Shown here: positions 1 to 64,000 of the stretch, in pieces
How positions within the stretch are numbered: the stretch's first letter is position 1
How the letters are laid out: each line of letters starts with the position of its first letter
NCBI GenBank assembly: GCA_027487835.1
Contig: JAIYCU010000012.1
Location: forward strand, 85,718-149,717
From: Bacteroidota bacterium
GTDB lineage: Bacteria; Bacteroidota; Bacteroidia; UKL13-3
DNA length: 64,000 bases
Direction: 5' to 3'
Position numbers and translations under genes: made by a program
The notes under the pieces: model-generated
Told to the model about the DNA's origin: nothing
The model's database searches: none
What the model saw: only the letters and a program-made list of their open reading frames with translations

Positions 1-671
1 ACTGTATCGCCATATTTAAAAGGATTAAGCATTTGAAAAGGTCTTTTTTGGTTATTAATTCGTTCATCATCGAAAGTGTAAAACCTATCTGCAATTCCCC
101 AGCCTGTGAAAATAGAGTCATACGCATTTAACATTGCAAATCTATAGTTATTTTGCGCTGGGCCATCAAACCATTCCATATAAAAATAGGCATTGGTGTC
201 TTTATTTACTTTCTCGAACCAAAAACTGCTACTATCTATGCTAAGTGGCTTTGGAATAAACGTTTTTCCTCTAATTTGCCTTCCATCAGCTAAATCAATT
301 TCCAATAAATAAGGACGTTCTGCTTTTCCTTGAAAAAACGGATTCACATAAACACCAGGTGCAATGGTATCTAATAAGTCAATAAAAGGTTGACGGTCCG
401 AAATATTAAAAATGGTGTCTTTACCTAGGATGCTTCCTTCGGTAATAAAAACCTTGGCACCTCTAATCGAATTAAGTGATAAATCTGGCTTAAAATAGTC
501 AACCGTTTTTGAAATTATTACATAGTTAAGTGTAGATGTAAGTTGATTAATGGAAGCTTCAACTACAATTTCTTCTGAAGAAGGGGGTAAATTTATGTCA
601 ATCTCTTTTTCGCAAGAAACAATTGCCAATATTGCAATACTCAGCAGTGCGACATGTTTAATTTTACTCAT
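1..671 (-). CDS. DUF4249 family lipoprotein (C-terminus cut by window edge)
   Basis: I translated this partial gene by hand from the ATG at 669-671; it stays open to the left edge of the window. The protein begins with a lipoprotein signal whose lipobox reads IVSC, with the cysteine at residue 20. The mature start, CEKEIDINLPP, is typical of the DUF4249 family. These are outer-membrane-associated lipoproteins of Bacteroidota that are often encoded beside a TonB-dependent receptor; their biochemical role is not established. Only 4 bp separate it from the stop of the receptor gene upstream, so the two are very likely one transcript. It may act as a surface or periplasmic partner of that receptor, which is an inference from the pairing. 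About 223 residues are visible, and the C-terminus is missing. Confidence 0.8.
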   Translation of the reverse strand, partial: MSKIKHVALLSIAILAIVSCEKEIDINLPPSSEEIVVEASINQLTSTLNYVIISKTVDYFKPDLSLNSIRGAKVFITEGSILGKDTIFNISDRQPFIDLLDTIAPGVYVNPFFQGKAERPYLLEIDLADGRQIRGKTFIPKPLSIDSSSFWFEKVNKDTNAYFYMEWFDGPAQNNYRFAMLNAYDSIFTGWGIADRFYTFDDERINNQKRPFQMLNPFKYGDT

Positions 672-675
672 TTTT

Positions 676-3048
676 TTAAAATCTAAAGTTCCATTGAACT
701 GAGGGTACAATTGGAAATAAATAAACCATATAAGCTTTCACTTGGTTGTTTTTAATATCAGGCAGAAAATAAATGAAATAAGGATTGGCTCTGTTATACA
801 CATTATAAATGCTGAAATTCCAACTACTTTCAAATTTCTTAGTTTGTTTAACAATATAGGTTGCGCTTAAATCCATTCTATGATAGGCAGGCAACCTAAA
901 ACTGTTCACCTTATTGTATTTATCAATAAAAATAAATGTTGGTTCAGCCGTGTTTGGGTCAACCCCAAACCTATACGCGTATCTAGAATCTGGTAAAGTT
1001 GTGGCATTACCAGTGCCGTATACAAATACAAGGCTACCACTCCATTTTTTATTAAATTGATAGCTAAGCAACAAAGACATATCGTGTGTTCTATCATATC
1101 TATAAAAATAGGGTTCGCCCATGTTTAACTCGTCAAATTGGCGGGTGGTTCTGCTCCAGGTATAACCAATCCAACCATTAAGTTTACCTGCCTTTTTGCG
1201 TATAAAAAATTCAGAGCCATAACTCAAGCCTTGGCCAAAAATCATTTCATTTTCTAAGTTTTGATTAAAAAATAAACTCGCACCTGGTTTAAACTCAATT
1301 TGGTTGTACATAGGTTTGTAGTAAAGTTCAACACTACTTTCATACATGTTTTGTTTAAAGTTTCTAAAGTATCCTAAGGCATATTGGTAGGCCAATTGTG
1401 GTTTAACCAATTTGCTACTTGGCACCCATAAATCTAGTGGAAATTGGGCGCCGCTGGTGGTGGCTAAATGCAAAAACTGATAGGTTTGTGTAAATGAGGC
1501 TTTAATTGAAGATACATCATTGATCAAGAAAGTACCACTAATTCTTGGTTCAAGCCGAGGATAAAAAGCGATGCTTTCCCCAGGTTCATATTCTATAAAA
1601 TTACCGGTTGGCAACTGCGTATCATTGTCAAATTCTTCAGATTTATAGGGGCCAACCAAATTAAAGGCAACTGCCCGGAGTCCATAATTCAGGGTAATTC
1701 TGTGGTTTAATTGCCATTCATCTGAAATATAAATGGCACCTTCGTGTGCATATTGTTTATTAATAGCATCAGAGATATTGGTTGAACCTATATTTCCGCT
1801 AAGAATGCCAGGTTGAAACGTATGAAAAGTATAATTAAATCCAAATTTGACAAGGTGTTTAGGGTGCGCAAACCAAGTAAAATCTGATTTCAAATTCCAA
1901 TCTTGTAAGTTGCTTCTCACCTTAAATCCGCCAACCCCAAAATTAAAGTCATTGAATAATTCGTATCTATTGAATATTACGCTGGTATTTACAAACAACT
2001 TAGGGTTAAATATATGATTCCAACGAAGGGTTCCTGTAGAATTTCCCCAACCAAAATTAAAGTTAACACTCGAGTTGACTTCACTTTGGTAGTCGAGAAT
2101 GTCTCTACCAAAATAGCCGCTAACAAAAATTCGGTCCTTGTCACTTAAAATGAAATTCATTTTAAGGTTCATATCATAAAAATAATAGCTATTTCCTTTA
2201 ATATTATCTGGCAAAAATGGTTTGGCTAGAATGTCAACATAAGTCCTTCTAGTTGAAACTAAAAAGCTGCTTTTGCCTTTTTCTATTGGTCCTTCGGCGC
2301 TTAAGCGGGTAGAAATAAGACCAATTCCACCACTATATTTATATTCTTGGTTATTACCTTCCCTCATGTTTACACTTAGAATAGATGATAATCTTCCGCC
2401 GTAATTTGCAGGCATTCCACCTTTAATTACCTCGATATTCTTAACGGCATCTGAATTAAACACTGAGAGAAATCCAAATAAATGCGATGGATTATAAACC
2501 ACTGCTTCATCCATTAAAATCAAATTTTGATCAGGCCCGCCGCCGCGCACATAAAATCCAGTGCTTGCCTCGCCTCCACTTTTAATGCCGGGCAACAATG
2601 TAATGGCTTTTAACACATCTGATTCACCAAAAATTACAGGCATGGATTTAATCTTTTCGCCACTGAGTTCCATTCGACTCATTTCTGTGCTTCTAATATT
2701 TTTATCTTGTCTATCGGCGTTTATTACAACCTCATTTACTTCAAAATTTCTAGGTGAAATTGCGATATTAAGCTGCTGATTCTTATTAGCATTTAGGGAT
2801 ATAATTTTGTTTTTATAGCCCACATATGATACCAAAACTTGTTTAGTATCATTAGGTAAGGCTAATGAAAAGTAGCCATATGCGTTGGTAACAGTTCCAA
2901 TGGAAGTATTAGGTAATCTTATGGCAGCACCAATAAGTGTTTCGCCGGTGGTGCTATCTTTTACATATCCCGAAATGGAAAATGTTTGTCCAAAGCCCTG
3001 GAAAACAAAAGAAAAAACAAAAAAGAGTAAGTAAGTAAAACGATGCAT
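676..3048 (-). CDS. TonB-dependent receptor with carboxypeptidase-regulatory-like N-terminal domain
   Basis: An outer-membrane receptor that would take up a substrate using TonB energy. The signal peptide covers residues 1-21 and ends in FGQ. A carboxypeptidase-regulatory-like beta-sandwich follows (about 23-105: SGYVKDSTTGETLIGA, then NAYGYFSLALP and VSYVGYK). The plug lies at about 110-240 (LPGIKSGGEASTGFYVRGGG, then LDEAVVYNPSHLFG-like segments), and the rest is a beta-barrel ending in an aromatic, WNFRF. An upstream in-frame TTG at 3063 would put five residues before the signal peptide, so I prefer the ATG at 3048. It is paired with the DUF4249 lipoprotein 4 bp downstream. The substrate cannot be told from the sequence; the receptor lacks a neighbouring SusD, so a glycan-uptake role is not implied. 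Confidence 0.9.
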   Translation of the reverse strand: MHRFTYLLFFVFSFVFQGFGQTFSISGYVKDSTTGETLIGAAIRLPNTSIGTVTNAYGYFSLALPNDTKQVLVSYVGYKNKIISLNANKNQQLNIAISPRNFEVNEVVINADRQDKNIRSTEMSRMELSGEKIKSMPVIFGESDVLKAITLLPGIKSGGEASTGFYVRGGGPDQNLILMDEAVVYNPSHLFGFLSVFNSDAVKNIEVIKGGMPANYGGRLSSILSVNMREGNNQEYKYSGGIGLISTRLSAEGPIEKGKSSFLVSTRRTYVDILAKPFLPDNIKGNSYYFYDMNLKMNFILSDKDRIFVSGYFGRDILDYQSEVNSSVNFNFGWGNSTGTLRWNHIFNPKLFVNTSVIFNRYELFNDFNFGVGGFKVRSNLQDWNLKSDFTWFAHPKHLVKFGFNYTFHTFQPGILSGNIGSTNISDAINKQYAHEGAIYISDEWQLNHRITLNYGLRAVAFNLVGPYKSEEFDNDTQLPTGNFIEYEPGESIAFYPRLEPRISGTFLINDVSSIKASFTQTYQFLHLATTSGAQFPLDLWVPSSKLVKPQLAYQYALGYFRNFKQNMYESSVELYYKPMYNQIEFKPGASLFFNQNLENEMIFGQGLSYGSEFFIRKKAGKLNGWIGYTWSRTTRQFDELNMGEPYFYRYDRTHDMSLLLSYQFNKKWSGSLVFVYGTGNATTLPDSRYAYRFGVDPNTAEPTFIFIDKYNKVNSFRLPAYHRMDLSATYIVKQTKKFESSWNFSIYNVYNRANPYFIYFLPDIKNNQVKAYMVYLFPIVPSVQWNFRF

Positions 3049-3106
3049 ATCAGTTCCTAACAAAGTAAAGGAACGGATTGTTTAAAACCATAATATACAG
3101 AAAAAA

Positions 3107-3880
3107 TTAATGGTCGGCAGTCTTACTCTTGCTAAACAAGCTTTTCAATTTAACGGCAGGTACCCAAATTTTGGAAAGTGCATATTTAATTGGATGTTGT
3201 TTTTTCTCTACATGCCAAACGGTAGTTCTAGCAGATTCCATGTGCTGTTTATGAGGCGTATAGGCGTATGCCGCAATGGATGTTCTGTATTTTCCTTCTG
3301 GAAAATTGATAGGATCATAGCCATGCAAAGTATAAGAGCGACAATGCATAATTGCTAATCTATTAAAAGGAACATCTACTTCTGTCTTCTCACCTGTTCT
3401 GCCATCTTCTAGTCGCAATTCGCCGCCATGTTCTTTCTTCCAATCTTTATTGATATAAATTAACAGGTTTAAATTTCTATACCAATCATCATGCAAAGGA
3501 TGGTAGTTAAAATCGGCATGCATATCTAAAAAACTGCCTTTTCTGCCTTGGTGAATGCCTCCGCCATAGAACGTTGGGTCAATAAAAATTTCTTCATTGG
3601 TAATATAGCAAATCAATTCTTTGAACCTTTCGCTTATGAGATCTTCATGAAGTTCTTTGAACAATCCGCCAAGTTCATGGTATTTGCTTTTTTCAAACTT
3701 ATTCTTGGCAAATACATAATCAGCACTTGGGGTATCAATTTCGGGTATGGAATAATAAAGTTGCGTAAGTTTTTCTTCCTCGCACAATCCATCAATTCCA
3801 ATATGAGGAAAAGGTTTAGCTTCTAAGAATTGTTTGCGAAATGCATCTTTGTTGGCTTCTAGATAATCAAAACGAATCAT
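3107..3880 (-). CDS. 2OG-Fe(II) dioxygenase, prolyl-4-hydroxylase-like
   Basis: A predicted cytoplasmic iron- and 2-oxoglutarate-dependent oxygenase of 257 residues from the ATG at 3880; an upstream TTG at 3931 would add 17 residues with no family support. The metal triad is visible as HAD (H121, D123) and the later LHGYDP histidine (H186). The 2-oxoglutarate-binding arginine is in YRTS (R199). The flanking segments NLNLLIYINKDW and GGELRLED match the double-stranded beta-helix core of P4H-like enzymes. Related bacterial proteins hydroxylate peptidyl or small-molecule substrates, and many lie near glycan genes; here neither neighbour reveals the substrate. It is separated from the receptor gene by 58 bp and is probably transcribed independently. 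Confidence 0.8.
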   Translation of the reverse strand: MIRFDYLEANKDAFRKQFLEAKPFPHIGIDGLCEEEKLTQLYYSIPEIDTPSADYVFAKNKFEKSKYHELGGLFKELHEDLISERFKELICYITNEEIFIDPTFYGGGIHQGRKGSFLDMHADFNYHPLHDDWYRNLNLLIYINKDWKKEHGGELRLEDGRTGEKTEVDVPFNRLAIMHCRSYTLHGYDPINFPEGKYRTSIAAYAYTPHKQHMESARTTVWHVEKKQHPIKYALSKIWVPAVKLKSLFSKSKTADH

Positions 3881-3991
3881 GGTTTTAGATATTAATCGAT
3901 TGCAATTTGAGGTAGAAACAACATATTTCAAATGATTAATCTCATGAAATTTAATGCATTTTCTAAGTTTAACTCAGGATGTAAAGAAAGT

Positions 3992-4276
3992 TTAACGTTT
4001 ACTGATTTTATTATGGGTAATGGCTCTTTGCCTATCACATTTGAACCTATCAATTTCAGGATTTCTTTTTTTACTATGTTTTTGGCTCACTCCTGAGTTT
4101 ACGCGTTTACGCCAGCGGTTAAAGCTTGCTCTTTTAAGGTTAAGACGCATTGTCTTAATAACCTCAGATTCCTTGAGCCCAAACTGAGCCAAAATAGCCT
4201 CAAAGGGGGTTCTATCCTCCCAAGCCATTTCAATTACGCGGTCGGTATCAGTTTCATTTAGATTAGCTAACATCAT
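3992..4276 (-). CDS. TIGR03643/DUF2805 family small basic protein
   Basis: A 94-residue protein with the family's recognisable order of motifs. An N-terminal helical part reads RVIEMAWEDRTPFEAI and continues through FGL and EVIKTMR. A strongly basic second half follows, with SFNRWRKRV and then repeated K/R to the end (KISKR). The N-terminal half resembles a small helix-turn-helix fold and the C-terminal half looks suited to nucleic-acid binding, but no function is established for the family as far as I know. Two adjacent ATG codons (4276 and 4273) could serve as start. It lies 111 bp upstream of the oxygenase on the same strand and diverges from the TPR/LuxR regulator gene. Confidence 0.75.
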   Translation of the reverse strand: MMLANLNETDTDRVIEMAWEDRTPFEAILAQFGLKESEVIKTMRLNLKRASFNRWRKRVNSGVSQKHSKKRNPEIDRFKCDRQRAITHNKISKR

Positions 4277-4364
4277 ACATATAACTTCTTTTGAGCCAAA
4301 ATGGTTTAACTTTAAATAAAATAATATGTGGAATGGTTTTTTTAGATATTTTCGAGGGTATATT

Positions 4365-6092
4365 ATGAAGCATTTTTGTTTTTTATTTATACTGCTCGGC
4401 TTTTCTAGTATTCAAGTTCAGGCCCAAGAAAAAATTGATAGTTTGCGGGCAAGCTTACAATTGGCTCAAAGTAATTTAGAACAAATAGACTTGCAAAACA
4501 AACTTGCCATTGAATTAAAAACTATTAATCTCCTTGAGGCATTTCAATTAAGTTTTAAATCTTTAAAAGCGGCTTCTGAAATAGGCTATTCAAAAGGTGC
4601 TGGAATCGCACAGAGTAATTTAGGTCTATTTTATTATTTAAAAAACAACATTGATAGTGCTACCTTTTTCAACAAAAAGGCTGTTAATCAACTAGCAAAT
4701 ACAGGAGATAGTGTCGAAATTAGTAGAAATTATAATCGATTGGGTGTTGATTATTATGTGGCTGGAAACACAAAAGAAGCAGCAAAAAACTATTTATTAG
4801 CTATTACTTGGAGCAACAATTCGAGATTAAAAGCTAATGCCTACAATAACTTAGGTATGATTAGTAAGCATAATGGAGACCATTCTCAAGCTATTTTTTA
4901 TCATTCTCAAGCCTTAACATTATATGAATTAATTGATGATAAGCTTTTTCAATCTAGAACCTATAGTAATTTGGGTGGCTGTTTTTTGATGCGGAAAAAT
5001 TTCCAATCAGCTGAAGAAAATTATCAAATCGCAGTAAAAATTGGCAAAGAAATTAGCAATACAGAGTGCATTGCCCAAGCAGAAAATGGACTTGGCGTTA
5101 TTGCTCTTAAAAAAGGAGAAACTAGCCTAGCCCTTCAATTTTTTGAATCATCCTTAAATTTGTATAAGCAATTAAATTTAAACAAGGAATATGCCCAACA
5201 AATGGTTAACCTTGGAGATGTATATACCTTAAAAACTAATTATTCAAAGGCAATACTTTATTATAGTAATTCTATTCAAATTTTTGAGCAAATAGATGAT
5301 AAGCAAAGTTTATCAGCTGTTTATAACAACCTTGGAAATCTATATAACAAGAAGAAGCAAAATAAGCTCGCAATAGAAAATTTCGAGAAAGCAATTGCCT
5401 TGGCTAAATTCTCAAATGAGCAGAATTTCAAAGTCATCATCGCTAAAAATTTAAGTAGTATTTATGAAGAAATGGGCAATTCTGAAAAAGCTTTGGCCTA
5501 CAGAAAACTTTATGATACCTACAAAGAGGATGTTATTAATGTTGCAGAAAATATAAAGTATTTAGAAATTGATAAAACCTTAGAAGTATCAAAAAAAGAC
5601 AAGCAATTGGCTCAAAAAAACGAAGAGTTAAGCGCCTTAGAAAGCAATAGGATTTGGCTTATAATGCTTTTGGCTCTAAGTTTACTTATTGCTTTAATTT
5701 TTTACGGTTTGAACCAAAAGAGAATTAAAAAGCAAGTTGATTTGGAGCAAAATATTGTGTCGATTTCGAAACAAATTGCCTCTCTTAAAACTGAAAACAG
5801 TTCATTAAAAGACCAACTTATTTTAACAGAAAATGAACTTGCCAATTTAAATACTAAGTACAGCGGCAATAAAGAAAAATTGCCGGAAAGCTTTACTAGT
5901 TTATCTAAAAGAGAATACGAAGTATTATTGTTTATTGCAGAAGGCTTAACTGATAAAGAAATTTGCGAAAAAATATTTGTAAGTATAAACACCGTTAGAA
6001 CCCATACACGCAGAATTTACGACAAACTACTTGTTAACAACAGATTGGAAGCGGTGGCGATGTTAAACAAATACCAATTGGCAGGCGAATAA
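4365..6092 (+). CDS. Membrane-anchored TPR protein with C-terminal LuxR-type HTH
   Basis: A predicted signal-sensing transcriptional regulator. The start at 4365 follows GAGGG by about six bases and begins a signal peptide (MKHFCFLFILLGFSS, then VQAQ); an ATG at 4326 would place 13 residues before it. Tetratricopeptide repeats fill residues about 60-380 (repeated A..NLG..Y and A..Y...A patterns). A single transmembrane helix follows at about 428-448 (IWLIMLLALSLLIALIFYG), then a coiled coil (about 455-505) and a GerE/LuxR DNA-binding domain at the end (LSKREYEVL, then GLTDKEI, INTVRTH). This layout puts the TPR array outside the inner membrane and the HTH in the cytoplasm. It precedes two T9SS cargo genes and could control them, which is inference only. 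Confidence 0.85.
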   Translation: MKHFCFLFILLGFSSIQVQAQEKIDSLRASLQLAQSNLEQIDLQNKLAIELKTINLLEAFQLSFKSLKAASEIGYSKGAGIAQSNLGLFYYLKNNIDSATFFNKKAVNQLANTGDSVEISRNYNRLGVDYYVAGNTKEAAKNYLLAITWSNNSRLKANAYNNLGMISKHNGDHSQAIFYHSQALTLYELIDDKLFQSRTYSNLGGCFLMRKNFQSAEENYQIAVKIGKEISNTECIAQAENGLGVIALKKGETSLALQFFESSLNLYKQLNLNKEYAQQMVNLGDVYTLKTNYSKAILYYSNSIQIFEQIDDKQSLSAVYNNLGNLYNKKKQNKLAIENFEKAIALAKFSNEQNFKVIIAKNLSSIYEEMGNSEKALAYRKLYDTYKEDVINVAENIKYLEIDKTLEVSKKDKQLAQKNEELSALESNRIWLIMLLALSLLIALIFYGLNQKRIKKQVDLEQNIVSISKQIASLKTENSSLKDQLILTENELANLNTKYSGNKEKLPESFTSLSKREYEVLLFIAEGLTDKEICEKIFVSINTVRTHTRRIYDKLLVNNRLEAVAMLNKYQLAGE

Positions 6093-6107
6093 ATTCCGCC
6101 AATTGAA

Positions 6108-6115
6108 TACATTTG
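6108..6115 (+). promoter_or_regulatory. Bacteroidota -7 promoter element TACATTTG
   Basis: TACATTTG matches the Bacteroidota -7 consensus TAnnTTTG and lies 16 bp before the ATG of the first T9SS cargo gene. I see no good -33 TTTG at the usual distance. If it is used, the 5' leader would be only about a dozen bases, and the cargo gene would have its own start of transcription separate from the regulator upstream. Confidence 0.45.
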
Positions 6116-6131
6116 TTTAAGTTAATACACT

Positions 6132-8837
6132 ATGAAACGCATACTTAGTTTTTTGTTTTTTCTTTTTTTGAATCAGTTTTCTTATGCTCAACTGACCCCT
6201 CCTAAAACGGAAGGTCTTTTTGGTGGATCTATTTTAGAAATGACTGGTTATGCTCAATCTTTAGATACTACGCTTCTAATTGTATCAACCGAAAGCCCAA
6301 ATTCTGTTTTTAAAGCAACTATCAAAACTACTTCAACTGCGCTTATTATAGATAGTTTTGTGGTTGTGCCTTCCCTATCTTCAATAAAAGGTTTTGGATC
6401 AAACCTTACTCATTTGGCTTTCGACCCCTTAAATAAATTTTTGTTTTTTGGACATACTAGCGGCTTATATTATACCACAGAAAACGCGAGCACGGCAACC
6501 TTAGTAGAAAATTTCGGAGTTCAACAATTGCTTTTAAAGGATTCCATTTTACTATATATTCAAAATGGAAAATTAAATTTTAAAATAATAAGGCTTGGTA
6601 GCATACAAAATTCTGGATTACTAGGCATAAACTTGCCTTTAGCTAATGGCGATTATGCCATTGCAGTTCATCCTAATACAAAATTTATTTATTTGCTTGT
6701 AAAAGGGAATGTGCCTAGTTTGTATAAGTCATCCGCACCTATTAGCAATTTAAACGCCGCTACCGTTTTCAATCAAATTTCAATTGTTGGTGCATGGCCA
6801 GGTGTTAATTGGGAAGGACTGGGAATTGCGCCAGATGGGAGGATTTTTATTGGCGGTTCAGACAATGGTGGCAAGAAAATTTTATATTCAGACAATGAAA
6901 TTGTTTGGAATTATATCATTACAACAATTCCAGGAAGAGCTGTAAGGAAAATAACTTTTGCAGGCAATGCTACCGCCTATAAAGTTTTTTTTGGCACAGC
7001 TGTTTCAAACAACAAGGGCCTAAATTGGCAACAACTAGGCAGTTTGTTTCAAGAAACTCACCCCAATGATGGAAATGTATTTGTTTCGCCTGTTGCCTCA
7101 AATTGTATTTTTATGAATACCGACGCTGGCTTGGGCGCTTCTTTAAATGGTGGCGATTCAATTTTTGATATTAATAATGGAATTGAAGCACTCCAAATTA
7201 ATGGTTTGGATATGAATATCCAGAAATCTGGTGCTTGGATTGCGTCAAAAGCTGGACTAAGAAAGGTGAGTAATTACCAATCTACTTTAAAAAAGTGGTC
7301 GCGTGCCATGTTTCCAAATGGAGATGGTTCACCTTATTATAGCGTATCTATGGTTAACAATGATACAAACAGAGTTTATGCCGGAAATACACGCATTTAT
7401 AAAACCAATGATGGCGGTAAAACTTGGGCAATGGTATTTACTCCAGAAGTACCGCCTTTCAATTTCCCTTCATTTAACATTAAAGTTAGTAAAATTGCTG
7501 TTTGCCCATTTGATACCAATCTCATAATGGCTGCTTATAGCGCAGAAGGTCCTATTAAAGGTGGACTTTTCTACACTTTAAATGCCGGAAATTCTTGGTC
7601 GCAATTGCGGATAGAAACCACCAGCACTGGGCAAGATATTAATGTAAATGATATTTCCATTGTTAAAGAAACAACTGATACAATTGCCTATATCGCTTTA
7701 AACTTTAATGGAGCAAGTTCAATTTTTAAGGGAGTTTTTAGATTAACCAAACGAGGAAGTAACTGGTTAGTAAATCCCAATATGAATGCCGTAAATACAA
7801 ATCCAGGCACTGATTTTTTGGCGCAAATAGAAGATCTAGAATTGAACCTAAATGCAGATACTTTGTTTGGGGCAGGAATCGATTATGCAACAGGAATTCC
7901 ATTGAACCAAATTTACGTTAAAGACATAAACGGTAGCAATAAATGGTCGCGTTTAAAAATGAGTGGATTTCCATCTTTGGCTTCAAACAAAATAAAAGTT
8001 GCGTTAGGAAAAGACACCTTATATGCAGCGGTTAACGCTGAATTACTTGCTTATCCCATTAAGGATAGCATTTGGTTTAGGGCGTATCAATATCCAGTTG
8101 GGTCGAGCATAAACTTTTTATATTATGATGATTTATTAGCTGGAACAGGCGTTGGCCTATATGGGCATTTAGGTTCGCCTACAACTTGCCGACCCGTTTT
8201 TAATGATTATAACCCAACTATTTGCTTCAATGAATTTATTCGTCTACCCGACTCATCAGAAACCAATACAGCTGGCAGGTATCAATTCCTGTATAAAAAC
8301 AAGAATGGTTGTGATAGCATTGTTACCATAACACTTACTGTGAATAGGCCTGATGTTTCGATTTCTGTTAAAAAAGATACTTTGGTTGCAGTAGACTCAA
8401 GTGCAAATCAATACCAATGGCTTGATTGTAACCAATCTTTTGCAATAATTCCAGGTGAAACCAACCGAAACTTTATTCCAAGTAAATCTGGTAGATATGC
8501 CATAAAAATAGTAAAAGGTTTCTGCACAGACACTTCAAAATGCATAGATATTCTAGTTAACGGATTGACTATTTTAGAAAGTAACGCAATTAAAATTTAC
8601 CCAAATCCTAGTAGTGACAATTTGTATATTACTGCCAATTCGCCCGAAACTCTCAATTTAGAGATTTTTGATTCTTTTGGAAGGCTCGTTTTAAATCAAA
8701 GAATTTTGCCAATAGAAAGTCCTAAAATTTCACTTACACATTTACCTTCAGGTTTATATTTTATTAGAATTAGTTCAATTGAAAGACAAAAGGAGTTATT
8801 TTATCAAACTAAACTATTGTTTTTGGGTCGACCCTAA
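6132..8837 (+). CDS. T9SS type A sorted secreted protein with BNR/Ycf48-like propeller repeats
   Basis: A 901-residue exported protein. The signal peptide is residues 1-20 (ends FSYAQ). The body contains repeated propeller-type blades with SDNGG, TNDGGKTW and TLNAGNSW segments, as in BNR/sialidase-like and Ycf48-like repeats. A cysteine-containing module (GCDSIV, about 720-740) and a WLDC segment (about 760-800) follow. A type A T9SS C-terminal domain starts near residue 817 (IKIYPNPSSDNL, then LPSGLYFIRI). Such a domain directs export by the type IX system and surface attachment. The catalytic residues expected of a sialidase are not evident, so I do not assign an enzyme activity. It is clearly paralogous to the next gene downstream, which repeats the same block order. 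Confidence 0.85.
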   Translation: MKRILSFLFFLFLNQFSYAQLTPPKTEGLFGGSILEMTGYAQSLDTTLLIVSTESPNSVFKATIKTTSTALIIDSFVVVPSLSSIKGFGSNLTHLAFDPLNKFLFFGHTSGLYYTTENASTATLVENFGVQQLLLKDSILLYIQNGKLNFKIIRLGSIQNSGLLGINLPLANGDYAIAVHPNTKFIYLLVKGNVPSLYKSSAPISNLNAATVFNQISIVGAWPGVNWEGLGIAPDGRIFIGGSDNGGKKILYSDNEIVWNYIITTIPGRAVRKITFAGNATAYKVFFGTAVSNNKGLNWQQLGSLFQETHPNDGNVFVSPVASNCIFMNTDAGLGASLNGGDSIFDINNGIEALQINGLDMNIQKSGAWIASKAGLRKVSNYQSTLKKWSRAMFPNGDGSPYYSVSMVNNDTNRVYAGNTRIYKTNDGGKTWAMVFTPEVPPFNFPSFNIKVSKIAVCPFDTNLIMAAYSAEGPIKGGLFYTLNAGNSWSQLRIETTSTGQDINVNDISIVKETTDTIAYIALNFNGASSIFKGVFRLTKRGSNWLVNPNMNAVNTNPGTDFLAQIEDLELNLNADTLFGAGIDYATGIPLNQIYVKDINGSNKWSRLKMSGFPSLASNKIKVALGKDTLYAAVNAELLAYPIKDSIWFRAYQYPVGSSINFLYYDDLLAGTGVGLYGHLGSPTTCRPVFNDYNPTICFNEFIRLPDSSETNTAGRYQFLYKNKNGCDSIVTITLTVNRPDVSISVKKDTLVAVDSSANQYQWLDCNQSFAIIPGETNRNFIPSKSGRYAIKIVKGFCTDTSKCIDILVNGLTILESNAIKIYPNPSSDNLYITANSPETLNLEIFDSFGRLVLNQRILPIESPKISLTHLPSGLYFIRISSIERQKELFYQTKLLFLGRP

Positions 8838-8953
8838 AAATAAGATGTACTCATAATTAATGATGCATCGAGATTTAAATTAAATACTTGTTTTTCAGAC
8901 TATTAAATTATAGGTAATGATAAAAAATCACTATTTATAATGACATTTAAAAA

Positions 8954-8961
8954 TAGCTTTG
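8954..8961 (+). promoter_or_regulatory. Possible -7 promoter element TAGCTTTG
   Basis: TAGCTTTG fits TAnnTTTG and lies 29 bp before the ATG at 8991. It falls inside the longer reading frame that opens at 8940. If real, transcription begins near 8967 and translation must start at 8991, where the signal peptide begins. No clear -33 element is seen. Confidence 0.35.
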
Positions 8962-8990
8962 AAGGTAAATTTGATCAAAATTCAATAAGT

Positions 8991-11864
8991 ATGAAATACA
9001 GATTTACACAAATTGCGAAAGGTTTGATGGCAGGCCTTAGCATGTTTAGCACCTTTCAAATGAAGGCTCAATTAAGTGCTCCAAAAGTTGAGAATGTTTG
9101 GGGAGCAAGGGTTTTATCTATTGCAGGTTATGCAAAAACATCAGACACAACACGTCTGTACATTTCCACCGAAAGTGCTAACTCAATTTTCTATTCAGAC
9201 ATTTACAATCCTGCCGGAACAGGATTTAATTTTACCACATGGAAGAAGGTTTCAAGCGCAGATGCCGATAATAATTTGGGTGGCACATTCCAACAATTAG
9301 GAGTTCACAAACTTAGTGGAACCCTTTTTTGTATCAATAATAGTGGATTATATGCCTTACACCCAGACAGCAATAGTCATAAATTAGTTGATGGAAATGG
9401 AATCAATGCCTTATGTGTTAAAGATTCTATTCTCATTTATGTAACAGGAAATCAACTTATTTGGGGGAAAATAGAGGCAAATGGAAAATTTGTAAAAGAT
9501 GCTTCTGCACCTAAAATTATTAGTTTGTTTGTAAACCAAATTGTAATTAATCCAATTACTAATATGGTGTATTTATTTCAAAAGTTTGGTGGCGGACCTC
9601 AAATTTCTAAAACTAATCATACCTTCAATGATTTAAAATCTACCACCATTATTAGTAATTTGGCCATGGGAGTTATCCCAAGCGGCAACCAATATTCTGG
9701 AATAGGAATAAGTCCCGCTGGCAGAATTTTCATGGCAGGTTTTAAATCCCCTGGCGCACCCGAAAAAACATTTAGGTACACAGATGATGAAATAACTTGG
9801 AACAATATCAACTTTCCAAATACCACAAATGGTGTTTCTGGTACTAATTTTAGTTTTGCTGGAAGCACTGGCTCCTATTATACTTACCACTCAGATGGAT
9901 ATTCTTCAAACAAAGGTTTATCATGGGTGGAATTTGGAAGTGCTGGAAAAACAACTAATCCAAATGATGGAGAGGTTTTTTGTGACCCAAATGATACCAA
10001 TGTAGTATATTTTACTTCAGATTTAGGCATTGCTGTTTCAATAAATAGAGGCAGTAGTTCAACTGATTTATCAGAAGGATTAGAGGCGGTTCAAGTTCAA
10101 GACTTTGATATGACGGCAGATAAGCAAACTGCTTGGATTGCCTCAAAAGCTGGAATTAGAAAAGTTAGCAAATATAAAACAGGCCCAATTTGGACAGGTG
10201 CTTTATGGCCTAATGGCGACGGATCACCTTATTATTCTGTGGCTATGAAACCCTCAGATACAAATACAGTGTTTGCAGGTAATCTAAGGATATACAAAAC
10301 AACTAACGGTGGCACAAATTGGGTTCAAAGCTTTACCCCAGAGACAAGCCCATATTTCTATCCTTCGGTTGGTACAATTGCAGCGGCAATAGAAGTAGCT
10401 TTTTTTAATGAAAACATCGTTTTTGCTGGCTTTAGCATTCAAGATTCGGCTAAAGGAGGTTTATTCTTCTCCCAAAATGCGGGCAGCAGTTGGAGCCAAA
10501 TTAAATTAGAAACAAGTGCTTTGGGGCAAGATGTAGATGTAACAGACATCGCTTTTAATATTGAAGGAACAGATACAGTAGCCTATGTTACAGTGGCCTA
10601 CGATTTAAGCAAACCTCAAGGCCGAAGTGTTTATAGGGTTGTAAAAAGTGGCAGTACTTGGACAGGTTCGCAAAACATGAATGGTGCAAATACTTCAACT
10701 GGAACAGTTATAGTTGCCTCACTAGAAGATGTATTGGTAAGCGTAACAAGGGATACACTGTATGTCACAGGAACTGATGCCGGCATTAATCATCCTATAA
10801 CTTATTATAAAATCATTAGTGGCACCAACAAATGGACACCTATGACAACCTCTGGATATCCTTTTGTAAATGGCAAAAAAGGGAAAGCAGTGGCGCTTGG
10901 CGGCGATACAGTTTTCTGTGCTGTTGATGCTGATATTTATATGTATATCTGGGGAGCTACTTCTTGGACATTAGGATATTCTTACCCAGTTGGCACTCAA
11001 ATTAACTTCCTATATTATGATGAATTATTAGCGGGTACAAGCACAGGACTTTATGGACATGTTACAAAACCTTCCATTACAAAATGTTATATTAACAAGA
11101 ATGTAAATGGCATTGTATGTGGAAATTCACCCTTTATTTTTAAAGGCAAATCTTACCAAAATGCTGGCGTTTATATAGATACCCTAAAAATGCAAGTTGG
11201 ATGTGATACAATATATAATCTGGTAATAGTTAAACCTACTTTACAGCCAGTTCTTTCAAAAGTAGAAGCATGTTTTGGTGAACTTGTTAAATTGCCCAAT
11301 GGCAATATGTTGCTAGCAGAAATTTCAAGAAAGGATACCTTTAAATTTAATGGCAGCAAAGGTTGCGATAGTATTGTAATTTTTGATTTAAACGTTACAA
11401 AATTAAATGTAAATGTGTTTGTAGGTAACACAGTTTTAGAAGCCGAAATGCCTGGTGTTTTTTACCAATGGTTGGATTGTAAAAAAGGAATGGCAATTAT
11501 TAGTGGCGCCATAGACAAAAGTTACAGACCTTCCAAAAGTGGCGAATATGCTGTTCAAATAACTTATAATAATTGTGTGGATACTTCTCTATGTTACATT
11601 TATAATACAGTGGGTTTATCCAACTCTTCCCAGATAGATTTGAAGATATATCCAAATCCAACCGAAAATAGAATTACCATAACCTGGCATTCAATTGGGA
11701 AAGTAAAAACAATCCTACTTGATATAAATGGAAAGCAATTGCTAGAAACTAGTTTTGAAAATGAAGTGAGTTTAGATTTAACACCCTTTCCTACTGGAAT
11801 TTATCAACTTATATTAATAGATGATTTTGGTGCTTTCACCACTAAGAAAGTAAATAAACTTTAA
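8991..11864 (+). CDS. T9SS type A sorted secreted protein, tandem paralogue of the upstream gene
   Basis: A 957-residue exported protein. I chose the ATG at 8991 because it begins the signal peptide (MKYRFTQIAKGLMAG, ending QMKAQ); the ORF opening at 8940 adds 17 unsupported residues. It shares its layout with the upstream gene: the same opening after the signal peptide (SAPKVENVWGARVLSIAGYA against TPPKTEGLFGGSILEMTGYA), the same blades (WPNGDGSPYYSVAM, TTNGGTNW, SQNAGSSW), a WLDC module and a type A sorting domain (about 880-957, IYPNPTENRI). Unlike its neighbour it has two GCD(S/T)I modules instead of one. Its role is unknown, most likely a surface or secreted beta-propeller. It ends at a strong bidirectional terminator. 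Confidence 0.85.
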   Translation: MKYRFTQIAKGLMAGLSMFSTFQMKAQLSAPKVENVWGARVLSIAGYAKTSDTTRLYISTESANSIFYSDIYNPAGTGFNFTTWKKVSSADADNNLGGTFQQLGVHKLSGTLFCINNSGLYALHPDSNSHKLVDGNGINALCVKDSILIYVTGNQLIWGKIEANGKFVKDASAPKIISLFVNQIVINPITNMVYLFQKFGGGPQISKTNHTFNDLKSTTIISNLAMGVIPSGNQYSGIGISPAGRIFMAGFKSPGAPEKTFRYTDDEITWNNINFPNTTNGVSGTNFSFAGSTGSYYTYHSDGYSSNKGLSWVEFGSAGKTTNPNDGEVFCDPNDTNVVYFTSDLGIAVSINRGSSSTDLSEGLEAVQVQDFDMTADKQTAWIASKAGIRKVSKYKTGPIWTGALWPNGDGSPYYSVAMKPSDTNTVFAGNLRIYKTTNGGTNWVQSFTPETSPYFYPSVGTIAAAIEVAFFNENIVFAGFSIQDSAKGGLFFSQNAGSSWSQIKLETSALGQDVDVTDIAFNIEGTDTVAYVTVAYDLSKPQGRSVYRVVKSGSTWTGSQNMNGANTSTGTVIVASLEDVLVSVTRDTLYVTGTDAGINHPITYYKIISGTNKWTPMTTSGYPFVNGKKGKAVALGGDTVFCAVDADIYMYIWGATSWTLGYSYPVGTQINFLYYDELLAGTSTGLYGHVTKPSITKCYINKNVNGIVCGNSPFIFKGKSYQNAGVYIDTLKMQVGCDTIYNLVIVKPTLQPVLSKVEACFGELVKLPNGNMLLAEISRKDTFKFNGSKGCDSIVIFDLNVTKLNVNVFVGNTVLEAEMPGVFYQWLDCKKGMAIISGAIDKSYRPSKSGEYAVQITYNNCVDTSLCYIYNTVGLSNSSQIDLKIYPNPTENRITITWHSIGKVKTILLDINGKQLLETSFENEVSLDLTPFPTGIYQLILIDDFGAFTTKKVNKL

Positions 11865-11866
11865 GG

Positions 11867-11903
11867 AATAAAGAGGCTGTTTTTTAGAAACAGCCTCTTT
11901 ATT
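11867..11903. terminator. Bidirectional intrinsic terminator
   Basis: A perfect 16-bp inverted repeat (11867-11882 with 11888-11903) encloses a 5-base loop; its GC core is GAGGCTG/CAGCCTC, flanked by A and T runs on both sides. It lies exactly between the convergent cargo gene and the leftward secreted-protein gene, whose stop codon begins one base after the stem, so it can end transcription from both directions. Confidence 0.9.
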
Positions 11904-12749
11904 TTACATTTTAATTTCAATGATTCGGTATGAACCAAATTCATAGGCCCAAATAATTTCGAGCCAAATTTGATTTAATTTATAGCTAGTCTTAAACTTA
12001 GATGGCCCAATTTTTTCAGGAATGATAGCCTGTTTAAATAGTTTAGGATTGGATTTTTCTATTGAGATTATTTTTAATAGATTCAATTTTATGGCAGTAA
12101 ACATAAAAGAAGCATCATTTTCAATTTCAACATTCCAAGCGCTTTTAAAATGAAGTGTTTGAGCACTGGATATTATTTTTAAACTTGGTGAAAGGTAGGC
12201 TGCAAGTTCTGCATTCGACTTTAAATTAATGAGAGTGGATATTTCAGGAATATTTAGACTTGGTTGTACTATGTTTTGGTAATTTGGTTCAAACAGCTTA
12301 ATGGCCCAAAGTTTTCCTTGTTTATTGATATCAACTGAAAAGCATTTAGCTTCATACATCCACTTTTCACCATATTCGCCAATACTAATTTTATCACTTG
12401 GCTTACCTGCTATTTTTAATACTTCAGCTTGGGTCATGCCAAAACTTAAACCATAAAAACCAGACATCATTTTTTCTTTTTGAGAAGAAAGTTGGATGGA
12501 TGTAATTGGATGATTTGATTCTTTGGCATATTCAAATACAACAACCCAGCCCTCTCCCATTGGATGCGTAAAAGCTTCAATTTGATTTCCTAAATTATTG
12601 GTATCAGCTAAGTAGGGTTTACCTAATACTTTAGAAGGGATTTCTTTATTTTGCCCTATTGCAAAACCAGCTAAACTTCTTTCTAAGGCTTGGCTAAAAA
12701 GTTGGTTCGAACCAAATCCTAGGAATAAAATTAAAAGTCTAAATACCAT
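11904..12749 (-). CDS. Secreted protein of unknown function, coupled to the HtrA protease gene
   Basis: I do not recognise this 281-residue protein. It has a signal peptide (MVFRLLILFLGFG, ending LFSQ) and no further membrane segment. A block with YGLSFGMTQAEVLKIAGKPS resembles the small repeat found in SmpA/OmlA-like and related periplasmic proteins, where G.....V....G.P motifs recur, but the match is short. Its ATG overlaps the stop codon of the protease gene by one base (TAATG), which suggests coupled translation and a shared periplasmic job. It is the last gene of a leftward unit with the DUF1573 protein and HtrA. An adaptor or substrate of the protease is one possibility, by context only. 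Confidence 0.6.
   Translation of the reverse strand: MVFRLLILFLGFGSNQLFSQALERSLAGFAIGQNKEIPSKVLGKPYLADTNNLGNQIEAFTHPMGEGWVVVFEYAKESNHPITSIQLSSQKEKMMSGFYGLSFGMTQAEVLKIAGKPSDKISIGEYGEKWMYEAKCFSVDINKQGKLWAIKLFEPNYQNIVQPSLNIPEISTLINLKSNAELAAYLSPSLKIISSAQTLHFKSAWNVEIENDASFMFTAIKLNLLKIISIEKSNPKLFKQAIIPEKIGPSKFKTSYKLNQIWLEIIWAYEFGSYRIIEIKM
12702..12715. repeat. Perfect 14-bp palindrome, fullest form of an iterated motif
   Basis: TTGGTTCGAACCAA is its own reverse complement. It is the most symmetric version of a word that recurs in the window as GGTTCAAACC or GGTTTGAACC at 5706, 16026, 17151, 22770, 30998, 31222, 52439 and 59458, and in looser forms at 956, 8825, 15827, 23216 and 46634. This copy lies inside the coding region of the secreted protein, near its N-terminus. 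Confidence 0.6.
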
Positions 12750-14179
12750 TAATAAGTATAAAAAGAAAATACACCTCTGCCCCCATTTGCAAAGATTCCT
12801 TCGATTACTACTTGGCCCCTAACCGATTCCAATGCCTTAATTAACTCTTCAACCTTTTCATAACTTTTTCTGTTAAGACTTGTAATGATAAAACCTTCCT
12901 GAATGCCCATGCTAGCAATTCTGCCTTGTCTAATTCCGCTAATTCGGTAGCCATTTTGTATACCAAGTTTATCCTTTTCATTTTTAGCTAAAGGTTGAAA
13001 ATCTGCTCCCAATATAATAGAGCTTATCGTTCCCTTTTTCATTATAGCAGTAGTGCCTTCGCCATTTAAAAGTGAGATGAAAGTTTCTTTTTCTTTGCCC
13101 TCTCTTTTATATAAAATTTTTATTTTATCTCCAGGTCTGTGGTAAGCAATTTGTTCATCAAATATTGCTTTACTATCAATTTCTTTTTCATTTGCTTTAA
13201 GGATGATATCACCACTTCTTAAACCAGCTTGGTCTGCTGGACCCTCTGCTAAAACTTGATCAACCAAAATCCCTATATTATTTGTTATGGCATATTTTTG
13301 GGCAATGGTGCCATCAATGTCTTTCACATCCATTCCGGTAAACCCCCTTTGCACCTCTTTAAACTCAATTAAATCTTTGATTATTTTCGAAACTATGTTA
13401 ACTGGAATGGCAAATCCATACCCATTATAGGAACCCGTATTACTTGCAATTGCGGTGTTAATCCCAACTAATTTTCCTTCTAAATCTACCAAAGCTCCAC
13501 CACTGTTTCCTGGATTAATGGCTGCATCGGTTTGAATAAAACTTTCTATTGGAAATTGATTATTTACAATATTTATATTTCTCCCTTTAGCGCTCACAAT
13601 GCCAGCAGTAACTGTTGAAGTAAGGTTAAAGGGATTTCCAACAGCCAAAACCCATTCACCTACTTTTAAATAATCTGAGTTTCCAAAGGTAATTCTAGGC
13701 AATCCCTTAGCCTCAATTTTAAGCAAAGCTAAATCAGTTGAGGGGTCGATTCCAATTAATATTGCTTTATATGACTGCTTATTATTATTAGTGATAACTT
13801 CAATCACATTAGCATCTTTTACCACATGTAGGTTTGTAACAATATATCCATCCTCAGAAATAATTACGCCAGACCCAGAACTGGCTACCGGACCTCTTCT
13901 ACCAAAGAAATCTGCACCATTCCAAAAATCAAAAAAAGGATCTTGGTATCGCTGATTGGTTAGTGTTTTAATAAAAACAACTGAATGCAAAGAAGCCTCT
14001 GAGGCTTTTACAAAATCTAAATTACTTGGCGCAACTCCTTTATAGTCTACAAGATTAAACTTGCTTTCATTGGGCGGAGCTGTTTGAAAAACAACTTGTT
14101 TATTAGAAATTAAGTTAATTGATAAAGCACCTGCCATGCCTCCTGCAAAGCCAAGCGCAATCATTTGCCATCTTTTCAT
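12749..14179 (-). CDS. htrA: HtrA/DegP-type periplasmic serine protease with two PDZ domains
   Basis: A trypsin-like protease and quality-control factor of the periplasm, 476 residues. An N-terminal membrane anchor or signal (about 5-25) precedes the protease domain. The catalytic triad reads H118 (GYIVTNLHVV), D149 (STDLALLKIE) and S226 (NPGNSGGAL). The first PDZ is at about 290-375 (GPADQAGLRSGDIIL) and a shorter, more divergent second PDZ at about 390-470. These fit the usual DegP/DegQ length. It follows the DUF1573 gene by 20 bp and is translationally coupled to the unknown secreted protein after it. DegP, DegQ and DegS cannot be separated by sequence alone; two PDZ domains argue against DegS. 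Confidence 0.92.
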   Translation of the reverse strand: MKRWQMIALGFAGGMAGALSINLISNKQVVFQTAPPNESKFNLVDYKGVAPSNLDFVKASEASLHSVVFIKTLTNQRYQDPFFDFWNGADFFGRRGPVASSGSGVIISEDGYIVTNLHVVKDANVIEVITNNNKQSYKAILIGIDPSTDLALLKIEAKGLPRITFGNSDYLKVGEWVLAVGNPFNLTSTVTAGIVSAKGRNINIVNNQFPIESFIQTDAAINPGNSGGALVDLEGKLVGINTAIASNTGSYNGYGFAIPVNIVSKIIKDLIEFKEVQRGFTGMDVKDIDGTIAQKYAITNNIGILVDQVLAEGPADQAGLRSGDIILKANEKEIDSKAIFDEQIAYHRPGDKIKILYKREGKEKETFISLLNGEGTTAIMKKGTISSIILGADFQPLAKNEKDKLGIQNGYRISGIRQGRIASMGIQEGFIITSLNRKSYEKVEELIKALESVRGQVVIEGIFANGGRGVFSFYTY

Positions 14180-14199
14180 GTTTTACAGTTATATAAAAA

Positions 14200-15291
14200 T
14201 TATTCAATCACATTTGCCTTAAGCGTTAAAATAATTTCTGGTTGGGTAGGATCATTGGTAATTAATTTAATGGTTTTGGTATCTGGCCCTGCCATATTCA
14301 CATAATTCCAACTTACTTTTAAAAAAGCCGTCTCTCCTTTTTTAATAACCTTTGTAGATAAATCAGGGGCTAAACAAGTGCAGTTTTTTATCACTCTTCT
14401 GATTACCAAATCTTGCTTTCCTTTGTTTTTTATTTCAAAAACGCCCGATGGCGAGGCAAATAATTCAATGTTGCCAAAATCTAAGGTGTTATTTTTTATA
14501 AAAACTTTCGGCGCTTCTTTGAGGGCTTTTTTATCTAGGTTACTAAAGTCTTCAATGATATTAGCAGTAATGGTGAAGATTTTCACAGGCATTGTATCAT
14601 CATTGGTATAAACTTTTATTTCTTGTCTAACAGGACCAAACTCGATAGGCTTTTTAGGAAAATACCTTACTTTTAATTTGTATTCAGAATTTGGTAAAAC
14701 GTTATCATAACTCTTGATGACCTGAATATTGGGTGGACTTTCAATCTTATAGAAGTAAATGCGTTTATTACCCATATTAAAAAAAGCTAATTCAAGACTA
14801 TCATAACCATTATATTTTACTTGGTTGAGTTCAATTAAATTGGCTGGAACTGCAAGACTTCCATACATATATTTATATTGTTCATTTTGTTTAAGTTTGG
14901 AAGCATAAACAACTCCACGAATAGTTATATCTACTAATTCAGGCGAACCTGTGCTTAAAATTGAAAGGGTTTTCTCAAAAGGCCCTTGTCTTCCTTCTGG
15001 TTCAAAAACCGCAAATACAGAGCCTGTATCTCCAACTGCCACCTCGCTTATTGTCCAATTAGTTGAAGTGCAACCGCAAGAAGTTTTAACCTCATTTATC
15101 TTAACAGGTGCCGTTCCAGTGTTTATAAATTTGAACTCATGACGCACACTACCGCCAAGCTCACTAATATTGCCAAAATCAAATTTATCATATAAGAAAG
15201 TTACTTTTCCTTTTGGGGCTGCTCCTTTTTTGGGCTGTGCCGAAAGATTAAAACAAATTGATAAGAAAAAACTAAAGATTAATATCCGCAT
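14200..15291 (-). CDS. DUF1573 domain protein, secreted
   Basis: A 363-residue exported protein built of Ig-like ASH/DUF1573 sandwiches. The signal peptide is residues 1-18 (ending FNLSAQ). The first sandwich has FDFGNISELGG, then FINTGTAPVKINEVKTSCGC; a middle one carries FFNMGNKRIYFYKI; the third repeats LDFGNIELF, then KNCTCLAPD. The paired cysteines in SCGC and NCTC are a usual feature of the family. DUF1573 proteins are common in Bacteroidota periplasm and outer membrane, without a settled function. Being first in the unit with HtrA suggests an envelope role. The start is an ATG directly at the signal peptide. Confidence 0.85.
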   Translation of the reverse strand: MRILIFSFFLSICFNLSAQPKKGAAPKGKVTFLYDKFDFGNISELGGSVRHEFKFINTGTAPVKINEVKTSCGCTSTNWTISEVAVGDTGSVFAVFEPEGRQGPFEKTLSILSTGSPELVDITIRGVVYASKLKQNEQYKYMYGSLAVPANLIELNQVKYNGYDSLELAFFNMGNKRIYFYKIESPPNIQVIKSYDNVLPNSEYKLKVRYFPKKPIEFGPVRQEIKVYTNDDTMPVKIFTITANIIEDFSNLDKKALKEAPKVFIKNNTLDFGNIELFASPSGVFEIKNKGKQDLVIRRVIKNCTCLAPDLSTKVIKKGETAFLKVSWNYVNMAGPDTKTIKLITNDPTQPEIILTLKANVIE

Positions 15292-15345
15292 AATAAAATT
15301 ATAATGTTAAAGTAAGACGAGGTTTAATTGGTAGAAGTTGCAAGA

Positions 15346-16131
15346 TTATATTATTTCAAACGTATCTGCATCTTCCCAAGCAGGAAATTGCTGACGATAT
15401 TGATTTAGGTCGGCTATGTTCAGACAAATATTTTCAAAACTTATTGATTTATTTGCTTCGTAAATAAGTTCTCCGGTAGGTTGGATAATACATGAATCGC
15501 CCGAATGATTTATTTGATGTACATCTTCGCCAATTCTATTCACTGCTGCCAAAAAAGATTGGTTTTCAATAGCCCTTGCAATGGTAAGTGCCTTCCAATG
15601 AGCGGCTCGTTTTTGAGGCCAATTTGCAACCAAAATTATCAAATCATAGTTAAATTCTTTTGTTCTTCGCATCCAAACAGGAAAACGCAAATCATAACAA
15701 ATAAAAGGAGCAATTTTCCAACCTTTATACTGGATTAATAAATGGGCGTTTCCTTTATGATAATGCATTTGTTCTTGTCCCATTCTAAACAAATGTGCCT
15801 TATCATAAAAATAAAATTCTGAATTTGGGTTGACCCAAAAAAATCGATTATAAAACTTTGAATCTTCTTCTATCATGAAGCTTCCGCATATTGCGACATC
15901 CTTTCTCTGGGCCCATTCGGCTAGTGTATTAAGCGTCTTTTCTTGATAGTTTGCCGCAATTAAATGAGGGTTCATACTAAACCCTGTAGTAAACATTTCA
16001 GGTAAAATTATAACATCTGTAGCTTGGTTCAAACCAAAAATTAATTGTTCGAAATGCGCCAAATTTGCAGGTACATTTTCCCAAACTAAATCAGTTTGAA
16101 GTAAGGTGATATTTAAATTATTTGCTTGCAT
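15346..16131 (-). CDS. Omega-amidase, nitrilase superfamily (YafV-like)
   Basis: A cytoplasmic carbon-nitrogen hydrolase of 261 residues. The nitrilase triad is plain: E45 in LPEMFTTGFSM, K111 in YDKAHLFRMG, and the nucleophile C145 in PFICYDLRFPVW. The MFTTGFSM signature and the length fit the YafV/omega-amidase branch, which hydrolyses alpha-ketoglutaramate and alpha-ketosuccinamate, a metabolite-repair reaction. It starts immediately after the stop of the sirtuin gene (no intergenic base), so the two share a transcript. The substrate is inferred from the family. Confidence 0.87.
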   Translation of the reverse strand: MQANNLNITLLQTDLVWENVPANLAHFEQLIFGLNQATDVIILPEMFTTGFSMNPHLIAANYQEKTLNTLAEWAQRKDVAICGSFMIEEDSKFYNRFFWVNPNSEFYFYDKAHLFRMGQEQMHYHKGNAHLLIQYKGWKIAPFICYDLRFPVWMRRTKEFNYDLIILVANWPQKRAAHWKALTIARAIENQSFLAAVNRIGEDVHQINHSGDSCIIQPTGELIYEANKSISFENICLNIADLNQYRQQFPAWEDADTFEII

Positions 16132-16824
16132 TTAAATTTGATTAAGGAGAATTTTCATGCCTTCAACCGCACCTTTTGGTATTTGAGTTACCTGGTGTTG
16201 CGTATAAATTGTAAGTGGCTTTGGATCGACTATAAAAACAGGCACTTCAGGTCTAACATATTTAATTAATCCAGCTGCAGGATATACTTGTAAGGAAGTT
16301 CCAATAATTAAAAAAACATCAGCTTGTTGACAAATCTCTGCTGCGGGTTCAATCATAGGGACTGCCTCACCAAACCAAACAATATGTGGCCTAAGCTGAG
16401 AACCTAACTCACAAGTATCGCCCATTGAAAGCATTTCACCTTCTATATCATACACTAAATTAGGGTTTTGAGTACTTCTTGATTTCATTAACTCGCCATG
16501 AAGATGCAGGATATTTGTGCTTCCCGCCTTTTCATGTAAATTATCTACATTTTGTGTAATGATGCTTACATTAAATCTATCTTCCAATGATTTTAACGCC
16601 AAATGTCCACTATTAGGACTTGCAGCTAAACAGGCTTTTCTCCTAAGATTGTAAAAATTAAGAACTAATTCAGGATTTTTTTTAAATGCCTCTGGCGTAG
16701 CAACATCCTCAACATTATGGCCCTCCCATAAGCCACCGCTATCTCTAAAGGTTTGAATTCCACTTTCTGCACTAATTCCTGCACCACTTAAAACAACCAA
16801 ATGAGGCTTTACTTTGTCATTCAT
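16132..16824 (-). CDS. cobB: Sir2-family NAD-dependent protein deacylase lacking the zinc cysteines
   Basis: A class III/V-type sirtuin. NAD-binding motifs are GAGISAESGIQTFRDS and TQNVDNLH; the catalytic histidine is in LHGE. In the longer numbering from an upstream ATG (16857), the YxxR pair linked to removal of succinyl and other acidic acyl groups is Y69 and R72 (FYNLRRK), and the catalytic histidine is H120. The zinc-ribbon region, between LHGELMKSRSTQ and SQLRPHIVWFGE, holds only one cysteine (C149) instead of four, as in other Bacteroidota sirtuins I recall. A TAATTTTG element on the minus strand at 16866-16859 would start transcription below the upstream ATG, so I prefer the ATG at 16824. 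It abuts the omega-amidase gene. Confidence 0.87.
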   Translation of the reverse strand: MNDKVKPHLVVLSGAGISAESGIQTFRDSGGLWEGHNVEDVATPEAFKKNPELVLNFYNLRRKACLAASPNSGHLALKSLEDRFNVSIITQNVDNLHEKAGSTNILHLHGELMKSRSTQNPNLVYDIEGEMLSMGDTCELGSQLRPHIVWFGEAVPMIEPAAEICQQADVFLIIGTSLQVYPAAGLIKYVRPEVPVFIVDPKPLTIYTQHQVTQIPKGAVEGMKILLNQI

Positions 16825-16895
16825 ATGGTGTAAATTTACAAATTGATTTTTAGCCATACAAAATTAACCTGAAAAGATATTCCACATACCTACTA

Positions 16896-19800
16896 TTGTT
16901 TTTGTTGATTTGTTTTAATTCGACAAGGATTGTTGCTATTAATCTGCCGCAAAACTTTATTGAATTTATTGAAAATAAAGGGCAATGGGAAAAGAATGTT
17001 TTATTTAAGGCAGATATTCCTATTGGGAATTTGTTTATAGAAAAAGATAGACTTACCTATTTATTTATAGATAAAGATGCAACCCATGAAATCCAGCATG
17101 GTAAGCGGATAGATAAAATTCATTTTCATTCGGTTCGGGTTAAACTTATTGGTTCAAACCAAAACCCTCAGGTATTAAGCTTTGAACCAAGCATAGCTTA
17201 CTATAACTATTTTATTGGCGAGGCCGATAAACATGCCACTAATGTGCATGGATTTAAAAGGGTTGTGTTAGGCAATGTTTATCCAGGTATCGATATGGAG
17301 TTGCTTTCTATGGGAAGCAGTATAAAAATAAATTTTCTGGTTAAGCCAGGTGCCAACCCAAATCAAATTGCCATTGAATACCAAGGAGCAGACAAACTTG
17401 CCATCCAAAATGGGCAATTAAAAATTATTACCTCAATGGGGCAAATCTTAGAAGAAAGCCCAGTGAGTTTTCAAACCATAAATGGCATAGAAAAAGAAAT
17501 AAAGACCAGTTATAAATTGGAAGGAAATACAATAAGGTTTTCTCTTAAAAATTATAATAAATTCTTACCACTTGCTATTGACCCAGAGGTTGTTTTTGGA
17601 ACTTATATGGGTAGTTTAGCCGACAACTTTGGATTTGCAGCAAGTTATGACGGGAATGGAAATGCACTAGGCGCGGGTACGGTTTATGCGGCCAACTTTC
17701 CAATAACTACAGGTGCCTATGATGTAAGCTTTGCAAATGGAAATAGTGATAACAATGAATACGCAAGAGATGCTTTTATTGCCAAATTTAATCCAACTGG
17801 TTCGAGTTTAATTTTTGCTTCTTTTATTGGTGGTAGTGACAACGAACAGCCACATTCTGTGACTACAGTCCCCTCTTCAATAAATAATTTAAATAGTGAT
17901 ATTATAATTTTTGGCACAACCCATTCAAGCAATTTTCCAGTAACTGTAAATGGCCATGATAAAACCTATGCTGGTGGGTATGATATTTTTGTTTTAAAGC
18001 TCAACGCAAACGGAAACACTTTGTTGGCATCCACCTTTTTGGGTGGAATAAATGATGATGGGATTACGGGGGTTTCCAATGGCAGTTTCTCTGCTCAACC
18101 CAATAATTTACCTTACAATTATGCCGATTGGTTTAGAGGAGAAGTTATTGTTGATTTGATAGGAAATATTATCATTTCCTCTTGCACTAAATCAAGTCAC
18201 CTGCAAGGAATGCCGCTTATTAACGCAGCACAGCCTATCTATGGTGGCGGCAATCAAGATGGATTATTGGTTAAATACAATAGCACTTTAAGCACCATCC
18301 TTTTTAGCACCTTTATAGGCGGAAACAATGATGAAGCGGCCTATTCTGTTTGTGTAAATAACCTCAATGAAATTGTTGTAGGTGGCGGAACCACAAGCAC
18401 CAATTTAGGCTTTTCAAGTACTAGCTTTCCACCTTTAGGGGCTACCGATGGCTTTATTGGCAAGTATGGAAGCAATGGCGTACGTCAAAGGATTATTTAT
18501 GCTGGTTCTACTCTTTATGACCAAGTTTTCTTTGTGGCAACTGACGACCAAAATAGAATATATTCCATGGGACAAACAGAGGGTAATATGAATCTTTCTG
18601 CTAATACATATGGGATAACAAATGGTAAGCATTTTGTTCAACAATATAATTCAGATTTAACAAATCTTATAAAAACTTCAACGTTTGGTAAATTTGGGGC
18701 AACCATGCCTACCCTTTCCCCTTCGGCATTTATGGTGGATAAATGCGGACGCGTTTATATTAGTGGCTGGGGCGGCGGCACTAACCAAAGCTATCATTTT
18801 GGATTAGATAATTTATTTGGCTTTCCTACTTCAGTTGATGCCTTTCAGAAAACAACAGATGGCTCCGATTTTTACTTAATGGTTTTAGCACCCAATTTTA
18901 CCAATTTATTATATGCTACTTATTATGGTGGTAGTACAAGTCAGGAGCATGTAGATGGTGGCACAAGTCATTTCGACCCAAGCGGAGTTGTTTATCAAAG
19001 CGCATGTGCAGGTTGCGGTGGATATAGTGATTTTCCTACAACGCCGACAGCTTATTCTAAAATTAATCCAAGTAAAAGAGCATTTAATCCCAGTCAAGGT
19101 GGGTGTAATTTGGGCTTGTTTAAATTTGACATGCGCACCTATTTATTACCACCAAACATGTTAGATACAGTTTTATATGTAAAAGCAGGAAGCACATTAG
19201 ATTATGATTTCTATGCAACCGATGCAGGTGGTGATATGTTAACCTTGAGTGCTACAGGTGATATCCTTACCAAAGTTCCAAACCCTGCGAGTATAAGTGT
19301 TATTAGTAGTTCTCCTGGCTTATTATGGGGTAAATTAAATTGGAAATCCTTGTGTAGCGATTTAGGTTCAGACACCTTTAGATTAGAAGTAACCATTCAA
19401 GATGGCGCTTGTCCATTGCCCAATGAGAAAAAGGCTAGTATAAAAATTATTCTGTATACAGATACCCTTTCACCTCCTTTTCCGCAATGTCTAAAGGCCA
19501 TTAATGATTCTAATTTAGTATTAGATTGGGCACTTCCAAACCCACAAACCGACTTTGGGAAATACATCCTATTGCGTTCTATTGATGGAGCAGAAATGAA
19601 AGTTTATGACTCAATTTTTAATCCTTTTTTGCAGAATTATACCGACTTAAATGCACCAAATAATTTTGAAAAAAACTATTGTTTCCAATTATTAACGCTT
19701 AACACTTGCGACATAGCTGGAGATAGTTCTAGAAAAATTTGTTCTAAAGTGGTGGTTGATTCTTCTACGCAAGTTTATTTTTTAAATTTAGAAACAGAAA

Positions 19801-21215
19801 TCATTAGACTTAATGCCTTTGACACCCTGTTTAAACAAGTAAATATTCAATCACTTGAGCCTTTAGACTCGGTTTTTTTGAAATTGAGTGGTAAATTTAT
19901 TGATAACAAGGAAGGGGTTATTTCAACCAGCAATAACTTAGGTAATGCAACAGTAATTGTTTCGTGGGTACCAGATTGTAATGATATTAATAAAGATACC
20001 TTAGAGCTTCTTTTGCAAGTAAGAGACAATACCTGCCCTATTGCCAAAACTGGGTTTAAGCGATTGCTGTTTTTGGTTGACCCTATTCCACAACCTAAAT
20101 CACCACGTGTATATTGCCCTAAAGTAGTTAGCGACGATACAGTTACCATTGAATGGCCAACTTATCCTATTAACAAGTTTACCAAAGAAATTTATTTGTA
20201 CCGAGAGATTAATGGTGTAAGACAAAAGATTGCAACGCTAAGCTCCCTCAATCAAATTACTTATACAGATGTATTTAAATTTGATGAAACCAAAACCACT
20301 TGCTACAGCATGAGTTCGAGCGATATTTGCGGATACCATAGTGATACAAGCACCTCGAGTTGTATTGCCTTTCAACCTATTCCAAATGAAAATTTAAAAC
20401 TATATTCGGTTTCGGTTCAAAACGATAAAGAAATAAAATTAACTTGGCAGGCAGCAGCAGCAGATAGTTTTTGGCGGTACTTAATCTACAGAAAAGAAGG
20501 CAGAAATGGTTTAGGCTTTGAAAAATATGGAGAAATTAGGAGTCAAAATGACACTAGTTTTATTGACGCAAAAGTAAACGTAGACCAAACAAGCTATTGT
20601 TATAAATTGGTGAATGTAGACGTTTGTGGCAATCCAAGTATCAATGATAGGGAGGCCTGTTCGATTGTTTTAAGTGGCAATTCTATACCGTTTGTGCATG
20701 ATTTAAGCTGGCTCTCTTATGATTACTGGATGGTAGGCACCCAACGATACGAATTATTTAGAACAGAACCTGGAATAAATGCCAACCAACTAATCGCTAG
20801 CATCCATTCAAAGCAATTCTATTCAAAAGACGATGCCTTAAACTATGATAATGGGTTATATCAATATAAAGTAATTGCCTTTGAAAACCCTAATGGCGAT
20901 GCCCAAATAAGTGAGTCGAATACAATTGAATTATTACAATTACCAATAGTTTATGCACCAAATGCATATACAGAAAATGGCGATGGCTTAAACGACAATT
21001 TTCAAACGGTTCCAGTATTTGTAAAAGATTACCACATACAAATTTTTAACCGTTGGGGTGAAAAGATATTTGAAACAAAAGATAAATATAAATTCTTTGA
21101 CAGCAGGTTTAAGGAAAAAGAATCACAAGGAGATGTATACTTCTACCTTATTAATTATACCGGTTGGAACAATTTAGTTTATACAAAAAAGGGGAACTTT
21201 ACAATTCTGCGCTAA
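16896..21215 (+). CDS. Giant secreted SBBP-repeat protein with T9SS type B (gliding-associated) C-terminal domain
   Basis: A 1439-residue surface or secreted protein. After a signal peptide, an N-terminal domain begins FIEFIENKGQWEKNVLF (DUF7948-like). SBBP-type propeller repeats follow (about 230-700; FGTYMGS, FIAKFNPTGS and STFLGG patterns), then fibronectin- or cadherin-like sandwiches with many cysteines (about 740-1340). The type B C-terminal domain is at about 1352-1439 (YAPNAYTENGDGLNDNF, then IFNRWGEKIFE). Type B domains send proteins through T9SS and are typical of SprB-like and gliding-associated proteins. The start is uncertain: the frame has TTG at 16896, but a CTG at 16869 would give a textbook n-region (KRYSTYLLLF). 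The stop overlaps that of the convergent exonuclease gene by 4 bp. Confidence 0.87.
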   Translation: MFLLICFNSTRIVAINLPQNFIEFIENKGQWEKNVLFKADIPIGNLFIEKDRLTYLFIDKDATHEIQHGKRIDKIHFHSVRVKLIGSNQNPQVLSFEPSIAYYNYFIGEADKHATNVHGFKRVVLGNVYPGIDMELLSMGSSIKINFLVKPGANPNQIAIEYQGADKLAIQNGQLKIITSMGQILEESPVSFQTINGIEKEIKTSYKLEGNTIRFSLKNYNKFLPLAIDPEVVFGTYMGSLADNFGFAASYDGNGNALGAGTVYAANFPITTGAYDVSFANGNSDNNEYARDAFIAKFNPTGSSLIFASFIGGSDNEQPHSVTTVPSSINNLNSDIIIFGTTHSSNFPVTVNGHDKTYAGGYDIFVLKLNANGNTLLASTFLGGINDDGITGVSNGSFSAQPNNLPYNYADWFRGEVIVDLIGNIIISSCTKSSHLQGMPLINAAQPIYGGGNQDGLLVKYNSTLSTILFSTFIGGNNDEAAYSVCVNNLNEIVVGGGTTSTNLGFSSTSFPPLGATDGFIGKYGSNGVRQRIIYAGSTLYDQVFFVATDDQNRIYSMGQTEGNMNLSANTYGITNGKHFVQQYNSDLTNLIKTSTFGKFGATMPTLSPSAFMVDKCGRVYISGWGGGTNQSYHFGLDNLFGFPTSVDAFQKTTDGSDFYLMVLAPNFTNLLYATYYGGSTSQEHVDGGTSHFDPSGVVYQSACAGCGGYSDFPTTPTAYSKINPSKRAFNPSQGGCNLGLFKFDMRTYLLPPNMLDTVLYVKAGSTLDYDFYATDAGGDMLTLSATGDILTKVPNPASISVISSSPGLLWGKLNWKSLCSDLGSDTFRLEVTIQDGACPLPNEKKASIKIILYTDTLSPPFPQCLKAINDSNLVLDWALPNPQTDFGKYILLRSIDGAEMKVYDSIFNPFLQNYTDLNAPNNFEKNYCFQLLTLNTCDIAGDSSRKICSKVVVDSSTQVYFLNLETEIIRLNAFDTLFKQVNIQSLEPLDSVFLKLSGKFIDNKEGVISTSNNLGNATVIVSWVPDCNDINKDTLELLLQVRDNTCPIAKTGFKRLLFLVDPIPQPKSPRVYCPKVVSDDTVTIEWPTYPINKFTKEIYLYREINGVRQKIATLSSLNQITYTDVFKFDETKTTCYSMSSSDICGYHSDTSTSSCIAFQPIPNENLKLYSVSVQNDKEIKLTWQAAAADSFWRYLIYRKEGRNGLGFEKYGEIRSQNDTSFIDAKVNVDQTSYCYKLVNVDVCGNPSINDREACSIVLSGNSIPFVHDLSWLSYDYWMVGTQRYELFRTEPGINANQLIASIHSKQFYSKDDALNYDNGLYQYKVIAFENPNGDAQISESNTIELLQLPIVYAPNAYTENGDGLNDNFQTVPVFVKDYHIQIFNRWGEKIFETKDKYKFFDSRFKEKESQGDVYFYLINYTGWNNLVYTKKGNFTILR

Positions 21216-21985
21216 GCTTGAAATTTCTCTCTTAACTTGATTCGTGTTAAATGCCTTTTTGTATCTAATGAAAAGTCGTTATCCATTACCCATTGGTAAT
21301 AACTAGCTTCAGATTTAAGTACTTGTAAAACAGGTTTTCCTTTATGTTTACCAAAGTTAAATACTTCAATTCCTTTGTCATTAAAAACCATCCTACCCGC
21401 TAGGTCTACATTATTATTCTGACCAGAAAACTGGTGTAGGAATTCTATATTATTTTGTAGTTGCGGGTACTTTTGAACTTGAGATTTAAGCACTTCCCAA
21501 GTGGCTCTTGTATCAGCTTCAGCACTATGGGCATTCTCTAGTTCTTGGTCGCAATAAAATCTATACGCAGCTTTTAAATTGCGAGGTTCCAATACATGGA
21601 AAATCCTTTGAGCATCTACAAATTTCCTGTTTTCTGGATCAAACTCAACCCCTGCCCTAAGAAATTCCTCCACCAACATTGGGAAATCGAATTTATTAGA
21701 ATTGAATCCGCCAAAATCACAACCCTGCATAAATATAGCGAGTTCTTTGGCAAGACTTGCAAAGGTTGGCATATTTACAACATCAGCATCACTAATGCCG
21801 TGGATAGCTGTAACCTCAGCTGGAATTGGAATTTGAGGATTAATTCGCTGAACCTTAACTTCTTCTTCTCCTGATGGAAAAATTTTTATACAAGCAATTT
21901 CTACAATTCTATCTTTTGAAATGCTAACTCCTGTTGTTTCTAAATCAAAAATAATTAGGGGTCTAGTGAGGTTAATTACTGGCAT
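21212..21985 (-). CDS. DnaQ-type 3'-5' exonuclease
   Basis: A DEDDh exonuclease of 257 residues, related to the DNA polymerase III epsilon subunit. The active-site set is D14 and E16 (FDLETTG), D100 (SNKFDFPML), H153 and D158 (NAHSAEADTR). After the nuclease domain (to about 180) there is a small C-terminal domain with FNFGKHKGKPVLQV and YYQWVMDNDF, like the extension seen in exodeoxyribonuclease X-type proteins, so it is probably a stand-alone repair or proofreading nuclease, not the only replicative epsilon subunit. It follows the pRiA4b ORF-3-like gene by 2 bp on the same strand. Confidence 0.88.
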   Translation of the reverse strand: MPVINLTRPLIIFDLETTGVSISKDRIVEIACIKIFPSGEEEVKVQRINPQIPIPAEVTAIHGISDADVVNMPTFASLAKELAIFMQGCDFGGFNSNKFDFPMLVEEFLRAGVEFDPENRKFVDAQRIFHVLEPRNLKAAYRFYCDQELENAHSAEADTRATWEVLKSQVQKYPQLQNNIEFLHQFSGQNNNVDLAGRMVFNDKGIEVFNFGKHKGKPVLQVLKSEASYYQWVMDNDFSLDTKRHLTRIKLREKFQA

Positions 21986-21987
21986 GC

Positions 21988-22590
21988 TTAAAATTCCTCT
22001 TTATCTGAACCTGTAGATTCTACATCCGACTCACCCTCTTCACCATTATCAAATAAACCAAATTCATCGGCTTCATCATCTGATATTTCTCCAGGAATTT
22101 CTTCTGATCGATTAAGATAGTTCTTAGTTATCTCATCAAATTCATTGTCGTCTACCAATCCAAACTTTTGAACTTTGTCATATTGTTTAGGTGCAGGCCC
22201 AACGCTTTTAACCAAATTCGGGTATTTGGTTTTAGGATTTTCAGTTACAGAAATGTTGGTTAGTTCAATTAAAAGCGTCCAACATTCAATAAAGTCATAT
22301 ACATATAATATCTTTTGATGAGGATCTGCAATATACTGACTCATTTTGGCTTTGGACATAATTGGAAGTGGATTCTCTGAATCCTCGGTCATATCTTCCA
22401 AAGTGATTTCCTGTCCTTTTTTCCAGCTATCAGTGCTCATGTAAAAAGATGCGAGTTGTTTTTCATCAAACCCAATTGAAGCTAAAATGGCTTTGTGAAA
22501 ATCTAAAAAAGTTTGGGTTGATTTAATTTCAATCACCCGATAAATGTCTTCGTATTCTTCGAACGATACTTTGAATTTATATACTGCCAT
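21988..22590 (-). CDS. Plasmid pRiA4b ORF-3-like protein with acidic tail
   Basis: A 200-residue protein whose N-terminal two thirds look like the pRiA4b ORF-3/IS1096 TnpR-associated fold: VYKFKVSFEEYEDIYRVIEI, a DFHKAI segment, and YVYDFIECWTLLIEL. The last 45 residues are strongly acidic (EISDDEADEFGLFDNGEE and onward). The family is widespread on chromosomes despite its name and its function is unknown. No transposase or plasmid gene is nearby, so I do not read it as a mobile element. It lies just upstream of the exonuclease gene and probably shares its mRNA. Confidence 0.75.
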   Translation of the reverse strand: MAVYKFKVSFEEYEDIYRVIEIKSTQTFLDFHKAILASIGFDEKQLASFYMSTDSWKKGQEITLEDMTEDSENPLPIMSKAKMSQYIADPHQKILYVYDFIECWTLLIELTNISVTENPKTKYPNLVKSVGPAPKQYDKVQKFGLVDDNEFDEITKNYLNRSEEIPGEISDDEADEFGLFDNGEEGESDVESTGSDKEEF

Positions 22591-22927
22591 GACGATGTTT
22601 TTCAGACTCGCGAATTTCTGCTATTTTTTGTATTGAGCAAGAAATAAATCACAACCCTGAAAATATCTTAATAGATTGAAAAATAGGCGTATGCAGCAAA
22701 AACCATCCAAATCAGGCCTTTTAACCAAAAAAAACAAAGCCCAATTGGCCAATTTCCTTTAGTTTTTCCGGTTTGAACCAATGCTTATTTTAGTGTAGTA
22801 CATACCCTTTTAATTTACTCATTTTCTATTAGGATAATTATTATTTAGTCCAAACTATTTAAGTATTCTATAAACTGGGTTCAAAATAAATGAGAAATCA
22901 AAAATTAAAATAATTCATATTGGGTTG
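22591..22927. other. 337-bp gene-free stretch upstream of rnpB
   Basis: An AT-rich region between the leftward pRiA4b-like gene and the rightward RNase P RNA. I see no coding frame of family quality and no stable hairpin. It holds one exact copy of the iterated motif (GGTTTGAACC at 22770-22779), the only exact copy outside genes. It must contain the promoter of the leftward pair, which I could not place. Confidence 0.6.
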
Positions 22928-22935
22928 TACATTTG
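22928..22935 (+). promoter_or_regulatory. -7 promoter element TACATTTG of rnpB
   Basis: An exact TAnnTTTG match ends about 4 bases before the predicted first paired base of RNase P RNA helix P1 (22939), which is where transcription should begin for this promoter class. No clear -33 element is seen at the usual spacing. Confidence 0.6.
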
Positions 22936-22936
22936 A

Positions 22937-23330
22937 GGCACAGAATAGACTATCGCTGCAATTAAACATTGTGGAGGAAAGTCCGGGCAACTTAAGCAGC
23001 ATACTTCCTAACGGGAAGGTCTTTGAGGTAAAAACAAGGAACAGAAAGTGCCACAGAAAACAAACTACCAAAATGGCAACATTTTGGAAAAGGTGAAAAG
23101 GCGGGGTAAGAGCCCACCGGGTGTTTAGCAATAAACATTGCATGGTAAACCTTATGCGTTGCAAGGCCAAATAGGCAGTAATTCCTTGCAAAAGGAGATG
23201 TTCGCTTAGCATTTTGGGTCAAACCAAATTACTGTGGGTAGGCTGCTACACCTTGTTAGTGATATCAAGGGAAGATAAATGATAGTCGTCTTTTTATAAG
23301 ATTACAGAACCCGGCTTATTGTTTTGTGAA
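22937..23330 (+). ncRNA. rnpB: RNase P RNA (class A)
   Basis: The catalytic RNA of ribonuclease P, which trims the 5' leader from tRNA precursors. The universally conserved blocks are present in order: AGACTATCGCTG at 22947, GAGGAAAGTCCGGGC near 22973, ACAGAAAGTGCCACAGAAA near 23041, GGTAAGAGCCCACCG near 23105, GATAAATGATAGTCGTC near 23274, and ACAGAACCCGGCTTA near 23304. CACAGAATA at 22939-22947 pairs with TGTTTTGTG at 23320-23328 to close helix P1, which fixes the ends to within a few bases. The promoter and a terminator flank it tightly. A variant of the iterated motif (GGGTCAAACC) is at 23216-23225. ORFs across it on either strand are not genes. Confidence 0.95.
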
Positions 23331-23331
23331 T

Positions 23332-23360
23332 AAAGGGGCCAGCAATGGCCCTTTTATTTT
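23332..23360 (+). terminator. Intrinsic terminator of rnpB
   Basis: AAAGGGGCC (23332-23340), a 6-base loop, then GGCCCTTTT (23347-23355) and ATTTT make a 9-bp stem with one G-U pair followed by T residues. It starts directly after helix P1 of RNase P RNA. The stop codon of the convergent membrane-protein gene overlaps its end, so it may also stop leftward transcription. Confidence 0.85.
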
Positions 23361-24657
23361 AATAGCCATACCCCCAATCATCTGCTCTTCTATTGCCCAA
23401 AATTTTATAATTCTTTTCTTGGATAGCTTTTTCCACCTTTCCCCTATCAAGATACAAGCTGCGTGTATGAAAACTGTACATAGCCAAACCAACATGAAAA
23501 AAAAGGCTACAAACAATCATTATTTTAAAATAGGAAATGGCTTTTGGAAATTTTGTTAAGAAAAATTGGTAAGCATAAAACGAATACCAAACTGGCAGTG
23601 GTAATAAGATATAAAATGTATGAGAAGAAGGCCCTTTAATTGAGAAAAAGAAACTCAAAAACAACATAATCCATGTGGCAACAAGAATCCATTTTAGCCA
23701 AACAAATCGCTGTTCTGATTTCAGGAAGAAGAAAGAATATACAAAAAGTGCAATTTGCGCAAAGCCAGTTAGGAGTAATGTAAAGGCAAATGGCGACATC
23801 CATAATTGATCCTTTAAAACAAGCAATCTTTCTTCTGTTCCTCCACCTAGCATGTATGGAATTTCATAAGAAGCGAATGAAAGAAAACGCATTAATATGG
23901 TGATGAAATTTTCTATATTTTTCCAATTTATCACAACATTAGAACTTACACTTTTAACGGTATCATCAGGGTGAAGTAAGGTTGGTATTAAGGTGCTCGC
24001 TCCAATTAATAAACCTATTATATACCATGTAATTGGGGCAATAACTTTTTGCTTATAAGTTAGAAAGTACATCAAAAAAGAAAAACCTGCAAAAGGAACT
24101 AAAAGTACATAGGAAAGATGCAATTGCATAATACATGTGGTGCTAATCCCTAAAATTAGCGCAGCTAACCAGCTTTTAAAATATTGGAGAGAAAAGGCAG
24201 GTATTAGTTCTAGAAAGGCTACAAAAAATGGGATTGAAAACAAGAGTGCATACGATGGATTGCAAATACGGGTGGTATAATTTAGGGTCCAAGGCAAGGT
24301 AAACACTAATAAGTATAGCCAATTTTTAGGTAATTTAGGTGATAATTTATAACCATATTCTACAAGAAGTAATATTGAAAAAAATGACAGTATATTTAAC
24401 AAAACAAAAGGAGCCTCTGGTTTAGCCCATACAAATAATGGAAGTCCAACCAAAATAGATTGTAATGCACCTGGAATTTGTGTTTGTGTGTAAACAACAT
24501 CTGGCCCATAAGCAGGCCAAATGCCAGTTGTATACCATTTTAAACCCAATAAATAGATTTGTAATTCATCTGGAAACCAAAATTCTGATGTAATTCCAAA
24601 TAGCAACCTAAAGGCAAAAATAAAAAGTAAGAGGATAAAAACTTTTTGTTTGGGCAT
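23359..24657 (-). CDS. Polytopic membrane protein, GT-C glycosyltransferase-like
   Basis: A very hydrophobic protein of about 432 residues with some ten or more predicted membrane helices. After the first helix (MPKQKVFILLLFIFAF) a loop has FWFPDELQIY. An acidic pair in the first periplasmic loop is the hallmark of GT-C enzymes that use polyprenyl-phosphate sugars, such as ArnT and PMT-like proteins. The overall pattern and length fit that class, but I see no second diagnostic motif. I chose the ATG at 24657 next to the first helix; another in frame at 24699 adds 14 residues. It stands alone, convergent with rnpB and divergent from phoH. The donor and acceptor cannot be inferred. Confidence 0.6.
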   Translation of the reverse strand: MPKQKVFILLLFIFAFRLLFGITSEFWFPDELQIYLLGLKWYTTGIWPAYGPDVVYTQTQIPGALQSILVGLPLFVWAKPEAPFVLLNILSFFSILLLVEYGYKLSPKLPKNWLYLLVFTLPWTLNYTTRICNPSYALLFSIPFFVAFLELIPAFSLQYFKSWLAALILGISTTCIMQLHLSYVLLVPFAGFSFLMYFLTYKQKVIAPITWYIIGLLIGASTLIPTLLHPDDTVKSVSSNVVINWKNIENFITILMRFLSFASYEIPYMLGGGTEERLLVLKDQLWMSPFAFTLLLTGFAQIALFVYSFFFLKSEQRFVWLKWILVATWIMLFLSFFFSIKGPSSHTFYILLPLPVWYSFYAYQFFLTKFPKAISYFKIMIVCSLFFHVGLAMYSFHTRSLYLDRGKVEKAIQEKNYKILGNRRADDWGYGY

Positions 24658-24782
24658 ATTCAAAAATATTAGGTTTAAACTTATTGCCCTTCCTTTCATA
24701 TCAACATATGTTTAAAAGTAGTTTAATGTAATTTGTGATAATTTAAAGTTTCTTCACGTTAAGCAAAAAAGCTAACTTAATT

Positions 24783-26156
24783 ATGGCAAAAAAAATTGCG
24801 CGAAAGGTGGTTAATACTGCCTCCAAAAAGAAGCTAAATCAGCGAAAAATATTCGTATTAGATACCTCTGTTATTTTATATGACAATCAATCTATCAAAA
24901 ACTTTGAGGAACACGATGTAGCGATTCCAATTACAGTTTTAGAAGAATTAGACAATTTTAAAAAGGGGAACGATACGATCAACTTTGAAGCGAGGCAGTT
25001 TATTAGGTTCATTGATAAACTATCTGAAGAACACACCCTTACCAATTGGATTCCTATTAACGGTGCAAATAAAGGCAGTTTTAAAGTAATAATGAATGAG
25101 AAAGTGAAGGTAGATGCTCAAGTTGTGTTTGGGGAAAGAAAACCTGATCATAGAATTTTAAACGCTGCCATTCATTTAAAAGAGACATTTCCAACTAGAC
25201 CAATTATTTTAGTTACTAAGGATGTCAATTTAAGACTTAAAGCAAAATCGCTAAACTTACAAGCTGAGGATTATGAGACTGGTAAAATAAAAAATATAGA
25301 TAGCTTAAGAACTGGCAGCACAACCATAAATAAAGTTAAAGCAACAATTATTGATGAGATATATGTACGCGGATTTGTTGCCGCCTCCTTAGTAATTAAA
25401 GCTAAAGCCATTGCGAATCATTATTATATTTTAAAAAATGCAAATAATGCAATTCTAACTTGGTATAATAAAGAAACAGATTGTTTGGAAAGGGTTCAAA
25501 AAACGGCTGCCTATGGCATTAAACCCCGTAATGCAGAACAGGCGTTTGCAATGCATGCAGTCATGAATCCAGCCATCAAACTAGTTAGTATTCAAGGCGT
25601 GGCAGGAACTGGTAAAACCTTGTTGGCATTAGCTGCTGCTTTAGCACAAAAACAAGCATTTACACAAATTTATTTGGCCCGACCTATAATTCCATTGAGT
25701 AATAAAGACATTGGATTCTTACCAGGAGACATGAAGTCAAAGGTTAATCCATACATGGAGCCATTATGGGATAATTTAAAACTTATACAAAATCAATGGA
25801 AAGAAACTGATAAAGAATATCAAAAAATCACTGAAATGATTCAGCAAGAAAAACTGCTTGTGACACCATTAGCCTATATAAGAGGCCGAAGTTTGTCTAA
25901 TATCATTTTTATTATTGATGAGGCCCAAAACTTAACACCTTTGGAAGTAAAAACTATTATTACACGAGCTGGTGAAGGTTCAAAAATAATTTTCACTGGG
26001 GATATTTTTCAAATTGATACCCCCTATCTAGATTCTCAATCCAACGGACTAAGCTATCTTATCGACAGGGTTAAGGATAATCCTCTATATGCCCATATAA
26101 CCTTAGATAAAGGTGAGCGATCAGCATTAGCAAATCTTGCAAATACCTTACTTTAA
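24783..26156 (+). CDS. PhoH-family protein with PIN domain (PhoH2-like)
   Basis: A two-domain cytoplasmic protein of 457 residues. The N-terminal PIN nuclease domain (about 22-150) has FVLDTSVILYD (D27), LEELDNFK and VTKDVNLRLKA (D147). The C-terminal PhoH ATPase (about 250-457) has a Walker A, GVAGTGKT, near 273-280 and a Walker B, IIFIIDEAQN, near 375-384. This fusion is the PhoH2 type, described as an RNA helicase plus ribonuclease in other bacteria. A lysine/arginine-rich N-terminus (first 22 residues) may help bind RNA. It is transcribed toward the LOG-family gene 37 bp downstream. Confidence 0.92.
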   Translation: MAKKIARKVVNTASKKKLNQRKIFVLDTSVILYDNQSIKNFEEHDVAIPITVLEELDNFKKGNDTINFEARQFIRFIDKLSEEHTLTNWIPINGANKGSFKVIMNEKVKVDAQVVFGERKPDHRILNAAIHLKETFPTRPIILVTKDVNLRLKAKSLNLQAEDYETGKIKNIDSLRTGSTTINKVKATIIDEIYVRGFVAASLVIKAKAIANHYYILKNANNAILTWYNKETDCLERVQKTAAYGIKPRNAEQAFAMHAVMNPAIKLVSIQGVAGTGKTLLALAAALAQKQAFTQIYLARPIIPLSNKDIGFLPGDMKSKVNPYMEPLWDNLKLIQNQWKETDKEYQKITEMIQQEKLLVTPLAYIRGRSLSNIIFIIDEAQNLTPLEVKTIITRAGEGSKIIFTGDIFQIDTPYLDSQSNGLSYLIDRVKDNPLYAHITLDKGERSALANLANTLL

Positions 26157-26193
26157 AGTGGTAAACACGTAAAACTTTATTGGCTAAATCTTT

Positions 26194-26931
26194 ATGCAGT
26201 CAAACAATTCAATTAATCAAAGTGAACGTCAATTTTTAGAAGGCCCAAGGTCAAGATTACAAGAGTTATTTTTCTTGTTTAAAGTATGCCGAGAATTTAT
26301 TAAAGGGTTTAGAGCTCTTCATTTTTTAGGTCCTTGTATAACCATTTTTGGTAGTGCTAGGTTCAAAGATGATAATATTTATTATGAACAAGCGCGAGAA
26401 ATTGGTGCTAAGTTAACTGATTTAGGTTTTGCTATAATGACAGGAGGTGGCCCTGGAATAATGGAAGCTGCCAATAGAGGTGCATTTGAAAACAATGGGA
26501 TTAGCATTGGTTGTAATATAGAATTGCCCCATGAGCAAAAGGGGAATCCCTATTTACATAAATGGGTAAATTTCAGGTATTTCTTTGTTAGAAAAACGTT
26601 GTTAATTAAATACTCTTACGGCTTTGTAATAATGCCTGGTGGATGGGGAACAATGGATGAGATGTTTGAAGCGCTCACCTTAATTCAAACCGGAAAAATA
26701 AAGGAGTTTCCGGTTGTACTTATTGGAAAAGAATATTGGAAAAACTTAATTGAGCTTACTGTTGATATGATTAATTATAAAACAGTGTCTGCCACAGAAA
26801 TTAAAGAATATCTTTTAATTACAGACAGTGTAGAGGAAGCAATTAAACACATAGAAAAATTCGCAATTGAGAAGTTCAAACTTAAAAAAAGCAACATTAT
26901 CAAGCCTAAAGCAATATTAGGAGAACGCTGA
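26194..26931 (+). CDS. LOG-family (TIGR00730) Rossmann-fold nucleotide phosphoribohydrolase
   Basis: A 245-residue cytoplasmic protein of the lonely-guy/TIGR00730 family. The signature motifs are GGGPGIMEAANRGA (about 84-97) and PGGWGTMDEMFEALT (about 148-162), which hold the nucleotide-binding and catalytic residues. Family members release the base from nucleoside 5'-monophosphates; in plants and some actinobacteria this activates cytokinins, while in most bacteria the physiological role is nucleotide salvage or unknown. An N-terminal helical extension (residues 1-45) is longer than in the shortest members. It probably shares a transcript with phoH and ends 23 bp from the convergent gldD. 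Confidence 0.88.
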   Translation: MQSNNSINQSERQFLEGPRSRLQELFFLFKVCREFIKGFRALHFLGPCITIFGSARFKDDNIYYEQAREIGAKLTDLGFAIMTGGGPGIMEAANRGAFENNGISIGCNIELPHEQKGNPYLHKWVNFRYFFVRKTLLIKYSYGFVIMPGGWGTMDEMFEALTLIQTGKIKEFPVVLIGKEYWKNLIELTVDMINYKTVSATEIKEYLLITDSVEEAIKHIEKFAIEKFKLKKSNIIKPKAILGER

Positions 26932-26954
26932 ATATAGGAACTTATCCCAATTCT

Positions 26955-27530
26955 TTATTCCCATTTAAGGGTATTGATAAGTTGGAGCATATCTTCTTTA
27001 AGATATTTGAGTACAGGAGCAATTGAATCTTGATTGGTTTTAACGTTAAAGTACAATGAGCCTCTTAAGAAATGGTGGGTACTGTCTGTTACATAAAACT
27101 GCGCATTAGTAGCAGTGCTGCCATCTAATTCATAGAAAATTCCATGAAATTGCTTTGTATGGATAAAATTTTCTACGATTTGGTCGGCACGATTTACATG
27201 TTTAAAAACCATTTGCCTAGAATCATTCAGCATTTTAAATAGTTCTTCACGATTTTTGATGGATTTGTAACTTAGGTGAAGCGTCGCACCAAATGGTAAA
27301 TATTCAATATTATACCAGCATTCTTCTGCATTTGGGTAGGCATTAGGAACCACACTTACATAATCGGGTTGCTCAAAACTATAGTTGCATTGATTTAAAA
27401 CAAATCGTTGTTGATTTCTGGCTGGATATTCTATTCGCTGAAAGCCACGTTCCTTAGGCGTAATTAGGTTTTCATCAGCACCGCAGGCAAACAACAAAAG
27501 CATAAAGGAAAGCAACAATAAATTTTTCAT
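26955..27530 (-). CDS. gldD: Gliding motility lipoprotein GldD
   Basis: A 191-residue lipoprotein with lipobox LFAC (Cys16). The mature part carries the GldD hallmarks: PKERGFQRIEYP near the start, CNYSFEQPDY, then CWYNIEYLPFGATLHLSYK. GldD is required for gliding and type IX secretion in Flavobacterium johnsoniae, though its exact biochemical role is not settled. It lies 9 bp after gldE, the usual partner, in the mutY-ssb-gldE-gldD neighbourhood. Its presence agrees with the T9SS sorting domains found on three proteins in this window. Confidence 0.9.
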   Translation of the reverse strand: MKNLLLLSFMLLLFACGADENLITPKERGFQRIEYPARNQQRFVLNQCNYSFEQPDYVSVVPNAYPNAEECWYNIEYLPFGATLHLSYKSIKNREELFKMLNDSRQMVFKHVNRADQIVENFIHTKQFHGIFYELDGSTATNAQFYVTDSTHHFLRGSLYFNVKTNQDSIAPVLKYLKEDMLQLINTLKWE

Positions 27531-27539
27531 GTAATTATC

Positions 27540-28868
27540 TTAGTTTGGATCAACCGAAACCTTTACTCTTTTAATCTTCCTAGCATCCACAGATTCTATC
27601 TTAAAGGTAAACTTAGCATATTTAAGTTCTTGACCTAAACGCGGTAAATCTCTATTTATTTCAAGCAGCAACCCACCCAGTGTTTCGGCTTCGTTTCTAA
27701 CATCCTCAAAAATTGCAGTATCAACTTCCATGTATCGGCAAACATCATTAATGAGCATTTTAGCTTCAAAAACAAATGTATTTTGATTAATGCGTGTAAA
27801 TACATGTTCGTCTTCATCAAACTCATCTTGAATTTCGCCAAAAACTTCTTCTACAATATCCTCCATACTCACAAGCCCACTGGTTCCCCCAAACTCATCT
27901 ACCACAATAGCCAGGTGCATTCTTTTTATTTGAAACTCCTTTAATAAGTCGTCAATTTTCTTACTCTCAGGTACAAAAAACGCAGGTCGAAGTAGTTTTC
28001 TCCACTCAAACTGATCTCCCTCATCCATATGGGTAAGCAAATCTTTAGTAAATAAAACGCCCTTAATTTGATCGAGGTTATTATCGTATACAGGAATCCT
28101 TGAATAACCAGACTCAACAATATGGCGCATTAACTCTTTAAAATTCAGATTATAATCAGCACCAACTATGTCTGGTCTTTGCTGCATAATTTGCTTCACA
28201 TTGGTATTACCAAAATTAACTACACTTTTTAAGATGCTTTTTTCTTGTTTTGGGGTATCCTTTTCAGAAGTAATATCAATGGCATGGGTAAGTTCATCGG
28301 CCGAAAATATATGCCCTTTTCGCGTGATGCGCTTATCAATAATGCTAGTTGAATGTTCTAGAATACTCACTAATGGCCTAATCACAAAATAGGTTCTATA
28401 TAGCGGTAAGGCTAACAATGCAGCCACTTTTACATTATGTTTAAAAGAATAAATTTTAGGAATAACTTCCCCAAATAAAACCAACATAAAAGTTACCGAT
28501 ACTAATTCTAAAGCAATACCTAGCCATGGATAGGCTACAAAATCAAAAATGGTATGAAACATGGCACTTGTAACCATAACCACTGCGATATTTACAAAGG
28601 TATTTGCAATTAAAATTATAGCTAATAGCTTTTTAGGATTTCGAGTTAAAAAATTTATTGCCTTAGATTTTGATCCAGGGGTTTCTTGCAATTCCTCTAA
28701 TTGCGCAGCGTTTAAAGAAAATAATGCATTTTCTGAACCTGAGAAACAAGCAGAGCAAAAAATTAAAAAGACAATGGCAGCTAATGAGAATAATATTGAA
28801 AGTGTGTCAGAAGAGGTAAATTCTGGATTTAGTATTTGTAATAGCGTACTAAGTGGAGGCTCGCCCAT
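27540..28868 (-). CDS. gldE: Gliding motility-associated protein GldE, CNNM/CorC family
   Basis: An inner-membrane protein of about 442 residues. It has an N-terminal DUF21/CNNM transmembrane domain (about 25-190, SACFSGSENALFSL at the first helix), a CBS pair (about 205-330; VKQIMQQRPDIVGADY, SRIPVYDNNLDQIKGVLFTKD, HLAIVVDEFGGTSGLVSMED) and a CorC/HlyC C-terminal domain. The family includes magnesium and cobalt transporters; GldE is the member tied to gliding and can compensate for GldD defects in F. johnsoniae. I use the ATG at 28868 (MGEPPLST); a TTG at 28910 opens the frame earlier. It lies between ssb and gldD. Confidence 0.9.
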   Translation of the reverse strand: MGEPPLSTLLQILNPEFTSSDTLSILFSLAAIVFLIFCSACFSGSENALFSLNAAQLEELQETPGSKSKAINFLTRNPKKLLAIILIANTFVNIAVVMVTSAMFHTIFDFVAYPWLGIALELVSVTFMLVLFGEVIPKIYSFKHNVKVAALLALPLYRTYFVIRPLVSILEHSTSIIDKRITRKGHIFSADELTHAIDITSEKDTPKQEKSILKSVVNFGNTNVKQIMQQRPDIVGADYNLNFKELMRHIVESGYSRIPVYDNNLDQIKGVLFTKDLLTHMDEGDQFEWRKLLRPAFFVPESKKIDDLLKEFQIKRMHLAIVVDEFGGTSGLVSMEDIVEEVFGEIQDEFDEDEHVFTRINQNTFVFEAKMLINDVCRYMEVDTAIFEDVRNEAETLGGLLLEINRDLPRLGQELKYAKFTFKIESVDARKIKRVKVSVDPN

Positions 28869-28924
28869 GTTTTGGTATAAAATAATATTATGCAAAGTTA
28901 AGTTTTGCAAGCATTTAACAAAAT

Positions 28925-29308
28925 CTATGAATTTGAAATCAGCGTTTTATCAGATTCAGCCTCTTTTGGAAGGTGGAGAAATTGAACATTAATCGCTTTT
29001 ATTTTCTTGCGCTGAACTTCTGCTCCGCTTTTGTCTTTAAGGGTTTCTGTTCTAATGCGACCTTCTACATAAACCTGACTTCCTTTCCTGAGATATCCTT
29101 TTAAATTTAATTGCTCTAAATTTTTTGCAAGTTGATCCCAAGCTTCTATGGCATGCCATTCGGTTTCTACTTTTCTTTCGCCATTTTTATCAGTGTAATA
29201 TTCATTTGTAGCTATAGAAAAATTACAAACTACCCTTGTATTATCTAGGTATCGAATGGTAGGATCTTGACCCAAATTGCCAATTAACATTACTTTATTT
29301 AATGACAT
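28925..29308 (-). CDS. ssb: Single-stranded DNA-binding protein
   Basis: A 127-residue SSB with the OB-fold core: MSLNKVMLIGNLGQDP at the start, FSIATNEYY, TEWHAIEAWDQLA, and KGSQVYVEGRIRTE. SSB coats single-stranded DNA during replication and repair. The C-terminus ends LISNS and lacks the acidic DDxPF tip through which SSB recruits partner proteins, and the flexible linker is short, so this is either a paralogue or a lineage with altered partner contacts. It starts 3 bp after the stop of the unknown 511-residue gene and lies upstream of gldE. Confidence 0.93.
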   Translation of the reverse strand: MSLNKVMLIGNLGQDPTIRYLDNTRVVCNFSIATNEYYTDKNGERKVETEWHAIEAWDQLAKNLEQLNLKGYLRKGSQVYVEGRIRTETLKDKSGAEVQRKKIKAINVQFLHLPKEAESDKTLISNS

Positions 29309-29311
29309 ATA

Positions 29312-30844
29312 TTAAAGTATAAAGTTGATAGCTGCAGTTTTAACAATATTTTTCCTAAATTCATTGGCACTGCTTTTTTCTATTACATCCACAAAAAATA
29401 CATTTCCTTTTTGTTGTGCACTTGCAGACAAAAATCTAATTTTCTCCTGCGAAGTTGACAATACCTGGTAATTAATTTTACCACTTGAAACTTGCAAAGT
29501 ACTTGCTACTAGTTGGGCTTTCTTCGAAACATCTTTATTAAATAACATAGTTGGCTTTTCGCCTTCCATAAAAGAATTTTTAACATGTCCATTAAACAAC
29601 AGGTGAAGATTTTGATTATGTATTTGGTAACTTGGACTGTAGGGCCCTAATTCTGTAAAAACCGGAATAGCCTGTAAGGTAGCATTTCCATTAACTTCTT
29701 GCTGAATTAGCAAATAATAATTCTCAAGTTTTTGATATGGAAGTTGTGCTTGACCCTTTTTAACTTTTTGAGGTTTAAGCTCGTAGAACGCTCCAAGTAA
29801 TATAATACCAGAATTAGTAAGCTCAATCTTTTTCAAATCGAAATTTCGCTCATTTCTTGCCAATGACAATTCATTTCTATCTGCCATGATGGTCAATTCC
29901 TTTTTTAATGTAAATCCTCCTTTTTCAAAAACTTGAACCTTTATAATTGGTTTATCTGTTGCATTTTCTTGATCGCAAAATGCAAAGGCAAATACATTAG
30001 GGTTTTCTGCAACTACCAATTGTTTATTATACTTAGGATGATGGGTTAAGTTTTCCTTATTTAACTCATTAAGTTTGTAAACATGCGTATGAAAAAGCGT
30101 GGTTGTAGATTTTTTTTCTTGCCCATTATTAGTAATAAAAACAATATCTCCCTCATTTGATAGTATACAATTTTGGATTGTAAACTCCTCAGCCTTCATA
30201 TCAAATTTGATTTTCCTATCTTGTACAGGTTCCATTTTATCTGATAGAACTACCATTCCAATTTCTGGGTTATGGACATTGGTGAATTTCAGGTTACTAA
30301 GTTCTGTCAGGTTTTCGCCAGGTAAAAAAAGCAATAAGGTAAATTGACTATTTGAGGCACCAAAATTCCCAGGAACCACGAAAGGAATACCTTTGTTTCT
30401 TGGGGTATTCAAAGGCACTTCAATTTCTTTAAGTTTGCCAGAGAGTTGCCCATCCTTTGAAATTTTGCCAATATAAAAGAAGTATTTTCCAATGGCTATA
30501 TTACCAATACCTACAAAATAAATTAACCCATTCTGATATTTAGCAGCGGCTAAACTTACTCTTTCACCGTGATTTCCTGCACCAATATTAATTAAAACAG
30601 ATTTTGTCTTTTGACTTTCGTTATCAAAAATTTCTAACATCGGAAGCCATTCTTCGAGCTGAAATCCTGATCGTTCCAATTTTAGTTGATAATTTACTTC
30701 ATCTTCTTCAAAGCTGCATAAACTTTTTTCTTGCACCTGAACACTTGTTGAATTGCCAGTTAGCAATTGCAAACTTGCTATGTTTTGTGCCATAGTCAAA
30801 ACAGAAAACAAACTAAAAAGTAGGATTAGAAGGTGATTGCGCAT
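29312..30844 (-). CDS. Secreted protein of unknown function between mutY and ssb
   Basis: I do not recognise this 511-residue protein. The ATG at 30844 begins a signal peptide (MRNHLLILLFSLFSV, ending LTMAQ); the frame opens two codons earlier at a TTG. The rest is soluble, rich in beta-prone segments (GLIYFVGIGNIAIGKYFFYI, GDIVFITNNG, GIILLGAFYEL) suggesting a propeller-like repeat, with no sorting domain and no enzymatic motif I can name. It separates mutY from ssb, genes that commonly stand next to each other in the gld neighbourhood, and lies 3 bp from ssb, so it is co-transcribed with ssb, gldE and gldD. Confidence 0.65.
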   Translation of the reverse strand: MRNHLLILLFSLFSVLTMAQNIASLQLLTGNSTSVQVQEKSLCSFEEDEVNYQLKLERSGFQLEEWLPMLEIFDNESQKTKSVLINIGAGNHGERVSLAAAKYQNGLIYFVGIGNIAIGKYFFYIGKISKDGQLSGKLKEIEVPLNTPRNKGIPFVVPGNFGASNSQFTLLLFLPGENLTELSNLKFTNVHNPEIGMVVLSDKMEPVQDRKIKFDMKAEEFTIQNCILSNEGDIVFITNNGQEKKSTTTLFHTHVYKLNELNKENLTHHPKYNKQLVVAENPNVFAFAFCDQENATDKPIIKVQVFEKGGFTLKKELTIMADRNELSLARNERNFDLKKIELTNSGIILLGAFYELKPQKVKKGQAQLPYQKLENYYLLIQQEVNGNATLQAIPVFTELGPYSPSYQIHNQNLHLLFNGHVKNSFMEGEKPTMLFNKDVSKKAQLVASTLQVSSGKINYQVLSTSQEKIRFLSASAQQKGNVFFVDVIEKSSANEFRKNIVKTAAINFIL

Positions 30845-30879
30845 GCTCAAATTTAACTAAGAAAATTTATAAATAAACA

Positions 30880-31929
30880 TTAACCATAAATATAATGCAA
30901 GTATTTTTCCAACAAACGAGAAACAGGAAGTTTATGCAAATCAGCTTTACTCACCCAAATTAAAGGTTGTAAATATTTAACTTCAACTTGCGGGTTTGGT
31001 TCAAACCGAATAAAAAATGCGTTTATCTTTTGATGTGTGAGAATGTGTGTTTGCTCCCAATTAGGGTTAACGTCTTGTTTAGAAATTCTAAAGCCAAGAA
31101 TATGGTTTACGTCTTCAATTAATTGATCTGACGAAGGTTTTTGCGAATACTCAATCAATGGCAAATCAAATAAATTATGCCATATACCACCACTAGGTCT
31201 TTTGTAGCAAGCTAATTTTTCGGTTTGAACCAAATGAAAATAGTAAAAAAACTTCTCTTTTACCGCACTCTTTTTTAGTTTAACTGGCAAGAGATGAATT
31301 AGGTCTAACTCCCTGGCCTTACAATTTGTATGTATTGGACATTGTATACATTTAGGATTTTGAGGCAAGCAAACTAAAGCCCCAAGCTCCATAATTGCTT
31401 GATTGTGCAAAGCTGGCTGACTTTTATCTAAAAAATCAGCAGCCAAATTCTCGAATAGTTTTTTGCCCTTACCTGTATTTATAGGTTCATCTATTCCATA
31501 AAATCTTGACAATACCCTAAAAACATTCCCATCTAAAACTGCCACAGACTCATTATAAGCAAAACTTGCAATGGCAGCGGCTGTATATGAGCCAATCCCT
31601 TTTAATTTTAATAATTCCTGATATGAGTCTGGGAAATCACCATTTAAATGATCGACAATAAATTTTGCGGTAAAATGCAAATTCCTACCCCTACTATAAT
31701 AACCCAATCCTTGCCATAATTTTAAAATTTGCTCTTCTGAGGCTTCAGCTAAATTTTTTAATTCAGGAAAGTTGGAAATAAATTTTTCAAAATAAGGCAA
31801 ACCTTGGGCCACTCTAGTTTGTTGTAAAATTATCTCGGAAAGCCATATTTTATAAGCGTCTTTAGTATCACGCCAAGGTAAAATACGATGGTTTTCTTGG
31901 TACCAAGAAATCAGTTTTTGTTGGTTCAT
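30880..31929 (-). CDS. mutY: A/G-specific adenine glycosylase
   Basis: A 349-residue base-excision repair glycosylase that removes adenine mispaired with 8-oxoguanine. The catalytic glutamate is E32 (IWLSEIILQQTR). The helix-hairpin-helix is LKGIGSYTAAAIASF (about 109-123), followed by the catalytic D133 in VLDGNVFRVL. The 4Fe-4S cluster ligands have the standard spacing: C187, C194, C197 and C203. The C-terminal NUDIX-like domain (about 230-349) recognises 8-oxoG. Two copies of the iterated motif (30998 and 31222) fall in this C-terminal domain, in different reading frames. It diverges from the HU gene. Confidence 0.95.
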   Translation of the reverse strand: MNQQKLISWYQENHRILPWRDTKDAYKIWLSEIILQQTRVAQGLPYFEKFISNFPELKNLAEASEEQILKLWQGLGYYSRGRNLHFTAKFIVDHLNGDFPDSYQELLKLKGIGSYTAAAIASFAYNESVAVLDGNVFRVLSRFYGIDEPINTGKGKKLFENLAADFLDKSQPALHNQAIMELGALVCLPQNPKCIQCPIHTNCKARELDLIHLLPVKLKKSAVKEKFFYYFHLVQTEKLACYKRPSGGIWHNLFDLPLIEYSQKPSSDQLIEDVNHILGFRISKQDVNPNWEQTHILTHQKINAFFIRFEPNPQVEVKYLQPLIWVSKADLHKLPVSRLLEKYLHYIYG

Positions 31930-31995
31930 TTGTTAGCCATTGCAAGAAAAAATAAAGATTTTATAAAAAAAACAATATTTTTAAGTTATAATTTA

Positions 31996-32003
31996 TACAT
32001 TTG
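31996..32003 (+). promoter_or_regulatory. -7 promoter element TACATTTG of the HU operon
   Basis: An exact TAnnTTTG match about 69 bp before the HU start codon, in the intergenic region shared with mutY; it would give a 5' leader of some 60 bases. The sequence upstream is very AT-rich without a clear -33 TTTG. Confidence 0.5.
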
Positions 32004-32071
32004 CAACCCCTTAAGGGAAAAGCAAAGAGTTCATATTCAAAATATTAAAGACCTAATAATTAAATAATAAC

Positions 32072-32413
32072 ATGACCAAAGCAGAAATTATCCAAGAAAT
32101 TTCCCTCAAAACGGGTGCAGACAAGAACCAAGTACAGGAAGTTGTGGAGTCATTCTTTAAGGTAGTACGCAACAACATGACAGACGGAAAAAATGTTTAT
32201 TTCCGTGGTTTCGGATCTTTTATCATTAAGAAGCGTGCTAAAAAGATTGCAAGAAATATCTCAAAAAACACTGCCATGGTTATTGATGAGCATTACATTC
32301 CATCTTTTAAACCTGCCAAAACTTTTGTAGATAAAATTAAAAAGAGTGAAGCGGTAAAAACAAATGCTTCTAAGAGAGAAGCAGAAGCGAAACAAGCACT
32401 TAAAGAAGCTTAA
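32072..32413 (+). CDS. HU/IHF-family DNA-binding protein
   Basis: A 113-residue nucleoid protein. The HU fold runs from MTKAEIIQEISLKTGADK through VYFRGFGSFIIKKRAKKIARN to IPSFKPAKTFVDKIK; the proline-bearing beta-arm tip (PSFKPAK) is conserved. A 24-residue tail rich in lysine, glutamate and alanine (residues about 90-113) extends beyond the usual 90-residue HU. HU-type proteins bend and wrap DNA. The TAATG overlap with the next gene couples translation to the TPR protein. It may be specific to this neighbourhood and not the only HU of the cell. Confidence 0.93.
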   Translation: MTKAEIIQEISLKTGADKNQVQEVVESFFKVVRNNMTDGKNVYFRGFGSFIIKKRAKKIARNISKNTAMVIDEHYIPSFKPAKTFVDKIKKSEAVKTNASKREAEAKQALKEA

Positions 32414-33255
32414 TGCAATTCAACAAAGCACAAATCATCATTATTGCAGTATTACTATCATTGGTAGGAATTCTTGTGTACCTAAACTTCAAGAGTTCTA
32501 CCAGTGATTATAAGCCTGAAATAAAAGAAATCGCAGATGCCAAGGTTTATCAATTTGATTTTGATGCCTATTTAGCGAGTGTTAAAGACTCTGTTTCTGC
32601 AGATGTTTGGGCTATCTTGAATGGCGAAATTCAAAAGGCAGACTCTGCCAATGCTCGTTTATTCGAATTATCTGACTTAGCCAGGAAATTTGATTCACTC
32701 AAATTCCCATTGATTGGTGCACATTATTTCTCCAAACTGGCAAGTAGAATTAACGATGAAAACTCTTGGTTTAATGCAGGACTTAGATATTATGAATTTG
32801 CAGCTACTTCAGAAGACACAGCCATGCAAATGTATGCTTCAAAGCAAGCAATTGTGGCTTTTGAGAAGGTAATTGCCTTAAATGAAAATAATATTGAGGC
32901 CAAAAATGCATTAGCTATTTGTTATATCCAAAATGATTTAGACATCATGAAAGGTGTTCAGCTGTTAAAGGATGTTACCAAGAGAGATTCTAACAATATC
33001 GATGCAAATTATACCTTAGGGATGTTATCTATGAGAAGTGGCCAATCAGAAAAAGCTGTTGGAAGATTCGAAACCTTAGTTAAATTGCAACCCATGAATC
33101 CTGAGTTTCACTATTATTTAGGTGAAGCTTATAATCAAATGGGTAAAAAGAAAGAGGCGCTAAAAGAATACGAAACGTTTAAAACGTTAGTACCCGATGA
33201 GGGCGCTAAAAAGAACATAGAAGTCACTATTAATAACCTTAAAAATTCTAACTAA
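32413..33255 (+). CDS. Membrane-anchored TPR protein
   Basis: A 280-residue protein with one N-terminal membrane helix (about 7-25, IIIIAVLLSLVGILVYLNF) and tetratricopeptide repeats in the C-terminal half (AIVAFEKVIALNENNIEAKN, then ANYTLGMLSMRSGQSEKAVG, EFHYYLGEAYNQMGKKKEAL). The TPRs face the periplasm if the helix is a plain signal anchor. It is a likely scaffold, with no catalytic motif. Its start overlaps the HU stop by one base and it lies 2 bp before the tiny ribosomal-type gene. The association with HU and rng recurs in Bacteroidota, but I do not know a tested function. Confidence 0.8.
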   Translation: MQFNKAQIIIIAVLLSLVGILVYLNFKSSTSDYKPEIKEIADAKVYQFDFDAYLASVKDSVSADVWAILNGEIQKADSANARLFELSDLARKFDSLKFPLIGAHYFSKLASRINDENSWFNAGLRYYEFAATSEDTAMQMYASKQAIVAFEKVIALNENNIEAKNALAICYIQNDLDIMKGVQLLKDVTKRDSNNIDANYTLGMLSMRSGQSEKAVGRFETLVKLQPMNPEFHYYLGEAYNQMGKKKEALKEYETFKTLVPDEGAKKNIEVTINNLKNSN

Positions 33256-33257
33256 TT

Positions 33258-33347
33258 ATGCCAAGTGGTAAGAAAAGAAAGCGTCATAAAATCGCTACAC
33301 ATAAGCGCAAAAAACGTTTACGTAAAAACAGACATAAGAAAAAATAA
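33258..33347 (+). CDS. 29-residue basic AURKAIP1/COX24 (mS38/bS22-like) small-subunit protein
   Basis: A tiny gene translated by hand from ATG to TAA. The product opens MPSGKKRKRHKIATHKRKKR, and 17 of 29 residues are lysine or arginine. This matches the AURKAIP1/COX24 domain, the bacterial counterpart of mitochondrial ribosomal protein mS38, which packs near the decoding region of the small subunit; the actinobacterial relative is named bS22. It starts 2 bp after the TPR gene and is followed by a strong terminator, closing the HU operon. The family call is from recognition of the sequence and is fairly secure; the ribosomal role here is inferred. Confidence 0.85.
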   Translation: MPSGKKRKRHKIATHKRKKRLRKNRHKKK

Positions 33348-33363
33348 TGTCGAAATAATTTAG

Positions 33364-33396
33364 AAAAAGAAGTGTCTTAAAGTAACACTTCTTTTT
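33364..33396 (+). terminator. Intrinsic terminator of the HU operon
   Basis: AAAAAGAAGTGT (33364-33375) and ACACTTCTTTTT (33385-33396) form a perfect 12-bp stem with a 9-base loop, followed by more T residues. It starts 17 bp after the small basic gene and separates that operon from rng. Confidence 0.88.
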
Positions 33397-33468
33397 CTTT
33401 CATTTAAGTTATTCCCTTTTACCCTCCCCTCACTAGCAGCCACAGAAGCTGCCTAATATTTTATTGTC

Positions 33469-35025
33469 GTGAATCAAGAACTGATCATTAATTTAAACCC
33501 ATCGGGAGGAATTGATATTGCTATCTTAAAAGATCGAAAACTTGTTGAATTACACCACGAAAAAGCGGATAGTAATTTTCAGGTTGGTGATATCTATTTA
33601 GGCTCTGCCGGAAAAATCATGGCAGGTCTAAATGCTGCATTTGTTGATGTTGGACATGAAAAAGATGCCTTTTTACATTATTTAGATCTAGGTCCACAAT
33701 TCGATTCATTACAAAAGTTCACCAGAATCCTAAGAAGTAGTCAGCCAAAAGACTTTTCTATTACCAAGGAACACCTTGAAGCAGATATTAATAAAGGCGG
33801 CAAAATTACAGATGCCGTTAAAAGAAGTCAACAACTGCTTGTTCAAATCTCAAAAGAACCCATTTCAAACAAAGGTCCACGACTTACATCTGAATTATCC
33901 TTAGCTGGCAGGTATTTAGTTTTAATGCCATTTGATAATTCTGTTAGTATTTCAAAAAAGATTGCCAAACAGGAGGAAAGAAAAAGACTTAAAGAAGCAG
34001 TAAATGCTATTCGTCCGAGTAATTTTGGCGTTATTATTCGCACCAATGCAGAGGGCGAAAAAATTGAAGATCTTCAAAATGACTTAAAAGATTTATTGGG
34101 TAAATGGAATGAGATGTGCGAGCAATTAAAGCACGCCACTCCCCCACAGAAAGTTTTAGGAGAGAATGATAGAACCTTAACTTTGGTTAGAGATTTAGTA
34201 AACGAAAGTTTTACAGCTATTCATACCAATGATTTATTTCTGGCCAATAAAATTAAGGCTTATTTAAAAAGTAAGTCAACTGAACTTGAAAACATCGTAA
34301 AACATTATAACGGCAAACTTCCAATTTTTGAACATTTTGGAATAGATAAACAAATAAAAACCAGCTTTGGCAAAGAAGTTAATTTTCTAGGTGGTTCTTA
34401 TTTAATAATAGAACATACTGAAGCACTTCATGTTATTGATGTAAATTCTGGCAACACTTCAAATAAAGGAATTAACCAAGAAGAAAATGCCTTGCGAGTT
34501 AACATGGAGGCATGCGATGAAATTGCACGCCAGTTGCGACTCAGAGATTTAGGTGGAATAATTGTCATCGATTTAATTGATTTAAAAACAGCCGGAAATA
34601 GAAAATTAGTTTATGAAAAACTAAAAGAATCAATGAAGGGTGATAGGGCAAAACATAAGATTTTGCCAATGAGTCCTTTTGGTTTGATCCAAATCACACG
34701 TCAAAGAGTTAGACCCGAAATGGCAGTTGTTACCAATGAAAAGTGTCCAACTTGCTTAGGTAGCGGTGAAATTGCTTCAAGTGTGAGTATTACAGATGAT
34801 ATTGAAAGCCACGTTAAGTACCTTATTGAGAATTTACATTTAAGGAAGTTTACCATTGAAGTTCATCCATTTTTGGCCGCATTTTTAAAATACGGTCTTT
34901 GGAATTCGCCAAGATTTAAGTGGTTTAGACTTTATAAACAATGGATTAAGGTAAAACCTAACCAGGCATTGCATTTGGTAAATTACCGATTTATAGATGA
35001 GCGCGGCGAAGAGGTTGTTTTATAA
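33469..35025 (+). CDS. rng: Ribonuclease G/E
   Basis: A 518-residue endoribonuclease for rRNA maturation and mRNA decay. It starts at a GTG (NQELIINLNPSGG). The S1-like region (about 36-90) reads VGDIYLGSAGKIMAGLNAAF, then VGHEKDAFLHY. The magnesium-binding aspartates are D324 (HVIDVNSG) and D368 (IVIDLIDLK). The zinc-link cysteines are C426 and C429 (KCPTCLGSGE). There is no long disordered C-terminal scaffold, so the length fits RNase G or the catalytic half of RNase E. It follows the HU operon across a terminator, so it needs its own promoter in the 72-bp gap. Confidence 0.93.
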   Translation: MNQELIINLNPSGGIDIAILKDRKLVELHHEKADSNFQVGDIYLGSAGKIMAGLNAAFVDVGHEKDAFLHYLDLGPQFDSLQKFTRILRSSQPKDFSITKEHLEADINKGGKITDAVKRSQQLLVQISKEPISNKGPRLTSELSLAGRYLVLMPFDNSVSISKKIAKQEERKRLKEAVNAIRPSNFGVIIRTNAEGEKIEDLQNDLKDLLGKWNEMCEQLKHATPPQKVLGENDRTLTLVRDLVNESFTAIHTNDLFLANKIKAYLKSKSTELENIVKHYNGKLPIFEHFGIDKQIKTSFGKEVNFLGGSYLIIEHTEALHVIDVNSGNTSNKGINQEENALRVNMEACDEIARQLRLRDLGGIIVIDLIDLKTAGNRKLVYEKLKESMKGDRAKHKILPMSPFGLIQITRQRVRPEMAVVTNEKCPTCLGSGEIASSVSITDDIESHVKYLIENLHLRKFTIEVHPFLAAFLKYGLWNSPRFKWFRLYKQWIKVKPNQALHLVNYRFIDERGEEVVL

Positions 35026-35136
35026 CAATTCAACAAGAATAGCGCCTGAATAGCCCTTTAAATAAAGATAAGTAACAATTTATTTGCAATTTCTTAACTT
35101 TATTAAAATACCCAATTTCAATCTTTGCTTTCAGGA

Positions 35137-35213
35137 GAATGTGATTTTCCGTAGGTTTTTACATCATTCACATTCAAAATTAAAATAATAACTCACTCTT
35201 AAATTGTGAGTTA
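35137..35213 (+). promoter_or_regulatory. Leader of the polysaccharide locus with two inverted repeats
   Basis: In the 202-bp gap before the locus, GAATGTGA (35137-35144) is inverted as TCACATTC (35168-35175), and TAACTCAC (35189-35196) as GTGAGTTA (35206-35213) with a 9-base loop. The second hairpin ends 14 bp before the first ATG. Neither is followed by a T-run, so simple termination is unlikely. They could be operators or RNA control structures. I could not place a TAnnTTTG element here. Confidence 0.4.
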
Positions 35214-35227
35214 CTTGGCGAAGCTTT

Positions 35228-35972
35228 ATGAAATTAATTAACAAGAAGTTCTTATTTATTATCCCGTCGCTTATCATTTTTTTTTGGATCCTGCGTGAGT
35301 TCAAAACGGATGAGCAATTTTAACCAACTTAAAAATGATGGATTTATAAAATTAGACACTATTCAAGCCGTCTTTAAAATTTCGCCTGGTGACATTATTA
35401 AAGTTAATGTTTCAAATGTTGACATTCAAACTTTATCGATTTATACAAATTTTAACAATTCAGGTGGTGGATTGGTAAACCAATTAGGCTTCTTACAATT
35501 ACCAACTTTAGGTTCATTAATGGTTAAAGGAAAAACTGAATTTGAATTGAAAAGTGAAATTGAAAAAATGTTAAAAGAACAATTAATTGCAGTAAGTCCT
35601 TTTATTGAAATTGAAGTTATCAATAAAGGTATTTCTGTTTTAGGGGAAGTTAATAGGCCGGGGAGATTAGCGTTTCAGGGTAATGGAATAACTTTCCCAG
35701 AGGCTTTAGCCTTAGCCGGAGATTTTACGAGTTTTGCAAAAAGGAATAATATCCTATTAATTAGGAAAGAAGAAAACGGACTGAAATACATGCGGTTTAA
35801 TATTAATGATTCAAGTGCATTTTCAAATCAAGTATATTTTTTAAAACAAAATGATATTATTTATATCGAACCAAACGCAGCAAAGGTATTTACTGCTAGC
35901 CAAAGTCGAGCCATTTTGGGTTTCATAACAGGTTTAGTTAGTTTATTTTTAATTGTTACAACTTTAAGATAA
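35228..35972 (+). CDS. Wza-like polysaccharide export (OPX) lipoprotein, frameshifted at a T9 tract
   Basis: The outer-membrane export component of the locus. As written, the ATG at 35228 encodes MKLINKKFLFIIPSLIIFF and then leaves frame to a stop after 31 codons. The rest of the protein is open from a GTG at 35295 (225 residues). Removing one T from the run 35277-35285 joins both parts and creates a lipobox, FFGSC, with lipid-bearing Cys22 and a 247-residue protein. The body has the OPX/SLBB features: FKISPGDIIKVNV, LPTLGSLMVKGKTEFEL, VLGEVNRPGRLAFQGNGITF, and a C-terminal hydrophobic segment (about the last 22 residues). It may be a sequencing error, a real mutation or a phase switch. The Wzc-like gene starts 3 bp later. 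Confidence 0.8.
35277..35285 (+). repeat. T9 homopolymer in the OPX signal sequence
   Basis: Nine T residues lie within the lipoprotein signal of the Wza-like gene. Eight would restore the frame. The run is long enough for slipped-strand changes and also for sequencing miscounts. Confidence 0.75.
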
Positions 35973-35975
35973 ATC

Positions 35976-38378
35976 ATGCTAGACAATAGTAATAATCCTT
36001 TTGAAACTAATAAAACTGAAAATTTACTTGCAAGCCTAATTTACAAGTTCTTACCTTATTGGAATATTTTTGTACTTGCAATATTATTGTCGGTTGTCAT
36101 ATCATGGCTATACCTAAAAATGCAAACGCCAATTTATGATGCAAGCGCCCAAATATTATTAAAAGATAATAAAACTGATGGGGTAGAAACGAAATTTTTG
36201 GAAGAGATGGTTAGCATGGAGCTCAACAAAACTGTTGAAAATGAGGTTGAAATCATTAAATCAAACAGAGTATTAAATCAAGTGGTTTTAGAATTAAATC
36301 TTTATGGTTTAAATTACTTCAAAGGAAAATTTAGAGACATTCCTTCTTATAATAAGTCTTCTCTAAAAATAGAAAGCAAAACACCTGAAAATATAATTGA
36401 TTTAGATTCTAAAATATTTTATAGCCATAAGAAAGGCTCTAATGATATTAAAATTAACAATAAAATATATCCTTTAGATAGTTTTATTCAAACACCCTAT
36501 GGTGTTTTGAAGTTCAATTTAGAAAATAGAGATATAGAGCTAAATGAACAAGATGAACATTTTTTTCAATTGACTTCTGTTAAAACTTCAATTAAGAGAC
36601 TTTTAGAGAACTTAAAAATTTCAACAAACTCTAAGCAAACAAATGTTATAAATCTTAAATTTTTTGACCAAATCCCTTCACGAGCAGAAAAAACACTAAA
36701 TAGCATTATTTCAAATTACACAAAGACTGTAATAGAAAACAAAAACAGGAAAGCTAAAAATACGATTAACTTTCTATCAAATCGAATAGAATTTGTAAAT
36801 AGGGATTTAATTAACTTAGATAATCAAATCCAACAAATTGAAAATGGAAATGCTGGGGTCAATATTTCTGATTTAGAAAATATATATCAAATTAGAACTA
36901 ACCAATTGAATCAGGAATTGGCAGCCTTAGAGGTTAAGTTTCTAATTATAAAGCAATTAGAAAGCCAAATTAATGGAAAAACTGAAAAAATTATCAATAG
37001 TTTAGCTGTAAGTGATGTTTCAGATCCTATTTTATTAAAATCAATTTCATCTTTAACAGAACTAGTTATACTGAAAAAGGAAAATGAAGTTTTATATGGA
37101 TTAAATGCACCCACCACAAAATCTATTAATGAAAAAATTTCATCCTTACAGAAAGAGGTAAGAACAAGTTTAAATGGAATTAAAACTAACCTTGAAATTA
37201 AAAAAGCTGAATTTGAAAATGAATATAATAGGCTAGTAAAAACGATGGTAGGGATCCCAGTTAAGGGACAAGTAATTTTAGAGCTGAAAAGACAACAATC
37301 TATTAAAAATAATATTTACATTTTTTTATTACAAAAACTTGAGGAATCTGAATTAGCATACGCTGCTACAGTTTCTGATGGCATTGTTTTGGCAAATGCA
37401 GTAGCAGGGTTTCAACCCATAAAGCCTGTTTCTTCGTCTATTTATATTTTGGGAATTTTTATTGGTATTTTTAGTGTTGTAGTATTTATTTTTCTAAAAG
37501 AAGATTTAAATCCTAATGTAATGTTTAGAACCGAAATAGAAAAGAGAACCAGCACCTCAATTTTAGCAGAAATATCTTACAATACTGATGAAAATCAAAT
37601 TGCAATTTTTGAAGGCAAAAAAACAGTAATAGCTGAGCAGTTTAGGGCCTTAAGAACGGATATTATGGAAAAACTTTCCTTAATTCAAGGAGGGAAAACA
37701 ATACTATTTACATCATCCTTTTCTGGAGAAGGAAAAAGTTTTCTATGCGTTAACTTAGCATCAAGTTTAGCATTAACTGGGAAAAAAGTTGCAATTTTAG
37801 AACTGGATTTAAGAAAGCCAAAAGTGTTTTTACTTCTAAATATACCTAGAGAACCTGGCATAACAAACTATCTAGCTGGTAAGGCAACCATTGATGTTAT
37901 TCAAAAAGATGTTATTTATTCAGAAAATCTAAAAGTTATTACTGCTGGTATTGTACCAGCAAATCCTACTGAATTAATTTTAAGTGATAAATTATCAGAT
38001 TTATTAGTTGAACTTAAGGCCAAATATGATTACCTTATAATTGATTCTCCGCCCATTGGATTGGTTACAGATGCTAAAATATTAAGTAGATTTTCTGATA
38101 TTTGTTTATACGTCGTAAGGTATAATTTTACGCCAAAAAACTTCCTTAGTTTGGTTCAAAAAATGAATAAAAATGAAGAGTTAGGCAACCTTAATATTAT
38201 TTACAATGGCTTAAGAAAAAGAGGTTTTGGAAATTATAATTATGGATATGGGTATGGGTATGGATATAGCTATGGGGATAGTTATAAATATGGTGGAGAT
38301 TACCTTGACGAACCTAAATCTAGGTTAAGCCAAAGATGGAACTTCTTTTTAAATAAAATTTGGAATAAAAAAATTTAA
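35976..38378 (+). CDS. Wzc-like polysaccharide co-polymerase and tyrosine autokinase
   Basis: An inner-membrane protein of 800 residues that would control chain length and export. A membrane helix (about 30-50) begins the Wzz-type domain (QTPIYDASAQILLKD), followed by long periplasmic coiled coils and the GNVR-like region, then a second helix (about 485-505). The BY-kinase domain has a Walker A, GEGKS, at 584-588, a Walker A' in LELDLRKPK, and a Walker B ending in D690 (LIIDSPP). The tail is a tyrosine cluster: ten tyrosines between 754 and 776. Phosphorylation of such a tail changes oligomerisation and polymer export in known Wzc proteins. It starts 3 bp after the OPX gene; its stop overlaps the permease ATG (TAATG). 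Confidence 0.93.
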   Translation: MLDNSNNPFETNKTENLLASLIYKFLPYWNIFVLAILLSVVISWLYLKMQTPIYDASAQILLKDNKTDGVETKFLEEMVSMELNKTVENEVEIIKSNRVLNQVVLELNLYGLNYFKGKFRDIPSYNKSSLKIESKTPENIIDLDSKIFYSHKKGSNDIKINNKIYPLDSFIQTPYGVLKFNLENRDIELNEQDEHFFQLTSVKTSIKRLLENLKISTNSKQTNVINLKFFDQIPSRAEKTLNSIISNYTKTVIENKNRKAKNTINFLSNRIEFVNRDLINLDNQIQQIENGNAGVNISDLENIYQIRTNQLNQELAALEVKFLIIKQLESQINGKTEKIINSLAVSDVSDPILLKSISSLTELVILKKENEVLYGLNAPTTKSINEKISSLQKEVRTSLNGIKTNLEIKKAEFENEYNRLVKTMVGIPVKGQVILELKRQQSIKNNIYIFLLQKLEESELAYAATVSDGIVLANAVAGFQPIKPVSSSIYILGIFIGIFSVVVFIFLKEDLNPNVMFRTEIEKRTSTSILAEISYNTDENQIAIFEGKKTVIAEQFRALRTDIMEKLSLIQGGKTILFTSSFSGEGKSFLCVNLASSLALTGKKVAILELDLRKPKVFLLLNIPREPGITNYLAGKATIDVIQKDVIYSENLKVITAGIVPANPTELILSDKLSDLLVELKAKYDYLIIDSPPIGLVTDAKILSRFSDICLYVVRYNFTPKNFLSLVQKMNKNEELGNLNIIYNGLRKRGFGNYNYGYGYGYGYSYGDSYKYGGDYLDEPKSRLSQRWNFFLNKIWNKKI
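38241..38276 (+). repeat. Hexanucleotide repeat coding for the Wzc tyrosine tail
   Basis: Six tandem six-base units based on TATGGR (one degenerate, TATAGC) encode alternating Tyr-Gly in the autokinase tail. Copy-number change by whole units would keep the frame and alter the number of phosphorylatable tyrosines. Confidence 0.8.
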
Positions 38379-39214
38379 TGAAAACTGAATGGAAATTTGA
38401 TGCTTCAGGTAACTCATTAAAATTAAGTTTTAAAGAATTATTAGGAAGGTCCAATCTTTTATGGATGCTAATTAAAAGAGATTTTATCTCCTATTATAAA
38501 CAAACAGTTTTAGGTCCATTATGGATTTTATTACAACCCTTATTTTCTAGTTTAGTATTCGGAATTGTCTTTGAGAAATTTGGACATTTTGGAAATAATG
38601 GAATGCCAAACACACAGTATTATTTAAGTGGATTTATTATTTGGGGATTCTTTACTGAATGCATTACCAAAACCTCTAGTCTTTTTAGAGATAATATGAA
38701 TCTGTTTGGAAAGGTATATTTCCCAAGAATCATTATTCCATTAGGGATTATTGGTTCTGCATTAATTAGACTTTGCCTTCAACTAATATTGTTACTAATT
38801 ATTACAGTATGGTTAAGTTTAAATGGAAATACATTTATGTGGGGATTCCATTTACTGTTTATTCCCTTAAGTATTGTAATGATGGCCATTTTAAGCTTTG
38901 GTTCAGGACTTATAGTAGCTGCATCAACTACTAGATATAGAGATTTAGCTTTCATCATAACCTTCGGACTTCAATTATTGCTTTTCTCAACAACTGTTAT
39001 TTACCCTGCATCTAATCTACCAGAACCCTATAGCATTATCGTTAGTCTAAATCCAATTTCTGTATGTGTTGATTTGTTTAGAATAGGTTTTGGTGCGCCA
39101 AATACGATTAATTTTAGCGGTGTAATTAGCTGTTCTTTTTTTCTAATTCTTTTTCCAATTTTAGGTTTTACCCTCTTTCATAAAGTAGAGAAAAACTTTA
39201 TAGATACAATATAA
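38378..39214 (+). CDS. Wzm/TagG-like ABC-2 polysaccharide export permease
   Basis: A 278-residue inner-membrane permease with about six helices, preceded by the cytoplasmic amphipathic stretch typical of the family (LLWMLIKRDFISYYKQTVLG, then PLWILLQPLFSSLVFGIVF). Members pair with a Wzt/TagH ATPase to flip a completed, lipid-linked polysaccharide across the inner membrane. The ATPase gene follows with a one-base overlap, TAATG. It closely resembles other Bacteroidota members in layout, and there is no sign of truncation. Confidence 0.92.
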   Translation: MKTEWKFDASGNSLKLSFKELLGRSNLLWMLIKRDFISYYKQTVLGPLWILLQPLFSSLVFGIVFEKFGHFGNNGMPNTQYYLSGFIIWGFFTECITKTSSLFRDNMNLFGKVYFPRIIIPLGIIGSALIRLCLQLILLLIITVWLSLNGNTFMWGFHLLFIPLSIVMMAILSFGSGLIVAASTTRYRDLAFIITFGLQLLLFSTTVIYPASNLPEPYSIIVSLNPISVCVDLFRIGFGAPNTINFSGVISCSFFLILFPILGFTLFHKVEKNFIDTI

Positions 39215-40446
39215 TGAAAGCGCTAATTGCTGAAAATATAAGTAAAGTCTATCGCAAAGGTTCAATTGGAAGTGGAAGCTTAGCCAAAGAATTAGAATTC
39301 GGTATAAAGCGAATGTTTCAAAGCAAAAGTTCGCAGAATAATAAATTATCAGATTCAGATTTTAATAAAAGTTTGGATCAAATAAGCTTTGAAATAGAGG
39401 AAGGAGATCGAGTTGGAATTATTGGGAAAAATGGCGCTGGAAAAAGTACTTTGTTGAAAATAATTAGTAGAATTACCACACCAACACAAGGAAAAATCAG
39501 AGGGTTTGGAAGGGTTGCAAGTTTACTTGAGGTAGGAACAGGTTTTCATCCAGAATTGACAGGTTTAGAAAATATCTTTTTAAATGGTTCAATTATTGGC
39601 ATGAAGAACGCCGAAATAAAAGCAAATTTGGATAGTATAATTTCATTTTCTGGCGTTCAATCCTATATTGATACGCCTGTTAAAAGATATTCATCTGGAA
39701 TGTATGTTAGGTTGGCATTCTCCATTGCCGCGCATTTACAATCCGAAATTCTAATTGTGGATGAAGTTCTTGCTGTTGGAGACCTTGAGTTTCAAAAAAT
39801 GTGTCTAGATAAAATGAAAGAAATTAGTCTTTCCGAAGGAAAAACTATTTTGTTTGTGAGCCATAACCTAAATTCAGTTTCAACTTTGTGCAATCAATCA
39901 ATGCTATTAGAATCTGGAAAATTATTACAAATAGGTAATACTGAGAACGTAATTAATACCTACATACAAAGAAGTAGTGTTAATAAACCTTTAAGCGAAA
40001 GATTAGATAAAAAAGGAAATCAAAAAATAAAGCTACTTCAATTTAAATGGTACTCAGAAAATGAAAAAATGGTGGTTTCAGGTAAAGACACGCATTTAGA
40101 GTTAACATTATTCTCAAGCTTATCCGAAGATATTAGTGTTGAATTTTCAATTGCTATAGATCATCAAGAAGGTTTTAGAATTTCTATTTTAAATAATGCT
40201 TTAATTAGTAAAAAATGTATTATTAAAAAAGGTGAAAATAGCATAATCATTAAGATTGCCACGCTCCCACTTCCAATCGGAATTTACCCTTGCACATTTT
40301 ACTTAGCTTCTAACGGGGAGATTTTCGAATGGATTAAAGATGCTTTTTATCTCGAGGTCTTAGGAGAAGCCTTCTTCCCAAATGGAAATTCTTTACCTCA
40401 AAAACAAGGTTTTGTTTATTTGCCATTTTCAATCCAAAACAATTGA
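39214..40446 (+). CDS. Wzt/TagH-like ABC export ATPase with C-terminal substrate domain
   Basis: A 410-residue ATP-binding subunit. Walker A is GKNGAGKST (71-79), the ABC signature YSSGM (159-163), Walker B LIVDE (180-184), and the switch histidine lies in FVSHNL. After the ATPase (to about 250) a C-terminal sandwich of about 150 residues resembles the Wzt carbohydrate-binding domain that recognises the modified non-reducing end of the exported chain. That domain often goes with terminal methylation, and a methyltransferase gene comes next. The following gene starts on a TTG within the ATTGA that contains this stop. Confidence 0.92.
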   Translation: MKALIAENISKVYRKGSIGSGSLAKELEFGIKRMFQSKSSQNNKLSDSDFNKSLDQISFEIEEGDRVGIIGKNGAGKSTLLKIISRITTPTQGKIRGFGRVASLLEVGTGFHPELTGLENIFLNGSIIGMKNAEIKANLDSIISFSGVQSYIDTPVKRYSSGMYVRLAFSIAAHLQSEILIVDEVLAVGDLEFQKMCLDKMKEISLSEGKTILFVSHNLNSVSTLCNQSMLLESGKLLQIGNTENVINTYIQRSSVNKPLSERLDKKGNQKIKLLQFKWYSENEKMVVSGKDTHLELTLFSSLSEDISVEFSIAIDHQEGFRISILNNALISKKCIIKKGENSIIIKIATLPLPIGIYPCTFYLASNGEIFEWIKDAFYLEVLGEAFFPNGNSLPQKQGFVYLPFSIQNN

Positions 40447-41096
40447 AAAATAGAATTAAAAAGTTTTTAGGGTTCAGAAATAACGTTTTGAACCTAACCC
40501 ATAGAATTCTTGAATTCGATTATGGACATGAAAGATCTAGAAATGAAAAGAAACCTGTCGATTTTCAAGGAAAACCATTACCCTGGTTTACCTATCCAGC
40601 CATTGATTTTTTAAATCAATTTGATTTTAAAGACCAAACAATATTTGAATATGGATGTGGCATGTCAACACTGTTCTGGATGGATAAAAATGCCCATGTT
40701 TTTGGAGTTGAAGATAACCCTATTTGGTTTCAAGAAATTTCACAATTGAGCAAAGGAAAGGCGAATATTGAATTGTTAAATGAAGTTGAATATGTTAATT
40801 CAATTAAAAATCTAAATCTACAATTTGATTTGATAGTTATTGATGGTAAATACCGCGAAGATTGTTTAAATGCAGCACTAGACTATTTAAAAGAATCCGG
40901 AATTATAATTTTAGACAATTCTGAAAGACATCCAACTTTATGCAAATCGGTAAGAGATAAAGGATATATTGAAATTGATTTTCATGGGTTTGGACCTGTT
41001 AATGATTATACATGGACTACAAGTTTGTTTTTTAAGAAATTCGTTTTAAAACCCCATAGCCATCAACCCTTAATTCCAAAAGGGGGAGGATATTAA
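40443..41096 (+). CDS. SAM-dependent methyltransferase
   Basis: A 217-residue cytoplasmic methyltransferase. The SAM-binding loop is FEYGCGMSTLFW (about 76-87), followed by the acidic residue at the end of the second strand (GVEDNP) and FDLIVIDGKYRED as the later strand. The C-terminus is basic and short. Placed just after Wzt, it could add a terminal methyl group to the glycan, a known chain-stopping signal in some ABC-dependent systems; this is inference. The start is a TTG overlapping the stop of Wzt. Confidence 0.72.
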   Translation: MKNRIKKFLGFRNNVLNLTHRILEFDYGHERSRNEKKPVDFQGKPLPWFTYPAIDFLNQFDFKDQTIFEYGCGMSTLFWMDKNAHVFGVEDNPIWFQEISQLSKGKANIELLNEVEYVNSIKNLNLQFDLIVIDGKYREDCLNAALDYLKESGIIILDNSERHPTLCKSVRDKGYIEIDFHGFGPVNDYTWTTSLFFKKFVLKPHSHQPLIPKGGGY

Positions 41097-41111
41097 TTTA
41101 AAGTATATAGA

Positions 41112-42056
41112 ATGAATTTTGCTCCCATCCTATTATTAGTTTACAATAGACCTTACACAACAAAAAAAATTGTAGCTAATTTGGTTAATCACCCCAACAT
41201 AGGTGAAATGGAACTATTTGTTTTTTCAGATGGACCAAAATTTGAACATGATTTAGATTCCATCGAAGAGGTTCGGAAAATTATTGAAAATCTTCACGTT
41301 TGTAAGAAATTAAATAAGTACTATTCTGAAAAAAATTTGGGTTTAGCAAATTCTGTTATAAGTGGAATTAATAAAGTTTTTGAAAACAATAATAAGATTA
41401 TTGTATTGGAAGACGACCTAGAGATTTCTCCATTCTTTTTAGAGTATATGAATTTTTACTTAACTTTATATGAAACAAACATAAATGTGGGTACAATTCA
41501 AGGGTTTCAATTTCCAATTAAATCAAAGAGTAAGGAACCTGTTTTCTTTGATAAATTCGTTAATTGTTGGGGATGGGGAACTTGGAAAAACCGTTGGTCA
41601 GACTTTGAGCATGATGGAGCTAAGCTACAAAGTGCGCTGAATAATAGGCACCTAACATATGAATTTGATGGACAAAATTCTTATCCATTTTCAAATTTAT
41701 TGGATGATCAAATTAATGGTCTTGTAGATTCATGGGCGATACGTTGGTATGCAAGTCTATTTTTAAAAGAAACTATTCATTTGTATCCCAACAAATCATT
41801 GGTTATAAATAATGGACTTGATGGCAGTGGAACGCATGGAGAAAAAAAGTGGTTTATTCAAACAATACATGAAGAAGAATTTGAATTAACTACGCCAGAA
41901 CCTAAGTTAAATTCTATAGCAAGAAATTCAGTTATAAAATACAGAAAGCAAATCCGTAGAAAGTTAAAAATATCCAACTTTATAAAGCGATTTCAATTAA
42001 ATGTTTTGAAGCCAATTTTGAAATCTATCCAGCTAAATGGAAAAGGTAATTTTTAG
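41112..42056 (+). CDS. Glycosyltransferase, GT-A fold (GT2-like)
   Basis: A 314-residue sugar transferase. It begins with an unusual strand, ILLLVYNRPYTTKKIV, then SEKNLGLANSVISG and the metal-binding acidic motif IIVLEDDLEISPFF (about 95-108). A WGWGTWKNRW segment is shared with a group of Bacteroidota enzymes from polysaccharide loci. The sugar is not predictable. Its last 20 bp overlap the start of the next gene. Confidence 0.82.
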   Translation: MNFAPILLLVYNRPYTTKKIVANLVNHPNIGEMELFVFSDGPKFEHDLDSIEEVRKIIENLHVCKKLNKYYSEKNLGLANSVISGINKVFENNNKIIVLEDDLEISPFFLEYMNFYLTLYETNINVGTIQGFQFPIKSKSKEPVFFDKFVNCWGWGTWKNRWSDFEHDGAKLQSALNNRHLTYEFDGQNSYPFSNLLDDQINGLVDSWAIRWYASLFLKETIHLYPNKSLVINNGLDGSGTHGEKKWFIQTIHEEEFELTTPEPKLNSIARNSVIKYRKQIRRKLKISNFIKRFQLNVLKPILKSIQLNGKGNF

Positions 42057-42942
42057 CTATTCTCTGTTTGAACCAAAGCATCTGTTCACTGAAAATAGAG
42101 CTCATGATAAGCATAATACTAGCTTAAGATATTGGTATAACTTACCGCTTATTCCAATTGTAAATAAAATCCTATTTCCAAATTCAGAAATGCTTTTGTT
42201 TGTAGATAAATGCGTTTTTGAAAATCCACTCAGTGAAGTCATAAACGTACTATCATTATACATTGATTCATTTAAAGTCATAATAAAGGATGATCCCTAT
42301 AATACTATTGAACCCACATTTTGGAGATTTGAACCAATTTTCAAAAAGGATAATCAAGTGGTATTTACAAGAGATATAGATTCATTACCAAGCAAAGAAG
42401 AATATTATTTAACAAATTACTTTTTAAACAAACCTGATTTATATATTCAAACTATTAGAAGTCATCCAAATCACATTTTCCCTATTACGATAATGCTAGC
42501 AGGTTTAAGTGGGTTTAAACCACTAAAAATAGATCAAATTAAAGAAACTAATTATCAGCAATTTTGTGAAAAATATCTTTCAGAAATATATGGTTCAGAT
42601 CAAAAGGCATTAATTGATTTTTTTACCAAGGATAAGGTGTTTAATAAAAATCACTTTTTAGATTGCAAGATAAACACGAAGTATAAATTACCGAAGGCAT
42701 TAATCGATTGTCAAGAAGTAATATTTGACAAAAAGATGGAAAGTAAAATGCGAATTCTTTATTTGGAGGAGCTTTTAAATTGGCTTAAAAAAAATATTGC
42801 TTGGAGTGGTGAACCTATTGATATTAGAGGTTTAGCATTCAATGATTTTTTAAACCTAAACTATCCTGAAGTAAAACTACTTAAAAAGTCAATGGCATTA
42901 TGTTCAGAAAAAGTAAATGATTTTTACCTTTTAAGATCTTAA
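42037..42942 (+). CDS. Unrecognised protein of the polysaccharide locus, possible glycosyltransferase
   Basis: A 301-residue soluble protein that I cannot place in a family with certainty. It has a DID motif within VVFTRDIDSLPS (about 109-120), in the position and setting of a DxD metal-binding motif of GT-A enzymes, preceded by a hydrophobic strand region (SEMLLFVDKCVF) and followed by a segment starting IFPITIMLAGLSGFKP. No signal peptide or membrane helix. Overlap with the upstream transferase and the dense operon support a role in the glycan, most likely as a transferase. Confidence 0.55.
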   Translation: MEKVIFSYSLFEPKHLFTENRAHDKHNTSLRYWYNLPLIPIVNKILFPNSEMLLFVDKCVFENPLSEVINVLSLYIDSFKVIIKDDPYNTIEPTFWRFEPIFKKDNQVVFTRDIDSLPSKEEYYLTNYFLNKPDLYIQTIRSHPNHIFPITIMLAGLSGFKPLKIDQIKETNYQQFCEKYLSEIYGSDQKALIDFFTKDKVFNKNHFLDCKINTKYKLPKALIDCQEVIFDKKMESKMRILYLEELLNWLKKNIAWSGEPIDIRGLAFNDFLNLNYPEVKLLKKSMALCSEKVNDFYLLRS

Positions 42943-42958
42943 GATTGTTTACTGGATA

Positions 42959-43879
42959 ATGGAGAAGAAAAATTTAAAACTTAGTATCATTATTCCAAAT
43001 TTTAATTCAGGAAGTACCTTAGAGCAAACACTTAATTCGATAATAGGGCAAAACTATCCAAATTTAGAATTAATTGTAATTGATGGAAAAAGTACAGATT
43101 CCAGTCTTGAAATAATAAAAAAATATAAGCAGCATATTAACTATTGGGTGAGTGAAATTGATAGAGGACAAGCACATGCAATAAACAAGGGGCTTAAAAT
43201 TGCAAAAGGTGATTACATAGCCTTTATGAATGCAGATGATTTATATTTACCTGGCGCTTTTAATCATTTTGAACGTCTTATAAAAAACAAATCTTACGAT
43301 TTTATATACGGCAATGTAATGGTTGGCATAAATCCTTTAAATTCACAAATAATAAAAAACAGTTTAACTACTTTAGATTTAGGCAAGCTTCTATTATTTT
43401 TTTTTAATGTTAGGTATATTATCCCTTCCCAAAGTGTTTGGATTAAAAGAGATTTTTTAATCCAAAATGAATTAGATATTTTAGATGAGAGTCTTAATTA
43501 TTGCATGGATTTAGAATGGTATTGCCGAATCTCCCTATATAATCCATATACATTTAAAATAAAAAAGCCTTACTCATTTTTCAGACTATCGGGAAATACA
43601 AAAACAATTTTAAATGCCAAAGCGATGAAAGAGGAATCGCTTTTGGTCGCTCAAAAATATTTATTCAACCTAAAAAATAATCAACTTAAAAATTGGCATA
43701 GATATAAGTTATTGGACAGAATACTTAGAAAAATCTATGCTAAAAAATTGAAATGCAATTTCACGGTTCTAGCATGGATCCTTAAAAAAACAGGGTTTAT
43801 ATCCATTTTTGACAAAAGGATTTTAGGATTATTTAAATTAGAAATAAAAAATGAAATTAGAAATATTACATCGAATTAG
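42959..43879 (+). CDS. Glycosyltransferase family 2 protein
   Basis: A 306-residue GT2 enzyme: LSIIIPNFNSGSTLEQTL at the start, ELIVIDGKSTDSS, GQAHAINKGLKIAKGDYIAF, and the metal site MNADDLYLPGAF (about 89-100). The C-terminal third is basic and helical, possibly a membrane-associated patch. A T9 tract (43397-43405) lies in the middle of the gene and is in frame here. The last 29 bp overlap the start of the pyruvyl-transferase-like gene. Confidence 0.87.
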   Translation: MEKKNLKLSIIIPNFNSGSTLEQTLNSIIGQNYPNLELIVIDGKSTDSSLEIIKKYKQHINYWVSEIDRGQAHAINKGLKIAKGDYIAFMNADDLYLPGAFNHFERLIKNKSYDFIYGNVMVGINPLNSQIIKNSLTTLDLGKLLLFFFNVRYIIPSQSVWIKRDFLIQNELDILDESLNYCMDLEWYCRISLYNPYTFKIKKPYSFFRLSGNTKTILNAKAMKEESLLVAQKYLFNLKNNQLKNWHRYKLLDRILRKIYAKKLKCNFTVLAWILKKTGFISIFDKRILGLFKLEIKNEIRNITSN

Positions 43880-44918
43880 GTGGTTAAAGCAATTGCTTTT
43901 AAAACCAGATATTTCGGTTGCAGGCGGATACCATTTAGGCAATGCAGGCGATATTCTAATGGGAAGGTCGGTTCAACAATTATTACAAAAAAAATTTAAT
44001 AGAAAAGGGCAATTACAAACTATATATAATCTTGATAAATGGCCAAAAGCTAAAAAGGTAATCTTAGGTGGCGGAGCAATAGCTTATTCAAGACCTATTA
44101 ACCTATTGATGGAATGTTACCCTGATCCAAAAAATGTAATGATTTTAGGGGTAGACTTTAATGAAAGGTATTATGAAGATAAAGTTATCGATTACCTTAG
44201 AAAAATCCCTATAATTATTACAAGATCTGATGCAAACAATAATTATTTAGCAAAGATTTTGGGTAGAAACGATATATTAAGTTTACCAGATTTAGGCTTT
44301 GCATGGCATAATGAGGATTTCCAATCCAATAGAACGAGGCAAAAAGAACTCAGATTAGTTGTAAATCTTATGCCAATATATATGGAAAAAATTAAAGATA
44401 CTTATAGACCAATAGAACAATATAGAAACGAAAGACCAGATTTATATGTAAATATTGAAGAAATATTCAATAACTATTTGCTTTGGGCAGAGGGAATAAT
44501 AAATAACTACAGAGAGGCCGGATATAACATAACAGCTGTAGCCTTTACCCCTGCCGATGAAGAATTAATGTTGGGTTTGCCATTTATTAGGAATTCAGAG
44601 GTTTTGCCTTACGAATCAAATATGGGAAATTATTTAAATATTTTATTAAATGCAGATACATTATTATGTACAAGATTTCATGCAACGCTAGTTGGTTTGA
44701 GAAGTTTTTCTAAAATTATTCCATTTGCTTATGCCTATAAAAATGAAGAGTTATTAATGTCTGCAGGAATCAGTTTGGACAAGGTTTTAACCCCAAGTAA
44801 ATTGCTAAGTCTTTCTGATAATTATAATAATCCAATAAGTTTTGAACCTACAACAATTATACAATTAGAAAAAAGAGCCTATAATTCCTATTGTTCAATA
44901 ATTGAGAGTTTTCTTTAA
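43851..44918 (+). CDS. Polysaccharide pyruvyl transferase family protein
   Basis: A 355-residue protein of the CsaB/pyruvyl-transferase family, which adds ketal-linked pyruvate from PEP to a sugar residue. Recognisable parts are GGYHLGNAGDILMG near the start, VILGGGAIAYSRP (about 70-83), the middle DLGFAWH, and the C-terminal NADTLLCTRFHATLVGLRS, the last being the conserved RxH..I/L core region. Pyruvylation would add a negative charge to the polymer. It overlaps the upstream GT2 gene and is followed 4 bp later by another GT2. Confidence 0.82.
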   Translation: MKLEILHRIRWLKQLLLKPDISVAGGYHLGNAGDILMGRSVQQLLQKKFNRKGQLQTIYNLDKWPKAKKVILGGGAIAYSRPINLLMECYPDPKNVMILGVDFNERYYEDKVIDYLRKIPIIITRSDANNNYLAKILGRNDILSLPDLGFAWHNEDFQSNRTRQKELRLVVNLMPIYMEKIKDTYRPIEQYRNERPDLYVNIEEIFNNYLLWAEGIINNYREAGYNITAVAFTPADEELMLGLPFIRNSEVLPYESNMGNYLNILLNADTLLCTRFHATLVGLRSFSKIIPFAYAYKNEELLMSAGISLDKVLTPSKLLSLSDNYNNPISFEPTTIIQLEKRAYNSYCSIIESFL

Positions 44919-44922
44919 GTTC

Positions 44923-45720
44923 ATGATAAATTATAGTATCATAATTCCAACTTACAAAAGAGAAATAGAACTTTCTAAATGCCTTGAATTACTATATCCA
45001 CAGGTACTTCAAAATTTGGATATTGAAACAATTGTAAGTGCAGATGCCCAAATTTCGGATCAATTAATTAATAGTTTTAATTGGGTAACCTTCATTTATG
45101 GCCCTAATAAAGGGCCAGCGTCTAATAGAAATTTTGCAGCTCGAAAAGCAAAGGGTGAATGGTTATTTTTTCTTGATGATGATTGTTTGCCCCAAGCAAA
45201 TTGGCTATCACAAGCAATTAAAGCAACGAGCCAAGAAAACGAAATTTATTGTATTGAAGGTAAAACTTCTGCAATTGGTGAGAAAAAATATTTTGACGAA
45301 GTTGCCCCTATAAATGAAACCGGAGGAAAGTTATGGTCTTGTAATTTTGGAGTTAGAAAAGAAGTATTTCTTATATTAAATGGATTCGATGAACAATTTC
45401 CTATTGCGACTATGGAAGACATTGATTTTAAAATTAGATTTGAATCAATAGGTAAAATTAAATTTGTAAATGAAATGCTTGTTTTTCATCCTTGGAGAAG
45501 AAAAAAAGCGTTTCATAATTTTAATAAAAGATTACTATCCCAAAAACAGTTTAGAACAAAGCATTACAAGCATTCTATAATAAAATTTAGAGTTCAAAGG
45601 ATTAAAATATTGATAAGCTCCATACCAATTCATTTGATTCAATTAATTAAATACAAAGGTTATGGATTTAGTTTTTTTCTAGATAAAACCCTTCTTAATT
45701 TTTGTATGATTTTCATCTAA
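44923..45720 (+). CDS. Glycosyltransferase family 2 protein
   Basis: A GT2 enzyme of 265 residues. I use the ATG at 44923, which begins MINYSIIIPTYKREIEL; the frame opens at a TTG at 44902 inside the previous gene. The GT-A features are NKGPASNRNFAARKAKGEWL and the acidic site FFLDDDCLPQANW. IATMEDIDFKIRF, further on, supplies the acceptor-side acidic residues, typical of GT2/GT27-type transferases. The last part is basic. Its neighbours are the pyruvyl-transferase-like gene and an acyltransferase. Confidence 0.85.
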   Translation: MINYSIIIPTYKREIELSKCLELLYPQVLQNLDIETIVSADAQISDQLINSFNWVTFIYGPNKGPASNRNFAARKAKGEWLFFLDDDCLPQANWLSQAIKATSQENEIYCIEGKTSAIGEKKYFDEVAPINETGGKLWSCNFGVRKEVFLILNGFDEQFPIATMEDIDFKIRFESIGKIKFVNEMLVFHPWRRKKAFHNFNKRLLSQKQFRTKHYKHSIIKFRVQRIKILISSIPIHLIQLIKYKGYGFSFFLDKTLLNFCMIFI

Positions 45721-45726
45721 TTGGCC

Positions 45727-46296
45727 ATGCGATTATTTCATAAACTCATATTTAATTTAAGGTTTAACCTAATAAGTAAAGCCATTAAAACTTTGAGAAC
45801 CTATAAGTATAGGATGCTTGGGATGCATGTTGGAAAAGGAACCTTGTTACCCAAAATTGGATTAAGTTGGCCTCACCAAGTTACAATTGGAAAGAATTGC
45901 CGCTTAGAGCATGGAATTTCATTTAAGTTTGATGGTATTTATAAAAATGGGCCAAACATCGTAATTAAAGAGGGTGTTTTCTTAGGAGCAAATGTTGAAT
46001 TCAATATAAGAAAGCACATTTTAATTGGTAAGGATTGCTTAATTGGTTCAGGTTCAAAATTTATTGATCACGACCATGGCACGAATGCCCAAGAATTGAT
46101 TAAAACTCAAAATGGTAAGGAAAAAGAAATTTTGATTGAAAGTGATGTGTGGATTGGAAGTAATGTAATTGTGCTTAAAGGGGTAAAAATTGGAAAAGGT
46201 GCAATCGTTGGAGCAAATTCCTTGGTTAATGTTTCCATTCCAGAATATGAGATTTGGGGTGGAAATCCAATTAAATTTTTAAGAAATAGAAAATGA
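45727..46296 (+). CDS. Left-handed beta-helix O-acyltransferase
   Basis: A 189-residue hexapeptide-repeat acyltransferase, beginning at the ATG at 45727; a TTG six bases earlier is also in frame. The repeats are visible as VTIGKNCRLEHG, ILIGKDCLIGSGSKF, and VWIGSNVIVLKGVKIGKGAIVG, with the active-site-type histidines in DHDHGT (about 114-119). Family members add acetyl groups to sugars from acetyl-CoA. One of three such enzymes in the locus. Its stop overlaps the start of the next gene (ATGA). Confidence 0.87.
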   Translation: MRLFHKLIFNLRFNLISKAIKTLRTYKYRMLGMHVGKGTLLPKIGLSWPHQVTIGKNCRLEHGISFKFDGIYKNGPNIVIKEGVFLGANVEFNIRKHILIGKDCLIGSGSKFIDHDHGTNAQELIKTQNGKEKEILIESDVWIGSNVIVLKGVKIGKGAIVGANSLVNVSIPEYEIWGGNPIKFLRNRK

Positions 46297-47366
46297 AAAT
46301 TGTTTTCCTACTTGGTTCAATGGAAATTAAAACCAATGGGGTAGCTGCCTATACAAATATCATTTCGAAGCATCTTCAAAAACTAGGACATAGTGTGTCA
46401 ATTATTACCTTATTTGAAATCAATTCTTTTGAAGAAAAAAATACAGAGGTTTATAATATTAAAAAAGAACTTTCATTTCCAAAAAGACTTAATAAACTTA
46501 AAAGTATCCTGTTAAATCTAAATCCAGATTTAGTTTCCATTCAATACGTTCCTTATTCATTTAACCGAAAGGGTATTCCTTTTGAATTAATTCTATATTC
46601 TCCAATTCTAGCAAAGTTTAGGATTCATATTATGGTTCATGAACCTTGGATTTTGATTAAAAAACAAATTACTTTTAAGAATAGGGTAATATCCAAACTT
46701 CAATCTACTATTTTGTTATCCTTAATAAATTTTACTAAACCAATTTTATTAACTAGTACAATTACATTTTATACCCAATTAATTAGTTCAAGCACAAGGT
46801 TATTACCTTTATTTAGTAATATAAAATTTCAGTTAAAGCCAAACTCGATTAGCAATAAGCAGGGTACGTTAAATTGCGTTTTTTTTGGGAGTTTCAGCAT
46901 GGACATTGAAGGCTTTAGGTCGCAACTAATTTGGATCAAAAAGTATTGTGATAAAAATAAGTTAATACCAAAACTCACCTTAATTGGAGCAAATGGAATT
47001 AATAAGGAAAAGAACATTGAAATTATAATTGCAATTTTAGGTTTTGAAAATTTGTTTGATTTAGGTTGGTTAAATGAAAATGAAATTTCGATTAAGCTAC
47101 AAGAACAAGACTTAGGAATCTCAAGGGCAACAGCTATTCTATATGGTAAAAGTGGTTCAACCCTTGCCATGTTAGAGCATGGACTTCCAGTGCTTTTGAG
47201 AGGATTAGAAACATCCGATTCAATTTCGTCGTATTCAAATCATTTAATTCAAATTACAGACAATGATGATATAAAACTAAGCAAGTTTGAACCTAAATAT
47301 AATGAGTCAGAAATTCATACACATCATTATTTAAATCTTATTAATGAATCATTATTATTTAGCTGA
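46293..47366 (+). CDS. Glycosyltransferase, GT-B fold (GT4-like)
   Basis: A 357-residue enzyme. The N-terminal domain starts MKIVFLLGSMEIKTNGVAAY and SKHLQKLGHSVSII, as in GT4 proteins with a glycine-rich donor-side loop. The C-terminal domain has the LNCVFFGSFS strand and GKSGSTLAMLEHGLPVLL, in the place where GT4 enzymes have their E-x7-E motif; here the first glutamate is not obvious, so activity details are uncertain. Start and stop overlap its neighbours, the stop by 23 bp. Confidence 0.72.
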   Translation: MKIVFLLGSMEIKTNGVAAYTNIISKHLQKLGHSVSIITLFEINSFEEKNTEVYNIKKELSFPKRLNKLKSILLNLNPDLVSIQYVPYSFNRKGIPFELILYSPILAKFRIHIMVHEPWILIKKQITFKNRVISKLQSTILLSLINFTKPILLTSTITFYTQLISSSTRLLPLFSNIKFQLKPNSISNKQGTLNCVFFGSFSMDIEGFRSQLIWIKKYCDKNKLIPKLTLIGANGINKEKNIEIIIAILGFENLFDLGWLNENEISIKLQEQDLGISRATAILYGKSGSTLAMLEHGLPVLLRGLETSDSISSYSNHLIQITDNDDIKLSKFEPKYNESEIHTHHYLNLINESLLFS

Positions 47367-48318
47367 AGGTACAAAAAGAAATAACTTGGGAGACATCATT
47401 CAAGGCATGTCTGCAAGGGCCTTTTTAAATGACAATGCGATATGTATTGATAGAGAAAAAATAGATGTATTTCAAGGTGAAGCGGGTATTTTGATTGCAA
47501 ATGGATGGTTTATGCACAATTATAGTGCCTTTCCACCTGCTAAAAATCTTATCCCTTTTTATATTAGCTTTCATTTGGCGAGTATAAAACTACTTCTCAA
47601 AAAGGAAAATAGAATTCATTTTAGACAATATGGCCCAATAGGTTGTAGAGATAGAAAAACTCAACTCTTGTTTTTATTAAATGGCATACCTGCCTTTTAC
47701 TCAGGATGCCTAACTTTAGCTTTCAATAAGAAATTTTTATCTCCAAAACAGTCTAAAGCGGGTAAAATCATACTAGTTGATAATGTTGACCATCAATTTC
47801 CAGAAGATATCATTAAACATATAAAAAATATAAGCGGAAAGGAATTATTATTTTTTAACCATGATCCAATAGAAATTTCTACCAATTATGATACCTATTT
47901 AGAGCTAAATGAAGCTTTTATTAATAAGTTAATGGAGGAATATCTTTGTGCCGATTTAGTTATAACAAATAAGTTACATTGTGCTCTACCCTGCTTATCA
48001 TTAGGAATTAAAGTAATTTTTATACACCCTAATCCAAATGATAGTAGGTTAAATATCGTAAATAAATTAATACCAATTTATGCTTATTCACATATTTTAA
48101 AATTGAATGAAATTCCAACTTTCAAAATTAACCAAAAGAAATTAGAGCAAATTCAACATAAACTCGAAAGACTAACTAAAAGCTTTGTAGAGAATAACAT
48201 AAATCCAATAAAAAACGCAAATAGAACAAGAGATTTATTCGAAAAATTTACTATTTATATAATAGCTTTTTTGTTTGGGCCCTTTGGCTATTTTATTAGA
48301 AAATATAAATCAAATTGA
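47344..48318 (+). CDS. Polysaccharide pyruvyl transferase-like protein
   Basis: A 324-residue protein with the order of pyruvyl-transferase family motifs: TKRNNLGDIIQGMSARAFL near the start, AGILIANGWFMHNY, the RQYGPIGCRDRKTQ segment (the G-C/S-R-D motif), then CADLVITNKLHCALPCLSLG near the C-terminus. This is the second member of the family in the locus and differs strongly from the first. The mid-part is close to the exopolysaccharide pyruvyl-transferase type rather than CsaB. The next gene starts on the TTG overlapping its stop. Confidence 0.78.
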   Translation: MNHYYLAEGTKRNNLGDIIQGMSARAFLNDNAICIDREKIDVFQGEAGILIANGWFMHNYSAFPPAKNLIPFYISFHLASIKLLLKKENRIHFRQYGPIGCRDRKTQLLFLLNGIPAFYSGCLTLAFNKKFLSPKQSKAGKIILVDNVDHQFPEDIIKHIKNISGKELLFFNHDPIEISTNYDTYLELNEAFINKLMEEYLCADLVITNKLHCALPCLSLGIKVIFIHPNPNDSRLNIVNKLIPIYAYSHILKLNEIPTFKINQKKLEQIQHKLERLTKSFVENNINPIKNANRTRDLFEKFTIYIIAFLFGPFGYFIRKYKSN

Positions 48319-49391
48319 AAAAAGAAGTTAAACCAAAAGTTCTAATTTACTGCACACGTTTGCTTGAAGCTGGTGGAATTGAAAGTCATATTCAATCCTT
48401 TGTCAGCGAATTATACTGTGATCTGGATATTTATTTATTAGTTTTAGATGCAAGGCTAAATTCTAGTCAGTTAATCAACTACAAGGAAAAATGTAAAGAA
48501 ACTTGGATTATTAATAAAGGTGGATTTATAGAAAGATTATTTTTTTTAGTCATAATGCTAATAAAAATAAGAACCGTAAAATATGATTACTTTTATTCAA
48601 ATGGTCAAGGAGATAGCATTAAAATGATTAGAAAGTTTCTAAAAAAATCTGCCAATTGGGTACATCATCATCATACAGCTGTAGATAATCATATTTTAAA
48701 AGAATGGTCACCAGAATATCTATACACATTAAAAAATGCTAACATCCTAAATGCCTGCTCTCAATCAATTGCATTAAAATTAGAGGAGTTAACATCTAGG
48801 AAATCGCATTCAATACCTTGCTTTTCTTACCCAATAGAATTAGTTGGTTCAAAAATTATTGAGAAACCAATTCAGTTAGGTTTTTTCGGAAGATTAATAC
48901 CCGAAAAGGGCATTACCCAATTATGTAGAATCTCCAAAAATTTGGATCCCTCAATAGCGTTGATTCATATTTGGGGAAAGGGAGAATTGTATGATGAAGT
49001 ATTTTTTAAAAACTATCCAAATATAAATTATCATGGTTCTTTTCAGGGTAAAGATGAACTTTATAAGGTATTAAGTTCAATAGACGCATTTATTCTAATA
49101 AGCGAGCATCCAGAAGGACTACCTATAAGTTTATTAGAGGTAATGGGAGCTGGAAAACCTTGGATAGCGACAGATATTGGAGGCATCAAGGATATTGCTA
49201 TAGAAAAAAAAAGAAACTACCTATTACCGAAAAATTTGTCAGAAGACGATTTAATTAGCCATATCGAAAAATTTGTGAATGGATTAATTGGAACTTCGCA
49301 AGTTTCGGAAGATCAAATTAATTTTTATAATTCAAACTACGCTCCTCATAAAGTAAGTAAAGATTGGTTAAATATATTTTCTATTAAATAA
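48315..49391 (+). CDS. Glycosyltransferase family 4 protein
   Basis: A 358-residue GT-B enzyme. N-terminal LIYCTRLLEAGGIESHIQSF is the GT4 donor loop; the C-terminal domain has LGFFGRLIPEKGITQL and HPEGLPISLLEVMGAGKPWI, which carries the E-x7-E motif (E in PEGLP and E in LLEV). Retaining transfer from an NDP-sugar is expected. It starts on TTG overlapping the preceding stop and ends in TAATG with the next gene. An A9 tract (49204-49212) near the end is in frame. Confidence 0.87.
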   Translation: MKKEVKPKVLIYCTRLLEAGGIESHIQSFVSELYCDLDIYLLVLDARLNSSQLINYKEKCKETWIINKGGFIERLFFLVIMLIKIRTVKYDYFYSNGQGDSIKMIRKFLKKSANWVHHHHTAVDNHILKEWSPEYLYTLKNANILNACSQSIALKLEELTSRKSHSIPCFSYPIELVGSKIIEKPIQLGFFGRLIPEKGITQLCRISKNLDPSIALIHIWGKGELYDEVFFKNYPNINYHGSFQGKDELYKVLSSIDAFILISEHPEGLPISLLEVMGAGKPWIATDIGGIKDIAIEKKRNYLLPKNLSEDDLISHIEKFVNGLIGTSQVSEDQINFYNSNYAPHKVSKDWLNIFSIK

Positions 49392-50620
49392 TGCTTTTAT
49401 TATCACATCCTACTGGAAATCAATTTGTGAGAATGGCATTAGATGCATTCGATAAAGAATCTATTTTAAGTGAATATATAACTGGATATGCTGGGTTTCC
49501 ATCCGCTTCTAGTCATGCACTCCTTAAACTATTTATAAAGGATTTCTCTAGAAGAGAATACCCGGAGAAATTTAAAGAAATAACAGATACCAAGCCATTT
49601 GATGAGTTATCAAGACTTTTTTTGCAGCGAAATAGTTTTTTAAAGCGAATACAAAATTTAAATTCATACTTTTCAATTGATGAGAATTTTAAAAGGCACG
49701 ACTTATATGTAGCAAATAAATTAAACAAGGCTAATAAGAATATCAAAATGGTATACGCATACGAAGATGCCGCATTCCATAGTTTTAAAATCGCAATAGA
49801 AAATAACTTAACAACCATTTATGACCTGCCAATTGGATATTGGAAATCTGGTCAATTTTGGCAAGAAAAAGCTGCTTTAAACCAGCCTTATTTGCGCAAT
49901 ACAATTAGGGCTTTAAATGAGACTGGTCAGAAAATTGAAAAAAAAGAAAGTGAGCTGCAAATGGCAAAACATATCATAGTTGCTAGCAGTTTTACAAAAT
50001 CTACATTGATAAATACGGATTATTATAATAAGGCAACTGTAATTCCATATGGGTTTCCAGATCCTGTTGCTGAAAAGAAAATTGAAATTGGTAAAAAGTT
50101 GAGAATTCTTTTTGTGGGTGGATTAACCCAAAGAAAAGGAATTGGTGAGGTATTAGAAAGTGTAGACCCATATAAAAAACATATTGATTTAACTATTATA
50201 GGGAACTTAACCGAAATACATAATGCTGAATTAATGCATAAGCTAGCGCAACATAACTGGATACGAACCCTCCCCCATGCTGAAATTTTAAAAAGTATGG
50301 ATCAACATGACCTATTAATTTTTCCATCTTGGTTTGAGGGTTTCGGCTTAGTTATAAGTGAGGCAATGTCTAGAGGATTACCCGTAATTACAACAATGAA
50401 TACAGGTGCTGCAGAGTTTCTAAAAAACTCAATAAATGGATGGCTTGTCACTCCTGGCAGTACAGATGAAATTAAGGAAATACTAGAAATTGTATTAGCT
50501 AATCGAGAAATTCTTTATGAAATGAGCAAATCAGCAATATTAACTGCTAAAGAAAGGCCATGGTCTAATTATCAATTTGAATTAGCAAATTTTGTTCTTA
50601 AACAAAATGCAGGATTTTAA
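49391..50620 (+). CDS. Glycosyltransferase family 4 protein
   Basis: A 409-residue GT-B enzyme. The C-terminal domain is typical: LRILFVGGLTQRKGIGEVL and FPSWFEGFGLVISEAMSRGL, with both glutamates of E-x7-E. The N-terminal domain is larger than average and atypical (LLLSHPTGNQFVRMALDAF), seen in a subgroup of Bacteroidota GT4 enzymes whose donor is unknown. Its stop lies 14 bp inside the start of the polymerase-like gene. Confidence 0.86.
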   Translation: MLLLSHPTGNQFVRMALDAFDKESILSEYITGYAGFPSASSHALLKLFIKDFSRREYPEKFKEITDTKPFDELSRLFLQRNSFLKRIQNLNSYFSIDENFKRHDLYVANKLNKANKNIKMVYAYEDAAFHSFKIAIENNLTTIYDLPIGYWKSGQFWQEKAALNQPYLRNTIRALNETGQKIEKKESELQMAKHIIVASSFTKSTLINTDYYNKATVIPYGFPDPVAEKKIEIGKKLRILFVGGLTQRKGIGEVLESVDPYKKHIDLTIIGNLTEIHNAELMHKLAQHNWIRTLPHAEILKSMDQHDLLIFPSWFEGFGLVISEAMSRGLPVITTMNTGAAEFLKNSINGWLVTPGSTDEIKEILEIVLANREILYEMSKSAILTAKERPWSNYQFELANFVLKQNAGF

Positions 50621-51887
50621 GGAAATTAAGCGCGGCTTGTGGTTTTATATCTACCTTCTAATTTTTGAAGGTGCATTAAGAAAATGGGTGATACCTCAAT
50701 TTTCAGATTTACTCTTGATTATTAGAGATCCTTTAGCCTTGTTTTTAATTATTAAAGCCAATACACAAAATATATATTTTTCGAATAGGTATTTGGTTCA
50801 AATTTATATAATTGCTTTCGTTTCATTAATATTAACCTTAACACTTGGTCACCAAAACATAAATGTTGCTATTTATGGCCTTAGGGTATTTCTACTTCAT
50901 TTGCCAATTGCCTTTTTAATGGGGCATGTATTTAATAAAGAAGATATCATCAAAGTTGGAAAATTCTTTCTTTACATTTCAATACCTATGACCATACTGT
51001 TAATTTTACAGTTTTTTAGTCCGCAAACTGCATGGGTGAACCGAGGGGTTGGAGGAGATTTATCTGGCGCTGGGTTTGACGGTGCATTAGGTTATTTGAG
51101 ACCGCCAGGCACCTTTTCTTTCACAAATGGGACTAGTTTATTTTATGGTTTATTAACCGCTTTTATAATTTATTTTATTCTTATTTCAGAATCAATACCT
51201 AAATACTTACTGATTTTATCTGGTGTTTCATTAATTATAGCAATACCTATAAGTATAAGCAGAACACTTTTATTTATGGTTGCTGCAAGCATAATATTTG
51301 TGCTGCCAGCTTCCTTTAAATTCAAAGATAATTTTAATAAACTATTTGGAATCAGCATGGCCTTTGTTTTAATATATCTTGGATTAAACTTATTTAGCTC
51401 TTTTGAAATAGTTTTAAATGTTTTTAACACGAGGTTTGAAAGAGCAAATGAAGTGGAAGGTGGATTGGAGTCAGTTATTTTGGATAGATATATTGGGGGA
51501 TTAGGCTCTGCAATAATTGAAGCGCCAACTAAAACTATCGCTGGTGTTGGTTTAGGTTATGGCACCAATGTAGGAAGTGTACTCCTTACAAATAATAGAT
51601 ATTTTTTAATTTCTGAAGGGGAATGGGGAAGGTTAATTGGTGAAATGGGGCCCATTTTGGGAATTTGGATAATTGTTTTAAGAATTTTAATTGGAATTAA
51701 AATTTCAGTAAAAGCTCATAAGTTATTAAATGAAAATAATTTGTTGCCATGGACTTTATTGCCATTTATGCTTTTAAACTTCCCTCAAGGAAGTTGGAAC
51801 CAACCAACCGCAATGGGATTTAGCATTTTATCACTTGGGCTTTTAATTGGTTCAATTAATACAGTTCAAAATAAAAACTTAAATTGA
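50607..51887 (+). CDS. O-antigen ligase/polymerase-like (Wzy/WaaL) membrane protein
   Basis: A 426-residue polytopic inner-membrane protein with about ten helices, starting at the ATG 50607 (MQDFKEIKRGLWFYIYLL); the frame opens earlier at a TTG. A large periplasmic loop carries GALGYLRPPGTFSFTNG (about 155-171), and GVGLGYGTNVGS (about 312-325) precedes a late loop; both positions match the O-antigen ligase superfamily, whose members either polymerise repeat units or ligate glycans to lipid A core. Short conserved positions (R in RPPGTF) fit the family. Wzy and WaaL cannot be separated by sequence here. Confidence 0.78.
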   Translation: MQDFKEIKRGLWFYIYLLIFEGALRKWVIPQFSDLLLIIRDPLALFLIIKANTQNIYFSNRYLVQIYIIAFVSLILTLTLGHQNINVAIYGLRVFLLHLPIAFLMGHVFNKEDIIKVGKFFLYISIPMTILLILQFFSPQTAWVNRGVGGDLSGAGFDGALGYLRPPGTFSFTNGTSLFYGLLTAFIIYFILISESIPKYLLILSGVSLIIAIPISISRTLLFMVAASIIFVLPASFKFKDNFNKLFGISMAFVLIYLGLNLFSSFEIVLNVFNTRFERANEVEGGLESVILDRYIGGLGSAIIEAPTKTIAGVGLGYGTNVGSVLLTNNRYFLISEGEWGRLIGEMGPILGIWIIVLRILIGIKISVKAHKLLNENNLLPWTLLPFMLLNFPQGSWNQPTAMGFSILSLGLLIGSINTVQNKNLN

Positions 51888-52984
51888 AAATACTTTTAAT
51901 TGGCAATTACCAAGGTGATAAGCAAGAAAGCATGAATAGGTATGCTAATATGCTTAAACAAGAGTTGACCAACCAATCCTTTTCAGTTAAATTGGTTTAC
52001 CCTCCCGTAGTACTTGGATTATTTTCAAGTACTAAAAAGGTGAATAAATGGATTGGCTACATTGATAAGTATGTTATTTCAACAATATATTTTTACTTAA
52101 TTGGTAAGTTCTATAACAATTATAATTTAATTCATATTTGCGATCATTCAAATGCTGTTTATAGGAAACTATTTGATTCAAAAAAGCTTGTTATTACTTG
52201 TCATGATGTTTTAGCAATTAGAGGTGCCATGGGCTTTAATGATGCCTATTGTAAAACATCAAAAACAGGTAAATACCTGCAAAAAAGTATTTTAAATAAT
52301 TTAACTAAATTTAAAAGAATTGCTTGTGTTTCAAAAACTACGTTACAACAATTGCAAGAACTATCGAATGAAAAAAATTCCAAGGTAACCCATTGGCGAT
52401 ATGTGCCTAACACATTCAATCAGGCTTTTGAATCTGTAGGTTTGAACCAATTAGATGAAGAATTGAAAAGATTTGAATTAAAAAGGGACTCCTACATTTT
52501 ACATGTAGGTTCAGACCTTGAAAGAAAAAACAGGCGTTCCCTACTCGAAGTTTTGGATTTAAATAAGAATTTACAATTAGTAATAACACATCCATTTAGA
52601 ATCGATTTGCCAGAATTCATAAAGGTAAAAAATCAAGTTTTCACTTTTTCCAAATTATCGAATAAAGATTTAGCATTGATTTATCAAGGTGCTTCTGCAT
52701 TAGTATTCCCTTCATTTTCAGAAGGTTTTGGATGGCCAATTATTGAAGCGCAGAAATCAGGCATACCCGTAATTTGTTCAGATATTTTTATTCATAGAGA
52801 AATTGCTGGAAATGGAGCTTTATTTGCCAATCCAAATAATCCGGTCGACTTTTTAAATGCAATTGAATCAATAAATAATTTAGAAATTCGAAATGGCCTC
52901 ATTGCCAAAGGATTTCAAAATATTGAAAGGTTTAATAATCAAGTTTTCATAAAGGAAATATTATCATTATATAGAAATTTATGA
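51884..52984 (+). CDS. Glycosyltransferase family 4 protein
   Basis: A 366-residue GT-B enzyme with MKILLIGNYQGDKQESMNRY at the start, ITCHDVLAIRG, a middle CVSKTTLQQL, and a C-terminal FSEGFGWPIIEAQKSGIPVI with the E-x7-E motif. SYILHVGSDLERKNR precedes it as the donor-domain opening. The start is a TTG within ATTGA, which also contains the stop of the polymerase gene, and its stop overlaps the ATG of the next acyltransferase gene (ATGA). Confidence 0.87.
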   Translation: MKILLIGNYQGDKQESMNRYANMLKQELTNQSFSVKLVYPPVVLGLFSSTKKVNKWIGYIDKYVISTIYFYLIGKFYNNYNLIHICDHSNAVYRKLFDSKKLVITCHDVLAIRGAMGFNDAYCKTSKTGKYLQKSILNNLTKFKRIACVSKTTLQQLQELSNEKNSKVTHWRYVPNTFNQAFESVGLNQLDEELKRFELKRDSYILHVGSDLERKNRRSLLEVLDLNKNLQLVITHPFRIDLPEFIKVKNQVFTFSKLSNKDLALIYQGASALVFPSFSEGFGWPIIEAQKSGIPVICSDIFIHREIAGNGALFANPNNPVDFLNAIESINNLEIRNGLIAKGFQNIERFNNQVFIKEILSLYRNL

Positions 52985-53646
52985 AAACACTACTTAAACT
53001 TTTTAGTTTGATTCTTCCTTGGCCATTTAAAAGGCTTCTTTTAATTCATGTTTTTGGTTTTAGTATTGAACCAAGCGCTTACATTGGTTTAAGTTGGGTC
53101 TTCCCAAATAATTTAAAGTTAGAAAAAGGGGCAAGAATAGATCATTTCAATGTTGCCATTCATCTAGATAATATCACTTTAAAAGAAAATGCAAGAATTG
53201 GCAGAAAAAACTGGATTACAGGAATCTCTACAAGAAATATTAAGCATTTTACCCATCAAGAGGATAGAAAAGCTTCTTTAATATTAGAAAAAGAATCTGC
53301 AATTACCAAGAAACATCATATAGATTGCACGAATTTGGTATGGATTGGAGAATTTTCTATTATAGGTGGTTACCAAACACAATTTCTAACTCATTCAATT
53401 GATTTTATCCATAATAGGCAGCATAGCAATCCAATTATTATTGGAAAATACACCTTTGTTGGAACTAGAAGTATCCTAATGGGTGGCGCAATTTTACCTG
53501 ATTACTCAATTTTAGGAGCCAATTCCTTGTTGAATAAAAATTTTACCGAGCCTTATTTTTTATATGCTGGTTCACCTGCAATAAAAATTAAAAGTATACC
53601 TACAGACGCAGCCTATTTTCATAGAAAAAGTGGATTTGTCAAATAA
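52981..53646 (+). CDS. Left-handed beta-helix acyltransferase
   Basis: A 221-residue hexapeptide-repeat protein. It has an N-terminal hydrophobic stretch (LLKLFSLILPWPFKRLLLI) and irregular repeats: IGLSWVFPNNLKLEKGARID, ITLKENARIGRKNWITG, then IIIGKYTFVGTRSILMGGAI and DYSILGANSLL. The regular active-site HxxGH-type pattern is not obvious, but LTHSIDF gives a histidine in the matching place. It probably acetylates the polysaccharide. The next glycosyltransferase gene begins inside its last 17 bp. Confidence 0.75.
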   Translation: MKTLLKLFSLILPWPFKRLLLIHVFGFSIEPSAYIGLSWVFPNNLKLEKGARIDHFNVAIHLDNITLKENARIGRKNWITGISTRNIKHFTHQEDRKASLILEKESAITKKHHIDCTNLVWIGEFSIIGGYQTQFLTHSIDFIHNRQHSNPIIIGKYTFVGTRSILMGGAILPDYSILGANSLLNKNFTEPYFLYAGSPAIKIKSIPTDAAYFHRKSGFVK

Positions 53647-54790
53647 AGTAAAAATATTAAGAGTTATTCCAACACTTAATCCTGCAAGTGGTGGGCCTGC
53701 CCAACATATTAGGCTAATAACCCCCTATTTAGATAGTTTAGCGGTTGAAACAACAGTTATTTGCATGGATGAGCCCTCTGAACCCTATCTAGAAAATCTG
53801 GGTTTTAAAATAATTGCTGTAGGAAAACCAATTACGCCATGGCAATTCAATTTTAAGCTTGCTAAATTACTTAAGAAAATTATTCCTAGTTTCGATATTG
53901 TTATTCAACATGGTTTATGGCTTTATCCTGGGTTTGCATTAAATGAGGTTGTTAAAAAATTAAGTAGTAAATTAAATATTCAATTATTCATTTATCCTCA
54001 TGGGATGTTAGATCCTTATTACCAAACCGAAAAAAAAAGGAGATTAAAAGCAATTAGAAATGAAATTTATTTTACACTTTTAGAAAAGCAAATTCTAGAA
54101 AATGCTAATGCTTTAATATTTACTAGTGAATTTGAGTTAAATTCACATGAGAACAGTTTTGGCAAAATAAATGGACCTAAAAAATTAAATATTGGATATA
54201 CTTCAAGAGAGATGAATTCGGAAGTACTAAATGATGGTGACAATTTGCTATTCTTAGGAAGGATAAACCATAAAAAGGGTTTAGATGACTTATTAATTGC
54301 TTGGAAAATGTTTAAAACGAGTAATAAAAATGCCGCTAAACTAATTATAGCAGGTCCTGGGTGGGAAACAAAATATGGTGCATTTTTAAACTTGAAAATT
54401 AAACAAGAAAAAATACTTATTGATTCAGTAATACAATTGGATCAACAAGACCAAAAACAAATTCAAACCTTATTAAATACCTCTAAAGGATTTATACTTT
54501 GGAGTAAGCATGAGAATTTTGCCCAAACTGTTGCCGAATCATTGTCGGCAGGCGTGCCAGTTTTAATTTCAACTAGCGTAAATATTTATAATGAAGTAGA
54601 AAATAACAAGGCTGGATTTACAGGGGAGGTTGGTTGGGAAGGCGCATTAGATGCCATAACAAAATTTTATAACCTAAAGCATGTTGAATATCAAAATTAT
54701 AGGTTAAACGCAAAGGAACTATATTCAAAAAAGTTTCATCCCGCTAGTTATGCTGTGAGGTTAAAAAATCTCTTTGCAAGCAATATGTAA
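53630..54790 (+). CDS. Glycosyltransferase family 4 protein
   Basis: A 386-residue GT-B enzyme starting at a GTG within the preceding gene. ILRVIPTLNPASGGPAQHI is the classic donor-loop start of the GT4 group that includes WcaC-like enzymes; the middle has QHGLWLYPG and YPHGMLDPYY (conserved HGMLDP), and the C-terminus LLFLGRINHKKGLDDLL and WSKHENFAQTVAESLSAGV with E-x7-E. An A9 tract (54030-54038) follows HGMLDP and is in frame. Confidence 0.87.
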   Translation: MDLSNKVKILRVIPTLNPASGGPAQHIRLITPYLDSLAVETTVICMDEPSEPYLENLGFKIIAVGKPITPWQFNFKLAKLLKKIIPSFDIVIQHGLWLYPGFALNEVVKKLSSKLNIQLFIYPHGMLDPYYQTEKKRRLKAIRNEIYFTLLEKQILENANALIFTSEFELNSHENSFGKINGPKKLNIGYTSREMNSEVLNDGDNLLFLGRINHKKGLDDLLIAWKMFKTSNKNAAKLIIAGPGWETKYGAFLNLKIKQEKILIDSVIQLDQQDQKQIQTLLNTSKGFILWSKHENFAQTVAESLSAGVPVLISTSVNIYNEVENNKAGFTGEVGWEGALDAITKFYNLKHVEYQNYRLNAKELYSKKFHPASYAVRLKNLFASNM

Positions 54791-54799
54791 AAGGCTTTT

Positions 54800-55552
54800 A
54801 TGCGAATTACCCTATTGCTAACTTCTTGTATTGAACCTACACAATTTAAAGATAGTGTTAAAAGAAATAACATAGAACAGAGATTAAATGACTATTTATC
54901 TGCCATTGATAAATGGAATAATCATGTTTGGCCCTGCGAAATCAGATTGATTTATGTAGATAATTCAGGCTATTCTTTAGAAAAAATCAAAAATAAAATA
55001 AATCCGAATTTCCAACCCTATCTCCTATCCTACCAGGCAGAACCAGCGCCAAAAGGAATGCACTATGGTTTTAGTGAAATTGAAATGATTGCCAAAGTTA
55101 TTAATATAAGAGAACTTTGGAGAGACGATGATTGGGTAATTAAGGTAACAGGAAGACTGTATTTTCCTGAAATTAATAAATTGATAAATTTACTTAATTC
55201 GTCCAATTTATTTGTTTGTGATGTTAGGTCTAAACGATGGAATAAATCCGGGCAGTCTTATATTCCTAGCTCTATCTTTGCATTCAAAGTAGGATTTTTT
55301 AATAAATACTTGTTAAATTTTAAAAGTGAAATGAAGGAATTAAATAAAAGTCATTTAGAGCTTTTCCTTTTTTACAAAATAATGCCATTAATTCAATCTA
55401 ATAAAAACAAAATTATAGTTCGATTACCTTTTAATTTAAATCCTGTAGGCGTTGGTGCACACTGGAATAAAAACTATGAAAGTAGAACAGAAAGATTAAT
55501 TCAAGGTATACGCGCAATTCTTAGAAAATTTACACCATTTATTTGGGCTTAA
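54800..55552 (+). CDS. Unrecognised polysaccharide-locus protein, possible glycosyltransferase
   Basis: A 250-residue protein I cannot assign. It starts MRITLLLTSCIEPTQFKDSV, reminiscent of GT-A nucleotide-binding strands, has IRLIYVDNSGYS as a second strand, and RDDDWVIKVTGRLYFPEI (about 109-126) in the place of a DxD site. The C-terminus is basic with IRAILRKF. It stands at the end of the main + strand block, 66 bp from a convergent gene. A metal-dependent glycosyltransferase is plausible. Confidence 0.5.
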   Translation: MRITLLLTSCIEPTQFKDSVKRNNIEQRLNDYLSAIDKWNNHVWPCEIRLIYVDNSGYSLEKIKNKINPNFQPYLLSYQAEPAPKGMHYGFSEIEMIAKVINIRELWRDDDWVIKVTGRLYFPEINKLINLLNSSNLFVCDVRSKRWNKSGQSYIPSSIFAFKVGFFNKYLLNFKSEMKELNKSHLELFLFYKIMPLIQSNKNKIIVRLPFNLNPVGVGAHWNKNYESRTERLIQGIRAILRKFTPFIWA

Positions 55553-55618
55553 TCTTTGACTCTTGGTTCCTTTATAAATATATTTTGGAATTAAATTATT
55601 TTATGTTTGATCCAATAA

Positions 55619-56530
55619 TTATAGATTTTTAAAATTTTCTAGGCAATCTTGGTAATAGTAATATTGAGCTTTCCAATAATTTTGACCATTAGACCAAGGA
55701 TGTGTATCAAAATTTATTGAATTGGGCTTTGGACCATTGAAATGTATAACCCTAATATCTTTTGATGCCTCCAATATTTCTCTGTTATTATCTATAAAAC
55801 TAGATTTAAAGTTGAAAAATCGAAGTTGGAAATTATATCTAAAATCCTTTGATATTTTAAATTTACTCTTCATGGCATATAGTAAAATGATTTCTTGATC
55901 ACTACTACAAACTGAGTTAAATTGCTTAAGAATCTCTAATAATACACGTTCATTATTTTCATTGCGCAGTTTATCTGGAATCATCATTACACCTGAATTT
56001 GCTGAAAGAAAAGGTCTTGGAATGATGCCAAGCTTTAAAAGTTTCCATAGCCAAAAACCTAAATGTATTACCTTATTTGGGTAAGGAACATTGACATTTA
56101 GGAATGGGAAAATTTTTGAATTAAAAGCATTGCAAATGAAGAACTCATTGGTTAAAATTAAATCATTTAAAGATTTAAGTACAAGGGTGTCAGCATCTAA
56201 AAATAATACATTTTTATACTTATTAAAATAGTCACTCCACAATTGAATTGAAAAATAACCAGTCTCTATAAATTCTCTTGATTTAAAATAGGTTGTATCT
56301 TGTTGAATTAAACCAATGTATTTCAAATCTTCAGATTGATAACTTTGTACAGTTACTTTTTTAAAACAGTTTAAATAGGCTATTGATTCCGTTGTTAAAT
56401 CTGAATGAGCAAAAACAACTATATTGGGTGAATCTGGCCAATTGATAAAAATAGAACCTAATAAAGCTTTTAAATGTTCAAAAAACTTTTGGTTAATAGC
56501 AGTAACAATAATATTAGCTTTCTGATTCAT
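55619..56530 (-). CDS. GT8-like glycosyltransferase, on the opposite strand
   Basis: The only leftward gene in the locus, 303 residues from the ATG at 56530 (MNQKANIIVTAINQKF). The frame runs open to 56746, but those 72 codons overlap the divergent acyltransferase gene and make no family sense. NVLFLDADTLVLKSLNDL (DxD, about 116-133) and the later SANSGVMMIP and HFNGPKP match GT8/nucleotide-diphospho-sugar transferases. It diverges from the next gene with only 22 bp between the two ATG codons, so its promoter would overlap coding sequence or lie in very little space. It may have been inserted or inverted within the locus. Confidence 0.75.
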   Translation of the reverse strand: MNQKANIIVTAINQKFFEHLKALLGSIFINWPDSPNIVVFAHSDLTTESIAYLNCFKKVTVQSYQSEDLKYIGLIQQDTTYFKSREFIETGYFSIQLWSDYFNKYKNVLFLDADTLVLKSLNDLILTNEFFICNAFNSKIFPFLNVNVPYPNKVIHLGFWLWKLLKLGIIPRPFLSANSGVMMIPDKLRNENNERVLLEILKQFNSVCSSDQEIILLYAMKSKFKISKDFRYNFQLRFFNFKSSFIDNNREILEASKDIRVIHFNGPKPNSINFDTHPWSNGQNYWKAQYYYYQDCLENFKNL

Positions 56531-56552
56531 AATTTTGCTTTCAAAATTACAA

Positions 56553-57116
56553 ATGTATAAAATTAAAAAAGAGGTAAATATAAATACTAGAATTGGACCA
56601 TCCTTTTCGATTTTTAATAGGTTCCAACGCTTTATATGGGGTATTGTATATATCATTTTTTTTAGGTATTCACCTAGGCCATTCCATAAATGGCGTAAGT
56701 GGATATTAGAAATTTTTGGTGCTAAAATTGGTGTAAATACAAACATTTATCCAAGTGTAAAAATTTGGGCTCCTTGGAATTTAGTAATTGGGAATGATTG
56801 TGGAATTGGGGATGAAGTTGAATTATATTCTATGGATAAAATTTTAATTGGGGATAGAACAGTTATTTCTCAAGGTTCATTTATTTGTTGCGGAACCCAC
56901 GATTATAATGACCCAGGATTTCCACTTTTAAGAAAGCCAATAACAATTGGAAACGATGTATGGATTGCAGTAAGAGTTTTTGTGCACCCAGGTATTACAA
57001 TTGAAGATGGTTGTGTAGTTGGAGCAAGTTCAGTGGTTACTAGCAGTTTAAAAAAATGGTTTGTTTATTCTGGCTTTCCTTGTGTTGCAATTAAAGAACG
57101 AAAGGTATTAAATTAA
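56553..57116 (+). CDS. WcaF-like hexapeptide acetyltransferase
   Basis: A 187-residue left-handed beta-helix enzyme, with ATG at 56553 (MYKIKKEVNIN); an upstream TTG at 56535 would leave almost no room before the divergent gene. The N-terminus FNRFQRFIWGIVYIIFFRYSP and the HKWRKWIL segment are characteristic of the WcaF family of colanic acid acetyltransferases. Repeats include LVIGNDCGIGDEVELY, ILIGDRTVISQGSFI, and the catalytic CCGTHDYNDP histidine (about 115-124); ITIGNDVWIAVRVFVHPGI follows. It lies 1 bp before a GT2 gene. Confidence 0.87.
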   Translation: MYKIKKEVNINTRIGPSFSIFNRFQRFIWGIVYIIFFRYSPRPFHKWRKWILEIFGAKIGVNTNIYPSVKIWAPWNLVIGNDCGIGDEVELYSMDKILIGDRTVISQGSFICCGTHDYNDPGFPLLRKPITIGNDVWIAVRVFVHPGITIEDGCVVGASSVVTSSLKKWFVYSGFPCVAIKERKVLN

Positions 57117-57117
57117 T

Positions 57118-57930
57118 ATGCTTACGATAGTTATTCCAGTAAAAAATGAACAGGAAAATATCTTGGATTGTTTAAATTCTATTGGAAAGGATTTTGCCGA
57201 AAAGATAATTGTTTTAGATTCTAACAGCGAAGATAAAACAGCCATTATTGCAAAAAATTGGGGTGCAGTTTTAATTAATTTTAATTGGGATGGAAAATTC
57301 CCAAAAAAAAGAAATTGGTATTTATTAAATCACGCAGAAGGAGACGATTGGATTTTATTTCTTGATGCAGATGAAAGACTTACCAATAATGTAAAAATTG
57401 AAATTAAAAGCTGCATCAAGAATACTGAATTAACAGGATTTTGGATTCCGTATACTATCAATATTGATAAAAAAGTTTTAAAATATGGCTACCCTTTAAA
57501 CAAATTATCGCTTATTAAAAACGGGTATGGTTTATATGAAATGATAAATGAAGAGTCTTGGTCGAGTTTAGATATGGAAGTTCATGAGCATCCAATTTTG
57601 AAAGGTAAATTAGGAAAAATAAAAAACAAAATTGAGCATTTGGTCAATATTAATACCCCCAATTGGAAAGCAAAACATTTAGCTTATGCCAAATGGGAGG
57701 CAAAACGACTTTACGAGATTAATAAAAATGGAGATTTCAATGATTTCACTTTTAAACAGAAGATTAAATATCGATTGATTAAATTTCCATTTATAGGTTT
57801 ATTTTACTTTTGGGGATCAATCCTATTTTACCTTGGCCTTTTAGATGGGATCAATGGAATTAAATATGCATTTGTAAAGTCTCAATATTTTAATAGCATC
57901 AGAAAAGAATATAATAAAATAAGAATTTGA
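57118..57930 (+). CDS. Glycosyltransferase family 2 protein (WaaE/LgtF-like)
   Basis: A 270-residue GT2 enzyme. MLTIVIPVKNEQENILDCL opens the fold; KIIVLDSNSEDKTA and FPKKRNW follow, then the metal site WILFLDADERL (about 80-90), which is typical of the WaaE/LgtF beta-1,4-glucosyltransferase group. A C-terminal hydrophobic segment (FPFIGLFYFWGSILFYLGLL) suggests membrane association. The next gene starts on a TTG overlapping the stop. Confidence 0.87.
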   Translation: MLTIVIPVKNEQENILDCLNSIGKDFAEKIIVLDSNSEDKTAIIAKNWGAVLINFNWDGKFPKKRNWYLLNHAEGDDWILFLDADERLTNNVKIEIKSCIKNTELTGFWIPYTINIDKKVLKYGYPLNKLSLIKNGYGLYEMINEESWSSLDMEVHEHPILKGKLGKIKNKIEHLVNINTPNWKAKHLAYAKWEAKRLYEINKNGDFNDFTFKQKIKYRLIKFPFIGLFYFWGSILFYLGLLDGINGIKYAFVKSQYFNSIRKEYNKIRI

Positions 57931-59156
57931 GTAAGGGTAATATATTATTTATAGGCATTAATTTTTTTCCTGAACCTACAGGAATTGGAAAGTATTCAGG
58001 TGAAATGGTAGCGTGGTTAGCCGAATCCGAAATTAAAGTAGAAGTTATTACCGGGTTTCCATATTATCCTAACTGGCAATTAGCAAATAAATTTAATTGG
58101 TATAAGACAGATTTAGTTTTTGAATCAAAGGTTAAAGTGCATCGTTGTCCCTTATATGTACCGAAAAAACCTACAGGAATAAAAAGAATATTTCAAGAAT
58201 TGACATTTTTAATGTCTTCATTACCAAAAGTGATTTATTTATCAATTCTACTCAAACCTAAATATATCTTAACTATAGCACCTCCTTTTCATTTAGGATT
58301 ACTTGGTTTATTGGCTAGGAAAATTTCAGGCGGGAAATTACTATATCACATTCAAGACTTACAGATAGAAGCAGCGAGTTCATTGAATTTGATTAAACAT
58401 AAAAAAATTATCGACTCACTTTTAAGTATTGAAAAATATATTCTAAAAAAATCAGATTTTATTAGCTCTATTCATCCAAAAATGATTGAAGAAGTTAATA
58501 AAAAAACCAGCTCAACAATACATTTACTTCCCAATTGGTCTGATTTAAAAGTAATGTATCCTATTATGGATAAAAATAAGTTGAGAATCCAATTTAATTT
58601 ACCCTTAGACAAAAAGATTTTCATGTATTCTGGAAGTATTGGGGAAAAACAAGGTTTAGAAATGCTAATTAATATTGCTAAACAATTTACTCATGATGAA
58701 GATTTCTTATTCATTATTGCAGGCAATGGACCTTATTATGATTTGCTAAAAAATGTAATACATAAAGAGAACTTAACAAACATTGTTATTCGAAATTTAG
58801 TTCCAACAAAAGAATTAAATAATTGGCTGAACCTAGCCGATTTTCATTTAATTTTTCAGCGAAATGAAACTAACAATTATTTGTTTCCAAGTAAAATAGT
58901 TTCAATTTTAAGTGTCGGTGGTATTTGTGTAGCATTTGTGCCAGAATTAAATGAAGTAGGGCAATTACTTACACAAAATGAAATTGGTTATGTTATTTCA
59001 GAAGTTGACCCTATCAACATTAAAATGAAATTAATAGAAATTTCTCAGAAGAATGCCAATAGACTTAAATCCAAATCTAGAGAATTTGCAATGCTCAATT
59101 TTAACAAAACCAAAATACTTAGTGATTGGATTGGCAATCGCATTTTTGACAATTAA
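57927..59156 (+). CDS. WcaI-family glycosyltransferase (GT4)
   Basis: A 409-residue GT-B enzyme with the WcaI signature: LFIGINFFPEPTGIGKYSGE at the start and VITGFPYYPNWQ, then KLLYHIQDLQIEAA. The C-terminal domain has IFMYSGSIGEKQGLEMLI and a donor site reading NNYLFPSKIVSILSVGG in place of the canonical E-x7-E. WcaI acts in colanic acid assembly in enterobacteria; here the product differs but the family is common in Bacteroidota loci. It starts on TTG and ends the glycosyltransferase block. Confidence 0.87.
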   Translation: MSKGNILFIGINFFPEPTGIGKYSGEMVAWLAESEIKVEVITGFPYYPNWQLANKFNWYKTDLVFESKVKVHRCPLYVPKKPTGIKRIFQELTFLMSSLPKVIYLSILLKPKYILTIAPPFHLGLLGLLARKISGGKLLYHIQDLQIEAASSLNLIKHKKIIDSLLSIEKYILKKSDFISSIHPKMIEEVNKKTSSTIHLLPNWSDLKVMYPIMDKNKLRIQFNLPLDKKIFMYSGSIGEKQGLEMLINIAKQFTHDEDFLFIIAGNGPYYDLLKNVIHKENLTNIVIRNLVPTKELNNWLNLADFHLIFQRNETNNYLFPSKIVSILSVGGICVAFVPELNEVGQLLTQNEIGYVISEVDPINIKMKLIEISQKNANRLKSKSREFAMLNFNKTKILSDWIGNRIFDN

Positions 59157-59205
59157 TTAATATTACCATTCTATATAATTAACCTACCCTATTTATTTTC
59201 GGCTC

Positions 59206-59802
59206 ATGTTAAAAGTGAATAAATTTGTTTCTCCATTTATTTTTCTTCTTTTTTTACTTCTAAATAATAATTTAAAGGCACAAGAATTTTACAAGGGCAA
59301 TCCTTGGCTTTTCAATTACAACTTAAATATTTTAATTGAGGATGCAGAACAGTTTAGAAGTTATTTTAATGGGACTCAGGTTAAATGGAATATTAGTCCT
59401 TTTAACTTTAGCGCAGAAAAAAGAATGAAACGTGGAACTGCAATTGTATTCAACATTGGTTCAAACCTTTACCCAATAAATCAACAAATTGATGGTTTAA
59501 CACTCATTAAACCAGTTGATATTTTCTATTTTGAAACTGGATATAAGTATAATCTAAATTATGTGGTAAAAGAAGATAACAAATTTGACCCATATTTTGA
59601 GATAGATGCAGGACTATGGGTTAAGAATAATGAAATACAACCCTCACTTGGAGTTGGGTTTGGATTTAATCATTGGTTTACAAATAACATTGGACTTAGA
59701 AGTAATTTTCAATATAAATTTTTGTATGACCCAAATTATGCAAAAGCTAGTAATAGAACTTTGACTTCTATTAGTTTAGGAATTGTACATATAGTAAACT
59801 AA
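59206..59802 (+). CDS. Small outer-membrane beta-barrel protein
   Basis: A 198-residue exported protein. Signal peptide residues 1-25 (ends NLKAQ), followed by alternating amphipathic strands, with SFQ-type pairs such as IFYFETGYKYNLNYVV, FEIDAGLWV, SLGVGFGFNHWFTNNIGLRS and a final strand at ISLGIVHIVN. It looks like an eight-stranded OmpW/OmpA-like barrel. It is 49 bp after the WcaI-like gene and 127 bp before the WcaJ-like gene, and may be the outer-membrane factor of this locus or unrelated to it. Confidence 0.65.
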   Translation: MLKVNKFVSPFIFLLFLLLNNNLKAQEFYKGNPWLFNYNLNILIEDAEQFRSYFNGTQVKWNISPFNFSAEKRMKRGTAIVFNIGSNLYPINQQIDGLTLIKPVDIFYFETGYKYNLNYVVKEDNKFDPYFEIDAGLWVKNNEIQPSLGVGFGFNHWFTNNIGLRSNFQYKFLYDPNYAKASNRTLTSISLGIVHIVN

Positions 59803-59929
59803 ATATCCAAACTACTCCATTTTTAAAAATTGAGTAATCTTCTGTTAACAATCATATAATATAAAATTGAATTAGGTTAAATCTTAGATTCAAAATAGTA
59901 CATTAACGTTGCGCTACAATAAAAGAAAA

Positions 59930-61318
59930 ATGGGCAAGCGCTTCCATAAAAATTCAGTTTATGTACTTATTTTGAGATCTACTATTTTAATAATGGATCT
60001 ATTAGGATTAAACTTAATTTTAGGGTTATTACTATGGATGTTTAATTTTAAAGGTAGCAACCTAAACCATGAATTTACCATTCCCTTGGTTCATTTGGTT
60101 TTATCAATTACCTGGTTTATTCCTTCCATGTATTTCAAAACTTATGAAGGAAATTTAAAAATTGCATACAACCTCAAAAATTCAATTTATCAGTTTTTTG
60201 TTCACTTGTTTATTTTAATAACAATTTCAAAAATATTACAAACTGATTTTTTCAATTATATTATATTTAGTTATTACTCAATTTTTTCAATTACTTTCTT
60301 ACCTTTCAGCAGGTACGCAATTGCCTTTTACCTGAATAAGTTCGATAATATTATCCCAATTCGCAAAAGGGTAACAATTATTGGTTCAAAACCTTTAATT
60401 ACTCAGTTACAAGGATTTTTAGAAGCAGAGCATTCTGGATATAGGTTGTTAAAATTGAATATTCCAAAAAATGAGCACGAATCTGATTATAATTATTTGG
60501 TAATGACAATTGCAAAGGCTAAGGAGAACAATATTAGCCATATCTATTCTTTCATAAATTTAGAAAATGAAGCGGAGATAAATAGTATAATTTCTTTATC
60601 AGAAAATGCCTTTATAAGATTTAGATTTATAAAAGAGAATCTTAATCAATATTCGAAATCAATTATTATTAATAAAGAGTCTGATATACCAGTAATAGGT
60701 AATCATAAAAATCCACTTGAAGAATTAGACAATAGGATTAGAAAGCGCTTGTTAGACATTATTTTTAGCTTTTTAGTTATCGTGTTTTTTTTATCTTGGT
60801 TATTACCAATTCTTGGAATTCTAATAAGATTAGAGTCAAAAGGTCCAATATTATTTAAGCAAAAAAGAACAGGAAGAAATAATCAACCATTTATTTGCTA
60901 TAAGTTTAGAACCATGGTATTGAATGCTAGTTCTGATATTGAACAAGCTGCTCCAAATGATTACAGATTTACTAAAATTGGAAAATTTTTACGTCAAACT
61001 AATTTGGATGAGTTACCTCAGTTTATTAATGTTATTAAAGGAGAAATGAGCATTATAGGACCTAGGCCGCATATGTTAAACCATACTTCACAATATGAGG
61101 AAATAGTAGCATCCTACACTAAACGACATTTTATTAAACCAGGAATAAGCGGATGGGCTCAAATAAATGGATTGAGAGGGAATTTAGATAAAAAAATGAT
61201 GGAGGTAAGGGTGCAATACGACTTAGAATATATACGAAACTGGAATTTTTGGGTTGATTTGGATATTATAATTAGAACAATTGTTTTAACAATAACTGGG
61301 GATGAAAATGCGTATTAA
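59930..61318 (+). CDS. WcaJ-like polyprenyl-phosphate glycosylphosphotransferase
   Basis: The likely initiating enzyme, moving a sugar phosphate onto undecaprenyl phosphate. I use the ATG at 59930 (MGKRFHKNSVYVLIL); the frame opens at a TTG 21 bp earlier. The 462-residue protein has about four membrane helices in the N-terminal part, a divergent nucleotide-binding-like middle, another helix near 280-305, and the bacterial sugar transferase domain to the end: PILFKQKRTGRNNQPF, CYKFRTMV, LDELPQFINVIKGEMSIIGP, KPGISGWAQINGLRG. The full two-part layout fits WcaJ/WbaP. It overlaps the next receptor gene by 11 bp. Confidence 0.92.
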   Translation: MGKRFHKNSVYVLILRSTILIMDLLGLNLILGLLLWMFNFKGSNLNHEFTIPLVHLVLSITWFIPSMYFKTYEGNLKIAYNLKNSIYQFFVHLFILITISKILQTDFFNYIIFSYYSIFSITFLPFSRYAIAFYLNKFDNIIPIRKRVTIIGSKPLITQLQGFLEAEHSGYRLLKLNIPKNEHESDYNYLVMTIAKAKENNISHIYSFINLENEAEINSIISLSENAFIRFRFIKENLNQYSKSIIINKESDIPVIGNHKNPLEELDNRIRKRLLDIIFSFLVIVFFLSWLLPILGILIRLESKGPILFKQKRTGRNNQPFICYKFRTMVLNASSDIEQAAPNDYRFTKIGKFLRQTNLDELPQFINVIKGEMSIIGPRPHMLNHTSQYEEIVASYTKRHFIKPGISGWAQINGLRGNLDKKMMEVRVQYDLEYIRNWNFWVDLDIIIRTIVLTITGDENAY

Positions 61319-64000
61319 AATAAATGTAATTCTTAATGTTATTCTATTAATTATCATATTTATAAATCCCTTAAAGGTTTATTCACAGGACTTAGGAAAA
61401 TTAAAAGGTAAGGTTATATCTAAACAAGGCGAAGAACTTATTGGAGCGATAATTTCAGTTGAAGGAACAAGTAAAGGGGCATCAACTGATTTTAATGGAG
61501 AGTATCTTCTAAACTCTATTCCTATTGGAACCTATAAAGTAATATGCCGCTACGTTGGTTTTGAGAGCAAGACTGAAAGTGTTCAAATTAAAAAGGAGGA
61601 GATTGCAGTTCTTAATTTCGTATTAGAGGAAAAGAGGAATGTAATGGAAGAGGTGAAAATTACAGCCAAGGCCAAAAAAGAAAATGTAAGTGCCTTACTT
61701 ATTTTACAGAAAAACGCAATTTCTGTAAGTGATGGTATTTCTTCCGAATCCATCAGAAAAAGTCCTGATAAAGCAACTAGCGATGTAATTAAAAGAATTA
61801 GTGGAGCTAGTATACAAGATAATAAATTCGCCATTATTAGGGGATTAAATGAAAGGTATAACAGTGCCTTTATTAATTCAGCGCCACTTCCTAGCTCTGA
61901 AACCGACAGAAAAGCATTTGCATTTGATATTTTCCCATCAAATATGTTGGAAAACCTTATCATTTTTAAAACGGCCACACCCGACCAAACTGGCGAATTT
62001 GGTGGTGGGATTATTAGTGTAAATACCAAAGGAATTCCCGATGAAAATTTCAATTCTATTAACATCAGTTTGGGTTATAATACCTTAACAACCTTCCAAA
62101 ACAAAACTACCTACAAGGGTGGAAAGTGGGATTGGTTGGGTTTTGATGATGGCACAAGAGGTGTACCAGAAGGTTTACCAGGTTTAAATGAATGGCCAGC
62201 TTCAAGGGATGAAAAGGCAGAGTTAGCAAAAAAAATGCCCAATGATTGGGGAACTTTTAATAATAAAAACTTCTTACCCTCAGGCAGCTTGCAATTTACA
62301 ATGGGCAGGGTTTTCAAGAAAAAAGATATTGATAAATTTGGTTTCTTGTTCTCCTTAACTTACAGCAATTCCCCAACTAGATTTAACCAAAAATTATATG
62401 ATTTTGATGAGGCTGCAAATTTTCAATTACAAACCGACCTAAGTGACGAGAATTATGTTGACAGAATACTTGGTGGAAGCATGTTAAATTTCTCCTACAA
62501 ACCAAGCAATAAATCAACAATTAGTTTTAAAAACATATTTAGTATTAATACAGAAAATAGAGTTGTAAGCAGAATTGGAGGTTTTAATTTGAACCAATTA
62601 GAACCATTAAATACAAAAAGTAACTTATATTGGTTCACTTCTAATGCAATCATATCAAATCAAATACAAGGAGACCATTTTTTAACTAAAACAAAAACTA
62701 AACTTAATTGGGTAGTTTCTAATAGTTATGTGCAAAGATTGATGCCAGGCATGCGTCGTTTGCTTTATTCTCAAGTTGAGGGTCAACCAAGTATTGCAAA
62801 TATTGCAACTAATGCAGATTTTTCTCCTTCAACAGGGGGTACATTTTTGAACACAATCAATAATGAAAACATCAGAAGCGCTCAAATTGACCTTTCTGAA
62901 AACATTGACATCAGTAAGCGCTTTAAAAATGCCGTAAAGTTTGGATTTTCAATTCAAAAACGTGAGCGGGAATTTAAGGCGCGTAAAATGAATTTTGCTA
63001 AAATACAACAAGCCGGTGGTGGTATTTTGTTTGATGATTCTTTGTTAATACTGGACGATCATGAAATTTTTGACCCTTCTAATATGGGTATTCAACCTAA
63101 TGGAAAAGGAGGATTTATGCTTGAGCAAATTGTTAATCCATATGACAAATATGATGCTTCTTCCTTTACTTATGCAAGATATCTAATGGTTGATTCCAAA
63201 GTTGGAAATAGGTTTAGAGCAATTTATGGCTTAAGAATGGAGTCTTTTTATATGAATTTACAATCAACAAGAGACGATAGAACACCAGTGGATATTAATA
63301 CTGTAGTTGTTGATTATTTGCCTTCCTTAAATATTATACAATCTTTAAACGAAAAACAAAATTTAAGGTTTTCATATTCAAAAACGCTAAATAGACCCGA
63401 GTTTAGAGAACTTGCACCCTTTGTCTTTTATGACTTTACCAATAGATTTACTTATTCTGGAAATGATACCATTCAAAGGTGTGTTATACATAATTTGGAT
63501 TTACGATATGAAATTTTTCCAGGTAAAAATCAAATATTATCCGGGAGCATCTTTTATAAAAGCTTTATAAACCCTATCGAACAAAGAAGTAATCCAAACG
63601 CAGCAAGAGAGGTAACTTATGTGAATGCTGAAAATGCTAAAAATTATGGGGTTGAGATTGAATTTAGAGCCCTTTTATCAAGCTTATTCAATAGAGATAC
63701 CATTTCATGGTTGGATTATTTAACTGTATACTCAAATTTAGCAATTATCAATTCTCAAGTAATCCTATCTGAAAAAAACAAAGCTATAGAGGCTGATAGA
63801 CGCTTGCAAGGGCAATCAAATTATGTATTTAACGCTGGTATTCAATATCAAGATTTTAAATCAGGTTTTTCCGCAACATTAAGTGCAAATCGTGTCGGTG
63901 ACAGAATTTCAATTGTAGGAAATGTGATAGAACCTGATTTATGGGAAAAAGGTAGAACAGTTATTGATCTTCAAATTGGAAAAAACTTTTTTAAAAACAG
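61308..64000 (+). CDS. TonB-dependent receptor (C-terminus cut by window edge)
   Basis: Translated by hand from the ATG at 61308, open to the right edge (897 full codons). The signal peptide ends VYSQ (about residue 26). A carboxypeptidase-regulatory-like domain follows (about 30-108: LKGKVISKQGEELIGAIISV, then YVGFESK). The plug (about 115-235) has AIIRGLNERYNSAFINSAPL and FKTATPDQTGEFGGGII, which mark the branch with an RGLxxRY motif and a DRKAF segment, distinct from SusC types. The barrel continues to the edge. It overlaps the WcaJ-like stop by 11 bp, so translation may be coupled. The C-terminus, and any partner genes, are outside the window. Confidence 0.88.
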   Translation, partial: MRIKINVILNVILLIIIFINPLKVYSQDLGKLKGKVISKQGEELIGAIISVEGTSKGASTDFNGEYLLNSIPIGTYKVICRYVGFESKTESVQIKKEEIAVLNFVLEEKRNVMEEVKITAKAKKENVSALLILQKNAISVSDGISSESIRKSPDKATSDVIKRISGASIQDNKFAIIRGLNERYNSAFINSAPLPSSETDRKAFAFDIFPSNMLENLIIFKTATPDQTGEFGGGIISVNTKGIPDENFNSINISLGYNTLTTFQNKTTYKGGKWDWLGFDDGTRGVPEGLPGLNEWPASRDEKAELAKKMPNDWGTFNNKNFLPSGSLQFTMGRVFKKKDIDKFGFLFSLTYSNSPTRFNQKLYDFDEAANFQLQTDLSDENYVDRILGGSMLNFSYKPSNKSTISFKNIFSINTENRVVSRIGGFNLNQLEPLNTKSNLYWFTSNAIISNQIQGDHFLTKTKTKLNWVVSNSYVQRLMPGMRRLLYSQVEGQPSIANIATNADFSPSTGGTFLNTINNENIRSAQIDLSENIDISKRFKNAVKFGFSIQKREREFKARKMNFAKIQQAGGGILFDDSLLILDDHEIFDPSNMGIQPNGKGGFMLEQIVNPYDKYDASSFTYARYLMVDSKVGNRFRAIYGLRMESFYMNLQSTRDDRTPVDINTVVVDYLPSLNIIQSLNEKQNLRFSYSKTLNRPEFRELAPFVFYDFTNRFTYSGNDTIQRCVIHNLDLRYEIFPGKNQILSGSIFYKSFINPIEQRSNPNAAREVTYVNAENAKNYGVEIEFRALLSSLFNRDTISWLDYLTVYSNLAIINSQVILSEKNKAIEADRRLQGQSNYVFNAGIQYQDFKSGFSATLSANRVGDRISIVGNVIEPDLWEKGRTVIDLQIGKNFFKN

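Follow-up and report, generated by a model that had tools for sequence, protein, structure and literature searches.

Does the first gene of a surface-polysaccharide locus in an environmental Bacteroidota carry an on/off switch, or has its reading frame been broken by a chance slip or an assembly error? The question arises in the window (the whole 64,000-nucleotide stretch analysed, G000:C23:85718-149717), part of a 3.38-Mb genome in 46 contigs that is 99.92% complete. On its + strand, direct reading of the sequence places the opening of a lipoprotein signal at an ATG (35228-35230), and a run of nine T (T9, 35277-35285, + strand) separates the frame of this ATG from that of a 225-residue body of the outer-membrane exporter OPX. 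A sequence-only reading had seen here either a phase switch driven by slippage or a homopolymer miscount. Its start codon, lipobox, tract and broken frame prove exact when checked against the sequence, the frames and an alignment with relatives, and slip or miscount is the right pair of options. The part without support is the switch as a maintained device: none of the four other same-genus orthologues has the tract, and such runs are not enriched.

Start codon, frames and relatives of the exporter gene

In the ATG frame, translation gives MKLINKKFLFIIPSLIIFFWILREFKTDEQF and reaches a TAA at 35321 after 31 codons (35228-35323, + strand), leaving a signal-like N-terminus without a lipobox. The OPX frame is +1 relative to the ATG frame (35228 mod 3 = 2 vs 35295 mod 3 = 0), is closed upstream by a TAA at 35235, and offers only GTG 35295 and ATG 35310 as starts before 35400. 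Translated through T9 in the OPX frame, the sequence reads ..FFFGSCVSSKRMSNF, with the G-S-C codons of an FGSC lipobox at 35286-35294 (+), and the body follows at 35295-35972 (+), its 225 codons showing no further lesion by open reading frame (ORF), Pfam or alignment.

Judged by its domains, this body is a genuine OPX protein. It combines the Poly_export and SLBB domains expected of the family, all above Pfam cut-offs (PF02563, 39.6 bits against 28; PF22461 of the SLBB_2/SLBB set, 33.4 against 27; PF10531, 32.5 against 27), and all eight solved sequences that it matches, 2j58 and 9r60 among them, belong to Wza or polysaccharide export proteins. Wza-type OPX lipoproteins carry the same domains (PF02563 plus SLBB), and here too the gene is followed by a Wzc-like one. 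The window's protein is shorter than Wza, however, with matches ending at query residue 192-199 of 225, and its 5' end is out of frame as assembled. The signal peptide and lipobox cysteine that family members carry in frame with the body are thus separated from it in this assembly; they are in frame in the relatives described below.

The surrounding genes fit an export operon and are syntenic in the sister species G007. The last gene before the polysaccharide locus (35200-62000) belongs to the RNase E/G family (33469-35025, +; PF10150, E 5.3e-96) and is 90% identical and syntenic in G007. Behind OPX lie, all on the + strand, a Wzc-like polysaccharide co-polymerase and probable tyrosine kinase identified by ORF and Pfam (35976-38378), whose ATG comes 4 bases after the OPX stop, a Wzm-like ABC-2 membrane component (38378-39214), a Wzt-like ABC ATPase (39214-40446; its Wzt_C match is below the Pfam cut-off) and glycosyltransferase genes.

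The locus finds its best matches in two same-genus MAGs of sister species, G007 and G009. Their OPX is 76% identical to that of the window and shares the same ATG and the same leader stretch (TGTGAGTTACTTGGCGAAGCTTTATGAAATTA), and its N-terminus reads in a single frame as MKLL..LFFGSCLNSKRISNFNQLK, including the FGSC lipobox. More widely, start, signal and cysteine stand in one frame in all 107 other OPX loci examined, 97 by a lipobox pattern that may match by chance and 10 by eye. The pattern failed in 11 of 108 loci, the eleventh being the window itself; these 108 represent 110 matches minus two records (L032, L033) identical to L003 and L004, and further near-duplicates are possible. FGSC itself occurs in six further OPX loci. 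Since the sister species share the leader, the ATG and the in-frame FGSC lipobox, and the 107 other loci hold all parts in one frame, ATG 35228 is considered the true OPX start. As a statement about this assembly, the broken frame is clear from the alignment with relatives.

The leader is itself conserved. An 8-bp inverted repeat (TAACTCAC/GTGAGTTA, 35189-35213, +) keeps 7 of 8 pairs in the two sister species, and the stretch comprising leader and start, CTTGGCGAAGCTTTATGA (35214-35231, +), which contains GCGAAGC, is identical in both. Across the conserved region 35189-35231, GGCGAAGCTTT comes after the inverted repeat and immediately precedes the OPX ATG. GCGAAGC is also found upstream of OPX in G008, G012 and G034. 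The element may serve a NusG-like factor as a site of loading or pausing, perhaps comparable to E. coli ops. Folding of the 171-nt leader RNA gave z -1.0, with 31 of 200 shuffles as good. The leader word TTGGCGAAGCTNTA was rejected as a general polysaccharide element: 41 genomes hold seven matches vs two for the backwards control, three of them this locus (G000, G007, G009) and four elsewhere with no adjoining OPX seen. The shorter word GGCGAAGCT has six sense and no antisense matches within 700 bases upstream of OPX, and eight sense and one antisense among all matches in the 108 loci; because four of the six upstream matches come from one genus, it is left as a lead.

A recent slip or a consensus miscount

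Comparison with relatives dates the break. The split arrangement is found in none of the 107 other OPX loci, making the window assembly the sole broken case among those examined. The tract is absent in all four other same-genus OPX orthologues (E <= 1e-30, among 19 genus genomes): G007 and G009 have an interrupted T4-A-T6 at its position, and a long T run is missing there from the more distant G008 and G012 (41-43% identity). T runs of at least eight do occur near the OPX start in five of the 107 other loci (L055, L085, L094, L097 and L109; from 120 bases before to 60 after the matching point), none at the place of the window's tract, and in each of them the OPX frame is open.

The window and G007 are collinear over ~37 kb. 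From 34 G007 ORFs of at least 120 aa with matches, removal of four antisense shadows left 30 gene pairs, of which 29 align in one frame along almost their entire length, a test that scores frame continuity and not start codons; only OPX loses its 5' end. In one unbroken pair (window 26137), nothing in the window corresponds to the start codon of G007, and the window ORF begins at 26194. The OPX body differs from that of G007 by a dN of 0.153, compared with 0.065 for the RNase gene (rng), 0.118 for wzc, 0.140 for wzm, 0.121 for wzt and 0.224 for a glycosyltransferase (all NG86; dN alone was used, as dS is saturated). Because the rest of the gene shows no decay, the break is, on this comparison, either young or an error. 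Record and genome searches, one of which may omit records very near the window's genome, found no second strain of the species, and viral_contigs held no other copy of the locus.

The preferred explanation, to which we give a probability of roughly 0.46, is a normal Bacteroidota OPX lipoprotein gene in which a recent, incidental slip, reversible by chance, has turned the exporter off or nearly off. The T run within the signal-peptide codons would have become uninterrupted in the lineage of the window's genome, probably before a one-base slip put OPX out of frame in the sequenced cells, if the extra base is real. In the T9 state the ribosome would leave the signal-peptide frame and stop after 31 codons. 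The lipoprotein would then be absent, or present in traces through RNA slippage or rare revertants, while any OPX made from GTG 35295 would have neither signal nor lipid anchor. Export of the polysaccharide of the locus would presumably be lost or strongly reduced, and translation of Wzc may also drop, since its start lies so close behind the OPX stop. Such a loss need not be lethal, as a second OPX gene is present elsewhere in the genome, behind a NusG-like gene (PF02357; G000:C20:195909-197241; L230, L002). The same kind of slip could undo the change, so that the site would be an incidental reversible contingency site rather than a conserved switch.

The frames, the tract, the conserved start, the relatives and the otherwise intact gene on which this explanation builds are all observed. 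Against it, both mutS and mutL are present, open and above cut-off, which rejects a mutator strain and leaves nothing of that kind to raise the slip rate, and runs of nine are, if anything, scarce in coding DNA.

The main rival is a miscount in the consensus, the cells holding an in-frame tract and the assembly one T too many. It is possible, though the less probable account. The break is confined to this assembly and the remaining gene is intact, which suits an error as well, and with 151 overlapping A/T nine-mers in the genome (90 and 61 on the two strands), a low error rate would suffice for one error. The run census covers 83 distinct runs of at least nine, drawn from 100 of the 151 nine-mers and including the window's four, and one broken case in this sample is compatible with error rates from one to a few per cent. 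On the other side, 29 of the 83 runs are found 30 bases or more inside open frames of at least 150 codons (frames called by size, which need not be genes), 29 of the 30 syntenic genes are unbroken, and an A10 tract in copA agrees with relatives, 15 genus genomes sharing A10 and a 16th having A11. These same three observations speak against a fault in homopolymer calling across the assembly. Given the runs inside open ORFs and the shared copA tract, long runs seem well called here, and a real change is ranked above a miscount, though not overwhelmingly.

Long A/T runs in the genome and in copA

How unusual is a run of nine? The T9 tract itself is not beyond chance. The window holds four A/T runs of at least nine, whereas 50 third-order Markov sequences average ~13.5; for the polysaccharide locus the figures are four observed and ~7.3 expected. 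The window's 48 ORFs of at least 180 aa contain three, vs a mean of 7.0 in 200 synonymous shuffles (lowest 2). With counts below expectation each time, long A/T runs arise by composition and, if anything, are avoided in genes. A frame junction within one protein was recognised at two runs only, OPX and copA; ten other runs are crossed by the frame of a downstream ORF, of which eight were inspected by eye and L147 and L149 left out. The longest of the 83 runs is an 18-base T/A run (G000:C23:76499-76516; L159:2100-2117; the others are of 9-10), located at the 3' end of an ORF of 419 codons and shortly ahead of the following one, and it is likely length-variable.

The copA locus (L186:1256-3393, G000:C34:4963-7100; homologues L187-L202 and L207) provides a yardstick for a maintained run. 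On one side of its A10 (G000:C34:5195-5204; L173:2096-2105) stands an 82-codon ORF whose HMA (heavy-metal-binding) domain matches PF00403 (E 4.8e-11); on the other, in the -1 frame of the HMA ORF, stands a P-type ATPase body (PF00122, E 3.2e-50). The run stands at the same place in all 17 genus genomes in which the junction is assembled, as A10 in 16 (the window's genome included) and as A11 in G016, in which the following base is an A too, with no change to the frames; of the remaining two genus members, G017 matches residues 274-628 only and G018 has distant P-type ATPases only. The CxxC of the HMA domain is visible in 16 of the 17, the contig of G011 beginning too late, and a stop closes the HMA frame 3-4 bases past the run in 16 genomes and 25 bases past it in the other. 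An arrangement so common to the genus is not an error.

The same arrangement occurs in G025, from another genus of the family (G036, of that same genus, was outside the comparison). A fused-like frame, open for 79-121 codons upstream and with no run of at least nine, is found in seven loci of three other genera in the family (L203-L206, L231-L233) and likewise in eight loci from other families (L208-L215). The run spans third positions (GAA or CAA, AAA, AAA), although the genes also use AAG, GAG and CAG, and no consistent fold was found downstream of it (z -1.8 to +0.9 in the 17 genomes, 100 plain shuffles each; -2.5 in G025).

These features make the copA tract a strong candidate for programmed slippage that would give an HMA-only protein and a full copper pump. 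The extension of the run over third positions and the lack of a consistent downstream fold make transcriptional slippage, with one base added, the preferred mechanism; re-initiation of a split gene and a ribosomal slip on A AAA AAA are possible alternatives. In E. coli copA, the in-frame product is described as the pump and a -1 ribosomal slip as yielding a 70-residue putative chaperone (PMC5009743). The logic in the genus would be the opposite of that account, with the small HMA protein as the in-frame product. No published report of the genus-type arrangement was found in the open-access literature.

Could the OPX gene be tolerated as it is, with RNA polymerase slipping on T9 so that some of the transcripts carry the right frame and yield sufficient exporter? 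The run of a Shigella mxiE transcript (U) and the A11 of C. rodentium tssM likewise stand between the two frames of one protein (PMC1088944, PMC4256274). T9 joins two frames with an A/T run of at least nine, the configuration of programmed transcriptional slippage, and nine T is a slippage length named in PMC1088944. Frameshifting of 20-25% is reported at the tssM A11 (PMC4256274), and the scarcity of nine-base runs in coding DNA matches the slippage-prone bacteria of PMC1088944. Retention of the frame-changing A10/A11 of copA in 17 of 17 genomes makes recoding at runs plausible in this very genus. Unlike mxiE and tssM, however, OPX would need an RNA change of -1 or +2 bases, its frame being restored by one base less or two more and not by one more, and its arrangement is not conserved (PMC1088944, PMC4256274). 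Slippage is described as adding nucleotides or occasionally leaving out a base or two (PMC1088944). With the arrangement in none of the 107 other loci, OPX also falls short of the two non-identical sequences that PMC1088944 asks for as a criterion. We consider this account unlikely.

A programmed -1 ribosomal frameshift, which would bring the ribosome into the second frame, is rejected: a -1 slip on T TTT TTT leads to the wrong, third frame, the OPX frame being +1 to that of the ATG. Against the copA yardstick, the OPX tract looks like an accident, given its lack of conservation, its unfavourable direction and the absence of a maintained frame pair. Also improbable is a two-level use of A/T runs in the genus, in which slippage of RNA polymerase would serve decoding (copA A10/A11) and the OPX T9 would be a young site of this kind, switched on and off by DNA slippage, with RNA slippage giving a low basal level of exporter in 'off' cells.

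That the surface polysaccharide has a dedicated phase switch under selection is distinctly improbable. The tract does lie at the 5' end of the gene that opens a surface-polysaccharide locus, where a broken frame precedes an otherwise intact gene, and a simple repeat between start and body that decides the frame of a surface-related gene is what marks a contingency locus. T runs of at least eight near the start in the five other loci point the same way, but they lie elsewhere and leave the frame unbroken. Retention in relatives or over-representation, supporting signs that are not strictly required, are both wanting (0 of 4 orthologues; no enrichment), and the three other nine-base runs of the locus are in frame. 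As runs are no commoner than chance and the sister tract is interrupted, a conserved switch is not supported by the comparison. The break is ordinary in kind and the switch, if one exists, is incidental. The three other runs, at 43397, 49204 and 54030, lie in ORFs of the polysaccharide locus, and slips there would likewise break its genes.

A real start at GTG 35295 or ATG 35310, giving a protein without signal, is rejected as next to impossible: the open OPX frame offers no other start before 35400, but neither codon is present in G007 or G009 (GTG 35295 aligns with CTT in both), where the upstream ATG and leader are conserved, and none of the 107 other loci shows a downstream start without lipobox, the finding that would have undone the sequence-only reading, all having a signal and a lipobox-like cysteine.

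Known systems and biological meaning

Capsule phase variation in Bacteroidota is known mostly from inversions driven by recombinases. For example, the phase-variable large capsule of Bacteroides fragilis, likewise a Bacteroidota surface polysaccharide with Wza-like and Wzc-like genes, is controlled by an invertible promoter through recombinase-mediated DNA inversion, whereas the feature seen in the window is a T run (PMC3090145). The same source describes a polysaccharide-locus gene of B. fragilis broken by a C added to a run of four C (PMC3090145). A close parallel is kpsC of E. coli K96, for which a reversible A7/A6 frameshift is described in culture and in two natural strains (PMC13410964). 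In kpsC, a one-base homopolymer change inactivates a surface-polysaccharide gene whose remainder is intact, as it would in the window if the extra T is real. For kpsC, however, reversion is demonstrated, two natural strains carry the change and the product is a capsule-initiation enzyme, whereas the window concerns an exporter known from one assembly (PMC13410964). Variation of the 5' poly(A) run of inlA is estimated in its report at ~1,000-fold above the frequency of point mutation (PMC2831843).

If the T9 state is real, export of a surface polysaccharide has been turned off in an environmental Bacteroidota by a simple slip. The sharper case is copA, where the genus-wide, position-invariant A10/A11 would let one gene yield a complete copper pump as well as a small HMA protein that binds copper.
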